Part shown: positions 1 through 64,000 of the stretch, in pieces
Layout: each line of letters begins with the position of its first letter
Position numbering within the stretch: the first letter of the stretch is position 1
Source of the DNA: an uncultured Phascolarctobacterium sp.
Lineage (GTDB): Bacteria > Bacillota > Negativicutes > Acidaminococcales > Acidaminococcaceae
NCBI GenBank assembly: GCA_949299135.1
Contig: CASFZG010000001.1
Location: forward strand, 124,001 to 188,000
Reading direction: 5' to 3'
Length of the DNA: 64,000 bases
The notes under the pieces: generated by a model
What the model was told of the DNA's origin: nothing
What the model saw: only the letters and a program-made list of their open reading frames with translations
Databases searched by the model: none
Program-made: the position numbers and the translations under genes

Positions 1-657
1 AAAAATCCTGCGGCCCTTAAAGGCAGGCACCTTTACAACCTCCGGCTGCGTTAAATCGGCCTGAATGCCCCAGAATTTAAACGTATCCAGCACGCCGCCC
101 CTTAATTTAAGGGCGCTGGCCAGATTGGACGGGTTGCCGATAGCAAGAATTACATACGGCGGGGCACTGCGGTTGTTGTTTACCGAAAGCGTCGGGCCTG
201 CACAGCGGATTTCACTGGTAGAAACAAGGCGCTCGCCGTTGATGGAAATTGCTTCCGCGCCGGCGGCACGCAGTTCGTTGATAACGCGCAGCAAATCGTC
301 ATCGTGGATGATATAAAGATTGGGGTTTTCGCCCACCTGCGCCGTTACCTTGCTGTCGTCCAGTATCAGCTGGATGCCCTTGCCTTCCAGCGGTACTTCG
401 CCAGCAAATTCTTTCAGGCGCTCTACTTCGCTTTCCAGCGCTTCGTCGCTGCCACTTGCTGCCTGCAAACGCTCAACTTCTTTGGCAAGTTCGTCGCGCT
501 GCTGCTCAACATCGCGCAGGCGTTCTGTTAATTCTTCGGCACGCTGGACGTTGATGGTTTTTTGCCTTTCGGTGGTTTTAATCTGCGTTGCAATCATAAA
601 ACCCAAAATGGCAAAAACTATCAGCAACATTATTTTTGCATGTTTATTTGCTAACAT
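1..657 (-). CDS. DUF881 family membrane-anchored protein, 3' end outside window
   Basis: Partial gene: 219 codons are visible from the ATG at 657, preceded by GAAAGGA, and the frame is still open at base 1. Residues 7-25 form one membrane segment. A coiled coil rich in Glu, Arg and Gln follows (about 30-70), then an alpha/beta domain with the DUF881 pattern LRAAGAEAISINGER and a later VILAIGNP. In other Firmicutes members of this family lie downstream of ftsQ in the division cluster. Their function is not established; a septum-associated extracytoplasmic role is the usual guess. Here it follows ftsQ by about 25 nt, so it is probably co-transcribed with the wall genes. Family lengths suggest only a few residues are missing. 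Confidence 0.82.
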   Translation of the reverse strand, partial: MLANKHAKIMLLIVFAILGFMIATQIKTTERQKTINVQRAEELTERLRDVEQQRDELAKEVERLQAASGSDEALESEVERLKEFAGEVPLEGKGIQLILDDSKVTAQVGENPNLYIIHDDDLLRVINELRAAGAEAISINGERLVSTSEIRCAGPTLSVNNNRSAPPYVILAIGNPSNLASALKLRGGVLDTFKFWGIQADLTQPEVVKVPAFKGRRIF

Positions 658-681
658 ACTTCATTAGTCCTTTCAAAAATA

Positions 682-1449
682 TCAGGCTTTCTGCCTTAAC
701 TTAATATAAGGCTTTGCGAAGGTTAAGTCAATATATTCCGCCCTGATATTTTTTGTTTTTATATCATTAAAGACCGTTACAAATACGTCTTGCTTCTCGG
801 CTATGTTGTCGGCGTTGCCCAAAAGTATCGGGTAGCCGTAGCTGAGGTTGAATTTTACGTTGTTGCCGCTGTCCACGGCAATTTCCGAAATCGAATTGAT
901 AACTTCTTTATCAAGCTTGCTTAAAAAACTTAAAATTGCCAGCACGTTCTTTTCCTTAACGGTATCGCCAAAGAAAATGTTGCCGGTCACCACGCCGGAC
1001 AGCACCGGTACGTCCGCACCTTTAATGCCGTTGCTGACGCTCATCACCACGCCATTGTAATCCACCTGCGCATAGCTTTTGTACGAGCAGGCAATGTAAA
1101 CGGCGGGCACACGCTCCTTAACGCGGATTGCCAAAACGCCCGGCCAGAAATATTCCGTTTCCGCTTTTTCAAAGCGCACATCGTTTTCTATCGCCGTTTT
1201 GACGGCAGACGGTGAAATTATAAACAGATTAACGGGCTGCTGCGTGCCGCACATTTTTAAAATGTCGTCCTGCTTCAGCTTGGTTGTGCCTTCAATAACG
1301 ATGCTGCCAAAGGCTGTTGTCGGCGCAGTCGCCCATTTGTAAACGCCAAAAATGCCGCCCAAAATAACAGCGGCAATAAAAAACAGGCGCAAAAGGCGCA
1401 AGCGCCGCTTTTTACGGTTTTCTCTTAAACGTTCGCGTGTCGATTGCAC
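682..1449 (-). CDS. ftsQ: Cell division protein FtsQ/DivIB
   Basis: Septal assembly protein, 255 residues. A very basic N-terminal cytoplasmic stretch is followed by one membrane helix (about residues 18-38) and an extracytoplasmic POTRA domain beginning near FGSIVIEGTTKL. The family links FtsL and FtsB to the later divisome. I chose the GTG at 1449 because GAGGTG lies 6-7 nt upstream. A TTG at 1467 would extend the frame but has no ribosome site. An 8-codon reading frame (ATG at 1477) ends inside that Shine-Dalgarno sequence. The gene follows ddl by about 30 nt at the end of the mur operon, as in many Firmicutes. Sequence conservation in this family is low, so the call rests on topology, POTRA pattern and position. 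Confidence 0.85.
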   Translation of the reverse strand: MQSTRERLRENRKKRRLRLLRLFFIAAVILGGIFGVYKWATAPTTAFGSIVIEGTTKLKQDDILKMCGTQQPVNLFIISPSAVKTAIENDVRFEKAETEYFWPGVLAIRVKERVPAVYIACSYKSYAQVDYNGVVMSVSNGIKGADVPVLSGVVTGNIFFGDTVKEKNVLAILSFLSKLDKEVINSISEIAVDSGNNVKFNLSYGYPILLGNADNIAEKQDVFVTVFNDIKTKNIRAEYIDLTFAKPYIKLRQKA

Positions 1450-1480
1450 CTTTTTACACCTCGTCAAAATTCTTCATTAA

Positions 1481-2425
1481 TTATTTATTGTCCAGCGATG
1501 CGGACTGCAAAATGATATCGCACAGTTCGGGGAAGCTGATGCCTGCCGCTGCCGCAGCTTTCGGCACAAGGCTGGTTGCCGTCATGCCCGGCACGGTGTT
1601 GATTTCCAGCACATAGCCGTTGCCTTCGCCGTCCAACATTACGTCGGCGCGGGCAACACCGCTGCAGCCCAAAACTTCATAAGCATGTTTGGCAATTTCC
1701 TGAACCTTTTTGGTGGTTGCTTCGTCCAAATCCGCCGGGCAGATATATTCCGTTGCGCCTCTGGTGTATTTGGAATAATAATCATAGTTGCCGGAATGCG
1801 GAGCGATATGGATTACCGGCAAGGCTACAACCTCGCCGTCCTTCTGCATCATGGCAACGGTCAGTTCCCAGCCGCCGATAAATTCTTCCACTAAAATATC
1901 GCGGCAGTATTTAAACGCGTTAGCCAAAGCTTCATCAAGCTGAGCTTCGTCCTTAACGATTTCCACGCCGATGCTGCTGCCCTGGCTGGCAGGTTTAACA
2001 ACTACCGGCAGGCTGAAATGCTGCATAATTTTTTCTTTAATGCCCTGCTCTTTGGCGTTGATAATCAGGCAATCGGGAGTCGGTACGCCTGCGTCGCGCA
2101 GCATGCGTTTGGTCAATGCCTTATCCATGCACACAACGCTGGCAATCATGCCGCTGCCGGTGTAGGGCATTTCGCGGATTTCAAGCAGCGTCTGCAAACG
2201 TCCGTCCTCGCCGTACAGGCCGTGCACAGCATTGAACACAACCTCCGCCTTAGATTCTGCCAGCTGTTTGCCAAAATTTTTCGGGTCAAGGTCAAGCTCA
2301 ACCACATTGGTATAACCTGCTTCGCGCAGGGCGCTGGCAATGGCCTTGCCGGTGTTTAAAGAAATTTCGCGTTCAGCGGACGGGCCGCCCATAACAACTG
2401 CAACTACCTGATTTTTATTAAACAT
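1481..2425 (-). CDS. ddl: D-alanine--D-alanine ligase
   Basis: ATP-grasp enzyme of 314 residues that makes the D-Ala-D-Ala dipeptide used by MurF. Visible landmarks are GGPSAEREIS near the N-terminus (the catalytic Glu region), HGLYGEDG, the ATP-binding VVVKPASQGSSIGVE, the omega-loop tyrosine in YDYYSKY typical of D-Ala-D-Ala rather than D-Ala-D-lactate ligases, and the metal-binding EINTVPGMT near the end. The ATG at 2425 has GGAG 8 nt upstream. It overlaps the end of murC by 8 nt, indicating translational coupling. In many relatives murB sits between murC and ddl; here there is no room for it. Confidence 0.97.
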   Translation of the reverse strand: MFNKNQVVAVVMGGPSAEREISLNTGKAIASALREAGYTNVVELDLDPKNFGKQLAESKAEVVFNAVHGLYGEDGRLQTLLEIREMPYTGSGMIASVVCMDKALTKRMLRDAGVPTPDCLIINAKEQGIKEKIMQHFSLPVVVKPASQGSSIGVEIVKDEAQLDEALANAFKYCRDILVEEFIGGWELTVAMMQKDGEVVALPVIHIAPHSGNYDYYSKYTRGATEYICPADLDEATTKKVQEIAKHAYEVLGCSGVARADVMLDGEGNGYVLEINTVPGMTATSLVPKAAAAAGISFPELCDIILQSASLDNK

Positions 2426-3806
2426 TTTCTTTGCTCCTTTGCAAATCCGTTACTAATGCTTCGCCAACTTTATAAACGTCGCCCGCGCCGATGGTCATAA
2501 CCAAATCGCCGCTGCGTGCGGTTTTAGCAAGATAAGTTTCTATTTCAGCAAGCGACGGTACATATTCAACATCGACGCCGCTTACTTTTTTAATACCTTC
2601 TGCAAGTTTTTTGCTGTTTACGCCTTCAATCGGGTCTTCGCTTGCTGCGTAAATATCCGTTACAATAAGCTTGTCGCAGCCTTTAAAGCAGGCGCAGAAC
2701 TCGTCAAACAACAGCTGCGTGCGCGTATAGCGGTGCGGCTGGAACACGCAGATTAAACGCTGCGGCCTGGTTTGCAGCGCCGCCTTTAAGGTAACGCCGA
2801 TTTCCGTCGGGTGGTGCGCGTAATCGTCAACAACCCACACGCCGTTGGCGCGCCCCTTTGTTTCAAAACGGCGGTGCGCACCTGTAAATTTCTTCAGCGC
2901 ACTTAAAATGCTGTCCGTATCAATGCCCATTTCCACAGCACACGCCAAAGCGCCCAGCGAATTCAGCACATTATGCCTGCCGGGGACAATCAGCTGCACT
3001 TCGGCAAACAGGCTGCCGTTTTTATAAACCTTGTAATCCGTGCCGCCGGTGTGGTAAACAACATCCTTCGCCACATAATCGGCTTCTTCGTTATCAATGC
3101 CGTAGCTGATAACACGCGCTTCGGTTTCCTTTGCCAGACGGCGGAGCTTTTCGTTATCCATGCACAGCACTGCAGCGCCGCCCTGCCTGATATTGCCCAA
3201 GAACTGCTTAAACGCCTTGTAAATATTTTCTTCGCTGCCGTAATGGTCCATGTGGTCGTTTTCAATATTGGTAACAACCGCATACAGCGGATTGAATTTT
3301 AAGAACGAACCGTCGCTTTCGTCCGCTTCGGCAACAACAAAACGCCCGTTGCCGCTACGCGCATTGCCGCCGAGGCTGGTAACTTCGCCGCCGATAACGA
3401 CAGTCGGGTCGATGCCGCTTTCCGTAGCAATGCAGCTTAACATGGCACTGGTGCTGGTTTTACCGTGCGCGCCAGCAACTGCAACGCCGTCCGCATGGTT
3501 GATAAGTTCAGCCAGCACATCACTGCGGTGCATAACACGGATGCCCTGCTCTTTAGCGGCAACCAGTTCGCAGTTGTCCGCATGGATGGCCGAAGAAATA
3601 ACCACCGCGTCAGCGCCCTGCACCTGCTGCGCCGCATGCCCCTGGTAAACCACAGCGCCCAGCGCTTTCAGCTTCTCGCACACGCCGCCCGCATTCCGGT
3701 CAGAACCGGTAACGTGAAAACCGCGCTCGCACAGCACATGCGCCAAAGCGCTCATGCCCGCGCCGCCGATACCAATAAAATGTATATTGTGTATTCCCGA
3801 AAGCAT
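2418..3806 (-). CDS. murC: UDP-N-acetylmuramate--L-alanine ligase
   Basis: Adds the first residue, L-alanine, to UDP-MurNAc in the cytoplasm. It has 462 residues, normal for the family. The N-terminal Rossmann domain shows GIGGAGMSALAHVL, the central Mur ligase ATP site is AGAHGKTSTSAML (about residue 110), and the C-terminal domain carries DDYAHHPTEI. The ATG at 3806 has an excellent GGAGGAGG site. The gene lies between murG (15 nt gap) and ddl (8 nt overlap) in the wall operon. Nothing is missing or unusual in the sequence. Confidence 0.98.
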   Translation of the reverse strand: MLSGIHNIHFIGIGGAGMSALAHVLCERGFHVTGSDRNAGGVCEKLKALGAVVYQGHAAQQVQGADAVVISSAIHADNCELVAAKEQGIRVMHRSDVLAELINHADGVAVAGAHGKTSTSAMLSCIATESGIDPTVVIGGEVTSLGGNARSGNGRFVVAEADESDGSFLKFNPLYAVVTNIENDHMDHYGSEENIYKAFKQFLGNIRQGGAAVLCMDNEKLRRLAKETEARVISYGIDNEEADYVAKDVVYHTGGTDYKVYKNGSLFAEVQLIVPGRHNVLNSLGALACAVEMGIDTDSILSALKKFTGAHRRFETKGRANGVWVVDDYAHHPTEIGVTLKAALQTRPQRLICVFQPHRYTRTQLLFDEFCACFKGCDKLIVTDIYAASEDPIEGVNSKKLAEGIKKVSGVDVEYVPSLAEIETYLAKTARSGDLVMTIGAGDVYKVGEALVTDLQRSKENV

Positions 3807-3821
3807 TAAAATCCTCCTCCG

Positions 3822-4925
3822 TCAGTTTTTTATCAGCTGCAAAGCCTGCTGCGCAATTTCTTTGGCAGCGCCCGGACGGCCGAGGCTTTTGGCAGCTTTT
3901 TTCATCTGCTGTAATTCTTCGTCGCGAATTAAAAGATGTTCTATTTCTTCCAGCAATTTCTCGCCGGTCAGTTCCTTATCCAGAACCACTTTGGCAGCAC
4001 CCGCCGCCTCAACGGCACGCGCATTGAACTCCTGATGGTTCGCCGTCGCATAAGGGTACGGAATCAGCACCGAAGGTATGCCCTTCGCCATCAGCTCCGC
4101 AAGGCCAATCGCGCCCGCGCGGAACACTGCTAAATCCGCCGCCGCCAGTGCCATCGGCATGTCGTGCAGGTAAGGCTTGACGATAATATTATCTTCCAGT
4201 TTGACGTCTTTCTCAAGCTCTTTTATGTAAGCATCGTAATTTGCTTCGCCGGTTGCGTGCAGCACCTGCACATCGTGCCTGCCGCTTAACGCCTGCTCAA
4301 CATACAGCATGGCTTTGTTAATGCTCTGCGCGCCGCGGCTTCCGCCGGATACCAGAATGGTTTTTTTGTCCGCATCCAGCCCGAAGAATTTAATGGCTTC
4401 GTCGCGCTTGTTGGAAAGAATTTCCACGCGGATGGGGTTGCCGGTATAAACCTTCTGCGATTTGCCGGTAAAATATTTTTCCGCCTCATGGTAACCCAAA
4501 AAGACTTTTTTTACAAACCTTGCCAGTATTTTATTGGTAACGCCCGGCATGGCGTTCTGCTCCTGAATAGCAGTCGGTATGCCGCGCAGCGCCGCTAAAA
4601 ACACTATCGGCCCGCACACATAACCGCCCGTACCGATAACAAGGTCGGGCTTAATCTCGCTGATAAGGCTGTTTGCCCCAGCAAGGCCGGTAAACAGTTT
4701 GGCAAAGCTGCGCAGCGTATCAAAGCTCAGGCTGCGTTTAAAGCCTGCAATTTCAATAAAGCGCAGCGGGTAACCGTAACGCGGAATAATATTTTTTTCC
4801 AGCCCCTCTTTGGTGCCGACAAAAATAATTTCGGCCTCAGGGCGCAGTTTTTTAATCTGGTCGGCAATTGTCAGCGCCGGGTAAATATGCCCGCCGGTGC
4901 CGCCGCCCGAAAGTATTACCTTCAC
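3822..4925 (-). CDS. murG: UDP-N-acetylglucosamine--lipid I GlcNAc transferase
   Basis: GT28 glycosyltransferase of 367 residues that converts lipid I to lipid II on the inner face of the cytoplasmic membrane. The diagnostic GGGTGGHIYPAL loop is at residues 7-18, with VSGGSRGAQSIN in the middle, and the sugar-nucleotide site RAGAIGLAEL followed by PYPYATANHQ. The start is a GTG at 4925, in the overlap GTGA shared with the murD stop, with GGAGG upstream. In most bacteria ftsW precedes murG; here murD runs directly into it, so the flippase-associated SEDS gene is not in this cluster. Confidence 0.97.
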   Translation of the reverse strand: MKVILSGGGTGGHIYPALTIADQIKKLRPEAEIIFVGTKEGLEKNIIPRYGYPLRFIEIAGFKRSLSFDTLRSFAKLFTGLAGANSLISEIKPDLVIGTGGYVCGPIVFLAALRGIPTAIQEQNAMPGVTNKILARFVKKVFLGYHEAEKYFTGKSQKVYTGNPIRVEILSNKRDEAIKFFGLDADKKTILVSGGSRGAQSINKAMLYVEQALSGRHDVQVLHATGEANYDAYIKELEKDVKLEDNIIVKPYLHDMPMALAAADLAVFRAGAIGLAELMAKGIPSVLIPYPYATANHQEFNARAVEAAGAAKVVLDKELTGEKLLEEIEHLLIRDEELQQMKKAAKSLGRPGAAKEIAQQALQLIKN

Positions 4926-6286
4926 TTTTGTTCCTCCGCAGCCGCAATTTCTGCGACTATTTCTTTAAAGCAGCGTCCGCGTGCAGGGAAGCCGCTAAAC
5001 ATATCAAAAGAAGCGCACGCCGGAGAAAGCAGCACCGTCTGCGGCTTAACCGCAATTTTGTGCGCCATCTCCACCGCTTCGCGCATGGATTTAACCCTGC
5101 GGATATCGGCAACTCCCGCTTTAACAGCAGCTTCGTTAAAACGCTCTGCCGCTTCGCCCAGCAAAATCAAAGTATCAACCTTGGTTTTAACCAGCGCCAT
5201 CATTTCTTCCAGCGGCGTCAGCTTGTCCGTGCCGCCGGCAATTAAAATCAAATGCCCGTTGGCAAAGGCTTCCAGCGCTTTAATGGTAGAATCGGTATTG
5301 GTAGCCTTGGAATCGTTATAATAAGGCACGCCGTTAACGGTTGCCGTGTATTCAATGCGGTGTTCTACACCTTTAAATGCTTTCAGCACTGCGGCAATGT
5401 CGCAAGGCTTAACGCCTGCAAAAAACGCTGCACCGATAGCGGCCAGCACATTTTCTTCGTTGTGCCCTCCAAAAATCTGCAAATCCTTTTTGTTGCAGAT
5501 AACTTCTTTGGTATCTTCCCAGGCAATTACAAAATCGCCGTTATCCATGTAAATGCCCTGCGGCAGAATTTCCCTGCGGCTGAACCAGCACAATCTGCCC
5601 GGCACAAGCCCGCCCCAGCTTTTAACGATGGGGTCGTCAAAATTCAGCAGCGTAACATCCTCCGGACGCTGGTTTTTAAAAATATTGCATTTTGCCGCGC
5701 CGTAGGCTTCCATGGTATGGTGGCGCGTTAAATGGTCTTCCGTTAAATTTAAAATAACGGCAATTTCCGCGCGGAAGTTTTGGATGGTTTCCAGCTGAAA
5801 ACTGGAAAGTTCCGCCGCCAGCCACGAATTATCCGGCATGGTTTCAACTTCTTTGGTCAACGCCATGCCGATGTTGCCGCCCACTTTGCTTACGCAGGGC
5901 AGCGTTGCCAGCATTTCGCCCACCAGCGTAGTAGTTGTGGTTTTGCCGTTGGTGCCCGTAATGCCGATAATATGCCCGTTGTAATTGCGGTAAGCAAGCT
6001 CCGCCTCGCCGGTTACGTTAATGCCGCGGCGCAAAGCCTCCTGCACCAGCGGGTTTTCAAGGCTGATGCCCGGCGAAAGGATAACTTCTTCCACTTCGTC
6101 CAGCAGTTTTTCACCGCCGCCTATTACAATCTGCCCGCCGGTTTTGGCAAGCAGCTCCTTCAAATCTGCGTTTACTTCATGTTCAGCATCGTTGTAAAGC
6201 AGCACGCTTTTGCCTCCGCGCGCCAAAATCTCCGCCGCGCCGCAGCCGCTGATGCCGATGCCGTAAACAAGTACCGCCTTATCCAA
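4922..6286 (-). CDS. murD: UDP-N-acetylmuramoyl-L-alanine--D-glutamate ligase
   Basis: Adds D-glutamate to UDP-MurNAc-L-Ala. It has 454 residues with the three Mur ligase domains: an N-terminal GIGISGCG nucleotide-binding motif, the central ATP loop GITGTNGKTTTTTL (about residue 110) and a C-terminal domain with DSKATNTDST. The start is a TTG at 6286; the supporting GGAGG lies within the last codons of mraY, 9 nt away, and only 2 nt separate the two genes. It overlaps murG by 4 nt. Confidence 0.97.
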   Translation of the reverse strand: MDKAVLVYGIGISGCGAAEILARGGKSVLLYNDAEHEVNADLKELLAKTGGQIVIGGGEKLLDEVEEVILSPGISLENPLVQEALRRGINVTGEAELAYRNYNGHIIGITGTNGKTTTTTLVGEMLATLPCVSKVGGNIGMALTKEVETMPDNSWLAAELSSFQLETIQNFRAEIAVILNLTEDHLTRHHTMEAYGAAKCNIFKNQRPEDVTLLNFDDPIVKSWGGLVPGRLCWFSRREILPQGIYMDNGDFVIAWEDTKEVICNKKDLQIFGGHNEENVLAAIGAAFFAGVKPCDIAAVLKAFKGVEHRIEYTATVNGVPYYNDSKATNTDSTIKALEAFANGHLILIAGGTDKLTPLEEMMALVKTKVDTLILLGEAAERFNEAAVKAGVADIRRVKSMREAVEMAHKIAVKPQTVLLSPACASFDMFSGFPARGRCFKEIVAEIAAAEEQK

Positions 6287-6288
6287 AA

Positions 6289-7263
6289 TTAAAAGCCTCC
6301 GTTTCCGTTAAGCCAAAGCATAACGCCAACTGCGCACAGCACGCAGCTTGCCGTAAAAAAGCGTTTAACGATTTTGGTTTCCTTCCAGCCGCCCAGTTCA
6401 AAATGGTGGTGAATCGGCGTCATGCGGAAGATACGTTTGCCATGCGTCAGGCGGAAATAAGTAACCTGCATAATTACGCTTGTTGCTTCCATAACGTAAA
6501 TGCCGCCCAGAATTACCAGCAGCAGCTCGGTATGCGTCAATAACGCCAGCGCCGCCACACCGCCGCCGATTGCCAGCGAGCCGGTATCACCCATAAACAC
6601 TCTGGCAGGATAATGGTTAAACAGTAAAAAGCCAAGGCATGCGCCGCAAATTGCCAGCGCAAACACACTCAAATCAAAATGCCCGGTGTTATAGGCAATA
6701 AAAGCATAAGCAACCGTTACCGGCACCGTAACGCTGGCAGCAAGCCCGTCAAGGCCGTCCGTAAGGTTTACGGCGTTGGTTGTGCCAACCAAAAGCAAAA
6801 ATACCAGCACATAATACAGCCAGCCCAGCGGCAGCATGTATTCCGTACCGGGTATGGCAATGCTCAAATCGCCCTGCACATGAGTTTCAATATAATAAAC
6901 ATACGCGCCTGCCAGCACAAACTGCATAAAAAACTTCTGTGCAGCCGTCAGACCAAGGTTGCGTTTCATTACTACCTTAATATAATCGTCAATAAAACCA
7001 ATCAGCGCGTGGCCAAAGGTCAGCAGCAGCGCAATGCAAAGCGCCGGTGTAAAATTGCACCATACGGCAACGGCAACAACAATCGCCAGCAGCATCATAA
7101 TGCCGCCCATCGTCGGCGTGCCGCTTTTTTTCATGTGTTCCTTCGGGCCGCATTCGCGGATGCTCTGCCCAAAATTAAGCTTATGCAAAAGAGAAATAAA
7201 ACTGCTGCCGGTTACGGCGCATACCAGAAACGCCGTAGCCAAAGCGCCTAAAAGGGTTATCAT
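6289..7263 (-). CDS. mraY: Phospho-N-acetylmuramoyl-pentapeptide transferase
   Basis: Polytopic membrane enzyme (324 residues, about ten helices) that attaches the muramyl pentapeptide to undecaprenyl phosphate to form lipid I. Family motifs are present: GTPTMGGIMM near residue 50, GFIDDYIKV with the metal-binding Asp pair, NLTDGLDGLA, and the late cytoplasmic MTPIHHHFELGG. The ATG is at 7263. It sits between murF (21 nt gap) and murD (2 nt gap), so all three are one transcript. Confidence 0.98.
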   Translation of the reverse strand: MITLLGALATAFLVCAVTGSSFISLLHKLNFGQSIRECGPKEHMKKSGTPTMGGIMMLLAIVVAVAVWCNFTPALCIALLLTFGHALIGFIDDYIKVVMKRNLGLTAAQKFFMQFVLAGAYVYYIETHVQGDLSIAIPGTEYMLPLGWLYYVLVFLLLVGTTNAVNLTDGLDGLAASVTVPVTVAYAFIAYNTGHFDLSVFALAICGACLGFLLFNHYPARVFMGDTGSLAIGGGVAALALLTHTELLLVILGGIYVMEATSVIMQVTYFRLTHGKRIFRMTPIHHHFELGGWKETKIVKRFFTASCVLCAVGVMLWLNGNGGF

Positions 7264-7284
7264 AAATCAATCAACACTCCGTAA

Positions 7285-8658
7285 TTATTTTTTCAAAACA
7301 AGGTCAATCAAACCATCCACCTGCATGGAATGAGAACCTTTTAACAAAATTATATCATTATTACGCACTACGCCGCTTAAAATTTTTGCGGCTTCCGCGC
7401 GGTCTTTGCAAATAAAAGTTTTAACTCCGCCGTTTTGCGCCGCCTTGCCAATGTTTACGGCTTCTTCGCCGTAAGTAATCAGCACGTCAACGCCTTCGGC
7501 CGCCGCCATTTCGCCAACTTCCGCATGGGCTGATTGAGAAAGCGCGCCCAGTTCCAACATATCTGCCAGCACGGCAACAGCCCTGCCGCCTTTGGCAGAT
7601 TTTACGGCGTGCAGCGTTTTCAGCGCGCTCGCCATAGAAGCGGGGCTGGCGTTGTAAGCGTCGTTAATAACGGTAACAGCGCCGATTTGCACAAATTCCT
7701 GGCGTTTGCCGGTAAGTTTGACATCTTTTAAAGCAGCTTTAACCTGCGCCAGCGGCACGTTAAAAGTTACCGCCACGCCGATTGCAGCCAATGCATTATA
7801 AACATTGTGTTCGCCCAGCAGCGGCAAAACAATGTGTTCGCGCTCGCCGGTTCTGGCACAAACGCAGTCAAACTCGCTGCCATCAGCATTTAAAACAACA
7901 TTTTCAGCACGCACGCAGGCGTCCTCGCCGCAGCCGTAGGTTACAGCCTGCGCCGCCGTTTTATCCGACATAGCGCGCACAAAAGCGTCGTCGTTGTTCA
8001 GCACGGCAAACTGCTGCGCTGTTAAGCCTTCTACAATTTCACCTTTGGCTTTGGCAATGTTTTCCATACTGCCCAAAAGCTCCATGTGCGTTTCGCCGAC
8101 ATTGGTAACAACGGCAACATCGGGGCTTGCCAGTTCGCACAGCGCACGGATTTGCCCCAAACCGCGCATACCCATTTCCACAACGGCAATTTCCGTGTCG
8201 GGTTTAATGTTCAGCAGCGTTTTGGGAAGTCCGATTTCGTTGTTAAAATTAGCTTCAGTTTTTACTACATTATATTTTACCGCAAGGCAGGCAGCAATTA
8301 AATCCTTGGTAGAAGTTTTGCCGTTGGAACCGGTAACCGCCACTACCTTCAAATTTTCCTGCTTGTCGCGCCATGCCTTGGCAATCAGCTGATAGGCTTT
8401 TAAAGTATCGTCCACCTTAATAACAGCGGCATTTTGCGGCAAACCTGCAACATCATGGCTGATAACTACGCCCGCCGCGCCAAGTTCCAGCGCTTTGGCG
8501 CAGTAATTATGCCCGTCAAAATTTTCGCCGCTTAAAGCCACAAACAACTCGCCCGCTTTAATGCTGCGGCTGTCGGTGTTAACGCCGCAAAACTCAACGC
8601 TCTGCGCATTTTCGCAGCTGCCGCCCGTTGCAGCCAGTATCTCCTGCAAATTCAGCAT
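7285..8658 (-). CDS. murF: UDP-N-acetylmuramoyl-tripeptide--D-alanyl-D-alanine ligase
   Basis: Completes the cytoplasmic pentapeptide by adding D-Ala-D-Ala. It has 457 residues from the ATG at 8658, preceded by AAGGTG. The longer open frame to 8763 runs into murE and lacks a ribosome site. Motifs are VAVTGSNGKTSTKDLI (ATP loop), NFNNEIGLP and the C-terminal NDAYNASPASM. The murE stop lies 4 nt upstream, indicating coupling. This is the usual murE-murF-mraY order. Confidence 0.97.
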   Translation of the reverse strand: MLNLQEILAATGGSCENAQSVEFCGVNTDSRSIKAGELFVALSGENFDGHNYCAKALELGAAGVVISHDVAGLPQNAAVIKVDDTLKAYQLIAKAWRDKQENLKVVAVTGSNGKTSTKDLIAACLAVKYNVVKTEANFNNEIGLPKTLLNIKPDTEIAVVEMGMRGLGQIRALCELASPDVAVVTNVGETHMELLGSMENIAKAKGEIVEGLTAQQFAVLNNDDAFVRAMSDKTAAQAVTYGCGEDACVRAENVVLNADGSEFDCVCARTGEREHIVLPLLGEHNVYNALAAIGVAVTFNVPLAQVKAALKDVKLTGKRQEFVQIGAVTVINDAYNASPASMASALKTLHAVKSAKGGRAVAVLADMLELGALSQSAHAEVGEMAAAEGVDVLITYGEEAVNIGKAAQNGGVKTFICKDRAEAAKILSGVVRNNDIILLKGSHSMQVDGLIDLVLKK

Positions 8659-8662
8659 TTTA

Positions 8663-10144
8663 TCACCTTTTGTTCTGCCAGTATTCCTGCACCACTTCGC
8701 TGTCGTCAAAGTGGATGGTTTCGTGCCCGATAATCTGATAATTTTCGTGACCCTTGCCCGCAATCAAAACTACGTCGTTGTCGGCGGCATGCTCCAGCGC
8801 GTAGTTAATTGCCTCGCGCCTGTCGCTTAAACGCACGCTGGTTTTGCCTGCCGGGATATCTTGCAGGGCAGTTTCAATCTCGTCGATAATAAGTTCCGGG
8901 TCTTCCGTGCGCGGGTTATCAGAGGTAACAACCACGTTATCCGCCAAATCCAGCGCAATTTTGCCCATAATCGGGCGTTTTTTGTTGTCGCGGTCGCCGC
9001 CGCAGCCAAATACAACCCACAGCTTGCCTTTGGTAATGCCGCGCGCCGTTTTCAACACGTTTTCAAGGCCGTCCGGCGTATGGGCGTAATCCACAATAAC
9101 GGTGTAAGGCTGCCCTGCTTCCACAAGCTGGAAGCGCCCCGGCACGCCGTCAAAACCGTCAAGCACGTCAACAATAATTTTGGCATCAATTTTTTCAGCC
9201 AGCATCGCGCCGACGGCGGACATTACATTATATACATTAAATTCGCCGGTAATTTTCAGCACCAAATCCATTTCACCGGCAGGGGTATGCAGCTTCAACG
9301 CCATTTGTTTGGCCTGCACATCAAAGCTGATGGGGTAAATATCGTAATCCCTGCTTTCGCCGTAAGTAATTACCGGCGCTTTGGTACGGCCTGTAATAAT
9401 TTTGCTGCTGGGGTCGTCCATGTTCAGCACGGCGGTTTTATTAACCTTATTGCCGTCCGTCAGATGCTCAAACAACAGGCTTTTGGCATCCACGTAGTTG
9501 GCAAAGGTTTTATGAAAGTCCAGATGATCCTGCGTAATATTCGTCAGCACAGCCGTATCATATTCAATACCGGCAACACGTTTTAGGGCCAAAGCATGGC
9601 TCGAAACTTCCATTACCACATAATCGCACCCGCACTGCTGCATTTTATACAGAGTTTTCTGCAAATCAACAACATCCGGCGTTGTATTATGCGAAACGGT
9701 TTCTTCATCTTCTATCATAATATTAATGGTACCAATCATACCAACCTTATATCCTGCCTTACGCAGAATAAGCCTGATAATATTGGTGGTAGTTGTTTTG
9801 CCGTTGGTTCCGGTAACGCCAATCATGCGCATTTTTTTGCCGGGATAGTCAAAAAAATAAGGGGTCACTAACTCCATGGCCCTTCTGGTATCGTTTACCT
9901 TAATCAGCGTCATGCCTTCCGGGCATGCGGCAGCATCTTCAACAATGGCTGCCACAGCGCCCTTTTCATGCGCCTGCTGTAAAAATTTATGCCCGTCAAC
10001 AGTTGCGCCTTTCAGGCAGATAAATAAACTTCCCGGCACAACAACGCGGGAATCGGCAGTTATATCAGTAATGGTTTTGCCTGCCGTGCCGGTAACTTCT
10101 GCGTCCGGCAGCAGCTTCAGCAAATCCTGTAAATTCTTTTCCAT
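8663..10144 (-). CDS. murE: UDP-N-acetylmuramoyl-L-alanyl-D-glutamate--diamino acid ligase
   Basis: Adds the third stem-peptide residue. It has 493 residues, with GVTGTNGKTTTTNIIR near residue 110, HNTTPDVVDLQ in the substrate region and DYAHTPDGLENVL in the C-terminal domain. The specificity segment reads SDNPRTEDPELI; DNPR is the motif associated with meso-diaminopimelate as the added residue, in keeping with a diderm wall. The ATG at 10144 has GGAGG 7 nt upstream. A promoter and hairpin lie in the 103-nt gap before it, in the place where ftsI normally sits. Confidence 0.96.
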   Translation of the reverse strand: MEKNLQDLLKLLPDAEVTGTAGKTITDITADSRVVVPGSLFICLKGATVDGHKFLQQAHEKGAVAAIVEDAAACPEGMTLIKVNDTRRAMELVTPYFFDYPGKKMRMIGVTGTNGKTTTTNIIRLILRKAGYKVGMIGTINIMIEDEETVSHNTTPDVVDLQKTLYKMQQCGCDYVVMEVSSHALALKRVAGIEYDTAVLTNITQDHLDFHKTFANYVDAKSLLFEHLTDGNKVNKTAVLNMDDPSSKIITGRTKAPVITYGESRDYDIYPISFDVQAKQMALKLHTPAGEMDLVLKITGEFNVYNVMSAVGAMLAEKIDAKIIVDVLDGFDGVPGRFQLVEAGQPYTVIVDYAHTPDGLENVLKTARGITKGKLWVVFGCGGDRDNKKRPIMGKIALDLADNVVVTSDNPRTEDPELIIDEIETALQDIPAGKTSVRLSDRREAINYALEHAADNDVVLIAGKGHENYQIIGHETIHFDDSEVVQEYWQNKR

Positions 10145-10167
10145 CCGGATACCTCCAAAAGTGAAAC

Positions 10168-10221
10168 GGCAGCCTTAATACACTCAGGCTGCCTCCCATA
10201 AAATTTTATATTATTATACCA
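10168..10221 (-). promoter_or_regulatory. murE promoter (extended -10) and leader hairpin
   Basis: On the minus strand an extended -10, TGG-TATAAT, spans 10213-10221 without a clear -35. The transcript would then contain a 7-bp hairpin: GGCAGCC (10187-10193) pairing with GGCTGCC (10168-10174), 12-nt loop. Only a weak T-run follows, so it could be a leaky terminator or an mRNA-stabilising hairpin. It may uncouple mur-gene expression from mraZ-rsmH-ftsL. Confidence 0.5.
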
Positions 10222-10247
10222 TATCTTGCTTAAGAAGGCTATGTTTT

Positions 10248-10655
10248 TTACTTTGCATAAGCATAACCGTCATAAGCAATTTTACCTTTGTCTGCTTTAA
10301 CATAAATATTGTTGCGTGCTACCTGCATGCCAAGCTGCTTTTCTGCAATAGAGGTAATTCTTTCAGGCCCTTTAAGCTGCTCAACAACAATGCGTTCCTC
10401 GCTGTTTTCCAGCATCAAAGCCGCTTCCTGCTGTTTTAAGGCTACAAGCTCATTGCTTTTGGAAATAAGGCATTCGCTGCGTACAACGCATGCAAAATAA
10501 GTAGCCAGCAAAATTCCTGCCACCACAGCAATACGGCGGCGCATAAGTTTTAAATTGCGCTGTTTGGGCCTTTTTACATACGCTGTCTGCCGTACAGTAT
10601 TTTCTTGTTGTTCTTCCACTTCCCATGCATATTCATCATACTTTCTGGCTAACAT
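10248..10655 (-). CDS. ftsL: FtsL-like cell division protein
   Basis: Small bitopic protein of 135 residues. A charged cytoplasmic part ends in a basic cluster (RNLKLMRRR). One membrane helix follows at about residues 42-60, then an extracytoplasmic coiled coil rich in Leu, Glu and Gln. FtsL joins FtsB and FtsQ in septum activation. FtsL sequences are barely conserved, so the call depends on topology, size and position directly after rsmH. The ATG at 10655 was chosen over 10673 and 10670 because GGAGG lies 8 nt upstream of it. The gene normally after ftsL, the septal transpeptidase ftsI/pbpB, is absent. Confidence 0.78.
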   Translation of the reverse strand: MLARKYDEYAWEVEEQQENTVRQTAYVKRPKQRNLKLMRRRIAVVAGILLATYFACVVRSECLISKSNELVALKQQEAALMLENSEERIVVEQLKGPERITSIAEKQLGMQVARNNIYVKADKGKIAYDGYAYAK

Positions 10656-10679
10656 AGCGTTTTCCTCCATCAATATTTA

Positions 10680-11618
10680 TCAGCATTTCTCGGCAAACCT
10701 AAGCCTTGCACTGCGCGCACGCGGATTTTCTTCAATTTCTTCCGCAGGCGGCACAATATTCCCCACTTTTTTCAGCTGCGGTTTTCTGCCGCACACACAT
10801 ACCGGAAACTGCGGCGGGCAAATGCAGCCCTTGGCAAGCGCTGCAAAAGTTTGTTTTATAATTCTGTCTTCCAGCGAATGAAAGGTTATTACGCCAATTC
10901 TTCCGCCTGTTTTAAGCCTTGCCACAGCATTTTCCATTGTTTTTTGCAGTATGCCGAGTTCATTGTTAACTTCAATCCTCAGTGCCTGAAAAGTTCTTTT
11001 CGCCGGGTGCGGCCCATCCATTCTGGCACCTTTGGGTATAGCTTTTTTTATAATTTCCACCAGTTCAAAAGTGGTGGAAATATGTTTGTTTTTGCGCTCT
11101 GCCGCAATAAACGAAGCTATGCGTTTGCTCCAGCGCTCCTCACCGTAACGGTGAATTATATCGGCAAGCTCGCTTTCGGAATAATTATTTACAATATATT
11201 CCGCGCTCAGCTTTGCGCTTTTATCCATGCGCATGTCAAGCGGCCCGTCGTGCATATACGAAAAACCGCGTTCCGGCGTATCCAGCTGATAACTTGAAAC
11301 ACCAAGGTCAAAAAAGATACCGTCAATCTGCTCTATATTAAGGCTGTCAAGCACAGCATCAAAATCTTTAAAATTACTTTTTACGGTAGCTATCCGGCAT
11401 TTGCACGGAGCCAGGCGTTTTTTTGATGCGGCAATGGCATCTTCGTCCTGGTCAATGCCTATAAGCATTCCGTCTTCGTTAAGCTGCGAGGCAAACCCGA
11501 AGGAATGTCCGGCGCCGCCCATAGTACAGTCCACATAAACGCCGTCTTTATTTGTTATAAGCCATTTAACGCTTTCATCAAGCAAAATGCTTTTATGCTT
11601 AAATTCGTTTGCTGCCAT
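10680..11618 (-). CDS. rsmH: 16S rRNA (cytosine(1402)-N4)-methyltransferase
   Basis: SAM-dependent methyltransferase (formerly MraW) of 312 residues acting on C1402 in the decoding centre. Visible are the N-terminal [13 protein letters not shown], the SAM loop [30 protein letters not shown] in the middle, and [12 protein letters not shown] with [11 protein letters not shown] at the end. Its ATG lies 1 nt after the mraZ stop, so the two are coupled. This is the standard second gene of the division cluster. Confidence 0.98.
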
Positions 11619-11619
11619 T

Positions 11620-12057
11620 TTAAATACCTATATCCATATCAGCAAGCTGCGCTGCCACAGCGTCGGCATCTTCGGCATTAACTGCGTTATATTCCTGCCA
11701 ACGGGCTGCGTCCCAAATTTCAGCCCTGCTGCCTACGCCAACTATTACCGCGTTTTTTTCAAGCCCGGCAAAAGTACGCAGGCTTGCCGGAAGCAGTACA
11801 CGCCCCTGCTTGTCACATTCTACTTCGGCTGCGCCGCTGAAGAAAAACCTGCTGAAAGTACGGGCATTTTTATTCGTCATCGGCAAAGCGTTAAGTTTAA
11901 GTTCCAGCTTATGCCATTCATCTTTATCATATACAAACAGGCAGCCATCCAGCCCTTTGCTGATGATAAAACTGCCGCCGAGGGTTTCACGGAGCTTTGC
12001 GGGCATGAAAAGGCGGCCTTTTACGTCAATAGTATGCTGATATTCACCCATTAACAT
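11620..12057 (-). CDS. mraZ: MraZ, repressor of the division and wall cluster
   Basis: AbrB-like double-fold DNA-binding protein, 145 residues from the ATG at 12057 with GGGGAGGAG upstream. The first SpoVT/AbrB-type unit carries [14 protein letters not shown] and the second [13 protein letters not shown], the two family-defining copies. MraZ binds direct repeats of TGGGN upstream of its own gene and represses the cluster. Three such repeats are found 23-47 nt upstream here, so autoregulation is well supported by sequence. Confidence 0.97.
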
Positions 12058-12079
12058 AGCGGCACTCTCCTCCCCTTTT

Positions 12080-12122
12080 CCCCACTTTACACCATTATAC
12101 CCCACTTTAAGTTAAAAAACAA
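12080..12122 (-). promoter_or_regulatory. mraZ promoter overlapped by MraZ box
   Basis: On the minus strand: -35 TTGTTT (12117-12122), 17-bp spacer, -10 TATAAT (12094-12099). Three 5-bp repeats with exact 10-bp period, TGGGG (12100-12104), TGGTG (12090-12094) and TGGGG (12080-12084), match the MraZ operator pattern TGGGN-N5-TGGGN-N5-TGGGN described in other bacteria. They flank and touch the -10, so bound MraZ should block RNA polymerase directly. Confidence 0.85.
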
Positions 12123-12222
12123 TATTATTATGCATATTAATGCACTTTTTTGTAAATTAACCGGCTGGCAAAAATATTTTTAAGCAAGTTACCCTAAAGC
12201 AACTTTTATTTTTGCCAAACTG

Positions 12223-12231
12223 TGGTATAAT
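12223..12231 (+). promoter_or_regulatory. Extended -10 promoter of the DUF1858 gene
   Basis: TGG-TATAAT reads toward the DUF1858 gene, about 65 nt before its start codon. No good -35 is present, consistent with an extended -10 promoter. The spacing to the divergent mraZ promoter is about 100 bp. Confidence 0.6.
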
Positions 12232-12295
12232 AAAAAAGCCGAAAGGCAAAAAGTAAATAATTTAGCATTTATTGCTTTAAGGAGGATTATTAAAT

Positions 12296-12499
12296 ATGCT
12301 TACCAAAGATACCGGCATTATTGATGCCGTTCAAAACCATCCTGAAATTTTAGAAGTTTTTGCAGAATACGGCCTCGGCTGCGTTGGCTGCATGGCATCC
12401 CATTTTGAAAGCATCGGCCAGGGCGCTGCTGCCCACGGCATTGATGTTGACGCCTTCATTGCCGACTGCAACAAAGCTATTGAAGCTGCAAAAAAATAA
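12296..12499 (+). CDS. DUF1858 domain protein with CxxC motif
   Basis: Complete 67-residue DUF1858 protein. The family pattern is clear: TKDTGIIDAVQNHPEILEVF followed by the glycine- and cysteine-rich GLGCVGCMASHFESIG, then GIDVDAFIADCN. The CxxC pair suggests a redox-active or metal-binding site. The same domain is fused to ScdA/Ric-type iron-sulfur repair proteins and hybrid cluster proteins elsewhere, but free-standing copies have no established role. Ribosome site AAGGAGG is 9 nt before the ATG. It is a monocistronic gene between its own promoter and a strong terminator, divergent from mraZ. Confidence 0.88.
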   Translation: MLTKDTGIIDAVQNHPEILEVFAEYGLGCVGCMASHFESIGQGAAAHGIDVDAFIADCNKAIEAAKK

Positions 12500-12543
12500 A
12501 ACCGCAGCTTAATACCGCGGTTTAAAATTTAAAATTGTTTTAA

Positions 12544-12580
12544 GGGCTTAGCCCGGCATTATGCCGGATTAAGCCTTTTT
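12544..12580 (+). terminator. Intrinsic terminator of the DUF1858 gene
   Basis: A stem built from GGCTTA, CCGGCAT / ATGCCGG and TTAAGCC is followed by TTTTTTATTTT. A second weaker hairpin (AAACCGC / GCGGTTT) lies upstream at about 12499-12524. The T-run favours the plus strand; the converging unknown gene ends at 12580. Confidence 0.8.
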
Positions 12581-12933
12581 TATTTTGCTTTCATCTGCTT
12601 AACAATCAGCGATACGGAAGGCTGTGTTATACTGAACAGGTTTGCCAGAAAGTCCTGCGTTAAATGTTCTTCATTATATAAACGCCATATCTCCCTGTTG
12701 CGTTCTTCTCTGCCGCAGAACGGCTTTAGCTCTACCTCTCTTGCTTCTATGCAAAAGCCCCTGTCGGCAAGCACTACTACCTTGCGCCTGCCTTCGCTGT
12801 CCGTTATTTTAAGTTCCAGCGTCCTGCCTCCGTTTTCGTCACGCTGGTTGATGTTATAGTATTCTATTTCATCTTCCCCTGCCGCTTTTTTCAGCATCGT
12901 CTGGTTAAACGGTATTTCTTTTATTTCCACCAT
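12580..12933 (-). CDS. Unknown protein with probable C-terminal helix-turn-helix
   Basis: A 117-residue protein that I do not recognise. The first 75 residues are predicted to be mostly beta strands with a short segment resembling DSEGRRKVVVLADRGF. The last 40 (from NREIWRLYNEEHLTQ) look like a helix-turn-helix: two helices separated by the turn FSITQPSVS, with Gln-Pro-Ser-Val-Ser typical of a recognition helix. A small DNA-binding regulator is therefore possible. The ATG at 12933 sits close to GAGGTG. The two secreted-protein genes lie upstream on the same strand, so it may be the last gene of that operon. Confidence 0.6.
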   Translation of the reverse strand: MVEIKEIPFNQTMLKKAAGEDEIEYYNINQRDENGGRTLELKITDSEGRRKVVVLADRGFCIEAREVELKPFCGREERNREIWRLYNEEHLTQDFLANLFSITQPSVSLIVKQMKAK

Positions 12934-12996
12934 ATCACCTCGTATGTATTGATATGTTTTTGGCTGTGCAGCAGGGCTTTGCCTGCTGCTTTCTTT

Positions 12997-13449
12997 TTAC
13001 TTTGCGTTTTTGCGCTGAAGTATTTTTAGTGCCATTGTGTAGGCGTTGCGCATGGTTGCGTTATTGCGTGCGTCTACCGGCGTCATGTCTGCCCCAAGGT
13101 CTGCACATACTTTCCCTTCGCTGTCTACTATGTAGTTTGCTCCTATTATGTATTCATTGCCGAAGGTGTTAAATAAATACAGCGTTACTGCTGATACTGC
13201 ATTCTGCATGTCTTCTCCCTGCCTTAAGCTGGCAAGAAAGCTCTGGTCTGTGTATTTTTCTTCGGCAAAGAAGGCAAGGTAGTATTTGCCGTCTTTTTTT
13301 ACGGTGTTTACGCTCTCGCTGTCTATATAAAGCACTCCTACATCCGTTTTACCTGCTTCAAGCAGGCTCTGCGCCAGCGTTGGCAGCGGCAGCATGCACA
13401 GTGCCGCCGCTGTAAGGCAGGTTGCCATTAGTCCTTTTAGTTTGCCCAT
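12997..13449 (-). CDS. Small secreted protein of unknown function
   Basis: 150 residues with a typical signal peptide: basic GKLKGLMA, a hydrophobic core and a cleavage site near LPTLAQS (about residue 26). The mature part shows no family that I recognise. It contains VLYIDSESVNTVKKDGKYYL, a pattern seen in small surface-adhesin-like proteins of Negativicutes that open with a DIDS-like strand, but that link is weak. A single Cys lies in KVCADLG. It begins 13 nt after the preceding secreted-protein gene, so the two form an operon. The ribosome site is poor. Confidence 0.6.
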   Translation of the reverse strand: MGKLKGLMATCLTAAALCMLPLPTLAQSLLEAGKTDVGVLYIDSESVNTVKKDGKYYLAFFAEEKYTDQSFLASLRQGEDMQNAVSAVTLYLFNTFGNEYIIGANYIVDSEGKVCADLGADMTPVDARNNATMRNAYTMALKILQRKNAK

Positions 13450-13462
13450 GGTGTTTTACCGT

Positions 13463-13882
13463 TTATTTCTGTTCTGCGTTCTGCTGCATGGGGCTTAAGG
13501 CAAAGTCTGTCATTTTGTTTTCTTTGTTAAAGGCAAAGGTGATGCTTACGAGTTTTTCTTTGCTGAAAGAGCCTATGTAGGTTACGTAGTCTACGTTGTC
13601 ATAACGCTGGAAAGAGTAGAATTTGCTTTCTTTCAATCTGCCAAAGCGTTCCTGTACCTGTTTTTTAAGTACGTCATAGGCCTGTTCTGTTACTTTGGCT
13701 TTTAATGTGTCGTCAAAGCCGCTCGCAAACCGGTTGTAGGCAGGTGCTTCCAAAGTAAAGGCTGCTACAAAGTTTTCTGCCGCGCGCTGTTCTTTGTTAA
13801 GGTCGCCGCCGTCTGCCGCAAAGCCTATGGCTGCTATGGCAAGGGTAAAAATTGCGGTTAAGGTTAAGATGAGTTTTTTCAT
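13463..13882 (-). CDS. Small secreted protein of unknown function
   Basis: 139 residues with a signal peptide (KKLILTLTAIFTLAIAAIG, cleavage after FAA near residue 23). The mature protein is about 115 residues, alpha/beta, without cysteines, with the size and pattern of NTF2-like or DUF3887-type periplasmic domains (ENFVAAFTLEAPAYNRFASG, then KFYSFQRYDNVDYVTYIGSF). That assignment is only a resemblance. AAGAAGGAAG precedes the ATG. It leads the operon with the next secreted protein and lies downstream of the autotransporter terminator. Confidence 0.62.
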   Translation of the reverse strand: MKKLILTLTAIFTLAIAAIGFAADGGDLNKEQRAAENFVAAFTLEAPAYNRFASGFDDTLKAKVTEQAYDVLKKQVQERFGRLKESKFYSFQRYDNVDYVTYIGSFSKEKLVSITFAFNKENKMTDFALSPMQQNAEQK

Positions 13883-14031
13883 GCTTCTTCCTTCTTTCTG
13901 CTATGTAAGGATTTTAGATTAAACCATTTACTGTTTTATTTTTACGATGTTATTTTTATTTAATTTCATCTGTATATACTACTGGTTATGCTGTAGCGGC
14001 AGTATATAGTTTAATATGCAATTAGTTATAG

Positions 14032-14064
14032 TAATAAAGGCGGGTTTGTACCCGCCTTTATTAA
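14032..14064 (-). terminator. Terminator of the autotransporter gene
   Basis: Perfect 10-bp stem AAAGGCGGGT / ACCCGCCTTT (14036-14059) with a 4-nt loop, flanked on both sides by A/T runs, so it can work in both directions. It lies about 50 nt after the autotransporter stop. The rest of 13883-14112 shows no further gene. Confidence 0.85.
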
Positions 14065-14112
14065 CTTTAGAATTCGTTTGCTGTTTTAAACAGTTACTTT
14101 GTTAAGCTGTTC

Positions 14113-17100
14113 TTATTTGGCTGCTTCTGCCTGTGCTGCGCGTTCTGCTGCAAGTTTGGCATGGCGTTCCTGCTGTGCTTTAATTTTTGCTTCTTTGGCA
14201 GCTTGTTTCATTTCTTCTGCTTTTGCAAGTTTTGCTTCTTCTGCTCTTCTTGCATCTGCTTCTGCCTGTGCTTTTTTAATTTCAGCTACTTTTTCAGGAG
14301 ATTTGCGGCCAAATTTCCAGGTTGCACCAATGCCGCCCATTACTTCGTCGCCTGCGGTAGATACGGACAGGCTCAGCATGAAGTCACGGTTCGGGTAATG
14401 GAACAGGCCCAAAGCTGCGCCAGTTTCATCTCTGTACTGGCCAATGCCTACTGCTACTTCAGTCGGAGCTGCAGGGTCATAACCCATGGTACGCAGGTTA
14501 GCGATTGCTGCACTCATTGCACCTACTTTGTCAACGCGGTCTTCCAGTTCTCCTACGCGGTTTTCGAGGTGGCCAACACGTTCAGCAGTTTGGTTAAGGC
14601 TTACGCCTTCACCGCTTACTACGTCGCCGCCGCCGATATAGCCGCCATCGCCAACGCTGATTTCATCGTGTTTAATGCTGGTGCCTTCTTCACCGCCAAC
14701 AGTCATGCCGTCACCATCGATAGTGGTATCGCCAGTAGTGATAGTACCTTCTTCCATGCCAACGCCACCGATGTTACCAGTGCCTGCAGTGATGTCACCA
14801 ATAATATCTACATTACCAGTAAAGTTGCCGTTGCCGGTAGTAATACCACTGCCATCGATAGCGGTATCTCCAGTAGTGATGGTACCTTCTTCCATACCAA
14901 CGCCACCGATGTTACCAGTGCCTGCATTAATGTCACCAGTAATATCTACATCACCAGTGAAGTTGCCGTCGCCTGCAGTGATAGTACCTTCTTCCATACC
15001 AACGCCACCGATGTTGCCAGCACCTGCATTGATTTCGCCGCCAACGGTTACATTACCATTAATGCCGGTGTGTCCGTCTTCAGTAGCAGGTACTTCAATA
15101 ATATTATTGCTTTCACCTGCAGCAGTTCCACCTTCGCCAGTGCCAGCACCAGGTTTAATGTTTTGAGTTTTATCTTCAAGAACGTCTAAGCGACCATCAA
15201 CTTCGTCGTGCCATTCAGAGAAGTTTACGCCATTAATTGTGCTAGTCTCAATCGCGCCACCATTGATAGTAGTAGTGCCACTTACACCAACAAAAGTTGC
15301 TCCGCCTGCAGTGAAGCTTGTGCTTAAACCACCAGTAGCAGTAATTTCCATACCAGCTACGCCTAAGCTTGTACCAAAGCCTTCAGCATCTTTAATGCTC
15401 ATGCCATTAGCGTCAAAGCTGGTTACACCTTCAATAGTAGTGGTTTCAGTTACATCATTACGTTCAATGCCTGCTGTTTTCTGTTCCAGTGCATTTACAA
15501 CTGCGCCAACTTCTCTGTCATCAAGGCTAGCTAATGTTAAGGATTCAGCAGTAATTGCGCCGCCTTCGATAACAGTCTGGTTATCTGCTGCACCAACAGT
15601 GATTTTGCCACTTTCTACAATGGTATCACCCATAGTCATAGCGGTTCCTGTAAATTCAGCACCATTTTCGATAGTAGTGGTACCATTACCAGGATCACCA
15701 GCATCAGCAGGATCACGTTCAATACCGCCAACTTTGTCAGGCAGGTTTGCGTCTTTCAAATCTCCAGCATATGCTTCCAAGTCTTTAATAGCTTGGCCAA
15801 CTTCTCTGCCGTCTAAGGAGCCTAATTCTAAGCTGCCGTTAACTAAAGCATCACCATTAACAGTTAAATCGTCATTTACTTTAGTAGCTCCATTAACAGT
15901 CAATTCACCGTTAACCTTAGCACCGCTATTAAGATTAGCAAAACCGTTTACATCTATGTTTTCATTAAAAATAGCTTTACCATTGAAAGTAGCTTTTTCA
16001 TTAAATTTAGCTTCGCCGCCAACGGTTACATCACCATTCAGTTTGGTAGCGCCATTAACGGTCAAATCATTATTGAGCAATGCATTACCAGTTACATCTA
16101 ATCCATTGCCAACAGTCAGTTTGTCGCCAACAGTAGCACTGTTATCAACTTCCAAGCTGTTAACTTTAGCTGCGCCATTAACAGTCAGGCTGTCAACAGT
16201 GGTTGCACCTGCTGTCAACCCTGCAAGAGTAGTGTCGCCGGTTACATTTAAAGTACCGCCAACAGTAGCATTGTTAGTAACATCTAAGCTGTCAACATCG
16301 GTTGCACCTGCTGTCAACCCTGCAAGAGTGGTGTCGCCGGTTACATTTAAAGTACCGCCAACAGTAGCATTGTTAGTAACATCTAAGCTGTCAACATCGG
16401 TTGCACCTGCGGTCAAGCCGTTAAGAGTGGTTTGTCCGTCTACTTTTAAAGTACTTTTAAGAGTAGTATCACCAACTACTTCTAAGCCAGCAGCACCTAC
16501 TTTAGCCTGGTCAGCATATAATTGGCCTTCAACAAAAGCACCTTGTTTAAACTCAGCTTGCCCATCTGTAACAGTCAATCTATCCAGCGTAGTTGTACCT
16601 GCACTCAAGTCGTTTAGTACAGTATCGCCCATCTCAACAGTTAAACCACCTTCTTCAACCTTAATACCATTATTGGTTACAGTCAAGCCATCAGAAGCAG
16701 TCAACATGCCATTAACAGTAGCAGTATCATTTACAGTCAAGCCGCCATTAACAGTAGCACCACCACTTACACTCAAGCCGCCATTAAGGTTAGCAATACC
16801 ATTAGCTGTCAAAGTACCGCCTACTACAGTGTTACCATTAGTTGAATCTATGGTAGTGCTACCTACAGTCAATACGCCTCCGGTAATTTCCATGCCATTA
16901 GTAACGGTTAATTGTGTAAAATTACCGCCAGTAGCTTTAACTGCATCACCGCTTAATTCTACACCATTGATGAAAATCTGATCATTAGCAACTAATGTTG
17001 TAGAACCATCGGCTAATGTGATGCCACTAATCTGACCTGCAGCCATTACCGGACTAGCATAAATACCGGTCATTACACTTGCGCATAATGCCATTGCTAA

Positions 17101-17127
17101 AATTTTACTCTTTTTACTTTTTGCCAT
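14113..17127 (-). CDS. YadA-type trimeric autotransporter adhesin with C-terminal tail
   Basis: Surface adhesin of 1,004 residues. Signal peptide 1-30 (SKKSKILAMALC... to PVMAA). Residues 31 to about 850 are low-complexity beta repeats of the type LTVNGxATVNG, which suggests a trimeric beta-roll, with repeated GNIGGVGMEEGTIT blocks nearer the C-terminus. A short coiled coil (ENRVGELEDRVDKV) leads into the YadA anchor: SAAIANLRTMGYDP, AVGIGQYRDETGAALGLFHY, ending GGIGATWKFG. The anchor normally ends the protein, but here 65 more residues follow, helical and rich in Ala, Lys, Glu and Gln. The ATG at 17127 was preferred to the GTG at 17136 because of AAAGGTG spacing. Cysteine is absent from the mature part. 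The monocistronic gene has its own promoter and terminator. Confidence 0.93.
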   Translation of the reverse strand: MAKSKKSKILAMALCASVMTGIYASPVMAAGQISGITLADGSTTLVANDQIFINGVELSGDAVKATGGNFTQLTVTNGMEITGGVLTVGSTTIDSTNGNTVVGGTLTANGIANLNGGLSVSGGATVNGGLTVNDTATVNGMLTASDGLTVTNNGIKVEEGGLTVEMGDTVLNDLSAGTTTLDRLTVTDGQAEFKQGAFVEGQLYADQAKVGAAGLEVVGDTTLKSTLKVDGQTTLNGLTAGATDVDSLDVTNNATVGGTLNVTGDTTLAGLTAGATDVDSLDVTNNATVGGTLNVTGDTTLAGLTAGATTVDSLTVNGAAKVNSLEVDNSATVGDKLTVGNGLDVTGNALLNNDLTVNGATKLNGDVTVGGEAKFNEKATFNGKAIFNENIDVNGFANLNSGAKVNGELTVNGATKVNDDLTVNGDALVNGSLELGSLDGREVGQAIKDLEAYAGDLKDANLPDKVGGIERDPADAGDPGNGTTTIENGAEFTGTAMTMGDTIVESGKITVGAADNQTVIEGGAITAESLTLASLDDREVGAVVNALEQKTAGIERNDVTETTTIEGVTSFDANGMSIKDAEGFGTSLGVAGMEITATGGLSTSFTAGGATFVGVSGTTTINGGAIETSTINGVNFSEWHDEVDGRLDVLEDKTQNIKPGAGTGEGGTAAGESNNIIEVPATEDGHTGINGNVTVGGEINAGAGNIGGVGMEEGTITAGDGNFTGDVDITGDINAGTGNIGGVGMEEGTITTGDTAIDGSGITTGNGNFTGNVDIIGDITAGTGNIGGVGMEEGTITTGDTTIDGDGMTVGGEEGTSIKHDEISVGDGGYIGGGDVVSGEGVSLNQTAERVGHLENRVGELEDRVDKVGAMSAAIANLRTMGYDPAAPTEVAVGIGQYRDETGAALGLFHYPNRDFMLSLSVSTAGDEVMGGIGATWKFGRKSPEKVAEIKKAQAEADARRAEEAKLAKAEEMKQAAKEAKIKAQQERHAKLAAERAAQAEAAK
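14696..15030 (-). repeat. Degenerate internal repeats in the autotransporter
   Basis: Three copies of a block encoding GNIGGVGMEEGTIT begin near 14744, 14882 and 14984, spaced about 138 and 102 bp, with intervening GNFTGxVDIxGDI segments. They lie in frame within the distal passenger. Confidence 0.75.
16201..16398 (-). repeat. Two nearly identical 99-bp tandem units in the autotransporter
   Basis: Units 16201-16299 and 16300-16398 differ at one base. Each encodes 33 residues including TNNATVGGTLNVTGDTTLAG. A third unit starting at 16399 diverges after about 11 bases. The near identity points to a recent in-frame duplication in the adhesin passenger. Confidence 0.93.
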
Positions 17128-17317
17128 CCTTATCACCTTTCCTATTTGTTTTATTTAAAAGCGCGCGCCTTTAAATAGTTTTCTGCAAGCTGTCCGAAGC
17201 GTTACCGCGGTGTACGCTTTGCAGGCAGTTTGCAGGTTTAACTTTGCCAATTTTGCAGGGATAAAGCGTCCTCTATCTCTATACTGCAATTATACCACAC
17301 ATTTCCCCCCCATCAAG
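17128..17317 (-). promoter_or_regulatory. Autotransporter promoter and structured leader
   Basis: Minus-strand -35 TTGATG (17311-17316), 16-bp spacer, extended -10 TGG-TATAAT (-10 at 17289-17294). The leader is about 155 nt and can form a hairpin at 17183-17224: outer CTGCAA / TTGCAG and inner AAGCGT / ACGCTT. The remaining stretch 17318-17480 up to the next promoter shows nothing that I recognise. Confidence 0.7.
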
Positions 17318-17482
17318 ACATTTTGGTTGGCGTAAGTCAAACTTTTTCTGGTCTTGATTACTTTTCCCTACCGGCAGTGTACGTTGGCTGCGCAGTTTAG
17401 CGGCTATCCGCCTGTTTGCGGCAGCGTGTTAAGTTATTTATGGCGTTTTTAAAAAATTGTAAATTTTTTTCGCCAAAGGGCT

Positions 17483-17511
17483 TGCCAAAATTTTTATTTT
17501 CAGTTATAATC
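17483..17511 (+). promoter_or_regulatory. Sigma-A promoter of the small 52-codon unit
   Basis: TTGCCA (17483-17488), a 17-bp spacer and a consensus TATAAT (17506-17511) read on the plus strand. The predicted start of transcription is near 17518, about 45 nt before the ribosome site. Confidence 0.75.
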
Positions 17512-17577
17512 ATTTTCACGTCGCTTTTGCGTGGCCACAATTAAGCGGATAAAACTGTTAAAGAAAGGACTGTTTTT

Positions 17578-17736
17578 TTGCCAAAACAAAATCATAAGCC
17601 CGTAATTTTTATTGCTTTGCCACAAGTGGCTGCGCCTGTTAAACCAAACGGCGATATTAGTTTATGCGTTTTTTACCATCCGCTGCTGCACCGCAAAACA
17701 CGCCGCAGCGTTATTTATTGCCGTAAAACGGCATAA
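17578..17736 (+). CDS. Possible small protein of 52 residues, TTG start
   Basis: Not a known gene. A TTG at 17578 lies 7 nt after AAGAAAGGA and opens a frame that reads MPKQNHKPVIFIALPQ, contains a short proline/valine stretch and ends in a basic, cysteine-containing tail (RKTRRSVIYCRKTA). The TAA is directly followed by a terminator. Promoter, ribosome site, frame and terminator line up within 290 bp, which is why I report it despite its size and start codon. The alternative is a small regulatory RNA with no translated frame. It is divergent from the autotransporter and just upstream of hicAB. Confidence 0.45.
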   Translation: MPKQNHKPVIFIALPQVAAPVKPNGDISLCVFYHPLLHRKTRRSVIYCRKTA

Positions 17737-17738
17737 AA

Positions 17739-17773
17739 AAAGAGCCTTACACAAATGTGTAAGGCTCTTTTAC
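17739..17773 (+). terminator. Strong bidirectional terminator
   Basis: A 14-bp perfect stem, AAAGAGCCTTACAC (17739-17752) with GTGTAAGGCTCTTT (17757-17770), 4-nt loop and a following T. It ends the small unit before the hicAB promoter, which starts about 10 bp further on. Confidence 0.88.
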
Positions 17774-17781
17774 TTATCCTC

Positions 17782-17810
17782 TTGTATAATACGTGTATAC
17801 GTGTTATACT
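17782..17810 (+). promoter_or_regulatory. hicAB promoter with operator repeats in the spacer
   Basis: -35 TTGTAT (17782-17787), 17-bp spacer, -10 TATACT (17805-17810). The spacer is filled by two tandem copies of ATACGTGT (17789-17796 and 17797-17804). A repeat in this position is a natural operator for the HicB antitoxin, which has a DNA-binding C-terminus. The operator role is inferred. Confidence 0.72.
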
Positions 17811-17832
17811 TGATTTATCAGGAGGAACCATT

Positions 17833-18021
17833 ATGGTAACAATGAAAGATAAAGACCTTTTAAAACTGCTGTTAAAAAACGGCTGGCAACTATCAGACAT
17901 TAAAGGCAGCCATCACATCCTTACCAAAAACGGTAAAATCGAAGTTATTCCCGTTCATGGTAAAGATATGAAAATAGGACTGCTTACTAAAATTTTAAAA
18001 CGTACCGGATTAAAACAATAA
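17833..18021 (+). CDS. hicA: HicA-family mRNA interferase toxin
   Basis: 62-residue toxin of a type II toxin-antitoxin pair, with the dsRNA-binding-like HicA fold. The core pattern LLKLLLKNGWQLSDIKGSHHIL contains the catalytic His in GSHHI, followed by KIEVIPVHGKDMKIGLLTKILK. HicA cleaves mRNA when not bound by HicB. The ATG at 17833 has GGAGG 7 nt before it. It lies 13 nt before hicB, toxin first, the usual HicAB order. Confidence 0.93.
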   Translation: MVTMKDKDLLKLLLKNGWQLSDIKGSHHILTKNGKIEVIPVHGKDMKIGLLTKILKRTGLKQ

Positions 18022-18034
18022 AGGGGTGATTGAA

Positions 18035-18421
18035 ATGTTGTTAATATATCCTGCGGTTATTCACGAAGATGCTGACGGCTTATGGCTGGAGTTTCCGGAC
18101 CTTGAAGGCTGCCAGACACAGGGCGACACACAGCAGGAATTGCTTGCCAACGCTGCCGAAGCACTTGAAGGATACGCTTTATGCTTATTGGAAAGCGGGC
18201 AAAAATTGCCGCAAGCCAGCAATCCCACCAATATCAAATTAGAAGACGAAAATTCTTATATTTCTTTAATTCAAACTGATGTTGATTTGTCCAAGCATAC
18301 AAAATCAGTCAAAAAAACTTTAACCATTCCTGCTTGGCTTAACGAACGGGCACTGGCAGAAAAAATTAATTTTTCCAACGTTTTGCAAAACGCATTGCTT
18401 AAAGAACTCAAAATCGGATAA
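18035..18421 (+). CDS. hicB: HicB-family antitoxin
   Basis: 128-residue antitoxin. The N-terminal HicB domain shows YPAVIHEDADGLWLEFPDLEGCQTQGDT (split here as a partial RNase H-like fold) and EALEGYALCLLESG. The C-terminal 45 residues (LTIPAWLNERALAEKINFSNVLQNAL) form a ribbon-helix-helix DNA-binding domain. It should neutralise HicA and repress the hicAB promoter. The ATG at 18035 is better placed behind AGGGGTG than the in-frame GTG at 18026. Confidence 0.93.
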   Translation: MLLIYPAVIHEDADGLWLEFPDLEGCQTQGDTQQELLANAAEALEGYALCLLESGQKLPQASNPTNIKLEDENSYISLIQTDVDLSKHTKSVKKTLTIPAWLNERALAEKINFSNVLQNALLKELKIG

Positions 18422-18462
18422 ATCGTCATAGAAAAATCAATTTATAACTACCACGCAACTAA

Positions 18463-18496
18463 AAAAGCACCCCATACTTTCGTATGAGGTGCTTTT
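18463..18496. terminator. Bidirectional terminator between hicB and rplS
   Basis: AAAAGCACC-CATAC pairs with GTATG-GGTGCTTTT around a TTTC loop, with one mismatch and A/T runs on both sides. It serves hicB on the plus strand and rplS on the minus strand. Confidence 0.85.
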
Positions 18497-18516
18497 GTAT
18501 TTCGGTTTTAAATCTG

Positions 18517-18858
18517 TTATCTGCGTTCGCGGATACGAGCTGCTTTACCGGTGAGGTTGCGCAGATAGTAGAGTTTTGCACGGCGAACTACGCCACGGCG
18601 TGCAACTTCGATTTTTTCGATTCTGGGGCTGTGCAGCGGGAAAGTTCTTTCAACGCCTACGCCATAGGATACACGGCGTACGGTAAAGGTTTCACGGACA
18701 CCGCCGCCGCTGCGGGCAATAACAACGCCTTCAAACATCTGAACGCGTTCACGGCTGCCTTCAACTACCTTTACATAAACTTTTACAGTGTCGCCTGCAC
18801 GAAAATCAGGGATGTCGGAACGAAGCTGTTCTTGTTCCAAAACTTCAATAATGTTCAT
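18517..18858 (-). CDS. rplS: 50S ribosomal protein L19
   Basis: Structural protein at the 30S-50S interface; 113 residues from the ATG at 18858, with GAGGAGG 6 nt upstream. Conserved blocks are [50 protein letters not shown] and the basic RRAKLYYLR end. The longer open frame from 18876 runs through the ribosome site. It is the last gene of the trmD operon but also has its own promoter. Confidence 0.98.
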
Positions 18859-18958
18859 AATTTCCTCCTCAATCATAGACGTTCATGTGCGAACACTTCA
18901 CAGCGGACCGTCCGTTTTACACAGAGGCTATTATATCATAGCCTGCCTTAATTTGCAA
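18859..18958 (-). promoter_or_regulatory. rplS promoter and leader
   Basis: Minus-strand TTGCAA (18953-18958), 17-bp spacer, TATAAT (18930-18935). The leader of about 65 nt contains a short CGGAC / GTCCG hairpin near 18905-18915. An L19 autoregulatory leader is known in other Firmicutes. I cannot show that this sequence matches it, so the regulatory part is tentative. Confidence 0.6.
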
Positions 18959-18971
18959 ATATTTTTGTAAA

Positions 18972-19544
18972 TTATTTTTGCCACCATGCTTCGCCAGCCA
19001 GGCGGTCAAGGATAATCGCCACGGCACTGCGCACACACAGGTGGTTATAATTGCTTGGGCCGTATATCGGCTCTAAAATATAATCAAAAGCGGCCATGGT
19101 TTCTTTTTCCATGCCAAAGCCGGTACCAAACAGTACCAAAAGCGGCCTGTCACCGTTTTGCAGCATGCCGCGCGCCTTCTGGTAGCTGATGGTGTTGGGG
19201 TAAACACGCGCGTCGGTAGTTACGGTTACCGGTTCTTTGCCGGTCATTCTGCGCACTTCGTCAATGGCTGCGGCAATATCCGCAACATACGCCACGCGGT
19301 CCAGCGCTTCGCTGCGGTCCGGGTTATACACGCGCCCAAAACCGTGCTGCCAGTAGCCGATAATTTTTTGTATAATTTCCTTCTGCGCGTTATGCGGATG
19401 GATTAAAAAATATTTTTTAACGTCGTAGGTGCGCGCCGTGCGGGCGATATCGTGAATATCAAAATTCGTTACCGCCGTGGCGATGACCTGCATGCGCTTG
19501 TTATAAATCGGGTAATGCACAAGCCCGACAAATAAATCAGCCAT
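18972..19544 (-). CDS. TrmD-linked SPOUT RNA methyltransferase
   Basis: 190-residue protein of the Methyltrn_RNA_4 type, found next to trmD in Thermotoga and several Firmicutes. The signature starts LVHYPIYNKRMQVIATAVTNFDIHDIARTARTYDV (read in two parts around residues 8-42). Later comes the SPOUT knot LLVLFGTGFGMEKE with the closing NHLCVRSAVAIILDRL. Its RNA target has not been defined to my knowledge. The ATG at 19544 overlaps the trmD stop by 8 nt. The in-frame GTG at 19553 is less likely. Confidence 0.88.
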   Translation of the reverse strand: MADLFVGLVHYPIYNKRMQVIATAVTNFDIHDIARTARTYDVKKYFLIHPHNAQKEIIQKIIGYWQHGFGRVYNPDRSEALDRVAYVADIAAAIDEVRRMTGKEPVTVTTDARVYPNTISYQKARGMLQNGDRPLLVLFGTGFGMEKETMAAFDYILEPIYGPSNYNHLCVRSAVAIILDRLAGEAWWQK

Positions 19545-20283
19545 TTTCTTCACCAGCCAGTTCAGCTTTTATCTCTGCCATCAGCTTTGCGTCTGCCTTG
19601 TCAAATTTTTCCGGCAGCAAATCGGGCCGGTGCAAATACGTTGCTTTAAGCGACTGTTTACGCCGCCATTTGGCAATCAGCGCGTGGTTGCCGCCTCGCA
19701 GAACTTCCGGCACGGTTAATCCTTCAAACTCCACGGGGCGGGTGTACTGCGGGTATTCCAGCAGCCCGGTCGAAAAAGAATCTTCTTCGGCGCTGGCCAT
19801 TTTGCCAAGCACGCCGGGAATAAACCTTGCCACCGCGTCCATTACCATCAGCGCCGGCAGCTCACCGCCGGTCAGAACATAATCGCCAACGGAAAGTTTT
19901 TCATCCACCCAGTTAAAAATGCGCTCGTCAAAGCCTTCATAATGCCCACAGACAAAAATTAAATCCTGCCCGGCATGGGCGTAATCTTCAACAATGTTTT
20001 GCTTTAAGGTTCTGCCGCCGGGGCAAAGGGCAATTACGCGCGCTTCGGGCAATTCTTCCTTCGCCTTGCGGATAGCGGCAACAAAAGGCTCCGGTTTAAG
20101 TACCATGCCTGCGCCGCCGCCGAAGGGAGAATCGTCCACCGTGCGGTGTTTGTCGTGCGTAAAATCGCGCGGGTTGATGCAGCTTACGGAAAGCAGGCCG
20201 GCTTCAATGCCGCGCCCAACGATGCTATAAGCACAAACCTGCTCAATCAGCTCCGGAAACAGGGTTACAAACAAAAATTTCAT
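19537..20283 (-). CDS. trmD: tRNA (guanine(37)-N1)-methyltransferase
   Basis: Methylates G37 beside the anticodon and so prevents +1 frameshifting. It has 248 residues with the SPOUT trefoil-knot motifs CGHYEGFDERI and VGDYVLTGGELPAL, plus DDSPFGGGAGMVLKPEP near the N-terminus and RRGGNHA-type substrate residues (VLRGGNHALIAKWRR). The ATG overlaps the rimM stop by 4 nt (ATGA). Confidence 0.98.
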   Translation of the reverse strand: MKFLFVTLFPELIEQVCAYSIVGRGIEAGLLSVSCINPRDFTHDKHRTVDDSPFGGGAGMVLKPEPFVAAIRKAKEELPEARVIALCPGGRTLKQNIVEDYAHAGQDLIFVCGHYEGFDERIFNWVDEKLSVGDYVLTGGELPALMVMDAVARFIPGVLGKMASAEEDSFSTGLLEYPQYTRPVEFEGLTVPEVLRGGNHALIAKWRRKQSLKATYLHRPDLLPEKFDKADAKLMAEIKAELAGEENG

Positions 20284-20783
20284 TTTTCATCAACCCATTC
20301 CGGCAGTTCTACCACAATGCGGCGTTCTTCCGGGTTAATTTCCTTAACGTGCTGTTTAAGCGCCGGTACCAAAAGTTCTTTGCCTACGGCAGTTGCAACT
20401 ACATACACGTCGTTGCTGCCGGTGCTGATAACGTCTTTCAGCTCGCCGATTTCCGCACCTGCGGTATCAATAACCTTGCAGCCCAAAAGGTCGGCAACGT
20501 AAAATTCGCCTTCTTCAAGCTCCGGCAAATCTTCCGTGCGGATAAAAACCTTCTTGCCGCGCAGTAATTCAGCTTCGTTCATATTATTAACCTCACGGCA
20601 CTTTACCAGCGCCATTCTTTTGTGAAAACGGGCATTTGTCAAATGCAGCGTGCGCCCATCATCCAAAAGCAGGTAATCCAGGTCAAGAAACTGCTCCGGA
20701 TGTTCAGTTTGAGGCAATATACGAATATCGCCCCGCACACCGTGCGGAGCGACGATTGTTCCAATACAAATTTGTTTATCCAT
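20280..20783 (-). CDS. rimM: 16S rRNA processing protein
   Basis: 30S maturation factor that binds ribosomal protein S19 and the 16S 3' domain. It has 167 residues: an N-terminal RimM barrel (IGTIVAPHGVRGDIRILPQTE) and a C-terminal PRC-barrel (YVADLLGCKVIDTAGAEIGELKDV ... ELLVPALKQHVKEI). The ATG at 20783 shares one base with the ylqD stop (TAATG). Usual trmD neighbour. Confidence 0.97.
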   Translation of the reverse strand: MDKQICIGTIVAPHGVRGDIRILPQTEHPEQFLDLDYLLLDDGRTLHLTNARFHKRMALVKCREVNNMNEAELLRGKKVFIRTEDLPELEEGEFYVADLLGCKVIDTAGAEIGELKDVISTGSNDVYVVATAVGKELLVPALKQHVKEINPEERRIVVELPEWVDEK

Positions 20784-21187
20784 TAGTCGCGGAAGGCAAT
20801 GATTTTGCCGTCTTCGGTAAGGATTTCTGCTCTTGCAAGAGCGTCAAGGTCGGTACCGATGGTTACTTCAACGGTACGTTCCAAGGTGCCGTGGCCGATT
20901 TCTGCGCCGATTTCCAAATCCTGCGCACGTTTCAGCCTTGCTTCCGCTTCAGCCTTGGCAGCCTGGCGTTTGCTTCTTTCGGCATCAATCTGGCTGCGCA
21001 GCGCCGGCAGCACGCTTAAATCACCGGCAGCCTGGGCAAGAGCTTTTTTAGCCTGGAATTCAAAATGTTCAAGTTCCAGATCCATCTTCTTTATAGTTTC
21101 TTGGACATCGCCAATAATTTTCAATTTTAAATCTTCGGTAACCTTTGCTTTAACGGCAACAGGCACCCTGACAAACATTTTATCCAT
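20783..21187 (-). CDS. ylqD: YlqD family protein
   Basis: 134-residue cytoplasmic protein of the YlqD family, whose function is unknown. An N-terminal beta strand (MFVRVPVAVKAKVTE) is followed by a long alpha-helical, Gln/Ala/Lys-rich coiled coil (about residues 30-90) and a small C-terminal beta domain (ERTVEVTIGTDLDALARAEIL). In Firmicutes it lies in the rpsP-ylqC-ylqD-rimM-trmD run, exactly as here. Confidence 0.88.
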   Translation of the reverse strand: MDKMFVRVPVAVKAKVTEDLKLKIIGDVQETIKKMDLELEHFEFQAKKALAQAAGDLSVLPALRSQIDAERSKRQAAKAEAEARLKRAQDLEIGAEIGHGTLERTVEVTIGTDLDALARAEILTEDGKIIAFRD

Positions 21188-21201
21188 TATCAGCCCATCC
21201 T

Positions 21202-21429
21202 TTAGACGATCTCTACAATCACTTTTACATTCTCGCGGGTAGCAACGGCTTTCATAACAGTGCGGATTGCCTTGGCAATGCGGCCCTGTTTGCCGATAAC
21301 CTTGCCCATATCTTCAGAAGCAACATGGAGGCGGAGAACCGTGGTGGTACCGGTGGTTTCCTCCTCCACTACTACTGCAGACGGATTGCTGACCAAAGAC
21401 TTGGCCATAACTTCTACCAATTCTTTCAT
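21202..21429 (-). CDS. khpA: KH-domain RNA-binding protein KhpA
   Basis: 75-residue single KH domain (YlqC/KhpA). Key segment: LHVASEDMGKVIGKQGRIAK, with the RNA-binding loop GKQG. KhpA pairs with KhpB/EloR and affects cell elongation and division in streptococci; a role here is by homology. The ATG at 21429 fits behind GAGGCG better than the in-frame GTG at 21438. The gene follows rpsP by 17 nt. Confidence 0.94.
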   Translation of the reverse strand: MKELVEVMAKSLVSNPSAVVVEEETTGTTTVLRLHVASEDMGKVIGKQGRIAKAIRTVMKAVATRENVKVIVEIV

Positions 21430-21446
21430 GTCAATCACGCCTCATT

Positions 21447-21716
21447 TCATTTTGCTTTAGATTCAGCATATTTTTTCATGATACCACCTTTGCTGAACAG
21501 GTTTTTAACGGTATCGGTCGGCTGTGCGCCTTTGTTCATCCAATCGATAGCTTTTTCTTCATCAATTTTTACGTTAGCCGGTTCAGTGGTGGAATCGTAG
21601 TAACCGATGCTTTCAATGATACGGCCGTCACGCGGAGAACGTGCGTCTGCAACAACAATACGATAGAACGGAGCTTTTTTAGCGCCCATACGTTTCAAAC
21701 GGATTTTTACTGCCAT
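21447..21716 (-). CDS. rpsP: 30S ribosomal protein S16
   Basis: 89 residues starting [20 protein letters not shown], the invariant S16 N-terminus, with [18 protein letters not shown] and [23 protein letters not shown] stands 9 nt before the ATG at 21716. The open frame extends further upstream into ffh but without a start signal. It follows ffh by 37 nt. Confidence 0.98.
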
Positions 21717-21753
21717 TTTAGTTTCACCTCCTCCAAATGGATTTAATAATTTA

Positions 21754-23100
21754 TTAGTGCATAAAAGGAAGCTTGAAGCCGCCTTTTGAAGCAAACTTAG
21801 CCATGCCGCGCATCTGTTTCATCATCTTTTTGCTTTCTTCAAACTTTTTCAAAAGACGGTTAACATCCTGTACGCGGGTGCCGCTGCCTGCGGCGATACG
21901 TTTACGCCTGCTGCCGTTGATAATTTCCGGGTTGCGGCGTTCTTTCACGGTCATCGACTGGATAATGGCTTCGATGTGGACAAATTCTTTCTGGTTCACA
22001 TCGGATTCTTTCAGCTTCTGGGCTACGCCGCCCATGCCGGGAATCATACCGAGGATATTTTCCAGCGGTCCGAGTTTTTTAATCTGCTGAATCTGGTCAA
22101 GGAATTGTTCCAGCGTAAATTCGTTTTTACGCAATTTCTTTTCCATTTCCAGCGCTTTGGCCATATCGGTAGTGGACTGTACCTTTTCGATAAACGACAG
22201 GATATCGCCCATGCCGAGGATACGCGAAGCCATGCGGTCCGGGTAGAAAGGTTCGAGGGCGTCGAGCTTTTCGCCCATGCCGACGAATTTTACAGGACGG
22301 CCTGTTACCGCTTTTACGGAAAGCACCGCGCCGCCTCTGGCGTCGCCGTCGAGTTTGGTTACAATCAAACCGTCGATGCCAAGGTCGTTGTTAAAGCTTT
22401 CGGCGACCGTTACTGCGTCCTGGCCGGTCATAGCGTCTACAACCAGCAGAATTTCGTGCGGATTTACCGCCGCTTTAATGTTCCGCAGCTCGCCCATCAG
22501 TTCTTCGTTGATGTGCAGACGGCCTGCGGTATCTATAATGACGGTATCGTAGTTCATGCTGTGGGCTTTTTCCATTGCTTGTTTGGCAATTTCCACAGGC
22601 GATACCTGGTCACCCATTGTAAATACGGGGATATTGAGCTGGTCACCCAGAACCTGCAATTGCTTGATAGCAGCCGGGCGGTAAACGTCGCCTGCCACCA
22701 GCATGGGGTGTTTGCCCTTTTTGCGCAGCATGTTGGCCAGCTTGCCGGCAGTGGTGGTTTTACCTGCGCCCTGCAAACCGACGAGCATAATTACCGTCGG
22801 GGGCTTCGGCGAAACAGCCAGCTTGCTTTGCGTGCCGCCCAGAAGCTGGGTCAGCTCCTCGTTAACTATTTTAATAATCTGCTGCCCCGGCGTTAAGCCT
22901 TCGTTGACAATTTCGCCAACGGCGCGCTCGCGGATAGTAGCAACAAAATCTTTAACTACCTTAAAGTTAACGTCCGCTTCCAGAAGTGCCATACGCACTT
23001 CGCGCAGCGGCGCTTTTAAATCGTCTTCAGTTATCTTGCCGCTGTTGCGGAACATTCTGATAGCGCCCTGAAGGCGTTCAGACAAATTTTCAAAAGCCAT
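21754..23100 (-). CDS. ffh: Signal recognition particle GTPase Ffh
   Basis: 448-residue SRP54 homologue that binds signal sequences and 4.5S RNA and docks with FtsY. It has an N domain, then a G domain with [15 protein letters not shown] (P-loop, about residue 107), [11 protein letters not shown] and [10 protein letters not shown]. The methionine-rich M domain has the RNA-binding [18 protein letters not shown]. The C-terminal tail is short. It lies 2 nt after ylxM and before rpsP. Confidence 0.98.
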
Positions 23101-23102
23101 TT

Positions 23103-23465
23103 TTACCTGCCTTCGGTTTCAAAATCAGTTAAAAGATTTTTTAACCTGTTAAGTAACTCTTTATCTTCGGTTTGTGTATATTCATCAAGCAGCCTGCGTG
23201 CTTCGGCGTGCAGGCGCTCCTGTTTTTCCTCGCGTTCCAGCAGCTTCATTTTGGCTTCGTAGCGTTCCAAAAGCTGCTCCACACGGTGGATTAAATCATG
23301 CACGGCCTGCCGCGATACCTCAAGCTCCGCGGCAATTTCCGCCAGCGACAGGTCATCGCAGAAATATAATTCCATGCAGCTTTGCTGCTTTGCCGTAAGT
23401 AGCGGGCCGTAAATATCATACAGCCTGCCGAGGCGTATTCTCTGCTGAAAACTGTCAATCTGCAT
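23103..23465 (-). CDS. ylxM: YlxM family DNA-binding protein
   Basis: 120 residues with a sigma-70 region 4-like helix-turn-helix: YGPLLTAKQQSCMELYFCDDLSLAEIAAELEVSRQAVHDLIHR (about residues 20-62). A charged coiled coil follows. It is the conserved partner upstream of ffh and has been proposed to modulate the SRP pathway. A DNA target is not established. A consensus promoter immediately precedes it. The ribosome site is weak and the start (23465) is the only good ATG. Confidence 0.92.
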   Translation of the reverse strand: MQIDSFQQRIRLGRLYDIYGPLLTAKQQSCMELYFCDDLSLAEIAAELEVSRQAVHDLIHRVEQLLERYEAKMKLLEREEKQERLHAEARRLLDEYTQTEDKELLNRLKNLLTDFETEGR

Positions 23466-23502
23466 AGCGTAACCGTACCTTCTTAATCAAGTCAACGTAT
23501 GT

Positions 23503-23531
23503 ATTATACCTAAAGCAAAGCAGCCTGTCAA
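23503..23531 (-). promoter_or_regulatory. Consensus promoter of the ylxM-ffh-rpsP operon
   Basis: Minus-strand TTGACA (23526-23531), 17-bp spacer and TATAAT (23503-23508): both hexamers are perfect. The -35 lies only a few bases after the ftsY stop, so strong new initiation occurs between ftsY and ylxM. Confidence 0.9.
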
Positions 23532-23537
23532 GTGTTT

Positions 23538-24455
23538 TTACTTGTCAGTGTTAAATAATGCGTCAACAAATTTTTCCGGCTCAAACGGGCGAAAATCCAT
23601 AATGCCTTCGCCAACGCCAATCCATTTAACAGGCAGCCCCAGTTCTTCGCGGATAGCGATAACAACGCCGCCTTTGGCAGTACCGTCAAGTTTGGTCAGC
23701 ACAACGCCCGTAACATTGGCGGTTTCGGTAAACACTTTGGCCTGCGCAATGGCGTTCTGCCCGGTGGTAGCATCCAATACCAAAAAGGTTTCATGCGGCG
23801 CGCCGGGTTCTTCGCGTTTGATTACACGGTGTATTTTTTCCAGTTCGTTCATTAAATTGGCTTTGTTGTGCAAACGCCCGGCGGTATCAATAAACAAAAT
23901 ATCCGCCTTGCGGGCGATGGCTGCTTTCATAGCGTCGTACACAACGGCTGCCGGGTCTGCGCCTTCTGCGTGCTTGATAACGTCGCAGCCTGCGCGCTGC
24001 CCCCAAATTTCCAGCTGTTCGGCAGCAGCGGCACGGAAGGTATCGGCAGCGGCAATCATAACCTTGTGGTTGAACAAATGGAAGTAGTTAGCCAGCTTGC
24101 CGATGGTTGTGGTTTTGCCCACGCCGTTAACGCCAACCACCAGAATAACAGTCGGCGAACCGCTGAGGTTGGTACGCTGCCCTTCTTCGGTCAGCATGTC
24201 GACCAGATATTTTTTCAAAAAGGGCACAACATCTTCGGTGCCGCTAATTTCTTTTTTACGCGCAGCCTGGCGCACGGCGGCAATCAGCTTTTCGGTGGTT
24301 TTAGCACCCACGTCCGCGCTTAACAAAATCATTTCCAGCTCGTCCAGAAAATCATCGTCAATCTCGGCGGACATGCCGACCAGTACCTCAATGCGCTCGG
24401 TAAAGTTTTTGCGGGTCTTTTGCAGGCCGTCCTTCAATCGTTCAAAAAATCCCAT
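23538..24455 (-). CDS. ftsY: SRP receptor GTPase FtsY
   Basis: 305-residue membrane-targeted GTPase that receives the SRP-ribosome complex. It lacks the long acidic A domain of enterobacterial FtsY, as is usual in Firmicutes. G-domain motifs: VVGVNGVGKTTTIGKLA, DTFRAAAAEQLE, DTAGRLHNKANLM, TKLDGTAKGG and the closing GVGEGIMDFRPFEP. ATG 24455 has AAGGAG within the smc stop region, 4 nt apart from smc, so the two are translated together. Confidence 0.98.
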   Translation of the reverse strand: MGFFERLKDGLQKTRKNFTERIEVLVGMSAEIDDDFLDELEMILLSADVGAKTTEKLIAAVRQAARKKEISGTEDVVPFLKKYLVDMLTEEGQRTNLSGSPTVILVVGVNGVGKTTTIGKLANYFHLFNHKVMIAAADTFRAAAAEQLEIWGQRAGCDVIKHAEGADPAAVVYDAMKAAIARKADILFIDTAGRLHNKANLMNELEKIHRVIKREEPGAPHETFLVLDATTGQNAIAQAKVFTETANVTGVVLTKLDGTAKGGVVIAIREELGLPVKWIGVGEGIMDFRPFEPEKFVDALFNTDK

Positions 24456-24459
24456 CTTG

Positions 24460-27400
24460 CTACTCCTTTTCCGTAAGTTTTACTGATAACAATTTGGAAA
24501 CACCGGATTCTTCCATGGTTACGCCGTGCAGCACGTGCGCGGCTTCCATGGTGCCTTTGCGGTGGGTAATTACAATAAACTGCGTATTTTCGGCATAGGC
24601 CGATAAGAATTTGGCAAAGCGGTCTACGTTGGCTTCGTCCAGCGCCGCGTCAATCTCGTCCAGAATGCAGAACGGCGCGGGGCTGTAACTCAACAGCGCA
24701 AACAGCAGGGCGATTACCGTCAACGCCCTTTCGCCGCCGCTTAACAAAAACAGGCTTTGCAGTTTTTTGCCGGGCGGTTGCACTTCAATATCAATGCCGC
24801 TGTTTAAAACGTCGGACGGGTCGGTAAGTTTTAAATAAGCCGTACCGCCGCCGAACAATTTAACGTAACACTCCGAAAAATACAGGTTTATTTTGGCAAA
24901 AGCCTCTTTAAAACGCCTGCTCATACCGCTGTTTATCTCGCTGATAACACTTTCGAGATTGTTTTTGGCTTCGGCAAGGTCGTCATACTGCTTCTGCAAA
25001 AATTCATAGCGTTCTTTAACAGCAGCGTACTGCTCAATCGCCGCCGTGTTAACAGGCCCAAGTTCATCAATTCGCCTTTGCAGGCTTAATTCCTGCCTGC
25101 GCAGGGTGTTATCGCTTGCGTCCAGCAAAGTTTCGGCATGCGCTTCTTCCAAAGTCAGGCCGTAATCGTTTTGCAGCTGGTCCAGAACATGCTCATATTC
25201 CGCATTCTGCTTAACGCTTTCCAGCGCCGCCTGGTTGCGTTTCTTTTCGGCGTCCTCCAGCGCTTTCTGCGCCGACGCCAGCGCCAGAGCCGCTGATTCC
25301 TGCTTACCGGCAATGGCAATGCGCTGCGCGGTAAATTCTTCCCTGCCGCCGCTGATGGCGCTCAGTTCCCCCATCAAATCTTCCGTGCGCTGCGCCAGTT
25401 CCGCTTTTTTCGCCGTGCTTTCGGCGATAGCGTTTTCAAGGTTCTGCTGCTCGTTTTCGTTAGCCAGCACTTCACGCTGCAAACGTTCCATTTCGCCGTC
25501 CAGCTGGTGCATGCGCTCTGCCATCATCGTAGTTTTGGCGGTTGTCGCTTCGCTTTCCACGCGCGCGTCCTGCAAACGGCGGCGGATGCTTTCCAGCTCG
25601 CTCGTTTCCGCCTGCATTTTCTTTTGCAGCGCGTCCAAATGGCTCTTGCTTTCCGTATCCTGCTTTTCAATTTCGGCAAGCTGCGGTTTTAAAGCCTGCA
25701 AATCCTCGCGCGCCGCCATATATTCCTGACCGATGGCGCTTCTGTCGTCCAAAAGCACTTCCAAATGCTGGGCAAGGCGCTGTTTTTCCGCTTCCGCACG
25801 GCTTAACGCCGATGTCAGTTCCGCTCGGCGCACGGCATATTTTTGCAGCTCTGCCTTCAAAGCGTTTTCCTTCTGCGCATAGCCCTTCAAAATATCTTCC
25901 GCGCTTTCGGCCTGTTCCTGATACCCCAGCAGTTCTTTGTGCAAAGCGCGTTCCTGCTGCTCCAGTTCTTCAATTTCTCTGGTGCGCGACAGAAAACCTG
26001 CTTCCTTCTGCTGCCTGCTGCCGCCTGTCAGCGAGCCGCCCGCGTTGACAACGTCGCCCTGCAAAGTAACCGCGCGCAGGCGGAAGCCGCTTTTACGCGC
26101 CGCTGCCAGTGCCGCGTCCATATTTTCGGCAATCAGCACGCGCCCCAGCAAAAATTTAAATACTTTTTCAACCTCCGGCTTACAGCTTACCAGTTCATCG
26201 GCAAAACCCACAACGCCGGGCAGCTTTTTCAACTGTTCGTCCTCCGCTTTGCGCGGATAGGTTTTTATGGTATCCAGCGGCAAAAAGGTTGCCCTGCCGG
26301 ATTTATGCTGTTTTAAGTAATTGATGGCTGCTTTGGCTGCTTCCGCGTCCTGCATGACGATGTTCTGCGCCGACGCGCCGAGTGCCGTTTCGACAGCCGT
26401 AACATATTCAGCGCCCACGCTGATGAGTTCGGCAGCGACGCCAAGCACCTTGCCGCTCCACGCTTCCTGCGCGCGGATAACAGCCTTAACGCCAAAACCG
26501 AAGCCTTCGTAGGCTTTCTGCATGTTCTTCAGCACATTCTGACGGCTTTCCAGTGCCGATATTCTGCGCTGGCAGTCATTATACTGCCGGCGCACGCCGT
26601 TCAGCACTTTGTTTTCTGCCGCAATTTTCTGCGCCAATTCGCTGCTGCTGCGCTGCGCCAGTTCCACGTTGTTTTCCAAATCCGCCTGTGCGCCCTGCAA
26701 TTCGCGGTATTCCGCATCGCGTCGCGCAAGTTCATTTTCGGTTTCTTCTATGTTCTTTTTTAATGCGTCGCGCCTGCGCATACGCTGTTCCTGTTCCTGC
26801 TCCAGCGTGCGGATTTTATTGCGCAGGTCAACCATTTTGCGCATGGTGTCAAAGGCAGCGTCCTTCAGGCCTTCCGCCTGCTGCTGCGCCTCCTGCACAA
26901 GCGTTTCTTTCTGCTGCTGTTCATTCGTTAATTTATTTACCAGAAGCTGCGCGGCTGTCTGCTTCTGCTCCAAAACGTCGTATTCATCCGTTAAGGCGGC
27001 AAGCTGTTTTTCCAGCCCTTCCACCTGCTGCTCCAGCTTTTCGTTCTGCTGAGTCAGGCGCTCGCCTGCCTTTTGGCTCTGCAAAATACGTTCTTCCAGC
27101 ACAGCGCTCTGCCCGCGCACTTTTTCCAGCGCCGTTTCTTTGGCTTTAATGTCGTCCTGCAATTTGTTGTAGCTTTCGCTTAAAGCGTCTGCTTCCTGCT
27201 GCAGCTGCGCACACAAAGCCTGCGCCTTGCCTGCGGCGGCGACGCTTTCTGCAACCTCGCGCTCCAGTGCGGCATCCTTTTCTGCCTGCTGCTCGCGTGC
27301 CTGCGTCAGTACATCAACCTTGCGCACAAACTGCGTTAAACGGCAGGTGCGCAGCTCGCCCGCCAGCACATTGTACTGCTCCGTTTTGGCAGCCGCTTCT

Positions 27401-28017
27401 TTTAACGGCTCAAGCTGCGATTCAACCTCGCATTTAATATCGTTAATACGCGTCAGGTTTGCCGCCGTGTCGTCCAAACGACGTGCCGCATCCTTTTTGC
27501 GCAGGCGGTATTTTACAATGCCGGCCGCTTCTTCAAACAAAGTACGGCGTTCCTCCGGCCTGCTGTTTAAAATCTCGTCAATTTTGTTTTGCCCGATGAT
27601 GGAAAGCGAACCCTTGCCCAGACCGGTATCGGCAAACAGGTCAATAATATCCTTCAGACGGCAGTTCTTTTTGTTAATGGCGTACTCACTGTCGCCATCA
27701 CGGAAAACGCGGCGCGTAATGCTGACCTCGTCAAAATCCAGCCCCAGGCGGTGGTCGCTGTTGTCAAAATTAAGCGTTACTTCCGCCACGCCCAGTGCCC
27801 TGCGTTTGCTGCTGCCGCTGAAAATAACGTCTTCCATTTTGCTGCCGCGCAGATATTTGGCGCTCTGTTCGCCCAGCACCCAGCGCACAGCGTCAGAAAT
27901 GTTGCTTTTTCCGCTGCCGTTAGGGCCGACAATCGCCGTTATGCCGCTGCCGAAATCAAGCTCTATTCTGTCGGCAAAGGATTTAAAGCCGTATGCCGAA
28001 AAAGATTTTAAATGCAC
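24460..28017 (-). CDS. smc: Chromosome segregation ATPase SMC
   Basis: 1,185-residue SMC protein that compacts and segregates DNA with ScpA/B. N-terminal Walker A IVGPNGSGKSNISDAVRW, then two long coiled-coil arms rich in Gln, Glu and Ala. The hinge is at about residues 500-680 (GKVLGVAAELISVGAEYV ... AVTLQGDVVNAGGSLTGG). The C-terminal head has LLSGGERALTVIALLFA (ABC signature) and the Walker B CILDEIDAALDEANV. The start is the GTG at 28017, after GGGTG; an ATG two bases upstream is out of frame. smc-ftsY is the common Firmicute arrangement. Confidence 0.98.
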   Translation of the reverse strand: MHLKSFSAYGFKSFADRIELDFGSGITAIVGPNGSGKSNISDAVRWVLGEQSAKYLRGSKMEDVIFSGSSKRRALGVAEVTLNFDNSDHRLGLDFDEVSITRRVFRDGDSEYAINKKNCRLKDIIDLFADTGLGKGSLSIIGQNKIDEILNSRPEERRTLFEEAAGIVKYRLRKKDAARRLDDTAANLTRINDIKCEVESQLEPLKEAAAKTEQYNVLAGELRTCRLTQFVRKVDVLTQAREQQAEKDAALEREVAESVAAAGKAQALCAQLQQEADALSESYNKLQDDIKAKETALEKVRGQSAVLEERILQSQKAGERLTQQNEKLEQQVEGLEKQLAALTDEYDVLEQKQTAAQLLVNKLTNEQQQKETLVQEAQQQAEGLKDAAFDTMRKMVDLRNKIRTLEQEQEQRMRRRDALKKNIEETENELARRDAEYRELQGAQADLENNVELAQRSSSELAQKIAAENKVLNGVRRQYNDCQRRISALESRQNVLKNMQKAYEGFGFGVKAVIRAQEAWSGKVLGVAAELISVGAEYVTAVETALGASAQNIVMQDAEAAKAAINYLKQHKSGRATFLPLDTIKTYPRKAEDEQLKKLPGVVGFADELVSCKPEVEKVFKFLLGRVLIAENMDAALAAARKSGFRLRAVTLQGDVVNAGGSLTGGSRQQKEAGFLSRTREIEELEQQERALHKELLGYQEQAESAEDILKGYAQKENALKAELQKYAVRRAELTSALSRAEAEKQRLAQHLEVLLDDRSAIGQEYMAAREDLQALKPQLAEIEKQDTESKSHLDALQKKMQAETSELESIRRRLQDARVESEATTAKTTMMAERMHQLDGEMERLQREVLANENEQQNLENAIAESTAKKAELAQRTEDLMGELSAISGGREEFTAQRIAIAGKQESAALALASAQKALEDAEKKRNQAALESVKQNAEYEHVLDQLQNDYGLTLEEAHAETLLDASDNTLRRQELSLQRRIDELGPVNTAAIEQYAAVKERYEFLQKQYDDLAEAKNNLESVISEINSGMSRRFKEAFAKINLYFSECYVKLFGGGTAYLKLTDPSDVLNSGIDIEVQPPGKKLQSLFLLSGGERALTVIALLFALLSYSPAPFCILDEIDAALDEANVDRFAKFLSAYAENTQFIVITHRKGTMEAAHVLHGVTMEESGVSKLLSVKLTEKE

Positions 28018-28088
28018 ATAATCACCCGTTCCAAAAATCTTAATACTTTATTTTATCATATTTTGCAAATATTGTCTTGCTAAAAACT

Positions 28089-28117
28089 TTGACACCGCGG
28101 CGCTTGTAAGCTACAAT
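28089..28117 (+). promoter_or_regulatory. Promoter of the DUF805 gene
   Basis: Consensus TTGACA (28089-28094), 17-bp spacer, TACAAT (28112-28117), 33 nt before the start codon, with TACGGAG as ribosome site. It is divergent from smc. Confidence 0.85.
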
Positions 28118-28149
28118 ATTTATAGAATTTTTTATACGGAGATGACATA

Positions 28150-28482
28150 ATGGACAGCGTTAAACTTATTCAGGATTTTTTAACCTTTAACGGCAGACTG
28201 GAAAAGCAGCCGTTTATCAAAAGATACATCGTCGTTTTCCTTCTGATGTATGGCTTTTTCTATCTCGGCGGCTTCCTCGGCATGCCGCTGTTATCGGCGG
28301 TATCTTCCGTGTTCATCATTCCGCAGATGTCGCTGGCGGTAAGGCGCTGCCACGATATCGGGCTTAACTGGGTCAAAACCTTTCTCGTGCTTGTCGGTTT
28401 GATGATTCCGCTTGTTTCGCTTATTTCCCTTGTATTTTTGTGCTGGGGCAAAAGCGACCCCTACCGCAACCAGTTCGGCTGA
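28150..28482 (+). CDS. DUF805 family small membrane protein
   Basis: 110 residues with four predicted hydrophobic segments. DUF805 landmarks are visible: FNGRLEKQPFIKRY at residues 14-27 (family pattern FxGRxxRxxFW), the central MSLAVRRCHDIGLNWVK (family RRLHDIGxSG) and the C-terminal GKSDPYRNQFG. The function of the family is unknown. Own promoter and terminator make it monocistronic. Confidence 0.9.
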   Translation: MDSVKLIQDFLTFNGRLEKQPFIKRYIVVFLLMYGFFYLGGFLGMPLLSAVSSVFIIPQMSLAVRRCHDIGLNWVKTFLVLVGLMIPLVSLISLVFLCWGKSDPYRNQFG

Positions 28483-28516
28483 TAAAAAGCTGACAACAAA
28501 ATATCCAAGAACACAC

Positions 28517-28550
28517 AAAAACCGGGCCTGCTTACGCAGTACCCGGTTTT
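28517..28550. terminator. Bidirectional terminator between the DUF805 gene and ggt
   Basis: AAAACCGGG pairs with CCCGGTTTT, with an inner CTGC / GCAG pair around TTAC. A/T runs flank both sides. It ends the DUF805 gene (plus) and the glycolytic operon after ggt (minus). Confidence 0.85.
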
Positions 28551-28568
28551 AATTTTTGTATTATAATT

Positions 28569-30182
28569 TTACCACACAGCAACCATGCCGTCGGCGCGGG
28601 GTTCGGTTGCGCCGGCAAGCACGCCGTCGTCACTGCGCCAAATCATCTGGCCGCGTCCAAAGTCGATGAAGTCGTCGGTTACAATCAGTTCGTGCCCGCG
28701 TGCACGCAGGCCGTCGATAATCTCCTGTCCCACGCTTGCTTCAATCATAACCTTCTTGCCTTCAACCCACTGCCAGCGCGGACAGTCCAGTGCTTCCTGC
28801 GGATTCATGCCAAAGTCAATAACGTTGTGCATAACCTGCAAATGACCCTGCGGCTGCATATAGCCGCCCATTACGCCAAACGGGCCGACAGCTTTGCCGT
28901 CCTTTGTCAAAAAGCCCGGAATGATTGTATGGTACGGTTTTTTCAGCGGCACAAGGTAATCGTCATGCTGCGGGTCCAGCGTAAAGCCTGATGCCCTGTC
29001 GTTAAAGGCAATACCATAACCCGGCACAACTATACCGCTGCCGAAGCCCTGAAAATTGCTCTGAATATACGAAACCATGTTGCCTTCGCTGTCAGCAGTA
29101 CACAGATAAACCGTGCCGCCGCAGAAGGGATTGCCCGGCTGCGGCAACAGTGCCTGTTCGCCAATCAGCGCACGGCGCTGCGCCGTATATTCATCACTCA
29201 AAAGCTCTTTAACCTGCGCCTTCATATAACGCGGGTCGGCAACGTATTTGCGCCCGTCGGCGTAAGCCAGCTTCATCGCTTCAATTTCGTGGTGCAGGTT
29301 TTCCACGCAGTCTTTGTTGCCGTGCGCAAAGCCCTTCAAAATATTCAGCGCCATTAAAGCCACAATGCCATGACCGTTAGGCGGCAGCTCCCACACGCGG
29401 TAGCCGTGGTAATCAATGCTGATTGGTTCTACCCACTCCGCACGGTAATCCGCCAAATCGCTTTTGCGGATATAACCGCCCGTCGCCTGCGAAAATTTGT
29501 CGATAGCGTCAGCCACTTCGCCGCGGTAGAATGTTTCGCCGTAACTTCCGGCAATCAACCGCAAGGTTTTGGCATGATGCGGCAGTTTGGCGACAGTACC
29601 AGCTGCCGGTGTTTTGCCGTCAACGGTAAAGGTATCAAACCACGCTTTAAAAGCTTCGTTATTTTTGTAAGGTTCAAAAACAGACAGCGCATTGTGCCAC
29701 AAGCGGCTGATAACCGGCGATACCGGATAGCCGTTTTCTGCATATTCAATGGCAGGCACAAACAAATCGGCAAAAGGCAGTTTGCCAAAGCGTTTATGCA
29801 GCTCTGCCCATGCAGATACAGCGCCCGGAACGTCAACGGATTCCCAGCCGCGCTCCGGCATTTCCGTTTTTCCTTTCAAAGCAGGGCAATCCGGCGTGAG
29901 CCGTGCCGGTGCATAACCGCTGCCATTCAAGCCGTACAGTTTGCCGTCAACCCACACCTGCGCAAAAGCATCGCTGCCCAGCCCGTTGCTGGTCGGCTCC
30001 ACAACCGTCAGCGCAATGGCTGTGGCAATGGCTGCGTCAATAGCGTTGCCGCCTTTTTTTATCATATCCAGCCCGGCCTGTGCCGCCAGCGGCTGGCTGC
30101 TGCAAACCATGCCCCTTGTGCCGTACATTACACTGCGGCGCGAAGGGTATTTGTATTTTAACGGGTCAAAACCAAAATCCAT
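28569..30182 (-). CDS. Gamma-glutamyltransferase / glutathione hydrolase, cytoplasmic type
   Basis: 537-residue N-terminal nucleophile hydrolase of the GGT family, which cleaves gamma-glutamyl bonds and self-processes into two chains. Landmarks: GGNAIDAAIATAIALTVVEP, GLNGSGYAP, PPNGHGIVAL, the proposed processing site GGTVYLCTADSEGN with the nucleophilic Thr near residue 355, NDRASGF, and GVMGGYMQPQGHLQ. There is no signal peptide, unlike periplasmic GGT, so it resembles the B. subtilis YwrD type. Substrate is uncertain. It begins 14 nt after eno with GGGGCG as ribosome site and so is the last gene of the glycolytic operon, an uncommon placement. Confidence 0.9.
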   Translation of the reverse strand: MDFGFDPLKYKYPSRRSVMYGTRGMVCSSQPLAAQAGLDMIKKGGNAIDAAIATAIALTVVEPTSNGLGSDAFAQVWVDGKLYGLNGSGYAPARLTPDCPALKGKTEMPERGWESVDVPGAVSAWAELHKRFGKLPFADLFVPAIEYAENGYPVSPVISRLWHNALSVFEPYKNNEAFKAWFDTFTVDGKTPAAGTVAKLPHHAKTLRLIAGSYGETFYRGEVADAIDKFSQATGGYIRKSDLADYRAEWVEPISIDYHGYRVWELPPNGHGIVALMALNILKGFAHGNKDCVENLHHEIEAMKLAYADGRKYVADPRYMKAQVKELLSDEYTAQRRALIGEQALLPQPGNPFCGGTVYLCTADSEGNMVSYIQSNFQGFGSGIVVPGYGIAFNDRASGFTLDPQHDDYLVPLKKPYHTIIPGFLTKDGKAVGPFGVMGGYMQPQGHLQVMHNVIDFGMNPQEALDCPRWQWVEGKKVMIEASVGQEIIDGLRARGHELIVTDDFIDFGRGQMIWRSDDGVLAGATEPRADGMVAVW

Positions 30183-30196
30183 TTTATGCGCCCCAA

Positions 30197-33021
<2,825 letters not shown>

Positions 33022-33028
33022 GGTTTCC

Positions 33029-34954
33029 TCACACACTGCGCACAATAGCGCTGAAGCTTTCCGGCTTCAGGCTGGCGCCGCCGACCAGTACACCGTCAAT
33101 TTCGCCCTGTACAAAATCGGCTGCATTCTTTTCGGTTACGCTGCCGCCGTACAAAATGCGTACCTTGCGGGCAACTTCTTCCGAAAAGATTTTTTCTATC
33201 TTGCCGCGGATTAAAGCGGCAACCTCCTGCGCATCTGCCGCCGTAGCCGCATTGCCGCTGCCGATTGCCCACAAAGGCTCGTAAGCAACAACCATGCTTT
33301 CGGCTTCTTCGGCAGTAATGCCCTTCAGAGCGCTTTGCAGCTGCATGCTGATTTTACGCGAGGTTTTACCTTCCGCACGTTCTTCTGCGTTTTCGCCCAC
33401 ACACAAAACAGGTTTCAAACCGTTTCTGTACGCAGCGCGCAGTTTTTTGGCAACGGCCACTTCGTTATCGCCGAACAAAGTACGGCGTTCGGAATGGCCG
33501 ACAATTACATATTCAGCACAGATATCGGCAATCATTTTGCCGCTGACAGCGCCGGTGTACGCGCCTTCATCTTCCCAGAAAAGGTCCTGTGCGCCATAGC
33601 CGACATGTTTGCCGTCGATAGCGTCCGCAACGGTTTCCAGTGCCGTAAACGGCGGGAAGATTACAACTTCGTTCAGCGTGCCGTTGGTTTCTTCAACAAT
33701 GGCTTCTGCCAGTTCCACAGCTTCTCCGACGGTTTTGTGCATTTTCCAGTTGCCTGCCACCATTTTGCGGCGCAGGTCGTCCAGTGCGGCAATACCCGGC
33801 AGCACTTTGCCTTCCAGATATTCAAGGCTTGCGCCGCCGCCGGTGCTGATATGGCTGATTTTGGAAGCAAGGCCGGTTTTTTCAATAGCGGCAACACTGT
33901 CGCCGCCGCCGACGATGCTGATAGCCTTGCTCTTGGCAACCGCTTCGGCAACCGCCTCGGTGCCATGCGCAAAAGCATCCATTTCAAACACGCCCATCGG
34001 TCCGTTCCACACAATCATCTTTGCGCCCTGCAAAGCGGCTTCATATTGCAGGCGGCTTTCAGGTCCGATGTCCAGCGCCATATAATCCTGTGTCAGGCTG
34101 TCCACGCGTTCAATTTTGGTATCGGCGTCAGCCGCAAAGGCGGATGCCATTACCAAATCAACCGGCAGCAGCATTTTTACATTATTTTTAGCTGCTTTTT
34201 CCAGCAGGCTGCGCGCCAAATCCAGCTTGTCTTCTTCCACAAGGGATTTACCCATTTTATAACCCTGCGCGGCAAGGAAGGTGTTAGCCATGCCGCCGCC
34301 GATGAGCAGCACGTCAACCTTGTCCAGCAGGTTTTCAATTACGCCGATTTTATCGGAAACCTTAGCGCCGCCGATAATCGCCGCATACGGGTGCAGCGGG
34401 TTGGTAACGGCGCGGCCGATAAATTTGATTTCTTTTTCCAGCAAAAAGCCTGCGGCCGCCGGCAAAAAGTGCGTTACGCCTTCAACGGAAGCATGGGCGC
34501 GGTGCGACACGCCAAAACCGTCGTTGACGTAGCAATCAGCTAAAGAAGCCAGTTTTTCCGCAAAGCCCAGGTCATTCTTTTCTTCTTCCTTATGGAAGCG
34601 CAGGTTTTCCAACATCAAAACTTCGCCCGGTTTTAACGCAGCTGCCATTTTTTCGGCTTCAGCGCCGATGCAGTCATGCGCAAAGGCTACCGGCATGTTA
34701 AGCAGCTTACTTAAATGTGCGGCAACCGGCTCCAGCGAATATTTTTTGTTTACCTCGCCTTTGGGGCGGCCAAGGTGCGCCATTAAAATAACGGCAGCGC
34801 CATGCTCCAGCAGGTAATGCAAAGTATCCAGCGATGCAGTCATGCGGGTATCGTCGGTAATATTGCCTTCGGTGTCCATCGGCACGTTGTAATCAACGCG
34901 CACGAGGACTTTTTTGCCGTTAAGCTCTAAATCGCATAAGGTTTTCTTTTCCAT
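33029..34954 (-). CDS. pgk-tpiA: Phosphoglycerate kinase-triosephosphate isomerase fusion
   Basis: A single 641-residue frame joins two glycolytic enzymes. Residues 1 to about 393 are a full [44 protein letters not shown] site [10 protein letters not shown]. From residue 398 a full TIM follows: [10 protein letters not shown] with the catalytic Lys, VGHSERR (His), AYEPLWAIG (Glu) and YGGSVT. The junction is about five residues, AALDDLRRK. No ribosome site precedes the TIM Met (codon at 33761-33763), so a separate TIM is not expected. A covalent PGK-TIM enzyme is known from Thermotoga maritima. The start has AAGGTGGAG. The gene lies between gap and gpmI. Confidence 0.96.
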
Positions 34955-34966
34955 TACTCCACCTTC

Positions 34967-37062
<2,096 letters not shown>

Positions 37063-37083
37063 AAGCCTTCACCTATCAGGTTT

Positions 37084-37162
37084 TGTCCCTCGTGGTCCTT
37101 TTTAAGTCCCACGATTTCTAAACAAAACAAATAAGAGTACCTTATTTGTAAATATTGTACCA
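37084..37162 (-). promoter_or_regulatory. cggR-gap operon promoter and candidate CggR operator
   Basis: Minus-strand extended -10 TGG-TACAAT (-10 at 37154-37159). Downstream, two GGGAC half-sites (37106-37110 and 37085-37089) lie 21 bp apart, with a third related GGACC (37094-37098) between. The B. subtilis CggR operator also has GGGAC repeats about two helical turns apart, between promoter and start codon. Binding would act as a roadblock and autoregulate. Confidence 0.65.
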
Positions 37163-37232
37163 CATTAGGCGCAAAAAAAGAAGTAGAAAGATATTAAGGC
37201 GCAGTAAAATTTTAGGCGCCGTTCTTTCAAAC

Positions 37233-37387
37233 AAAAAGCAGCCCGCTAACCGTAATGGTAAATGCACTGTCAAAACTGCGGCGGCTGAATTTAGGGCACT
37301 CTGTAAGAGAGTCCGGTTACTATTCCGGACGGAATCGGAGGAGCCGCAGCATTTTGATGCGTTTAGCAGGACGGTTACCGGGCTGTT
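37233..37387 (-). ncRNA. Possible rod-shaped structured RNA, unassigned
   Basis: No coding signal. The two ends pair: 37239-37253 with 37371-37385 gives 14 bp with one mismatch. Inside follow 37259-37266 with 37358-37365 (8 bp, one G-U), 37270-37275 with 37352-37357 (6 bp) and 37276-37282 with 37343-37349 (7 bp). The apex of about 60 nt can form GTCCGG / CCGGAC (37311-37330) or ACTCT / AGAGT (37298-37312). On the minus strand the closing stem is followed by CTTTTTGTTT, like an intrinsic terminator, so I favour that strand. Shape recalls 6S RNA, but no specific motif confirms this. No convincing promoter was found. Confidence 0.45.
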
Positions 37388-37487
37388 TATAAGTTAAATT
37401 CTTACACCGTTTTATAGAAAACTATGCAAAGCAACTTTATTGTAATTAAATTTTAACTATTAAACTTTGAAAGCACAAACGCAAAAA
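37388..37487. other. AT-rich spacer
   Basis: About 100 bp between the structured element and the queF terminator. I see no gene here; it could hold the promoter of the structured RNA, but the hexamers are poor. Confidence 0.4.
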
Positions 37488-37538
37488 GAGCGGTATTACC
37501 AAATGAAATAACATTCAAAAGTTTGGTTAATACCGCTC
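37488..37538 (-). terminator. Terminator of the queC-queT-queF operon
   Basis: Long stem GAGCGGTATT-ACCAAA with TTTGGT-AATACCGCTC, followed on the minus strand by CTTTTTGCG. It lies about 30 nt after the queF stop. Confidence 0.85.
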
Positions 37539-37569
37539 ATATAAAACTTTAGCAAAAAAACTATATATT

Positions 37570-38070
37570 TTATTTTCTGTAATTTACAATTTCCGGGTTC
37601 ATGTCGTGGTAATGCATGCGCTTTTTGGCAACTTCTTCCCATTCGGTGCCGGGTTTGCCGTAATTTGCGTATGGGTCGATAGAAAGGCCGCCGCGCGGGG
37701 TAAATTTGCCCCATACTTCAATATATTTAGGCTCCATCAGCTTAATCAGGTCTTTCATAATAATATTTACGCAGTCCTCATGAAAATCACCATGATTACG
37801 GAAACTGAACAAATACAGCTTCAGCGATTTGCTTTCCACAAGCTTCATATCAGGCACATACGAAATATAAATGGTGGCAAAATCAGGCTGCCCTGTCATC
37901 GGGCACAAGCTGGTAAATTCCGGGCAGTTAAATTTTACAAAATAATCGTTTCCGGGATGCTTGTTAATGAACGATTCCAAAACCTCCGGCGCATAATCGG
38001 TTGGATAGTTGGTTTTATGCCCTAAAAGGCCGACGCCCTGCAATTCTTCTTTAGTTCTTCCAGATGTCAT
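37570..38070 (-). CDS. queF: NADPH-dependent 7-cyano-7-deazaguanine reductase
   Basis: Reduces preQ0 to preQ1 in queuosine synthesis. 166 residues, the short unimodular (YkvM-like) type. The catalytic Cys lies in [14 protein letters not shown] (about residue 55), followed by the family motif [22 protein letters not shown] and the C-terminal [11 protein letters not shown]. It starts 2 nt after queT and is the last gene of the operon. Confidence 0.97.
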
Positions 38071-38072
38071 GT

Positions 38073-38570
38073 TTATTTCCTTTCCGCCGCAATATTTACG
38101 GCAAACGATTTTTCAAGCGCAGTTACAAGTGCTGCTCCGGCAAGGCCGCATACAAACTGCCCTACAAGCACGGAAGATGCCAGCAGCCAGTACGGCAAAT
38201 CGAGCAGCACGGAAAGCCAAACCGGTACACCCAGGCCGGGAATTAAAGTTATGGCAAACAAAATGCACCAGTTGCCGCAGCCGTATTTTTTGGCAAGCAC
38301 GATAACAGAAGTGGTAACAATGCCTACAATGCCGCCGCCAATCATATCAAGCGGCCCAAGCCCGCCCATAATGGTATTGCTTATAACATTGGCAATGCCA
38401 AACGGTACAATTAAAAACGGAAAAATTGCACTTAAGCCATACATGGCCGTTGCTATGCGCACCTGATACTGCCCGAAGGCAAAAGTCTGCGTGCACATCA
38501 TTACCGCAATGTACAAGGCTATGCAAATACCGGCAATAGTTAATTTTTGTGTTTGTGTGTATCTTTTCAT
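38073..38570 (-). CDS. queT: QueT-type substrate-binding membrane component
   Basis: 165-residue membrane protein with five to six helices. Members of the QueT family act as S components of ECF transporters and are assigned to queuosine-precursor uptake because of preQ1 riboswitch control. Features: [33 protein letters not shown] and [15 protein letters not shown]. The position between queC and queF under the same riboswitch supports precursor salvage. It needs the shared ECF energising module, which is not in this window. Confidence 0.88.
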
Positions 38571-38582
38571 ATAAATCTCCTT

Positions 38583-39263
38583 TTAATCTTCGTATTTTAA
38601 GGGGTCCTGCACTCCGTTTGCCGCAAAGGCCGCTTTTCTGTCGATACAGGTTCCGCAGCTGCCGCACGGTTTTTCGCCGCCGCAGTAGCAGCTCCATGTA
38701 AGTTCGTAAGGCACTTTCAGCTGCAGGCCTGTTGCCACAATATCTTTTTTGCTTAAATTTACAAACGGCGCGGCAAGCTGAACCTTACGCCCGCTGCCGA
38801 TATATATGCCTTCATTCATTTTATTGTTAAAATCGCTGCTGCAATCCGGGTAAGCACTGCCTGCCGCGTCATCTGCGTGGGCGCCGTAATAAACAACGCT
38901 GCAATTTTGCGCCAGTGCAATGCTTGCGGCTACGCTTAAAAATACGCCGTTGCGGAAAGGCACATAAGTGGATACCGGTTCACCGTGCTGCTTTTTAATC
39001 TGCCCGGCATAAGATTCATGCGGAATTTCTTCGGTTGACTGCTGCAAAAGCGAGCAGTTGCTGTACGCAAAAACAGGCGTTAAATCAAGTTTTATCAGCT
39101 GCGTATTATAATATGCTGCTATTTTTTCCGCCGCCTCAAGTTCCTTGCAGTGTTTTTGCCCGTAATACAGTGCCAGTGCGATAACCTCGCTGTATTTTTC
39201 TTTGGCAACGGCAAGGCAGGTTGTACTGTCTACCCCGCCGCTTAATAATACCAATGCTTTCAA
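38583..39263 (-). CDS. queC: 7-cyano-7-deazaguanine synthase
   Basis: ATP-dependent enzyme that makes preQ0 from carboxydeazaguanine and ammonia. 226 residues: PP-loop LLSGGVDSTTCLAVA at residues 6-20, YYGAHADDAAGSAYPDC, and a zinc site CYCGGEKPCGSCGTC. The start is a TTG at 39263; GGAGG lies 7 nt upstream, and no ATG fits. First gene behind the preQ1 riboswitch. queD and queE are not nearby. Confidence 0.96.
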   Translation of the reverse strand: MKALVLLSGGVDSTTCLAVAKEKYSEVIALALYYGQKHCKELEAAEKIAAYYNTQLIKLDLTPVFAYSNCSLLQQSTEEIPHESYAGQIKKQHGEPVSTYVPFRNGVFLSVAASIALAQNCSVVYYGAHADDAAGSAYPDCSSDFNNKMNEGIYIGSGRKVQLAAPFVNLSKKDIVATGLQLKVPYELTWSCYCGGEKPCGSCGTCIDRKAAFAANGVQDPLKYED

Positions 39264-39288
39264 AATTATGCCTCCGTAAAAAATAAAA

Positions 39289-39312
39289 AATCCGTCTGGC
39301 TACAGACGGATT
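39289..39312 (-). terminator. Riboswitch-controlled terminator upstream of queC
   Basis: AATCCGTCTG pairs with CAGACGGATT around a TAGC loop, followed on the minus strand by TTTTTATTTTTT, just before the queC ribosome site. It is placed to be the expression platform of the preQ1 element. A small GCCGC / GCGGC hairpin (about 39327-39343) lies between them. Confidence 0.85.
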
Positions 39313-39350
39313 GCATAACAATATAAAGGCCGCTTATGCGGCACACGCCC

Positions 39351-39389
39351 GTAGTTTTGTTTAGGGACTGGATGGTTCCGAACAGTCCT
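39351..39389 (-). ncRNA. preQ1-I riboswitch
   Basis: Minus-strand 6-bp stem GGACTG / CAGTCC (39383-39388 and 39365-39370) with a 12-nt loop starting TTC, then the A-rich tail CTAAACAAAACTAC (39351-39364). Stem, loop length and tail match the compact preQ1-I fold of B. subtilis queC and T. tengcongensis. It precedes queC-queT-queF, a known preQ1 regulon. Confidence 0.85.
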
Positions 39390-39405
39390 ATTAAGTTACT
39401 TAAAC

Positions 39406-39434
39406 ATTATAACCAAAAAATTTATATTTGACAA
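39406..39434 (-). promoter_or_regulatory. queC operon promoter
   Basis: Minus-strand TTGTCA (39429-39434), 17-bp spacer, TATAAT (39406-39411). Transcription would begin about 10 nt before the preQ1 element. Confidence 0.85.
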
Positions 39435-39443
39435 GCAAAAAAT

Positions 39444-39477
39444 AAAAGACAGCAGCCAAATTAAACTGCTGTCTTTT
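39444..39477. terminator. Terminator after phoR
   Basis: Perfect 12-bp stem AAAAGACAGCAG / CTGCTGTCTTTT with a 10-nt loop. On the minus strand its T-run (TTTTATTTTTT) follows the end of the wrong gene direction only for queC; as a symmetric element it closes the pst-pho operon, whose last stop is at 39497. Confidence 0.75.
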
Positions 39478-39496
39478 AAAATGGAGAATTTCAAAA

Positions 39497-41161
39497 TTAC
39501 TGCCGTTTTTTAGGCAGAACAAAGGTTATCGTTGTACCAACACCGGGTTCGCTTTCAAGCTCTACCCTGCCTTTGTGGAACAGCACGCCGTGCTTTACTA
39601 TGGAAAGCCCAAGCCCCGTGCCGCCAATTTCTTTGGAATGGCTCTTATCCGCTCTGTAAAAGCGTTCAAAAACGCGTTCCCTGTCGGCTGCGCCAATGCC
39701 AATGCCGGTATCGCTTACGCTGACAGTTACTTCTTCGCTGCCGTCCAGCACTTTAACATCAACTTTGCCGTTGTCTTTGTTGTATTTTATCGAATTATCG
39801 ACAAGATTATACAAAACTTCGCTTAAAATAGACTGCACACCGCAAACACATGCGCTGCTGCCGCTTACGTTAAGCGTTACGCCCTTGGTCTGTGCTTTAT
39901 GTTTCAAACGTAAAGTTACCGACTGCGCAAGTTTAAGCAAATCAACATCTTCAAACTCATCCAGCGTTTTATTTTCGTCCAGGCGGGAAAGCTCCATGAT
40001 GTTCTGAATAAGTTCTATCATATTGCCAGCTTCGGCGTGAATACGTTCCAAAAAGCGCTGTTTGTCCTCGTCTTTTACAAGGCCGTTTTTCATTATTTCG
40101 GCATAGCCCAAAATAGATTGCAGCGGGGTTTTAAGTTCGTGGGAAACATTGGCACTGAACTCGCGGCGCAGTTTTTCGGCTGTCATTTTTTCGGTAACAT
40201 CATAAATTAAAATAACACTGCCGCTGCCGTTTACGCTGCTGCCGGAAAGCTGGTAAAAATGCCCGTCTTTTTCGTAAAGCCCTTCGCCCTTACCTGCCTG
40301 CGAAACCTTCTGCAAAAGGTCCTGTACCTCCTGCGCACGGTCAACAGTTAAAATATTCCTGCCAATAACCTCTTTAGCGCTGAAGCCAAAAATTTTAGCC
40401 GCACTTTCGTTAATAAACAGCACATTCTGCTGCCCGTTTAACAAAACAAGCCCCTCATTCATGTTATTGGTAATAATGGTAAGTTCTTCCTGTTTACCGC
40501 GCAGCTTTTTAAGGTTTTTGCTCAGCTGGCGTTTCTGCTTGGCTATACGCGTTAAAAACGGAGCCAGCTCATCATAGGTTTCGTTGTCCAGCGGCTCGTC
40601 AAGGTTAACCTGGTCAAGAGGCTTAATAAGGTTAAACGTAACCCTGCGCGCCACAATGCTTGCCAAAAACGCAACCACAATTACAATGCCGCCCATTATC
40701 GGCAGCATTTGCAGCACCGATTTATAAATACTGTCAATAGTACGCGCAAGACGCAGTATTTTACCGTCTTCAAGGCGTACGGCATAATAATACGTTGTTT
40801 TATCAAGCGTATCCGAAAAACGCTCTGCTTCGCCCGCGCCAACGGCAACAGCATCCATAACTTCCTGCCTCATGGCATGGTTTTCAAGCGTTTTTGCTTC
40901 TGCCTGATTGTCAAAAAGCACTATGCCGTCTTTGTCTATAAGCGTTATGCGCACATTGCTGCCGTTTTCGGCCGCAATTTTATTTAAAAAGTCATTGCCG
41001 CCGCTTTCCAGCCCCATGCTGATATAGCGTGCTTCCTGTGCAAGTTCCTTTTTTGTTTCGTTAAAATAATCCTGCGAAACAAGGAAAGTTATCAAGCCCG
41101 ATGCTACAAGCACTGCCATTGCAGCCAGCGCCACCAGCGCGCGGAAAATTTTATTTTTCAT
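39497..41161 (-). CDS. phoR: Phosphate regulon sensor histidine kinase PhoR
   Basis: 554-residue membrane sensor. Two membrane helices (about 8-30 and 152-175) frame an extracytoplasmic domain of about 120 residues. A PAS domain follows (MNEGLVLLNGQQNVLFINESAAKIFG). The HisKA box EFSANVSHELKTPLQSILGY carries the phosphorylated His. HATPase_c has LYNLVDNSIKYN, SVSDTGIGIG and GGTGLGLSIVKH. The ATG at 41161 overlaps the phoB end by 11 nt. Partner of PhoB; it probably senses phosphate through PstSCAB-PhoU. Confidence 0.93.
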   Translation of the reverse strand: MKNKIFRALVALAAMAVLVASGLITFLVSQDYFNETKKELAQEARYISMGLESGGNDFLNKIAAENGSNVRITLIDKDGIVLFDNQAEAKTLENHAMRQEVMDAVAVGAGEAERFSDTLDKTTYYYAVRLEDGKILRLARTIDSIYKSVLQMLPIMGGIVIVVAFLASIVARRVTFNLIKPLDQVNLDEPLDNETYDELAPFLTRIAKQKRQLSKNLKKLRGKQEELTIITNNMNEGLVLLNGQQNVLFINESAAKIFGFSAKEVIGRNILTVDRAQEVQDLLQKVSQAGKGEGLYEKDGHFYQLSGSSVNGSGSVILIYDVTEKMTAEKLRREFSANVSHELKTPLQSILGYAEIMKNGLVKDEDKQRFLERIHAEAGNMIELIQNIMELSRLDENKTLDEFEDVDLLKLAQSVTLRLKHKAQTKGVTLNVSGSSACVCGVQSILSEVLYNLVDNSIKYNKDNGKVDVKVLDGSEEVTVSVSDTGIGIGAADRERVFERFYRADKSHSKEIGGTGLGLSIVKHGVLFHKGRVELESEPGVGTTITFVLPKKRQ

Positions 41162-41831
41162 GCTCCGCACCTATACGGTAGCCAACACCGCGCACGGTTT
41201 CAATAACCGTACTGGCGCTGCCGAGTTTCTGCCTGAGTGTGCGGATATGCACATCGACGGTTCTGGTTTCGCCTGCAAAATCATAGCCCCAGATATCGGT
41301 TAAAAGCTGTTCGCGGGTAAAAACCTGCCCCGGGCGTTCCATAAGCTTATGCAGAACTTCAAACTCTTTATAAGTCAGCACAACTTCTTCGCCGTTTACA
41401 AAAACCATATGGCGGGCAATATCCATGGTAATCAGGCCGTTGGTAAGCTCGCTCGATTTATCTTCTTTTACATAACGGCGCAGCACCGCTTTAACGCGCG
41501 ATACCATTTCCATCATACCGAACGGTTTGGCAATATAATCGTCTGCACCGCTGTCAAGCCCGTGTACTTTGTCGAACTCCGAACCTTTGGCCGTAGCCAT
41601 GATAACAGGAATGTCCGCAGTGCGCTTATCACGGCGCAGGCGTTTTAATATAGCCATACCGTCCTCGCCCGGCAGCATAATATCAAGAATTATCAGCTGC
41701 GGCAATACGGTTTCCAACGCTTTAAAAAGTTCATCGCCGCTTTCCAGCCCCAACGCCGGAAAACCGGTAGATTTTAAAGTATAAACTTCAAGTTCGCGGA
41801 TATTAGGATCGTCCTCCACGCAAAATATCAT
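41151..41831 (-). CDS. phoB: Phosphate regulon response regulator PhoB/PhoP
   Basis: 226 residues: receiver domain with acidic pocket CVEDDPN, phospho-acceptor Asp in LIILDIMLPGEDG (about residue 51), Thr/Ala switch and Lys in KPFGMMEM. The OmpR-type winged helix ends with VDVHIRTLRQKLG and TVRGVGYRIG. The ATG at 41831 follows GAGGAGG. It overlaps the phoU end by 29 nt, an unusually long but clear overlap. Confidence 0.94.
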   Translation of the reverse strand: MIFCVEDDPNIRELEVYTLKSTGFPALGLESGDELFKALETVLPQLIILDIMLPGEDGMAILKRLRRDKRTADIPVIMATAKGSEFDKVHGLDSGADDYIAKPFGMMEMVSRVKAVLRRYVKEDKSSELTNGLITMDIARHMVFVNGEEVVLTYKEFEVLHKLMERPGQVFTREQLLTDIWGYDFAGETRTVDVHIRTLRQKLGSASTVIETVRGVGYRIGAEHEK

Positions 41832-42483
41832 GTATGCTGTCCTCCTCAAGCGTTCCGGTTATCATAAACAATACCCATTGAGAGATATTTACAGCATGAT
41901 CACCGATTTTTTCAAAATATTTGGCAATCATAAGATAATCAATGGCCTGTTCGCCGCTGTCCTGAGAATTGCGGATAATCTGAATCAGCTCATGTTTGGA
42001 CTGGGCAAACAATTCGTCAACCTGGTCATCATCACGTTCAACCTGCTGGGCAGTACGGATATCGCTTTTTACAAAAGCATCCAGAGTATTGGATACCATC
42101 TTTTTGGTAGCGGCAGCCATTTTTTTAAGAATGCTTGTGTCATAGTCCATTCTTAAATTGTCCTGGCTTAAAATTTCGGCAATGTTGCCTGCTACTTCGC
42201 CGATACGGCGCATATCCGTTACCATTTTTAAAGCGGAAGAAATCTGGCGCAGGTCGGAAGCAACCGGCTGCTGTTTCAAAAGCAGGTTAATGCAGATGTT
42301 TTCCAGTTCCCTTTCTTTTTCTTCAGTTTTTTTGCTTAAAATAATTATATCCCTTGATACTTCGTCAGTAGGGTTCTCAAGCGCATTTGCAACTTTTTCC
42401 AGAGCGTTTTCGCACAGGGTGCCCATTACGATAAGTTCCGTATTGAGCTGCTCCATCTGTGCCATAAATCTGCTTCTTACCAT
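41803..42483 (-). CDS. phoU: Phosphate transport system regulator PhoU
   Basis: 226-residue, all-helical protein made of two PhoU repeats, each a three-helix bundle with metal-binding acidic residues (AGNIAEILSQD in the first, FEKIGDHAVNISQW in the second). It links the Pst transporter to PhoR signalling. The start shares one base with the pstB stop (TGATG) and has GGGAGG 8 nt upstream. Confidence 0.95.
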   Translation of the reverse strand: MVRSRFMAQMEQLNTELIVMGTLCENALEKVANALENPTDEVSRDIIILSKKTEEKERELENICINLLLKQQPVASDLRQISSALKMVTDMRRIGEVAGNIAEILSQDNLRMDYDTSILKKMAAATKKMVSNTLDAFVKSDIRTAQQVERDDDQVDELFAQSKHELIQIIRNSQDSGEQAIDYLMIAKYFEKIGDHAVNISQWVLFMITGTLEEDSIHDILRGGRS

Positions 42484-43235
42484 CAGCCAAACCTCCCTGT
42501 AATGTAATCTTCCGTCTTTTTCTCTCTCGGATTGCTGAACAGCGTTTCAGTGTCATTAAACTCAATAACCTCACCCAGAAGGAAGAAGGCTGTTTTATCG
42601 GAAATACGCACTGCCTGCTGCATATTGTGCGTTACTATAACAATAGTATAATTCTGTTTTAACTCTACTGCAAGGTCTTCAATTTTTAAAGTTGAAATCG
42701 GGTCAAGGGCGGAGGTCGGTTCGTCCATTAAAAGCACTTCGGGCTGTACGGCAAGGGCGCGTGCAATGCACAGGCGCTGCTGCTGGCCGCCGGAAAAGCC
42801 CAGCGCGCTTTTGTCAAGGCGGTCTTTTACTTCGTCCCAGATGGCTGCTTTGCGCAGAGAATCTTCAACAATATCATCCAGTTTGCTTTTGGAATGAATG
42901 CCATGGGTTCTCGGCCCGAAAGCAATGTTATCATAAACGCTCATCGGAAACGGGTTAGGCTTCTGGAACACCATGCCTACGCGTTTGCGGAGCATGTTAA
43001 CATCGTCATTCAGATAAATATCATCGCCGTTAAGCAAAACTTTGCCTGTTACACGGCAGCCTTCAACCAAATCGTTCATACGGTTCAGGCAGCGCAGCAA
43101 GGTGGATTTGCCGCAGCCGGAAGGCCCGATGAATGCAGTGATTTCTTTTTCACGGATATGCATGTTGATATCCTTCAATGCGTGAAATTCGCTGTAATAT
43201 AAATCGAGGTTTTGTATAGTAATTTTATCTTCCAT
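42483..43235 (-). CDS. pstB: Phosphate ABC transporter ATP-binding protein
   Basis: 250-residue ATPase. Walker [23 protein letters not shown]-loop [15 protein letters not shown] (typical of PstB), signature [18 protein letters not shown], Walker [13 protein letters not shown] and the H-loop His in VTHNMQQA. It begins 1 nt after the pstA stop and drives high-affinity phosphate uptake with PstCA. Confidence 0.98.
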
Positions 43236-43236
43236 C

Positions 43237-44097
43237 TCAGTTCCCTTTCATCAATTTACGTGCCAAATAAGAAGAAGCCGCGTTAATGGCAATTACAATT
43301 ACAACAAGTATAACAGCCGTTGCATAAGCCTGTTTCATAAAAAGGCCTTCGCTGGCAAGTACGTACATATGCACCGCCAGAGTACGGCCGGACGAAAACA
43401 CGTTGTGCGGCAGCGCTGCAACGGTACCGGAGGTATACATAAGCGCTGCGGTTTCGCCTACAATACGGCCAATGCCGAGAATTACGCCTGCCAGAATGCC
43501 TGGAATGGCAGAAGGCAGAACAATTGCAAATACCGTGCGCAGTTTGCCGGCGCCAAGGCCGTAGCTGCCTTCGCGGTAACTGTCGGGAATTGCTTTTAAC
43601 GCTTCTTCGGTAGTACGCATAATCAGCGGCAAAATCATAATTGCAACCGTGCAGGAGCCTGCAAGTAGCGAGTAGCTCCATTTTAAATAGGTTACAAAGA
43701 ACAGCATGCCGAACAAACCGTAAACAATAGAAGGAATACCGGACAAAGTATCTGCCGTAACCCTTACCACGCCGACAATTTTATTGTCGCGGCTTGCGTA
43801 TTCAACAAGGTAAATTGCTGCAAAGATGCCGAGCGGCGTGGCTATTGCCAGAGCCAGCAGCACCATGATAACGGTATCTACCAAAGCAGGGAAAAGTGAA
43901 ACGTTTTCCGTATTATATTCAAAAGCAAATAAATCTAAATTAATGTTCGGAATACCCTGCAAAAGAATGTAGCCCAACAAAAAGGCCAGCGACAGGAATG
44001 TAATTACTGCCGAAACTATTACGCATACAAGTAATGTCATGGACACAGGGTCGCGCCCGTACCTGTACAGCGTTTTGCTTAAAGAACTGCTGCTCAT
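43237..44097 (-). CDS. pstA: Phosphate ABC transporter permease PstA
   Basis: 286-residue permease with six membrane helices. Motifs: [32 protein letters not shown] and the ATPase-contacting [25 protein letters not shown] overlap with pstC. Confidence 0.97.
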
Positions 44098-44948
44098 TGC
44101 TGTACCACCTTACCCTTCAGATACGAGAACGTTAAATTGATAATGAGAATAAATATGAAAAGCACAACCGCCGTTGCAATAAGCGCGTCGCGGTGCATAT
44201 CGGCTGCGTAGCCCATTTCAATAACGATATTGGTCGTCATTGTACGCACGCCTTCAAGCAGACCCTGCGGCATACGTGCCTGGTTGCCCGCAACCATAAT
44301 TACTGCCATTGTTTCGCCAACCGCACGGCCAAGGCCCAGAATAATAGCCGCCATAATGCCGGATTTGGCAGCCGGCACAATCGTAAAAAATACGCTGCGC
44401 ACATGCCCTGCACCAAGTGCCAGAGCGCCTTCGTAATAGCTGTTGGGCACTGCCCTGAGTGCTGCTTCGGCAACGCTGATAAGGGTCGGCAGAATCATCA
44501 TGGCCAAAAGCAGTGAAGCCGTAAGCATGCTGCTGCCGGTGCCGCCAATGTTGTCGCGGATAAAAGGAACCATTACCACCAGGCCGAAGAAGCCATAAAC
44601 AACGGAAGGAATACCGGCCAGAAGTTCAACTGCCGGTTTTAAAAATCTGTAAATGCTGTCCGGGCAGAAACGAGCCATAAAAACAGCGGTTAAAATGCCG
44701 ATAGGCACGCCGACAACAATAGCGCCCAAAGTAACATAAGCGCTGCCCAGTATCATCGGCAAAATGCCGTACAAATCGTTATTAGGCCGCCATGTTTCGC
44801 CCAGGAAAAATTCAGTTACGCCAATTTTGCCTATTGTCGGCAGGCCGTTGCCGAACAAAAATACGCAAATCATTGCAACAAGGGCAATGGAAGCGCATGC
44901 CGCCAACAAAAAGACAAGGCGCATTATTTCTTCTTTACCTGTTTTCAT
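44094..44948 (-). CDS. pstC: Phosphate ABC transporter permease PstC
   Basis: 284-residue permease partner of PstA. Six helices, VGVPIGILTAVFMARFC, LAGIPSVVYGFFGLVV, and the coupling-helix region EAALRAVPNSYYEGALALGAG. The ATG at 44948 has GAGGG close by; a Met at residue 9 (44924) is a possible alternative. Confidence 0.97.
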   Translation of the reverse strand: MKTGKEEIMRLVFLLAACASIALVAMICVFLFGNGLPTIGKIGVTEFFLGETWRPNNDLYGILPMILGSAYVTLGAIVVGVPIGILTAVFMARFCPDSIYRFLKPAVELLAGIPSVVYGFFGLVVMVPFIRDNIGGTGSSMLTASLLLAMMILPTLISVAEAALRAVPNSYYEGALALGAGHVRSVFFTIVPAAKSGIMAAIILGLGRAVGETMAVIMVAGNQARMPQGLLEGVRTMTTNIVIEMGYAADMHRDALIATAVVLFIFILIINLTFSYLKGKVVQQ

Positions 44949-44994
44949 AAACCCTCACAATTTCCATCAATAATAATTTTCTGCATTATTATAA

Positions 44995-45026
44995 TTAACG
45001 GTTGCCCGGTGAAAGGCAACCGTTAA
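44995..45026 (-). terminator. Hairpin between pstS and pstC
   Basis: Perfect 12-bp stem TTAACGGTTGCC / GGCAACCGTTAA with an 8-nt loop, in the pstS-pstC gap on the minus strand. Only a weak T-run follows. Such hairpins commonly protect the pstS message or partly terminate it, giving excess binding protein over permease. Confidence 0.7.
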
Positions 45027-45063
45027 AATTTGCTGTATTGTCGATATTAAAGCTGAATGTGAA

Positions 45064-45948
45064 TTACAGTTTGTTCCATTCGGTTGCTTTACCGGTGAAG
45101 ATATCTGCAACCTGAGCTTTGGTAAGGTTATCAACCTTGTTGGCTTTGTTTACTACAACTGCAATGCCGTCGGTAGCAATAACGGTGTTTTTAACGCCTG
45201 CATCAAGTTCGCTCTGTTTCAGTTCGCGGGAAGCCATGCCGATATCGCATACGCCGTTGATTGCGGACTGAACGCCGGTGGTGGAGTCGCTCTGCTGAAC
45301 TTCGATGTTAACATCCGGATTCAGTTTTACATAAGCTTCTTTTAATTTTTCCATAACAGGGGTTACGGAAGAAGAACCGGCTACAACAATTTTGCCGCTC
45401 TGTTTGCTGCCTTTGTATGCTTCAGCTTTGTCGCTGCCAATGTAACCGTTTTTGGAAACTACTTCCTGGCCTTCTTTGGACATGATGAAGGAAATGAAGT
45501 CCTGAGCAACAGCGCTTACTCCGTCTTTAGTTACAATATTGAACGGACGGGCAACTTTGTAAGTGCCAGATTTAATATTTGCTGCGCTTGCTTCTGCGCC
45601 GTCAATTTTCAGTGCTTTAACGGTATCGTTTAAAGAACCGAGGGAGATATAGCCGATAGCGTCTTTGTTGCCTGCAACGGTGGTCATCATAACAGCGGTG
45701 CTGTTGGTGATGGAAGCGTCCTGAGTGGTCATATCAACTTTTTTGCCGTCGTCACCTTTCTTTTCAATGCCGAAAAGTTCGATGAATGCGCCGCGGGTGC
45801 CGCTGCCGTCTTCACGGGAAATTACAACGATTTTGCCGCCTGCTGCCGGAGCTGCTTCTTCTTTTTTCTCGCCGCCGCAGCCGGTGAATACAGCTGCACT
45901 CATAACTGCCAACATAACGCCTGCAATAAGTTTTTTGTTCATTTTCAT
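45064..45948 (-). CDS. pstS: Phosphate-binding lipoprotein PstS, circularly permuted
   Basis: 294-residue lipoprotein (lipobox VFTGC, Cys 24). The mature protein contains both halves of a PstS fold in the reverse of the usual order. Residues 39 to about 180 correspond to the normal second half: IVVISREDGSGTRGAF (phosphate-binding loop), AIGYISLGSLND, FISFIMSKEGQEVV. Residues 186-294 correspond to the normal first half: KIVVAGSSSVTPVMEKLKEA, CDIGMASRELK, TDGIAVVVNKANKV, and the protein stops right after IFTGKATEWNKL. I compared this with the canonical order from memory. All phosphate-binding elements seem present. It leads the pst operon behind a Pho box. Confidence 0.9.
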   Translation of the reverse strand: MKMNKKLIAGVMLAVMSAAVFTGCGGEKKEEAAPAAGGKIVVISREDGSGTRGAFIELFGIEKKGDDGKKVDMTTQDASITNSTAVMMTTVAGNKDAIGYISLGSLNDTVKALKIDGAEASAANIKSGTYKVARPFNIVTKDGVSAVAQDFISFIMSKEGQEVVSKNGYIGSDKAEAYKGSKQSGKIVVAGSSSVTPVMEKLKEAYVKLNPDVNIEVQQSDSTTGVQSAINGVCDIGMASRELKQSELDAGVKNTVIATDGIAVVVNKANKVDNLTKAQVADIFTGKATEWNKL

Positions 45949-46012
45949 AATTACATAAGCCTCCAGATTTTTAATTTGCTTTTGATTTGCTTTATTTAAT
46001 TGCTATGGTTAA

Positions 46013-46067
46013 ATAATACTGAGCAAACATTAAATCTGTTAGAGGAGAAATGTTAAATCTATGTAAA
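46013..46067 (-). promoter_or_regulatory. pstS promoter with Pho box
   Basis: Minus strand: TTTACA (46062-46067) and TTAACA (46051-46056) are separated by 5 bp, matching the Gram-positive PhoP box TTWACA-N5-TTWACA. A third, CTAACA (46037-46042), sits where a -35 would be, 18 bp from the -10 TATTAT (46013-46018). This is the layout of a PhoB/PhoP-activated promoter. Confidence 0.68.
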
Positions 46068-46165
46068 ACGGCTCTGTTTTTCGGCAATTTTCTATAAAAA
46101 ACATTACATTTTTATTCCGTTATATAAAAACAGCCGGTTATATTTTAACCGGCAGCACAAATTTC

Positions 46166-46194
46166 TTAACATAAATAAATTTATATGCTAAACT
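46166..46194 (+). promoter_or_regulatory. Promoter of the TPR-protein gene
   Basis: TTAACA (46166-46171), 17-bp spacer, TAAACT (46189-46194), 32 nt before the ATG. Divergent from pstS, whose Pho box lies about 100 bp away. Confidence 0.6.
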
Positions 46195-46225
46195 GTAAAC
46201 AAGTAAAGGAAACGGAGTGATAATT

Positions 46226-47287
46226 ATGTCATCAGCAGATACTAAAGCCCATAAAACCGGCCCGGCGCGTCTTTTAACCGATGAAGACGTTTCAGCCCTG
46301 GAAGCTTTTGACGAAGGCTATGAAGCCTATTTTGGCAAAATGATTGATTATCTTGATAAATTTGTGGAACGGGGTGTAAAAGAAGGCCGCTTTACAGAGC
46401 AGCAGGCGGCGGAAGACCTGGAGCTTTCCCTGTGGTACGGCTTTGCCTACAACAATCTTGATATTTACCCTGCCTATTACCGCTCACTAGAGATAATGAA
46501 GCCCGCAGAAAAAAATGCCAAAGGCTGCGGCGCGTGGTACTACCGCTATTCTATTGCGCTTACGTACTGCGGCAAACCTGCCGAAGCTATGGAATATGCC
46601 GAAAAAGCAGTAACTGAAGAACCGACATATCCGTGGGGCTGGTTACAGGCAGCAAAGCTGCGTTATCACTTCGGCTCTACGGAAGGCGCATTGCAGGCCA
46701 TTGAAGAAGGCTTAAAGCTTGTGCCTGAAGACTACGAATTTTTAACGCTGCGTAAGGAAATCGGGCTCGGCTACACTTTGGAACAGCTTGAATACCACTG
46801 GATAGGGCCGGAACAGGACAAAAAGCTTCAAGCCGGGCTTGATAAGGACGCCGACGAAAAACAGCGCTCCATTGCCGGCATCATTAAAAACGAAGAACAA
46901 TTCAACAAAATAAAAATGCTGTTTGCCCCGCAGGACTGGGAAGCCGACTCTCCCTTCTGCCATGGGCTGATAGAACTGAACAACATTAAATTCCGCGTTA
47001 TGTTCCGCATGAACGAAGCGGCAATGTCAAAATTAAATTTTGACTGGCTGGCTGCACAAAAGGATATTATAGCCATGCACTATTTGCAGCGCCCCTGCGG
47101 CAGCGGCATTTGCCAGCTTGTGCTTGTTGTATTCAACCTTGATTACAGCATTACCCTTGTTTACTACGACCCTGCCAAAGACAGGCATTATGAAATAAGC
47201 ACTCCCAAAGAAGGAGCGCTTGATTCGCCGGTAATGCTGAATATGGAATTTCCGGACGAAGAAATAGACAACAGCAGCTTGAATTAA
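46226..47287 (+). CDS. TPR-repeat protein of unknown function
   Basis: 353 residues, no signal peptide. Residues about 65-170 form helical repeats of the TPR kind: GAWYYRYSIALTYCGKPAEAMEYAEKAV, then YPWGWLQAAKLRYHFGSTEGALQAIEEGLKLVP. The C-terminal part (about 215-345) is an alpha/beta domain of unknown family with repeated strand patterns (ELNNIKFRVMFRMN, CQLVLVVFNLDYSITLVYYD). The ATG at 46226 lies behind GGAAACGGAG. It is a monocistronic gene between promoter and terminator. A scaffold or regulatory role is possible but unsupported. Confidence 0.75.
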   Translation: MSSADTKAHKTGPARLLTDEDVSALEAFDEGYEAYFGKMIDYLDKFVERGVKEGRFTEQQAAEDLELSLWYGFAYNNLDIYPAYYRSLEIMKPAEKNAKGCGAWYYRYSIALTYCGKPAEAMEYAEKAVTEEPTYPWGWLQAAKLRYHFGSTEGALQAIEEGLKLVPEDYEFLTLRKEIGLGYTLEQLEYHWIGPEQDKKLQAGLDKDADEKQRSIAGIIKNEEQFNKIKMLFAPQDWEADSPFCHGLIELNNIKFRVMFRMNEAAMSKLNFDWLAAQKDIIAMHYLQRPCGSGICQLVLVVFNLDYSITLVYYDPAKDRHYEISTPKEGALDSPVMLNMEFPDEEIDNSSLN

Positions 47288-47328
47288 CAAAAGTTCAGGT
47301 TAATAAAAGTTTTGATTAATACTTAACA

Positions 47329-47374
47329 AAAAAATCCTGCCTGCATACTTTAACGGTATACAGACAGGATTTTT
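47329..47374. terminator. Bidirectional terminator between the TPR gene and livF
   Basis: AAAATCCTG-CTG-ATAC pairs with GTAT-CAG-CAGGATTTTT with small bulges. T-runs on both sides serve both converging genes. Confidence 0.82.
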
Positions 47375-47378
47375 AATT

Positions 47379-48092
47379 TTATTTTTTCTTTTTGCCAAGG
47401 TAAGCGGCTTTGATTTCAGGATTTTCCAAAAGTTCGGCACCGGTGCCGCTCATAGTAATTTTACCTGTTTCAAGCACGTAGGCACGGTGGGCAACTTTCA
47501 GCGCCATATTGGCGTTCTGTTCAATCAAAAGTATCGTCATGCCTTTGGAATTGATGTACTGAATAATGTTAAAAATATCTTTAATAATCAGCGGCGCAAG
47601 GCCAAGCGAAGGTTCGTCCATCATCAAAAGTTCCGGACGCGACAACAGTGCCCTGCCAACCGCCAGCATCTGCTGCTCGCCGCCGGAAAGCGTACCTGCC
47701 ATCTGCCAGCTGCGCTCCTGTAAACGCGGGAACATTTCATATACCCAGTCGATATCCTTTTGAATACCTTCTTTATCGCTGCGCATGTATGCGCCAATCT
47801 GCAAATTTTCCAGCACTGTAAGGTTAGGGAAAATGCGGCGCCCTTCCGGCACCAGTGTTAAACCTTTTTTTACAATCTGCTGCGAATTAAGCCCCGTAAT
47901 ATTATCGCCGTTATAAACTATCTGCCCGCTTTCAGGCTTTACAAGGCCGACAATGCTGCGCAGCAGCGTGCTTTTGCCTGCACCGTTGGCACCGATAAGG
48001 GTAACAATCTGCCCTTTGGGCACTTCAAGTGAAATTCCCTTTAAGGCTTCAATGCCTCCGTAGGATACGACAAGATTTTCTACTTTAAGCAT
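47379..48092 (-). CDS. livF: Branched-chain amino acid ABC transporter ATP-binding protein LivF
   Basis: 237-residue ATPase. Walker A LIGANGAGKSTLLRSI, LVPEGRRIFPNLTVLENLQ (LivF-type Q-loop region), signature LSGGEQQMLAVGRAL, Walker B LLMMDEPSLGLAP, ending with NPEIKAAYLG. The ATG at 48092 lies inside the livG end, which it overlaps by 8 nt, with GGGGGTG upstream. The longer frame to 48164 is not needed. Confidence 0.95.
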   Translation of the reverse strand: MLKVENLVVSYGGIEALKGISLEVPKGQIVTLIGANGAGKSTLLRSIVGLVKPESGQIVYNGDNITGLNSQQIVKKGLTLVPEGRRIFPNLTVLENLQIGAYMRSDKEGIQKDIDWVYEMFPRLQERSWQMAGTLSGGEQQMLAVGRALLSRPELLMMDEPSLGLAPLIIKDIFNIIQYINSKGMTILLIEQNANMALKVAHRAYVLETGKITMSGTGAELLENPEIKAAYLGKKKK

Positions 48093-48867
48093 CTTCATCC
48101 ACCCCCAGGTAAGCATCAATAACCCTCTGGTTATTTTGAATTTCTTCAGGCGTGCCTTCGGCAATGGTCATGCCGAATTCCAGCACATAAATGCGGTCGG
48201 AAATTTCCATAACCAAATCCATATGATGTTCAATCATAAATACCGTTAAATTGTATTCTTTATGAATCTGGCGGATAAATTCCGTAAGTTCTTCCGTTTC
48301 TTTCGGGTTCATACCTGCCGCAGGCTCATCAAGCAGTAACAGGCGCGGCCTGGTTGCCAGTGCGCGCACAATTTCAAGGCGGCGCTGCTGGCCGTAAGGC
48401 AGGCTGGAAGCCTTTTCGTTGCGCAAATCCCACAAGCCTACTTCCTGCAAAAGTTTTTCGGTATTGCGGTGCATTTGTTTGGCTTCTTTCATGTACCACG
48501 GCAGATGCAGTGTTGCCGAAAGAAAATCCGATTTTAAATGCAGATGGTTCGCAATCAGAACATTTTCATAAACCGTTAAATCTTTAAAAAGCCTTATATT
48601 CTGGAAAGTACGGGCAATGCCAAGTTTGGCAATTTCACTCGGGCGCTGGCCGGTAATATCAATATCCTGCCCCTGCGCATCGGTGTAAATAACTTTGCCT
48701 TCGGTCGGCGTATAAACGCCGGTAATCATGTTAAAGGCCGTTGTTTTACCGGCACCGTTAGGGCCAATCAAAGCAATAATTTCATGGTCATTAATTTCTA
48801 TGTTCAGTTTATAAACAGCGGTTACACCGCCGAACTGCATGGTAATATCATTGGTTTTTAAAATCAT
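48085..48867 (-). CDS. livG: Branched-chain amino acid ABC transporter ATP-binding protein LivG
   Basis: 260-residue ATPase with Walker A LIGPNGAGKTTAFNMITG, GIARTFQNIRLFKDLTVYENV, signature SLPYGQQRRLEIVRALA, Walker B LLLDEPAAGMNPKE and VFMIEHHMDLVM. The LivG-specific long insert after the Q-loop is present. It overlaps livM by 4 nt. Confidence 0.96.
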   Translation of the reverse strand: MILKTNDITMQFGGVTAVYKLNIEINDHEIIALIGPNGAGKTTAFNMITGVYTPTEGKVIYTDAQGQDIDITGQRPSEIAKLGIARTFQNIRLFKDLTVYENVLIANHLHLKSDFLSATLHLPWYMKEAKQMHRNTEKLLQEVGLWDLRNEKASSLPYGQQRRLEIVRALATRPRLLLLDEPAAGMNPKETEELTEFIRQIHKEYNLTVFMIEHHMDLVMEISDRIYVLEFGMTIAEGTPEEIQNNQRVIDAYLGVDEDA

Positions 48868-49931
48868 TGCGCAGCCCCTTTCCGCTTAATAAAGCCAAGA
48901 GGATTTTTTACAAAATTAATGGCTTTCTGCCAGGAAAATTCCCGCGTGCCCATAATGCCGTGGCGCCAGAACAGTACGCATACCATTAAGAGTACGGAGA
49001 AAATAACCATACGGAAGCCCGGGCGGAACAGCGGAATATCCATGCCGAACAGCATCAGCGGCTCGTCGAAGAAACGCAGGTATTCCAGCCCTGCCGTTAC
49101 GATAATGGCGCCAATTGCACTGCCGGTAATGCTGCCCATGCCGCCAAGCACGATAATCAGCAAAAAGTTATAAGTAAGCGTAAAAAGGAAGTTTTTCGGG
49201 TCAACCGTGCCTAAAAGCGCACCGTACAAACCGCCGCCGATACCTGCAAAAAACGCACTTACCATAAAGGCAAGGTTTTTATGCCAGAACAGGTTAATGC
49301 CCATTGCTTCGGCAGCAATTTCGTCTTCACGGATGGCTTTAAAAGCCCTGCCGTAAGAGGAATTAACCAAAAGCGTAATAAATACAAAGCTGATAAGCGT
49401 TACAAGGAAGATATAGCGCACGTCGTTCAGCGGCGGAATATCCTTAATGCCCAGCGCGCCGTTGGTAATGCTCTGCGCGTTGGTAATCCAGATACGGATT
49501 ATTTCAGAAAAGCCGAGCGTTGTTACTGCAAGGTAGTCGCCGCGCAAACGCAGCACCGGCGTACCAATCATAAACGCAAACAGCGCGGCAAGCACGCCGC
49601 CCAAAAGCAGCGCCGCCCACAGCGGCAGTTCTATATCCGCAATAAGCGGATTCATAGGCACAGCATAAAAAACATTTTCCCTGTATTCAACAGGAACGGT
49701 AAAAATACCTACGGTATAAGCGCCGATAGCCATAAAACCTGCCTGCCCCAGTGAAAACTGCCCTACAAAACCATTGGTTAAGTTCATGGAAAGGCCGATA
49801 ATGGCATATACAAGGCACAAATTAACAATTCTGCGGATATAAGAGTCCATTTCCTCCTGAACGAAAAACGCAAGCCCGAAAAGGACAATTATGCCGGCTA
49901 TGGTTAACAAAGCATCTCTTTTTTTCGTCAT
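48864..49931 (-). CDS. livM: Branched-chain amino acid ABC transporter permease LivM
   Basis: 355-residue permease with about eight to nine membrane helices. GFVGQFSLGQAGFMAIGAYT is the family landmark, with LRGDYLAVTTLGFSEIIR and the coupling-loop region GRAFKAIREDEIAAEAMGIN. It starts 2 nt after livH. Confidence 0.96.
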   Translation of the reverse strand: MTKKRDALLTIAGIIVLFGLAFFVQEEMDSYIRRIVNLCLVYAIIGLSMNLTNGFVGQFSLGQAGFMAIGAYTVGIFTVPVEYRENVFYAVPMNPLIADIELPLWAALLLGGVLAALFAFMIGTPVLRLRGDYLAVTTLGFSEIIRIWITNAQSITNGALGIKDIPPLNDVRYIFLVTLISFVFITLLVNSSYGRAFKAIREDEIAAEAMGINLFWHKNLAFMVSAFFAGIGGGLYGALLGTVDPKNFLFTLTYNFLLIIVLGGMGSITGSAIGAIIVTAGLEYLRFFDEPLMLFGMDIPLFRPGFRMVIFSVLLMVCVLFWRHGIMGTREFSWQKAINFVKNPLGFIKRKGAAQ

Positions 49932-49933
49932 AA

Positions 49934-50854
49934 TTACACCTTCTCCGTTGTTTTTTCGCCCAAAAGGCCAGTAGGTTTATAAAACAGAATAACAATAAGC
50001 ACAATAAAAGCAAAGGCATCGCGGTAGCCGCTTAAATCTGGGAAGAAAGCTACAATTAAAATTTCGCCAAGGCCCAGAATAAAGCCGCCCAGCACTGCGC
50101 CCTTGATGTTGCCTATGCCGCCGATAACGGCCGCAATAAAGCATTTCAGGCCGGGCATAACGCCCATCATCGGCGTAATGCCGGGATAACGGATGCCGTA
50201 CATGATAGCGCCGATTGCTGCCAGCGCCGAACCTATAATAAAGGTAATGGAAATAACATTATCAATATTAATGCCCATTACTCTGGCAATTTCGTAATCT
50301 TTGGAAACCGCACGCATGGCCATGCCTGTTTTGGTATGGTTTACAATGTGCAGCAGCACTACAAGGCTGATAATAGTTACAACAGGAATTACAAGGCAGA
50401 TTGCCTGAATTTCTATGCCGCCGACGCTGATGTTCTGCGACAGGAGCGGCACATCCGGAAAACGCATCGGGCGTCCGCTGAAAAGATAGTTGGCAAGGTT
50501 TTCCAGCAAAAACGATGCGCCGATAGCGGAAATTAAAATAGAATTTTTAGGCGCTTCACGGAGCGGGCGGTAAGCACTGCGCTCTATTAACACACCAAGC
50601 AGCGCCGTCATAATAATTGTTATGATAAAAGTAAAATACCACGGAATATGAAAAGCCGTAATTCCGAAAAAAGCAAAATAACATGCCATCATTACAATGT
50701 CGCCATGGGCAAAGTTAATCATCAGCAAAATGCCGTATACCATTGTATAGCCTATTGCTATCAATGCGTACAGGCTGCCGAGCGATATTCCGTTAACCAT
50801 GTGCTGCACAAAGCTCAGCGCCGACATGTTGGCAATAGCGTCAAAAAACTCCAT
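49934..50854 (-). CDS. livH: Branched-chain amino acid ABC transporter permease LivH
   Basis: 306-residue permease with eight predicted helices. Motifs: NGISLGSLYALIAIGYTMVYG, INFAHGDIVMM, and the ATPase-facing GMAMRAVSKDYEIARVMGIN. GAGGTG precedes the ATG. First permease gene after the binding protein. Confidence 0.96.
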   Translation of the reverse strand: MEFFDAIANMSALSFVQHMVNGISLGSLYALIAIGYTMVYGILLMINFAHGDIVMMACYFAFFGITAFHIPWYFTFIITIIMTALLGVLIERSAYRPLREAPKNSILISAIGASFLLENLANYLFSGRPMRFPDVPLLSQNISVGGIEIQAICLVIPVVTIISLVVLLHIVNHTKTGMAMRAVSKDYEIARVMGINIDNVISITFIIGSALAAIGAIMYGIRYPGITPMMGVMPGLKCFIAAVIGGIGNIKGAVLGGFILGLGEILIVAFFPDLSGYRDAFAFIVLIVILFYKPTGLLGEKTTEKV

Positions 50855-50878
50855 AAGGGCACCTCATAACCAAAAAAC

Positions 50879-50906
50879 TGCTCCCTTCCCTCAAAGGAAG
50901 GGAGCA
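50879..50906 (-). terminator. Hairpin with T-run between livJ and livH
   Basis: GCTCCCTTCC pairs with GGAAGGGAGC (small loop, possible shift), followed on the minus strand by AGTTTTTTGG. It would terminate part of the transcripts after livJ, giving excess binding protein. Confidence 0.8.
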
Positions 50907-50926
50907 CCTTTTACTTAAATTTTAAA

Positions 50927-52084
50927 TCACTTAGCTTCTACGTAATCTTTAAAGGTAAATTTGCCGTCTTTAACGGTTTTAATAACAACGCCTTTAATCG
51001 GGTCGCCGTTTTCATCAAGCGTGGTCATGCCGGTTACACATTCAAGGTCTTTGGTTGCGGCAATCGCATCGCGGATTTTAACGGTATCGGTTGCAGTACC
51101 TGCTTTTTCAATGCCGCTTACGGCAATCAGGTAAGCATCATAAGCCATTGCTGTTAAAGCGGAAGGTTCGCCGTTGTATTCTTTAGTGTAAGCATCAAGG
51201 AATTTCTTAGCTTCTTCGGTGCTTGCTTTTTCGCGGTCAAACGCGGTGGAAAGTGCAACGCCTTCAACATCTTTGCCGCCTACATCAATAAATTCCTGAG
51301 TTTCCCAGGTATCGCCGCCCATGAACTGTGCGTCAATGCCAAGCTGGCGTGCCTGTTTAACCAAAAGTGCAGATTCGGTGAAGTTGCCGGGTGCAAATAC
51401 TGCGTCCGGGTTCAAAGCTTTGATGTTGGTTAAAATAGCGGTAAAGTCTTTATCGCCGGTCTGATAGTTGGCAACATCAACAATGCTGTTTTCGTCGCCG
51501 GTCAGTTTAACAAACTCTTCGCGGAAGAATTTTGCAAGGCCTACAGAGTAGTCATTGGAAACTTCCTGTACAATGGCAACTTTCTTAAAGCCGTTCTGGT
51601 GTGCATATTCTGCCATTACCTTGCCCTGGAACGGGTCGATAAAGCATGCACGGAAGTAATAATCATTGTTTGCGGTTACCTGCGGGTTGGTGCAGCTTGT
51701 GCCAACAGCAGGAACTTTGTTTTCTTTAACTATATTGCCGGCAGCCATAGAAAGGGAAGAACCGTAAGAACCAACCAGCACGCTTACTTTATCCTTTTCA
51801 ATAAGGCGTGCCGCAACGGATGCAGCTTCTGCTTTATCGGATTTGTTGTCTGCTACAACCAGTTCAACTTTTTTGCCCAAAACTTCGGGATGCAGCTGAT
51901 TTGCAAGTTTAATGCCGCGCAGTTCCAGTTCGCCGCCGGCGGCATTATCGCCTGTCAGCGGTAAAAATACGCCAACCTTTACTACATTCTGGTCGGCAGC
52001 TTTTTCTTCGCCGCCGCAGCCGGTAAACAGGCCCATAGCCAAAGCCGAAACAGCCATAACGGATAATAATTTCTTGAATTTCAC
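50927..52084 (-). CDS. livJ: Branched-chain amino acid-binding lipoprotein
   Basis: 385-residue type I periplasmic binding protein with a lipobox (LFTGC, Cys 23), so anchored to the cytoplasmic membrane. Fold landmarks: VKVGVFLPLTGDNAAGGELELRG (split at residue 40), VLVGSYGSSLSMAAGNI, NDYYFRACFIDPFQGKVMAEYA, GGDTWETQEF and TAMAYDAYLIA. Specificity for Leu/Ile/Val is inferred from the liv cluster; related proteins take other amino acids. The start is a GTG at 52084, with AAGGGG about 11 nt upstream. Confidence 0.92.
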   Translation of the reverse strand: MKFKKLLSVMAVSALAMGLFTGCGGEEKAADQNVVKVGVFLPLTGDNAAGGELELRGIKLANQLHPEVLGKKVELVVADNKSDKAEAASVAARLIEKDKVSVLVGSYGSSLSMAAGNIVKENKVPAVGTSCTNPQVTANNDYYFRACFIDPFQGKVMAEYAHQNGFKKVAIVQEVSNDYSVGLAKFFREEFVKLTGDENSIVDVANYQTGDKDFTAILTNIKALNPDAVFAPGNFTESALLVKQARQLGIDAQFMGGDTWETQEFIDVGGKDVEGVALSTAFDREKASTEEAKKFLDAYTKEYNGEPSALTAMAYDAYLIAVSGIEKAGTATDTVKIRDAIAATKDLECVTGMTTLDENGDPIKGVVIKTVKDGKFTFKDYVEAK

Positions 52085-52139
52085 TTTGCATCTACCCCTT
52101 CTTTACTGCTTTTACAGTTTTGTAACTAACTTGTGTAAA

Positions 52140-52168
52140 ATTATAACACCAAAGTGCACTTGTGACAA
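52140..52168 (-). promoter_or_regulatory. livJ operon promoter
   Basis: Minus-strand TTGTCA (52163-52168), 17-bp spacer, TATAAT (52140-52145), about 55 nt before the GTG. The remaining 52169-52420 is AT-rich, with a small GTCC / GGAC hairpin at 52304-52315, and holds no gene that I can see. Confidence 0.82.
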
Positions 52169-52420
52169 GATTGTAAAGTTGCCGTAAATTTTAACAGTAT
52201 TTTGTTTTTGTTTTGACATTTTTTGTAAATTTGTTGCGGCACAGCTGTGGATATTTTCTAATTTCTTTTATTTTTGTTTTTATACAGTGAACTTTACACA
52301 AAAGTCCTTTTGGACACGTCCACTGTTAAAAGACACGTTTTGAAAGAATTTTCTAAAAAATTTTTATGTATACACGAATACAATCCAAATTAAGTATAAT
52401 TTTTTACAGTTTCGGGTAAA

Positions 52421-52443
52421 AACATAACTATATATGTTATACT
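52421..52443 (+). promoter_or_regulatory. Palindrome and -10 upstream of the cyclase gene
   Basis: AACATA (52421-52426) and TATGTT (52433-52438) form an inverted repeat with a 6-bp centre. It abuts the likely -10 TATACT (52438-52443). No good -35 is visible, which would suit an activator- or repressor-controlled promoter. The site is speculative. Confidence 0.4.
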
Positions 52444-52547
52444 TTAAGAAAAAGCAGCAACAGTGTTAGCACAAATATGCCCAAATTATCAAAAGAATGC
52501 ACTGCCGGAAAACCGGAAAGAAACCTAATGCAAAGGATGCAGAAACC

Positions 52548-53195
52548 ATGAAAGTAATTGATTTAACGCATACAATTACAGAAAAAATGCCTGTTTTTCC
52601 CGGCACGGAACAGCCGCAGCTAATAACAGTTAACAACTATGATGAAAACGGGTTCAGGGAAACACTTTTAAAAATAACGACGCATACCGGCACACATATC
52701 GACCCGCCCGCACATATTTACAGCGGCAAAGCAACGCTCGACAGCCTGCCGCCGGAACAATTTATCGGCAAAGCGCTGGTAATAGACTGCCGCAGCATAA
52801 AACCCGGCAGCCACATTACCTTGCAGCACATAACGGCTTACGGCGCTAAAGCTAAAGCCGCAGATTTTTTGCTGTTCAACCTTGGCTGGGATAAATATTG
52901 GGGTACCGAAATCTATTTGGGGCAGTATCCCTGCCTGAATGATGAAGCCATTAACTTTATTTTGGAAGGCAACTACAAAGGCATTGGCTTTGATGTAATG
53001 GGCATTGACCCTATTGATGACGAAAATTTAACTCTGCATAAAAAATTGTTTAAAAATAAACAGATTGTAAATATCGAAAACCTTAAAAATTTGGATTTAT
53101 GCGGCAGCGATTTATTTTGGTTCAGCTGTTTTCCTCTGAAAATAGCAAACAGCGACGGTTCACCTGTCCGCGCCGTCGCCTGGTTTGAGGAATAA
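52548..53195 (+). CDS. Cyclase-family metal-dependent hydrolase
   Basis: 215-residue protein of the cyclase / kynurenine formamidase (KynB-like) family. MKVIDLTHTITEKMPVFPGT opens the fold, and the zinc-binding HTGTHIDPPAHI carries the conserved His, Asp and His residues. Further on are GFDVMGIDP and a C-terminal PLKIANSDGSPVRAVAW. The family includes amide hydrolases; the substrate cannot be told from sequence. The ATG at 52548 lies behind AAAGGATG. No partner gene is adjacent. Confidence 0.88.
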   Translation: MKVIDLTHTITEKMPVFPGTEQPQLITVNNYDENGFRETLLKITTHTGTHIDPPAHIYSGKATLDSLPPEQFIGKALVIDCRSIKPGSHITLQHITAYGAKAKAADFLLFNLGWDKYWGTEIYLGQYPCLNDEAINFILEGNYKGIGFDVMGIDPIDDENLTLHKKLFKNKQIVNIENLKNLDLCGSDLFWFSCFPLKIANSDGSPVRAVAWFEE

Positions 53196-53295
53196 AATTT
53201 TAATTATATATATGTTGCAGCGCATTAATTGCATAAACAAGAGTGATATAGACGCAAAAAGCGCAAACTGATAAATCAGTTTGCGCTTTTAATTT

Positions 53296-55662
53296 TTATT
53301 GCAGTGAATTAGCGTAATTTACCGCGCTGACGGCATTGGGCGCATAGCAATCCGCACCGATGCTGTCGGCATAATCCTGCGTGAGCACTGCACCGCCAAC
53401 GATAATTTTAAAATCGCCCGCCGCGCGCAGCGCTTTAATGGTTTCTTCCATAGCACCTACGGTTGTCGTCATCAGCGCCGAAAGGCCAACCACGCTTACT
53501 TTATTCTGCACCGCAGTTTCTGCAATTTTTTCAGGCGGCACGTCCTTGCCAAGGTCAATAACCAGATAGCCGTAATTTTCAAACAGTACTTTTACAATAT
53601 TTTTGCCAATGTCGTGAATATCGCCTTTAACGGTGGCCAGAATTACTTTTATGCCGTTGCTCTGGCTGCCGCCTTCTGCCGCCATTTTATCACGGATAAC
53701 GTTAAAGGCCGCTTTAGCTGCTTCCGCACTCATTAAAAGCTGCGGCAAAAAGATTCTGCGTTCTTCAAAGCCTTTGCCAACATAATCAAGCGCAGGTATC
53801 ATTTCGGCATTAATAATATCAAGCGGCTGCTTTCCGGCAAGTTGTTCTTTTACTGCTTTTTCGCTCTGTTCACGCAGGCCTTTAACAATGGCTTCATACA
53901 ATGTATATTCCGCAGACTGCACCGGCTGCTGCTTTGCCTGGGCTGCACCGGCAAACATGGCTACATATTCCTTGCAGCCTTCGTCTAAACCGCTGAGCGC
54001 ACCAAATGCATAATAAGCGTTCATCATGGCTTCGCTTTGCGGATTGATAATGGCGCAGCTTAACCCTGCCTGCATTGCCAGTACAAAAAATGCGCTGTTT
54101 ACAGCATCACGCGCCGGCAGGCCAAAGGAAATATTCGATACGCCCATAACGGTTTTTATGCCGCGTTTTTTCAGTTCACTCAGCACCTGCAAATCAATAT
54201 TGGCATTATCGCTGCCTGTACTAATCGTAAGCGCCAGCGGGTCTACAATAATATTGCGTTTTTCAATGCCATATTCCGCCGCACGCGCAATAATTTTTTC
54301 GGCAATGGCAATACGCCCTTCCGCAGTCTGCGGTATGCCGCTGTCGTCCAGAGTAAGCGCAACAACTGCAGCGCCGTATTTTTTTACAAGCGGCAAAACT
54401 TTTTCAAGGCTTTCTTCTTTGCCGCATACGGAATTCAGCAGCGGTTTGCCGTTATAAAGGCGCAGGCTGCGCGCCATGGCTTCGTAGTTGGATGTATCAA
54501 TCTGCAACGGCACGCTGGTTATGGCCTGCAAGCGCTGCACTGCTTCCGCGCTGACAGCAGGTTCTTCAATGCCCGGCACGCCGACGTTTACGTCTAAAAT
54601 CGCCGCGCCGCGTTCAATCTGTTCCAGCCCCAGGCGGCAAATATAATCATAATCGCCGTTTAAAATGGCCTGTTTTAAGCGCGGTTTGCCTGTTGGGTTA
54701 ATGCGCTCGCCAATTATTACCGGCTTTTGCCCGATAACAACTGCACTGCCGTAAGCGGCAACCGCCGTTAAATCGCTGCTGCGCTGCCGGGGAACTACAT
54801 TACGGCATTTATTTACCAGTGCGGCAATATGCGCAGGCGTTGTGCCGCAGCAGCCGCCCATAATTGCAAGGCTACCGTCCCGTGCCATTTCGTACATCAG
54901 CTGCGCAAATTCTTCCGCATCAACATCAAAAACTGTTTTGCCGTTTACTTCTTTGGGCAGACCGGCATTAGGGTTCAGCACAGCAGGCAGCGGCGTTGCT
55001 GCAAGCAGCTGCGGCAAAAGTTTCTGCATCTGCGCAGGGCCGAGCCCGCAGTTAAAGCCGACAGCATCAGCACCAAGGCCCTCCAGCATAACAGCCGCCG
55101 CTGTAATATCACCGCCGGTTAAAAGCTTGCCACCTTCGTCAAGCGTCATTGTTGCAACTACCGGCAGGCTGCTGTTTTCTTTTGCCGCCAAAAGCGCGGC
55201 TTTCAGCTCGTAGGTGTCGCTCATGGTTTCAATTAAAATTAAATCAGCCCCGGCTTTTACGCCTGCCTGTACAATTTCCGCATAAATGCTTACGGCTTCT
55301 TCAAACGGCAAATCGCCGTAAGGCGCAAGCAGTTTGCCGGTTGGCCCCATATCAAGCGCTACGAAGCTGCCCGGCTTTTTGGCGCAGGCTTTTTTTGCTA
55401 TTGCCACTGCCTGTTCAATTACATCGGCAGTTTTAATTTCCGTACCCGCAAATTTAAGGCGGTTTGCGCCAAAAGTATTTGTTTTTATAATATCCGCACC
55501 GGCGTTTAAATATGCGGTGTGGATTTTTTCAACTTCACCGGCATGGCTGAAGTTCCACAGCTCCGGCAGCTCGCCCGGTTTAAGCCCGGCAGACTGAAGC
55601 ATGGTGCCCATGGCGCCGTCAAAAAATAAAGTTTTTTTGCCAAGTAAATCTTTAAAAAGCAT
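53296..55662 (-). CDS. metH: Cobalamin-dependent methionine synthase lacking the reactivation domain
   Basis: 788 residues, against about 1,230 for the E. coli enzyme. Domain 1 (to about 285) binds homocysteine: FDGAMGTMLQ, GFNCGLGP, IMGGCCGTTPAHI with the zinc Cys pair. Domain 2 (about 310-565) is the methyltetrahydrofolate TIM barrel (IGERINPTGKPRLKQAI, LDVNVGVPGIEE). A cobalamin cap then leads to the B12 domain with TVKGDIHDIGKNIVKVL, whose DxHxxG His ligates cobalt. It ends there; the reactivation domain is encoded by the gene before it. ATG 55662 behind GAGG is preferred to the GTG at 55674. Confidence 0.97.
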   Translation of the reverse strand: MLFKDLLGKKTLFFDGAMGTMLQSAGLKPGELPELWNFSHAGEVEKIHTAYLNAGADIIKTNTFGANRLKFAGTEIKTADVIEQAVAIAKKACAKKPGSFVALDMGPTGKLLAPYGDLPFEEAVSIYAEIVQAGVKAGADLILIETMSDTYELKAALLAAKENSSLPVVATMTLDEGGKLLTGGDITAAAVMLEGLGADAVGFNCGLGPAQMQKLLPQLLAATPLPAVLNPNAGLPKEVNGKTVFDVDAEEFAQLMYEMARDGSLAIMGGCCGTTPAHIAALVNKCRNVVPRQRSSDLTAVAAYGSAVVIGQKPVIIGERINPTGKPRLKQAILNGDYDYICRLGLEQIERGAAILDVNVGVPGIEEPAVSAEAVQRLQAITSVPLQIDTSNYEAMARSLRLYNGKPLLNSVCGKEESLEKVLPLVKKYGAAVVALTLDDSGIPQTAEGRIAIAEKIIARAAEYGIEKRNIIVDPLALTISTGSDNANIDLQVLSELKKRGIKTVMGVSNISFGLPARDAVNSAFFVLAMQAGLSCAIINPQSEAMMNAYYAFGALSGLDEGCKEYVAMFAGAAQAKQQPVQSAEYTLYEAIVKGLREQSEKAVKEQLAGKQPLDIINAEMIPALDYVGKGFEERRIFLPQLLMSAEAAKAAFNVIRDKMAAEGGSQSNGIKVILATVKGDIHDIGKNIVKVLFENYGYLVIDLGKDVPPEKIAETAVQNKVSVVGLSALMTTTVGAMEETIKALRAAGDFKIIVGGAVLTQDYADSIGADCYAPNAVSAVNYANSLQ

Positions 55663-55670
55663 ATTGTTCC

Positions 55671-56300
55671 TCACAGTTTTTTATATATACAATTTGCATT
55701 GTTTTCGCAATTTTTGCAGTTTGAAGCTTTATTTTCACATTCATTGGTAATGCCGATAATTGCCGTTACCGATTTTACCGGAGCCAGCATGCCGCCTGCC
55801 GTCACTGTCAGCCCAATGCATTTTTGCGCATCAAGCATTCTTAAAATACGAGGCTGGTCTGTCAGCGCCCAGTCGGCATAACCGGGTGAAAAACGCGGCT
55901 TAAAATGCAGCCCGCCATATTCTGCGCTTATTTTTGCTTCTGTTTCGTCGCAGTAAGTTTCAATAAGCGCCGTACACACGGCCTGCCCGGCAGCGCCTTC
56001 GGCTATATTGGCCACAGCCATACGGCGCAGCATTATATCTGCTTTGGCACCAAGAGTCGCTGCCAAAAGTACGGCTCTGGTACAGCCTTTAATATGCGCG
56101 GCAAGTTTGGCGCTTTTAAAATATTCGCCGCCCAGCAGCACGCCGTCAGCGTCAACGCTGCAATCCAGAACGCGGTACACGCTGCGCGCCTGCACTTCGT
56201 TGCGCAGCTTTAAATACGCCAAATCTGCCAGCACGCCCGCGTTCTCGTCACCGGCGCGCCCGCCCATATAGCGGATGGCTTCGCTGCGGTCGTACTTCAT
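55671..56300 (-). CDS. Stand-alone methionine synthase reactivation protein
   Basis: 209-residue protein matching the AdoMet-binding activation domain of MetH as a separate chain. RFSPGYADWAL corresponds to the AdoMet-binding RxxxGY motif, preceded by AEGAAGQAVCTALIETYCDE. A C-terminal cysteine cluster (CENKASNCKNCENNANC) may bind metal; similar tails occur in other free-standing copies. It should rescue oxidised cob(II)alamin in the adjacent short MetH by reductive methylation. It overlaps metF by 4 nt and comes just before metH. Confidence 0.9.
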   Translation of the reverse strand: MKYDRSEAIRYMGGRAGDENAGVLADLAYLKLRNEVQARSVYRVLDCSVDADGVLLGGEYFKSAKLAAHIKGCTRAVLLAATLGAKADIMLRRMAVANIAEGAAGQAVCTALIETYCDETEAKISAEYGGLHFKPRFSPGYADWALTDQPRILRMLDAQKCIGLTVTAGGMLAPVKSVTAIIGITNECENKASNCKNCENNANCIYKKL

Positions 56301-57148
56301 TTGATAATCTCCGACAGATTTTTCATAATGCCGCGGATGATTTCCGGCTTGTTCATCGTGTAAACGTGGATGTTTTTAAAGCCGTTGGCAATCAGGTCGA
56401 TAATCTGCCCGAGGGCATAAGCAATGCCGGCCTGCATTAAAGCCTGCGGGTCGTCGGCAAAACGTTCCACAATCGCGCGGTAATGCGGCGGCAGCTTCGT
56501 TCCGCTCAGCTCGCAGATACGGTTAATCTGTTTGGCGTTGGTTACGGGCATAATGCCTGCCACCACCGGCACGTCGATGCCGTTGCGCAGCAGCCTGTAC
56601 ATATAGTTGTACATAATATTATTGTCAAAGCACATCTGCGATACCAAGAACTCGCAGCCTGCATCAATTTTCTTTTTGGTGTTTTCAATGTCGTTATCCA
56701 GTGAGCCTGCCTCCGGATGTCCTTCCGGATAGCATGCGCCGCCGATGCAGAAATCGCCGGACGCCGAAATTTTGCGCATCAAATCGCTGGCATGGGCAAA
56801 ATCACGCACGCCGCTTGTAACAGCGTCGCCGCGCAAAGCCAGCACGTTCTGCACTCCCGCCTTGCGGAAGTTGCCAAGCATGTCGTCAATCTTTGCTTCC
56901 GTCGCGTCGATACAGGTTAAATGCGCCAGCGCCGGAATGTTATGTTCCTCCACCGACTGCGCAATTGCCAGCGTCTGCCCGGCAGAAGTACCGCCAGCGC
57001 CGTAGGTAACGCTCATAAAATGCGGTTTGATAACGGCAATTTCATCAACTATTTTTAAAGCGTTCTGCAATTCCGACCCGGCTTTGGGCGGAAACAGCTC
57101 GCACGAAATACAAGGTTTATCGCTTTTTAACAGTTCTGTTATTTTCAT
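56297..57148 (-). CDS. metF: 5,10-methylenetetrahydrofolate reductase
   Basis: 283-residue flavoprotein (TIM barrel) that supplies methyltetrahydrofolate to MetH. ISCELFPPKAG contains the catalytic Glu, followed by SVTYGAGGTS, HLTCIDAT, LALRGDAVTSG, and CEFLVSQMCFDN. The ATG at 57148 has GAGGGGG 7 nt upstream. First gene of a three-gene methionine operon with all partners of one reaction cycle. I see no SAM riboswitch in its short leader. Confidence 0.96.
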   Translation of the reverse strand: MKITELLKSDKPCISCELFPPKAGSELQNALKIVDEIAVIKPHFMSVTYGAGGTSAGQTLAIAQSVEEHNIPALAHLTCIDATEAKIDDMLGNFRKAGVQNVLALRGDAVTSGVRDFAHASDLMRKISASGDFCIGGACYPEGHPEAGSLDNDIENTKKKIDAGCEFLVSQMCFDNNIMYNYMYRLLRNGIDVPVVAGIMPVTNAKQINRICELSGTKLPPHYRAIVERFADDPQALMQAGIAYALGQIIDLIANGFKNIHVYTMNKPEIIRGIMKNLSEIIK

Positions 57149-57252
57149 AAAAGTCCCCCTCATCGTACAATGTAATATCTATTTTACTACATTAACATCT
57201 TTTTTGCCATACGCATTTATTTTAAAGCCTGCATCATAAAGCTTAACAAATC

Positions 57253-57277
57253 CCTGCCGCGGCAGGATTTTATTTTT
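57253..57277 (+). terminator. Terminator-like hairpin upstream of the efflux operon
   Basis: CCTGC-CGCG-GCAGG (6-bp palindromic arms CCTGCC / GGCAGG, 57253-57266) is followed by ATTTTATTTTT on the plus strand, about 70 nt before the efflux genes. It could attenuate their transcript. No convincing promoter was found upstream or downstream. Confidence 0.45.
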
Positions 57278-57337
57278 ATCTGCCGAAATTCTAAGTAAAG
57301 CATCATTACCATAAAAAAGCATTGGAAGTGATTGGTT

Positions 57338-58447
57338 ATGCAGCTTTGGGAAAAATTACATTTAAGCAAAAAACAGTTAGCCATCGCCACTGCCGTTATC
57401 GCCGCAGGGCTGGTTTACCATTTTGCCACCGCAGTTTTAAATAAACCGCAGCCGGTTGCCGCCGTGCCCTATGTACGCACCGTTACCGCAGGCACGCACA
57501 GCACGCAGAACTACCTTGTGTACCCCGGCGAAGTGCGCGGACGCTACGAAAGCAACCTTGCCTTTCAGGTCAGCGGCAAAATAATCAGCCGTAATGTCAA
57601 TTTGGGCGACACCGTGCATGCAGGCGATGTTTTAATGCAGATTGACCCGCGCGACGTTGATGAAAACGTCAACGCTGCCCGCGCAGGTCTGGCATCTGCC
57701 AACGCCAACTTTTTGCTGGCCAGCGACAACGAAAAACGCTACCGTTCACTGCTGGCAAGCGGCGCTGTAAGCCAGGCCGTTTACGACCAGTACAACACAC
57801 AGCTGAAAGCCGCACAATCCACGCTGGAACAGGCCGAAGCACAGCTGGCGGCCGCGCTGAACCAGCTTGATTATACGCGCCTTGTAGCAAATAACGACGG
57901 CGTCATCTCAAGCATTACCGGCGAAGTCGGGCAGGTTGCCGCTGCCGGTACGCCTGTTGCAACGCTGGTGCGCGAAGGCGAAAAAGAAGTGCGCATTTAC
58001 ATACCCGAAAACAATTTAGCCAGCATCTCGCCCGGGCAAACTGCGGAAATAACCTTCTGGGCGCTGCCCGATGTCACCGTCAGCGGGCACATCCGCGAAA
58101 TCGCCCCGATGGCCGACCCGGTAACGCGCACCTATCAGGTCTGCGTTGCTATCGACAACATGCCGCCGCAGGTGCAGCTTGGCATGACGGCCAAAGTACA
58201 TTTTAACGACGGCAGCGAAAGCCTCATTATCCTGCCTAAGGCAGCAATTTACCAGACCGGCGACACGCCGCAGGTATGGATTGTTAAGGACAACCGCGTT
58301 GAGCTTGTGCCGGTGGAAATTGCCGGTTACGAAAACAACAGCATTATTATTAAAAGCGGCGTTGCAAACGGCGACGTTATTGTTACCGGCGGCGCTGCCA
58401 AACTTACGCCCGGCCAGCAGGTGCGTCTGGAAGGTGATGCGCAATGA
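57338..58447 (+). CDS. RND efflux periplasmic adaptor (membrane fusion protein)
   Basis: 369 residues. An N-terminal membrane anchor (KKQLAIATAVIAAGLVYHF) without a lipobox is followed by a biotinyl-lipoyl-like half (LAFQVSGKIISRNVNLGDTV). A coiled-coil hairpin (about 105-165) ends in QLDYTRLVANNDGVISS, then the beta-barrel domain (ISPGQTAEITFWALPDVTV). It bridges the RND pump to an outer-membrane channel. ATG 57338 lies behind GGAAGTG; the upstream TTG is not needed. Stop and next start overlap (ATGA). Confidence 0.93.
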   Translation: MQLWEKLHLSKKQLAIATAVIAAGLVYHFATAVLNKPQPVAAVPYVRTVTAGTHSTQNYLVYPGEVRGRYESNLAFQVSGKIISRNVNLGDTVHAGDVLMQIDPRDVDENVNAARAGLASANANFLLASDNEKRYRSLLASGAVSQAVYDQYNTQLKAAQSTLEQAEAQLAAALNQLDYTRLVANNDGVISSITGEVGQVAAAGTPVATLVREGEKEVRIYIPENNLASISPGQTAEITFWALPDVTVSGHIREIAPMADPVTRTYQVCVAIDNMPPQVQLGMTAKVHFNDGSESLIILPKAAIYQTGDTPQVWIVKDNRVELVPVEIAGYENNSIIIKSGVANGDVIVTGGAAKLTPGQQVRLEGDAQ

Positions 58448-61400
58448 AAAGAGCTAACCTTGCTTCGTGGAGCATTACGCACCGGCAGATAATTTACTTT
58501 TTTATGTTTCTGTGCCTCGTGGCGGGCATTTACAGCTATAACACGCTCGGCCGCGCGGAAGACCCCAGCTTTACCGTCAAGCAGATGGTAATTTCGGCGG
58601 CGTGGCCCGGCGCGACAGCCCAGGAAATGGAAGAACAGGTTGCCGACAAGCTGGAAAAACAGGCGCAGGCTTCCACCGATATTGATTACATTACAAGTTA
58701 TTCACGCCCCGGCATCTGCGTCGTCAATGTTTACTTAAAAGAAGACGTGGCGAAGGAAGATGTGCGCCCGCACTGGCTGGAGCTGCGCAATATGATTAAT
58801 GATATCAAGGCCGACCTGCCAAACGGCGTGTACGGCCCGTATTTTAACGACCGCTTTGACGACGTTTACGGCAATATCTACGCGCTCACTTCGGACAGCT
58901 TCAGCTATGAAGATATGCGCCGCAAAGCCGAAGACATCAAACGCATTTTTTATACCGTACCGGACGTGAAAAAAGTTGAGCTTATCGGCGTCCAGCCGGA
59001 AAAAATTTATCTGGAAGTCAGCAACAATAAGCTGGCGCAGCTGGGCATACCGCTTGATACGCTTGCCGCCGCCATTCAGGCGCAGACGGCCATGGTGCCC
59101 GCCGGTATGAGCGAAACGCCGGACGATAATGTTTACCTGCGCCTTACCGGTATGCCGGACGCAGTGGAAAACATCGCTTCGCTGCCGATACAGGCTAACG
59201 GGCGCGTGTTCCGCCTTGGCGACATCGCCGATGTTAAACGCGGCTACGCCGACCCGCCCGAGCCGAAATTCTTTTTCAACGGGCAGCCCGCTGTCGGCAT
59301 CGCACTTTCCATGGAGGACGGCGGCAATAACATCCGCCTGGGCGAAAATTTAGCCAATATTATTACGCAGATTACCGCCGGGCTGCCGCTGGGTTTTGAG
59401 CTGCATCAGGTTGCCAACCAGCCGGAAGTTGTAAAAAACTCCATCGACGAATTTACACAGAGCCTGAAAGAAGCCGTCATCATCGTGCTGGCGGTAAGCC
59501 TCATCAGCCTTGGCAGGCGCTGTGGCTATGTAATTTCCGTCTGCATCCCGCTGGTACTGCTGGGCACGTTCATCGGCATGTACGCGCTGGGCATCGACCT
59601 GCACAAGGTATCGCTCGGTGCGCTGATTATCGCACTGGGCATGCTGGTTGACGACGCCATTGTTGTGGTGGAACTTATGGAAATCAAGCTGGCTGAAGGC
59701 TGGGACCGCATAAAAGCCGCCAGCTACGCTTTTGAAACCTGCGCTGTACCGCTGCTCGTCGGCACGGTTATCACCTGCGTCGGCTTTACGCCGATATATT
59801 TTTCCAAAGGCAATGTCGGCGAATTTGCCGGCAGTTTGTTTGTGGTTATCAGCCTGGCGCTGATGCTGTCGTGGGTAGTATCGGCAACCGTTGCGCCCGT
59901 GCTGGGCTATGAATGGGTACACCCCAAAAAGATTGCCGAAGGCAGCGCTTACACCACGCCGTTTTACCGGAAATTCCGCAGCCTGCTGACCTGGGCGCTA
60001 ACGCACCGCGCCGTTGTTATCGCGCTCACCGTCGGCGCATTCTGCGGCTCGCTGTTTTTAACCAAATTTATAGATAAGGAATTTTTCCCGCCTTCCGTAC
60101 GTCCGGAGCTGCTGGTTGAAATCAACATGCCGGAAGGCAGCAGCATTAAAGCAACCGAAAAAGCCGCACTGAAACTGACCGATATTTTGAAGGACGACAC
60201 GGATATTTTAAACATCGGCACTTATGTCGGCGAAAGCGCGCCACGATTTGTACTTGTAGTTGAACCGGTGCAGCCGCGCGAAAATTACGCCCAGCTTGTC
60301 ATCCTCACCAAAGATGTGGAAGCCAAAAACAGGCTGGAACAAAAAATTAACGAACTTGCCGCACGCGAAATCCCCGAAGCCGTTATTTACAGCAAATCCA
60401 TCCCGCTCGGTCCGCCTTCGGCATACCCGGTAATGCTGCGCGTATCCGCACCGACGGAAGCAATGGCAAAAGATTACGCCCAGCAGGTACGCGATACCGC
60501 CTTGCAGAACCCCGCCGTTACCATGACGCGTTTTGACTGGATGGAAAAAACAGGCGCGGTTAAAGTAGCTATCGACAACGACAAGCTGCGGCAGATGGGC
60601 ATTGACCGCCAGACCGTTGCCATGGCGTTGCAGGCAGAACTCAGCGGCTACACCGTATCGCAGTATTACGAAGGCGACCAGGCTATCGACCTTGTGTTCC
60701 GCCTTGATGCTGCCGACCGCAATAAAATTTCCGACCTGCGGCTGCTGTCCATTCCCACAAGCAAGGGCAGCGTACCGCTGGCACAGGTGGCAAACATCAG
60801 CTACGAAGCTGAAGATAACATGATCTGGCGGCGCAACCTGCTGCCGACCGTTACCGTTAACGCGGGCATTGCCCCCGGTTACACCGGCAACGACGTAACG
60901 CAGCAAATTTACGACAGCCTCGTTGATTTGCGCAGCAGCCTGCCGCCCGGCGTCAGCATCGAAATCGGCGGCCCACTGGAAAGCAGCAACAAAGCGCTGA
61001 ACTACCTGCTTGTACCGCTGCCGGTTATGTTCATCACCATGCTGGTTCTGCTGATGCTGCAGCTAAAAGATTTGCGCAAACTGTTCATCATCGTCTGCAC
61101 CGCGCCGATGGGTATTATCGGCGTCGTTATCGGACTGCTGTTGTTTAACTCGTCCATGGGCTTTCTGGCGCAGCTCGGCATCCTGTCGCTGACGGGCATA
61201 ATCATCCGCAATTCCGTCGTACTTATCGACCAGATTGATTTGCATTTGGCAGCAGGCATGAAGCCTTACGAAGCGGTACTGGAATCCGCAATTGTGCGTT
61301 TCCGTCCCATCATGCTGGCAGCGCTCACTACAGTGCTCGGTCTTGTGCCGATGTTCACCAACCCCTTCTGGGAATCCATGGCCGTCGCTATCGCCTGCGG

Positions 61401-61479
61401 CCTTACCGGCGCAACCATGCTGACGCTCGTAGTATTGCCGGTAATCTATTCAATAATGTTCAAAATAACAAAAGCGTAA
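58444..61479 (+). CDS. RND-family efflux permease (AcrB/MMPL-like HAE1 type)
   Basis: 1,011-residue proton-driven pump with twelve membrane helices and two large periplasmic loops. The proton-relay motif LGMLVDDAIVVVELMEIKL has the two essential Asp residues in helix 4. The second half shows LLMLQLKDLRKLFIIVCTAP (in TM9-10 region), SLTGIIIRNSVVLIDQID and ALTTVLGLVPMF. Likely exports drugs, bile acids or lipids; the substrate is unknown. No TolC-type gene follows, so the outer-membrane partner must be encoded elsewhere. The pump itself implies a two-membrane cell envelope. Confidence 0.95.
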   Translation: MKRANLASWSITHRQIIYFFMFLCLVAGIYSYNTLGRAEDPSFTVKQMVISAAWPGATAQEMEEQVADKLEKQAQASTDIDYITSYSRPGICVVNVYLKEDVAKEDVRPHWLELRNMINDIKADLPNGVYGPYFNDRFDDVYGNIYALTSDSFSYEDMRRKAEDIKRIFYTVPDVKKVELIGVQPEKIYLEVSNNKLAQLGIPLDTLAAAIQAQTAMVPAGMSETPDDNVYLRLTGMPDAVENIASLPIQANGRVFRLGDIADVKRGYADPPEPKFFFNGQPAVGIALSMEDGGNNIRLGENLANIITQITAGLPLGFELHQVANQPEVVKNSIDEFTQSLKEAVIIVLAVSLISLGRRCGYVISVCIPLVLLGTFIGMYALGIDLHKVSLGALIIALGMLVDDAIVVVELMEIKLAEGWDRIKAASYAFETCAVPLLVGTVITCVGFTPIYFSKGNVGEFAGSLFVVISLALMLSWVVSATVAPVLGYEWVHPKKIAEGSAYTTPFYRKFRSLLTWALTHRAVVIALTVGAFCGSLFLTKFIDKEFFPPSVRPELLVEINMPEGSSIKATEKAALKLTDILKDDTDILNIGTYVGESAPRFVLVVEPVQPRENYAQLVILTKDVEAKNRLEQKINELAAREIPEAVIYSKSIPLGPPSAYPVMLRVSAPTEAMAKDYAQQVRDTALQNPAVTMTRFDWMEKTGAVKVAIDNDKLRQMGIDRQTVAMALQAELSGYTVSQYYEGDQAIDLVFRLDAADRNKISDLRLLSIPTSKGSVPLAQVANISYEAEDNMIWRRNLLPTVTVNAGIAPGYTGNDVTQQIYDSLVDLRSSLPPGVSIEIGGPLESSNKALNYLLVPLPVMFITMLVLLMLQLKDLRKLFIIVCTAPMGIIGVVIGLLLFNSSMGFLAQLGILSLTGIIIRNSVVLIDQIDLHLAAGMKPYEAVLESAIVRFRPIMLAALTTVLGLVPMFTNPFWESMAVAIACGLTGATMLTLVVLPVIYSIMFKITKA

Positions 61480-61502
61480 AATAAAGTTTGTGTTGAGATG
61501 CA

Positions 61503-61541
61503 GAAAAGCGCACCGTACTTTTACAGCATAGTGCGCTTTTG
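61503..61541. terminator. Bidirectional terminator between the RND pump and aroQ
   Basis: AAAAGCGCAC pairs with GTGCGCTTTT around a 17-nt loop. A/T runs on both sides end both converging operons. Confidence 0.82.
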
Positions 61542-61554
61542 TTGTTTAAGTTTT

Positions 61555-61995
61555 TTATTTTTCATCCGGCAAGGCCGCCAAAGCACGCATAGCTAACGAG
61601 TAGCCCATAAAGCCCAGCCCGCAGATTTGCCCGATGCAGGCAGGCGCCGTTACCGATTTATGGCGGAACTCCTCACGCGCGTGCACATTGCTTAAATGCA
61701 CTTCAACGGCGGGCAGCGCCACGCCTTTTAGCGCATCCAAAAGCGCCACGCTGTAATGCGTATAAGCGGCAGGGTTAATAACAATGCCGTCGTATTTGCC
61801 GTAAGCGTCCTGAATGAAGGTAACAATTTCGCCTTCGTAATTGCTCTGGCAAATATCAACGCTGACGCCGATTGCTTCGGCTTCTTTAGTAATAAACGCA
61901 CACAAAGCGCCGTAATCCTGCGCGCCGTAAACATTTTTTTCACGGATGCCCAGCAAATTGATGTTAGGCCCGTTAATAACCAAAATTTTTTTCAT
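61555..61995 (-). CDS. aroQ: 3-dehydroquinate dehydratase, type II
   Basis: 146-residue dodecamer-forming enzyme of the shikimate pathway. INGPNINLLGIREKNVYG carries the catalytic Tyr in its lid loop, then CQSNYEGEIVTFIQDA, INPAAYTHYSVALLDAL and EVHLSNVHAREEFRH with the catalytic His. Overlaps aroK by 4 nt. Confidence 0.97.
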   Translation of the reverse strand: MKKILVINGPNINLLGIREKNVYGAQDYGALCAFITKEAEAIGVSVDICQSNYEGEIVTFIQDAYGKYDGIVINPAAYTHYSVALLDALKGVALPAVEVHLSNVHAREEFRHKSVTAPACIGQICGLGFMGYSLAMRALAALPDEK

Positions 61996-62492
61996 TTCTT
62001 CATCTCCCCGGCAATCTGTAAAAGCTGCTGCAATGCGTCTTCCACGCCGCTTACGTTCTGCACCGTGTAAGCGGCATATTTTTTATACAGCTCTATGCGC
62101 TCGTTGTAAAGTTCAAAAATACGCTGCGTCCCTGCAGCCAAAAGCGGGCGCGTTTGTATTTCCACATCGCTTACAATCGCTTCCGGCGGACGGTCGATAA
62201 AAACAACGCAGCCCGTTTTTTGGTAAGCCTGCATGCTCGCTGCGCGCTTGACCACACCGCCGCCGGCCGCAATAACGCAGCCTTCTTTTTGCGATAAGTA
62301 TTCCGCCGTGCGCTGTTCTGCTTCGCGGAACACATCCTCACCCTGCGCGAAAAATTCTTTTATCGTGTAAGGCTCGCGTGCTTCCAGAACATCGTCGGCG
62401 TCGTAAAAATCAACTTTTAACCGCACTGCCAGCATTTTGCCAAGCGTTGTTTTGCCGCAGCCCGGCATACCGATTAACACTATATTTTTCAT
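61992..62492 (-). CDS. aroK: Shikimate kinase
   Basis: 166 residues. P-loop LIGMPGCGKTTLGKML, DADDVLEAREPYTIKEFFAQGEDVFRE (shikimate-binding Asp and Arg), then VIAAGGGVVKR and the lid region TRPLL. Overlaps aroE by 4 nt (ATGA), so translation is coupled. Confidence 0.96.
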   Translation of the reverse strand: MKNIVLIGMPGCGKTTLGKMLAVRLKVDFYDADDVLEAREPYTIKEFFAQGEDVFREAEQRTAEYLSQKEGCVIAAGGGVVKRAASMQAYQKTGCVVFIDRPPEAIVSDVEIQTRPLLAAGTQRIFELYNERIELYKKYAAYTVQNVSGVEDALQQLLQIAGEMKK

Positions 62493-63310
62493 GGCTTCTG
62501 CCCCAGCCTTTGCGTAATTTTAACTGCCAAATCCGTGCCCAGCCTGCGCCCCTGCCAGATTTCCTGCGCCGCCACTGCCTGCGCCGCCAGCATCAGCAGC
62601 CCGTTAACAGCCGTTTTGCCAGCACTGTGTGCCATGCGCAAAAATTCCGTTTCCGCAGGGTTATAAATTAAATCCACCGCCGCCGCAAAATTTTTAACCA
62701 CATCCGCACTCACCGGGCTGACGCCTGTTTTGGGGTACATGCCCACCGGCGTGCAGTTAATAATAATGTCGCCGTTTTCCTGTTCCAGTTCCGCATAACT
62801 TAAACAGCGCACCTTTGCGCCCGCGCAGATGTTTAAAACCTGCTGCGGTATTTCCTGCGGTGTGCGCGATACCAAAAGCACTTCGGCAATGTCTCCTTTG
62901 GCAAGATACTGCAAAACCGCGCGCGACGCGCCGCCAATACCCAGCACCGCCGCTTTTTTGCCGCGCACTTCTATGCCGTTATGCTCCAGCATCATGCCAA
63001 AGCCCAGCCAGTCGGTATTGTAGCCGCAGCTTTTGCCGTTTTTAAAACCAATAGTGTTCACCGCGCCGATAGCCGCAGCTTCTTCGGCAATGCTGTCCAA
63101 AAACGGCATCACTTCAATTTTATGCGGAATGGTTACGTTAACACCGTTGTACTGCGCCGCTATTCGCGGCAGCTCCGTGCCCAGCGCTTCCGTCGGCAGC
63201 TCTATCAATTTGTAATCCGCCGCAAGGCCCAGTTCTTCAAAAATAATCTGATGAATCTGCGGCGACAGGCTGTGCCCAAGTTTGGCACCAAGTAAACCAA
63301 AATGCTGCAT
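62489..63310 (-). CDS. aroE: Shikimate dehydrogenase
   Basis: 273 residues. LLGAKLGHSLSPQIH binds shikimate, NVTIPHK provides the catalytic Lys, NTDWLGF the Asp. The NADP domain has VLGIGGASRAVLQYLA. GLLMLAAQAVAAQEIWQGR closes the chain. It begins 1 nt after the pheA stop. Confidence 0.97.
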   Translation of the reverse strand: MQHFGLLGAKLGHSLSPQIHQIIFEELGLAADYKLIELPTEALGTELPRIAAQYNGVNVTIPHKIEVMPFLDSIAEEAAAIGAVNTIGFKNGKSCGYNTDWLGFGMMLEHNGIEVRGKKAAVLGIGGASRAVLQYLAKGDIAEVLLVSRTPQEIPQQVLNICAGAKVRCLSYAELEQENGDIIINCTPVGMYPKTGVSPVSADVVKNFAAAVDLIYNPAETEFLRMAHSAGKTAVNGLLMLAAQAVAAQEIWQGRRLGTDLAVKITQRLGQKP

Positions 63311-63311
63311 T

Positions 63312-64000
63312 TTATCTCTCCTGCTTCATATCGCTGCGGTAGTTGCCTAAAATTCTGAAGTACGCGCAGTTATCGCTCAGCATGCGCACAGTTTCCTGCA
63401 CGTTGGTATCGGCAAGGTTGCCCATCAAATCAATGTGGAAGAAATACTCCCACGATTTTCCTTCAATCGGGCGCGATTCCAGATTGGTCAGGTTCAAACC
63501 GCTGTGGTAAAAATATCCCAGCACGCGGTAAAGCGAGCCCGGCTCGTGCTTAACGGCGATAACCAGCGTAATTTTATCGGCGTCGGCGCTGTGTTCCGCC
63601 TCGTTGGCGATAATGATAAAGCGCGTGGTATTGTTGCCGTTGTAATTGATGTTCGCCGCCAGAATTTGCAGGCCGTACAGTTCCGCCGCCTGTTTGCCTG
63701 CCACCGCCGCCAAATGCAGGCTGCCGCTTTCCTTAACTGCTTCCGCACTTTTGGACGTACTGTAATAAGGCACCAGTTTTATCTGCGGGTATTCCGCAAA
63801 AAAATCCTTACACTGCGCAAAGCCCTGCGGATGCGAATAAACTTCCGTAATGCCGCTGAGCGTTGCGCCCGGCAGCGCCATTAAATTATGCTCAATCTTC
63901 ACGCATTTTTCGCCTGTAATGTAGCAGCCGTAATGGCGAAGAAGGTCATACACTTCGGTAATGCCACCGGTGCTGGAATTTTCTACCGGCAGCACGCCAT
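63312..64000 (-). CDS. pheA: Prephenate dehydratase, 5' end outside window
   Basis: 229 codons are visible, open at base 64000. GVLPVENSSTGGITEVYDLL belongs to the substrate-binding core of the PDT domain, and NNTTRFIII contains the essential TRF. From about 80 residues before the end an ACT domain starts (KHEPGSLYRVLGYF) with LESRPIEGKSWEYFFHIDL, the phenylalanine-binding ESRP motif, so feedback inhibition is likely. Whether a chorismate mutase domain precedes it cannot be seen. First visible gene of pheA-aroE-aroK-aroQ. Confidence 0.95.
   Translation of the reverse strand, partial: GVLPVENSSTGGITEVYDLLRHYGCYITGEKCVKIEHNLMALPGATLSGITEVYSHPQGFAQCKDFFAEYPQIKLVPYYSTSKSAEAVKESGSLHLAAVAGKQAAELYGLQILAANINYNGNNTTRFIIIANEAEHSADADKITLVIAVKHEPGSLYRVLGYFYHSGLNLTNLESRPIEGKSWEYFFHIDLMGNLADTNVQETVRMLSDNCAYFRILGNYRSDMKQER

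Follow-up and report, generated by a model that had tools for sequence, protein, structure and literature searches.

The window, i.e. the whole 64,000-nucleotide stretch of DNA analysed here, comes from an uncultured Phascolarctobacterium sp. and carries a pst operon in which pstS is followed on the same strand by pstC, pstA, pstB, phoU, phoP and phoR (45948 down to 39497). An earlier note on this DNA had described the gene at 45064-45948 as a pstS with its two halves swapped that had kept its place at the head of the operon. These coordinates are exact, corresponding to a minus-strand ORF of 294 aa, and the same-strand run of genes down to phoR agrees with the proposed position. The features are as follows.

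45064 to 45948, minus strand: permuted pstS, an uninterrupted ORF for a 294-aa lipoprotein
45877 to 45948, minus strand: signal peptide, residues 1-24, with lipobox-like VFTGC (from the sequence)
45427 to 45834, minus strand: canonically C-terminal half, residues 39-174 (Pfam, NCBIfam and PDB-chain alignments, doubled-sequence test)
Residues 44-52, within the half 39-174: phosphate loop SREDGSGTR, aligned to the Arg125 region of 4Q8R
45397 to 45426, minus strand: linker uniting the old C- and N-termini, residues 175-184 (gap between the half matches)
45067 to 45396, minus strand: canonically N-terminal half, residues 185-294, GKIVVAGSSSVTP ... IFTGKATEWNKL (Pfam, NCBIfam and PDB-chain alignments, doubled-sequence test)
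44094 to 44948, minus strand: pstC permease
43237 to 44097, minus strand: pstA permease
42483 to 43235, minus strand: pstB ATPase
41803 to 42483, minus strand: phoU
41151 to 41849, minus strand: phoP-type response regulator
39497 to 41170, minus strand: phoR-type histidine kinase

Judging from the lipobox-like motif, Cys24 would be the lipid anchor site of the protein; the lipobox pattern is present in 94 of the 114 permuted PstS ORFs described below. Behind the signal peptide, the ORF translation continues with a short linker and then with KIVVISREDGSGTRGAF... from residue 39. The phosphate loop had been placed at residue 39, which is correct for the half as such, as it opens at K39, but the motif SREDGSGTRGAF itself is located at 44-55. 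The second half extends from GKIVVAGSSSVTPVMEKL... at residue 185 up to the terminal IFTGKATEWNKL; the start of KIVVAGSSSVTP at 186 and this chain end are both as previously given. The gap separating the two half matches measures 13-19 aa across permuted ORFs. Searching the genome with the window PstS as query, we found no second PstS-like gene, and the other matches covered signal peptides or brief N-terminal portions of other proteins.

Within the operon, phoU overlaps the following phoP by up to 47 bases (41803-41849) if the first TTG is taken as the phoP start. On the other side of pstS, a terminator-like hairpin is located in the intergenic region (46133-46153), followed by a divergent gene for a 356-aa protein with tetratricopeptide repeats (Pfam TPR_14; 46217-47287) and by what appears, by sequence inspection, to be an ordinary and complete ABC set of the branched-chain amino acid type with two ATPases, two permeases and a binding lipoprotein (47379-52084).

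Order of the two halves and structure of the protein

Both Pfam PF12849 and NCBIfam TIGR02136 match the window PstS as two swapped stretches. The PF12849 score of 125.4 bits is far above the gathering cut-off of 27 bits and places the protein in the PBP_like_2 superfamily. Canonical PstS proteins of known structure (4GD5, 4Q8R, 1TWY and 4EXL) could likewise be aligned only as two swapped pieces. In the case of 4GD5, residues 181-294 of the query correspond to 33-146 of the chain and residues 39-168 to 152-274, with i-Evalues of 4e-24 to 4e-27 for each half. Doubling one of two compared sequences is the classical test for circular permutation. We aligned the window PstS locally to 51 canonical PstS sequences, single and doubled, and the median score rose from 252 to 439, with a gain of at least 1.52-fold in all 51 cases. 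Doubling brought at most a 1.03-fold gain in canonical-canonical controls (n=167) and at most 1.003 in permuted-permuted controls. A single alignment then crosses the junction; for example, 258 residues from the mature window PstS pair with positions 117-358 of the doubled 245-residue sequence L116. The i-Evalues of the two halves against 4GD5, together with the consistent gain from doubling, exclude chance. As the earlier note had claimed, the two halves are genuinely in circularly permuted order, and the window PstS is a permutant of short PstS. With the phosphate-loop half first and the GSSS half second in one chain, it is of the same type as the pneumococcal PstS2 structure 4H1X, which is collinear with it by sequence (35-294 to 6-264, E 3e-68).

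An apparent swap could also be produced by two fragments, a mis-assembly, a wrong frame or a wrongly chosen start of a canonical PstS, and the low, two-piece TIGR02136 score of the window PstS (see below) is the sole point in favour of such an artefact. We regard its probability as negligible given that the ORF is uninterrupted and has a signal peptide, that four congeneric genomes carry the same order at 96-100 % identity and a near relative from a public assembly at 98 %, that it recurs in 114 ORFs drawn from numerous independent assemblies, and that 4H1X, the crystal structure of a relative, has the same order of halves. The reading as fragments or mis-assembly was ruled out by the congeners, the more distant relatives and 4H1X.

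A structure model built by AF2 with 67 aligned permuted relatives reached a mean pLDDT of 91 and superseded a poor single-sequence prediction (pLDDT 35). When the model was searched with Foldseek and VIA-align, 4H1X ranked first by far and matched sequentially over the full length (Z 35.5, 255 residues, 1.8 A, TM 0.93, 50 % identity). Sequential matches to canonical PstS structures were limited to residues 33-174, with Z of 8-12, which is the pattern predicted by permutation. A sequential equivalence to canonical PstS, named in the earlier note as the observation that would speak against permutation, was thus not seen: canonical structures cover 33-174 only and 4H1X covers the whole model. The model was also matched sequentially over its whole length by OpuAC (Z 10.6). 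On the basis of this model, we confidently predict that the window PstS folds like the solved pneumococcal PstS2.

The position of the new termini seems to differ from what had been proposed. The long crossing strand of the model comprises residues 253-266, with the chain end about 28 residues further on. Going by the established anatomy of PstS, this point should lie inside the second lobe, so the earlier placement of the termini at the hinge is probably wrong. A cut inside the second lobe would mean that the lipid anchor has shifted and is attached to the second lobe instead of the first. The anchor would then lead into the second lobe, and the short linker in the first lobe would unite the old termini.

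Distribution and origin of permuted PstS

A scan of genome contigs returned at least 557 confirmed relatives. The best 80 of these, from which the taxonomy was taken, include Acidaminococcaceae, Lachnospiraceae, Oscillospiraceae, Peptococcaceae, Monoglobus and Streptococcus on the Bacillota side, as well as Eggerthellaceae, Coriobacteriaceae, Desulfovibrionaceae and Treponema. The suspicion that similar proteins exist in other Firmicutes was therefore well founded, with four phyla among the matches listed. Half-profile classification sorted 165 ORFs having both halves into 114 of permuted order, a minimum for the family, and 51 of canonical order; the ORF of L065, which the contig end reduces to a fragment of one half, stands outside the 165. 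Searches of sampled genomes gave full-length permuted matches in 16 of 61 genomes comprising the window genome and its near relatives, in 7/199 sampled genomes from the phylum of Blautia and in 4/198 from the phylum of Paraeggerthella (the query centre being counted in the latter two). Where the extent of the contig permits, almost all permuted loci continue as pstS-pstC-pstA onward, and the gene almost always heads pstSCAB-phoU-phoPR. Permuted PstS is a large existing family, present in many gut bacteria.

A normal permuted pst operon follows 3.5 kb downstream of the gene for a divergent permuted PstS-like lipoprotein with 34 % identity to the window protein (L061:1511-2425); by sequence inspection, this gene is flanked by a polyphosphate kinase-like gene on one side and by one for an NptA-like Na/phosphate cotransporter with PhoU-like tail on the other. 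Two tandem permuted pstS genes precede pstC in an Anaerotignum MAG (L047:394-2330). Permuted pstS occurs also on records listed as plasmids, NZ_OY725727.1:4405-5274 from Monoglobus pectinilyticus and NZ_AP025290.1:32221-33081 from Treponema saccharophilum. Full-length or near full-length permuted PstS was found on five short, unannotated 'Bacteriophage sp.' records from human faeces (MT837962.1, MT837530.1, MT838145.1, MT838544.1 and MT837061.1), which are probably bacterial DNA in viral preparations and not phage genes.

For the PstS phylogeny, cores were re-cut into canonical order and 39 thinned permuted sequences were placed among canonical ones. Of these, 38 formed one clade (99/98), nested among canonical PstS and containing the window protein. 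The PstC proteins of permuted operons, including that of the window, also form one clade relative to those of canonical operons (97/99). The single outlier was L146:626-1564, a permuted PstS of only 39 % identity with a pstC behind it, very divergent and placed on a long branch away from the main clade when the tree was unconstrained. Either fast evolution or a second permutation event could account for this.

The position of L146 and the patchy spread of the permuted form are the points that speak for several independent origins in different lineages. An example of the latter is genus g17 of the window's family, where the permuted form is present in two genomes and the canonical one in a third; such mixture within a genus means that replacement or transfer has taken place. 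However, transfer of operons accounts for the patchiness, the cut site is identical in all permuted sequences inspected, divergent ones among them, and constraining L146 into one permuted clade was not rejected by the AU test (p 0.67) and gave an even higher likelihood than the free tree. Its PstC also falls into the clade of the permuted operons. A second origin for L146 was not adopted, based on the AU test and the PstC tree, and we give little credence to repeated origins in general. These phylogenies are best explained by a single old permutation that was then passed on by descent and by transfer of the operon. Most likely it occurred once, in an ancestor of the permuted clade, and the gene then spread by descent and horizontal transfer along with the PstC lineage that belongs to it.

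The event did not take place in the present lineage, as the permutation is old and common to one clade. As for the duplication-and-trim route proposed in the earlier note, duplication is the textbook way to a permutation (PMC3320104). Three tandem canonical pstS-like genes (L148:923-3905) occur in another genome of the class to which the window belongs and could possibly have served as raw material. No fused or partly trimmed intermediates, with three half-domains per ORF, were seen among the 165 classified ORFs. Given the tandem copies in L148 and L047, a duplication-and-trim route to permuted pstS is possible.

Phosphate binding, annotation and comparison with known systems

Residues R45, G48, S49, G50, T51, G191, S192, S194, S222, S240 and R241 are invariant in 67 permuted proteins, as is the phosphate motif RExGSGT. 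R45 of the window PstS corresponds in the alignment to Arg125, a phosphate ligand in C. perfringens PstS 4Q8R (PMC12421899). In the pneumococcus, Pst1 and Pst2 both import Pi, and a double mutant loses ~50 % of uptake (PMC4913102); 4H1X (SP_2084, 'PstS 2') was equated with the PstS2 of Zheng et al. by the shared name. Because the site residues are invariant and Pst2 imports phosphate, the window gene most likely encodes the working phosphate-binding lipoprotein of the cell, a prediction from sequence and from analogy. Another oxyanion such as molybdate, sulfate or phosphonate might be considered as the ligand, as type II anion-binding proteins have a common fold and there is a weak Pfam SBP_bac_11 match. 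This is very improbable in view of the pstCAB-phoU-phoPR context, the invariant phosphate motif, PstS being the nearest protein in every library (Pfam, NCBIfam and PDB chains), and the gene being the sole PstS found in the genome.

Taken as a whole, the protein is best explained as the working PstS of a PstSCAB importer, circularly permuted by one ancestral event, to which we assign a probability of about 90 %. As in ordinary Pst systems, phosphate would be captured in Venus-flytrap fashion by the closing of both lobes on the ligand, and the closed PstS would hand it to PstC/PstA.

The permuted form is poorly served by current annotation. The window PstS scores 194.8 bits with TIGR02136, under the cut-off of 206.6 bits for canonical PstS, and together with seven other permuted PstS falls in the range of 180-206 bits, as opposed to 270-277 bits for three canonical controls. 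This is probably why the two RefSeq plasmid copies carry the generic name 'substrate-binding domain-containing protein', and genomes with permuted PstS alone can therefore seem to lack PstS. The family thus exposes a gap, in that standard annotation fails to name its members. We found no description of a circular permutation of PstS in the open-licence literature, recent permutation-detection papers included, which is only a weak indication that none exists. The rearrangement in the window is itself not new, as it belongs to a widespread family with a crystal structure since 2012.

Permuted PstS is a clear natural permutation of a transporter protein known from textbooks. As its structure is solved and its origin, probably a single one, can be traced, it is well suited for studying what makes permutants persist and in which way the position of the anchor affects docking. 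More speculatively, it may be an unrecognised major subfamily of single origin that has co-evolved with its own PstC and in which the shift of the anchor altered docking to the permease. We consider this composite proposal rather unlikely; if true, the shift to the second lobe would be a functional difference in binding-protein docking and not a neutral reshuffle.

The closest known system is PstS2 of Streptococcus pneumoniae (SP_2084, PDB 4H1X, released 2012), which has the same order of halves and is collinear over the whole mature chain with 50 % identity. It belongs to the second of two Pst systems, whereas the window PstS is the only one found in its genome, and the pneumococcal two-component genes adjoin pst1 (PMC4913102), whereas phoPR is included in the window operon. 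Canonical short PstS of the TIGR02136 type (C. perfringens 4GD5/4Q8R, V. cholerae 1TWY) is homologous in both halves (30-42 % identity) and has the same phosphate-site residues, but the halves are oppositely ordered. ABC binding proteins with a natural permutation are already known. TpMglB-2 of Treponema pallidum (Tp0684) is a lipid-tethered ABC binding protein that kept ligand binding in permuted form, and its authors propose a link of permutation with tethering (PMC4990184); unlike the window PstS, it has a Type I sugar-binding fold, another cut site and another ligand. Among type II binding proteins, the glycine betaine-binding OpuAC and ProX are related by natural circular permutation (PMC2395249), but OpuAC differs from the window PstS in its ligand, shares ~16 % identity with it and belongs to a separate family.
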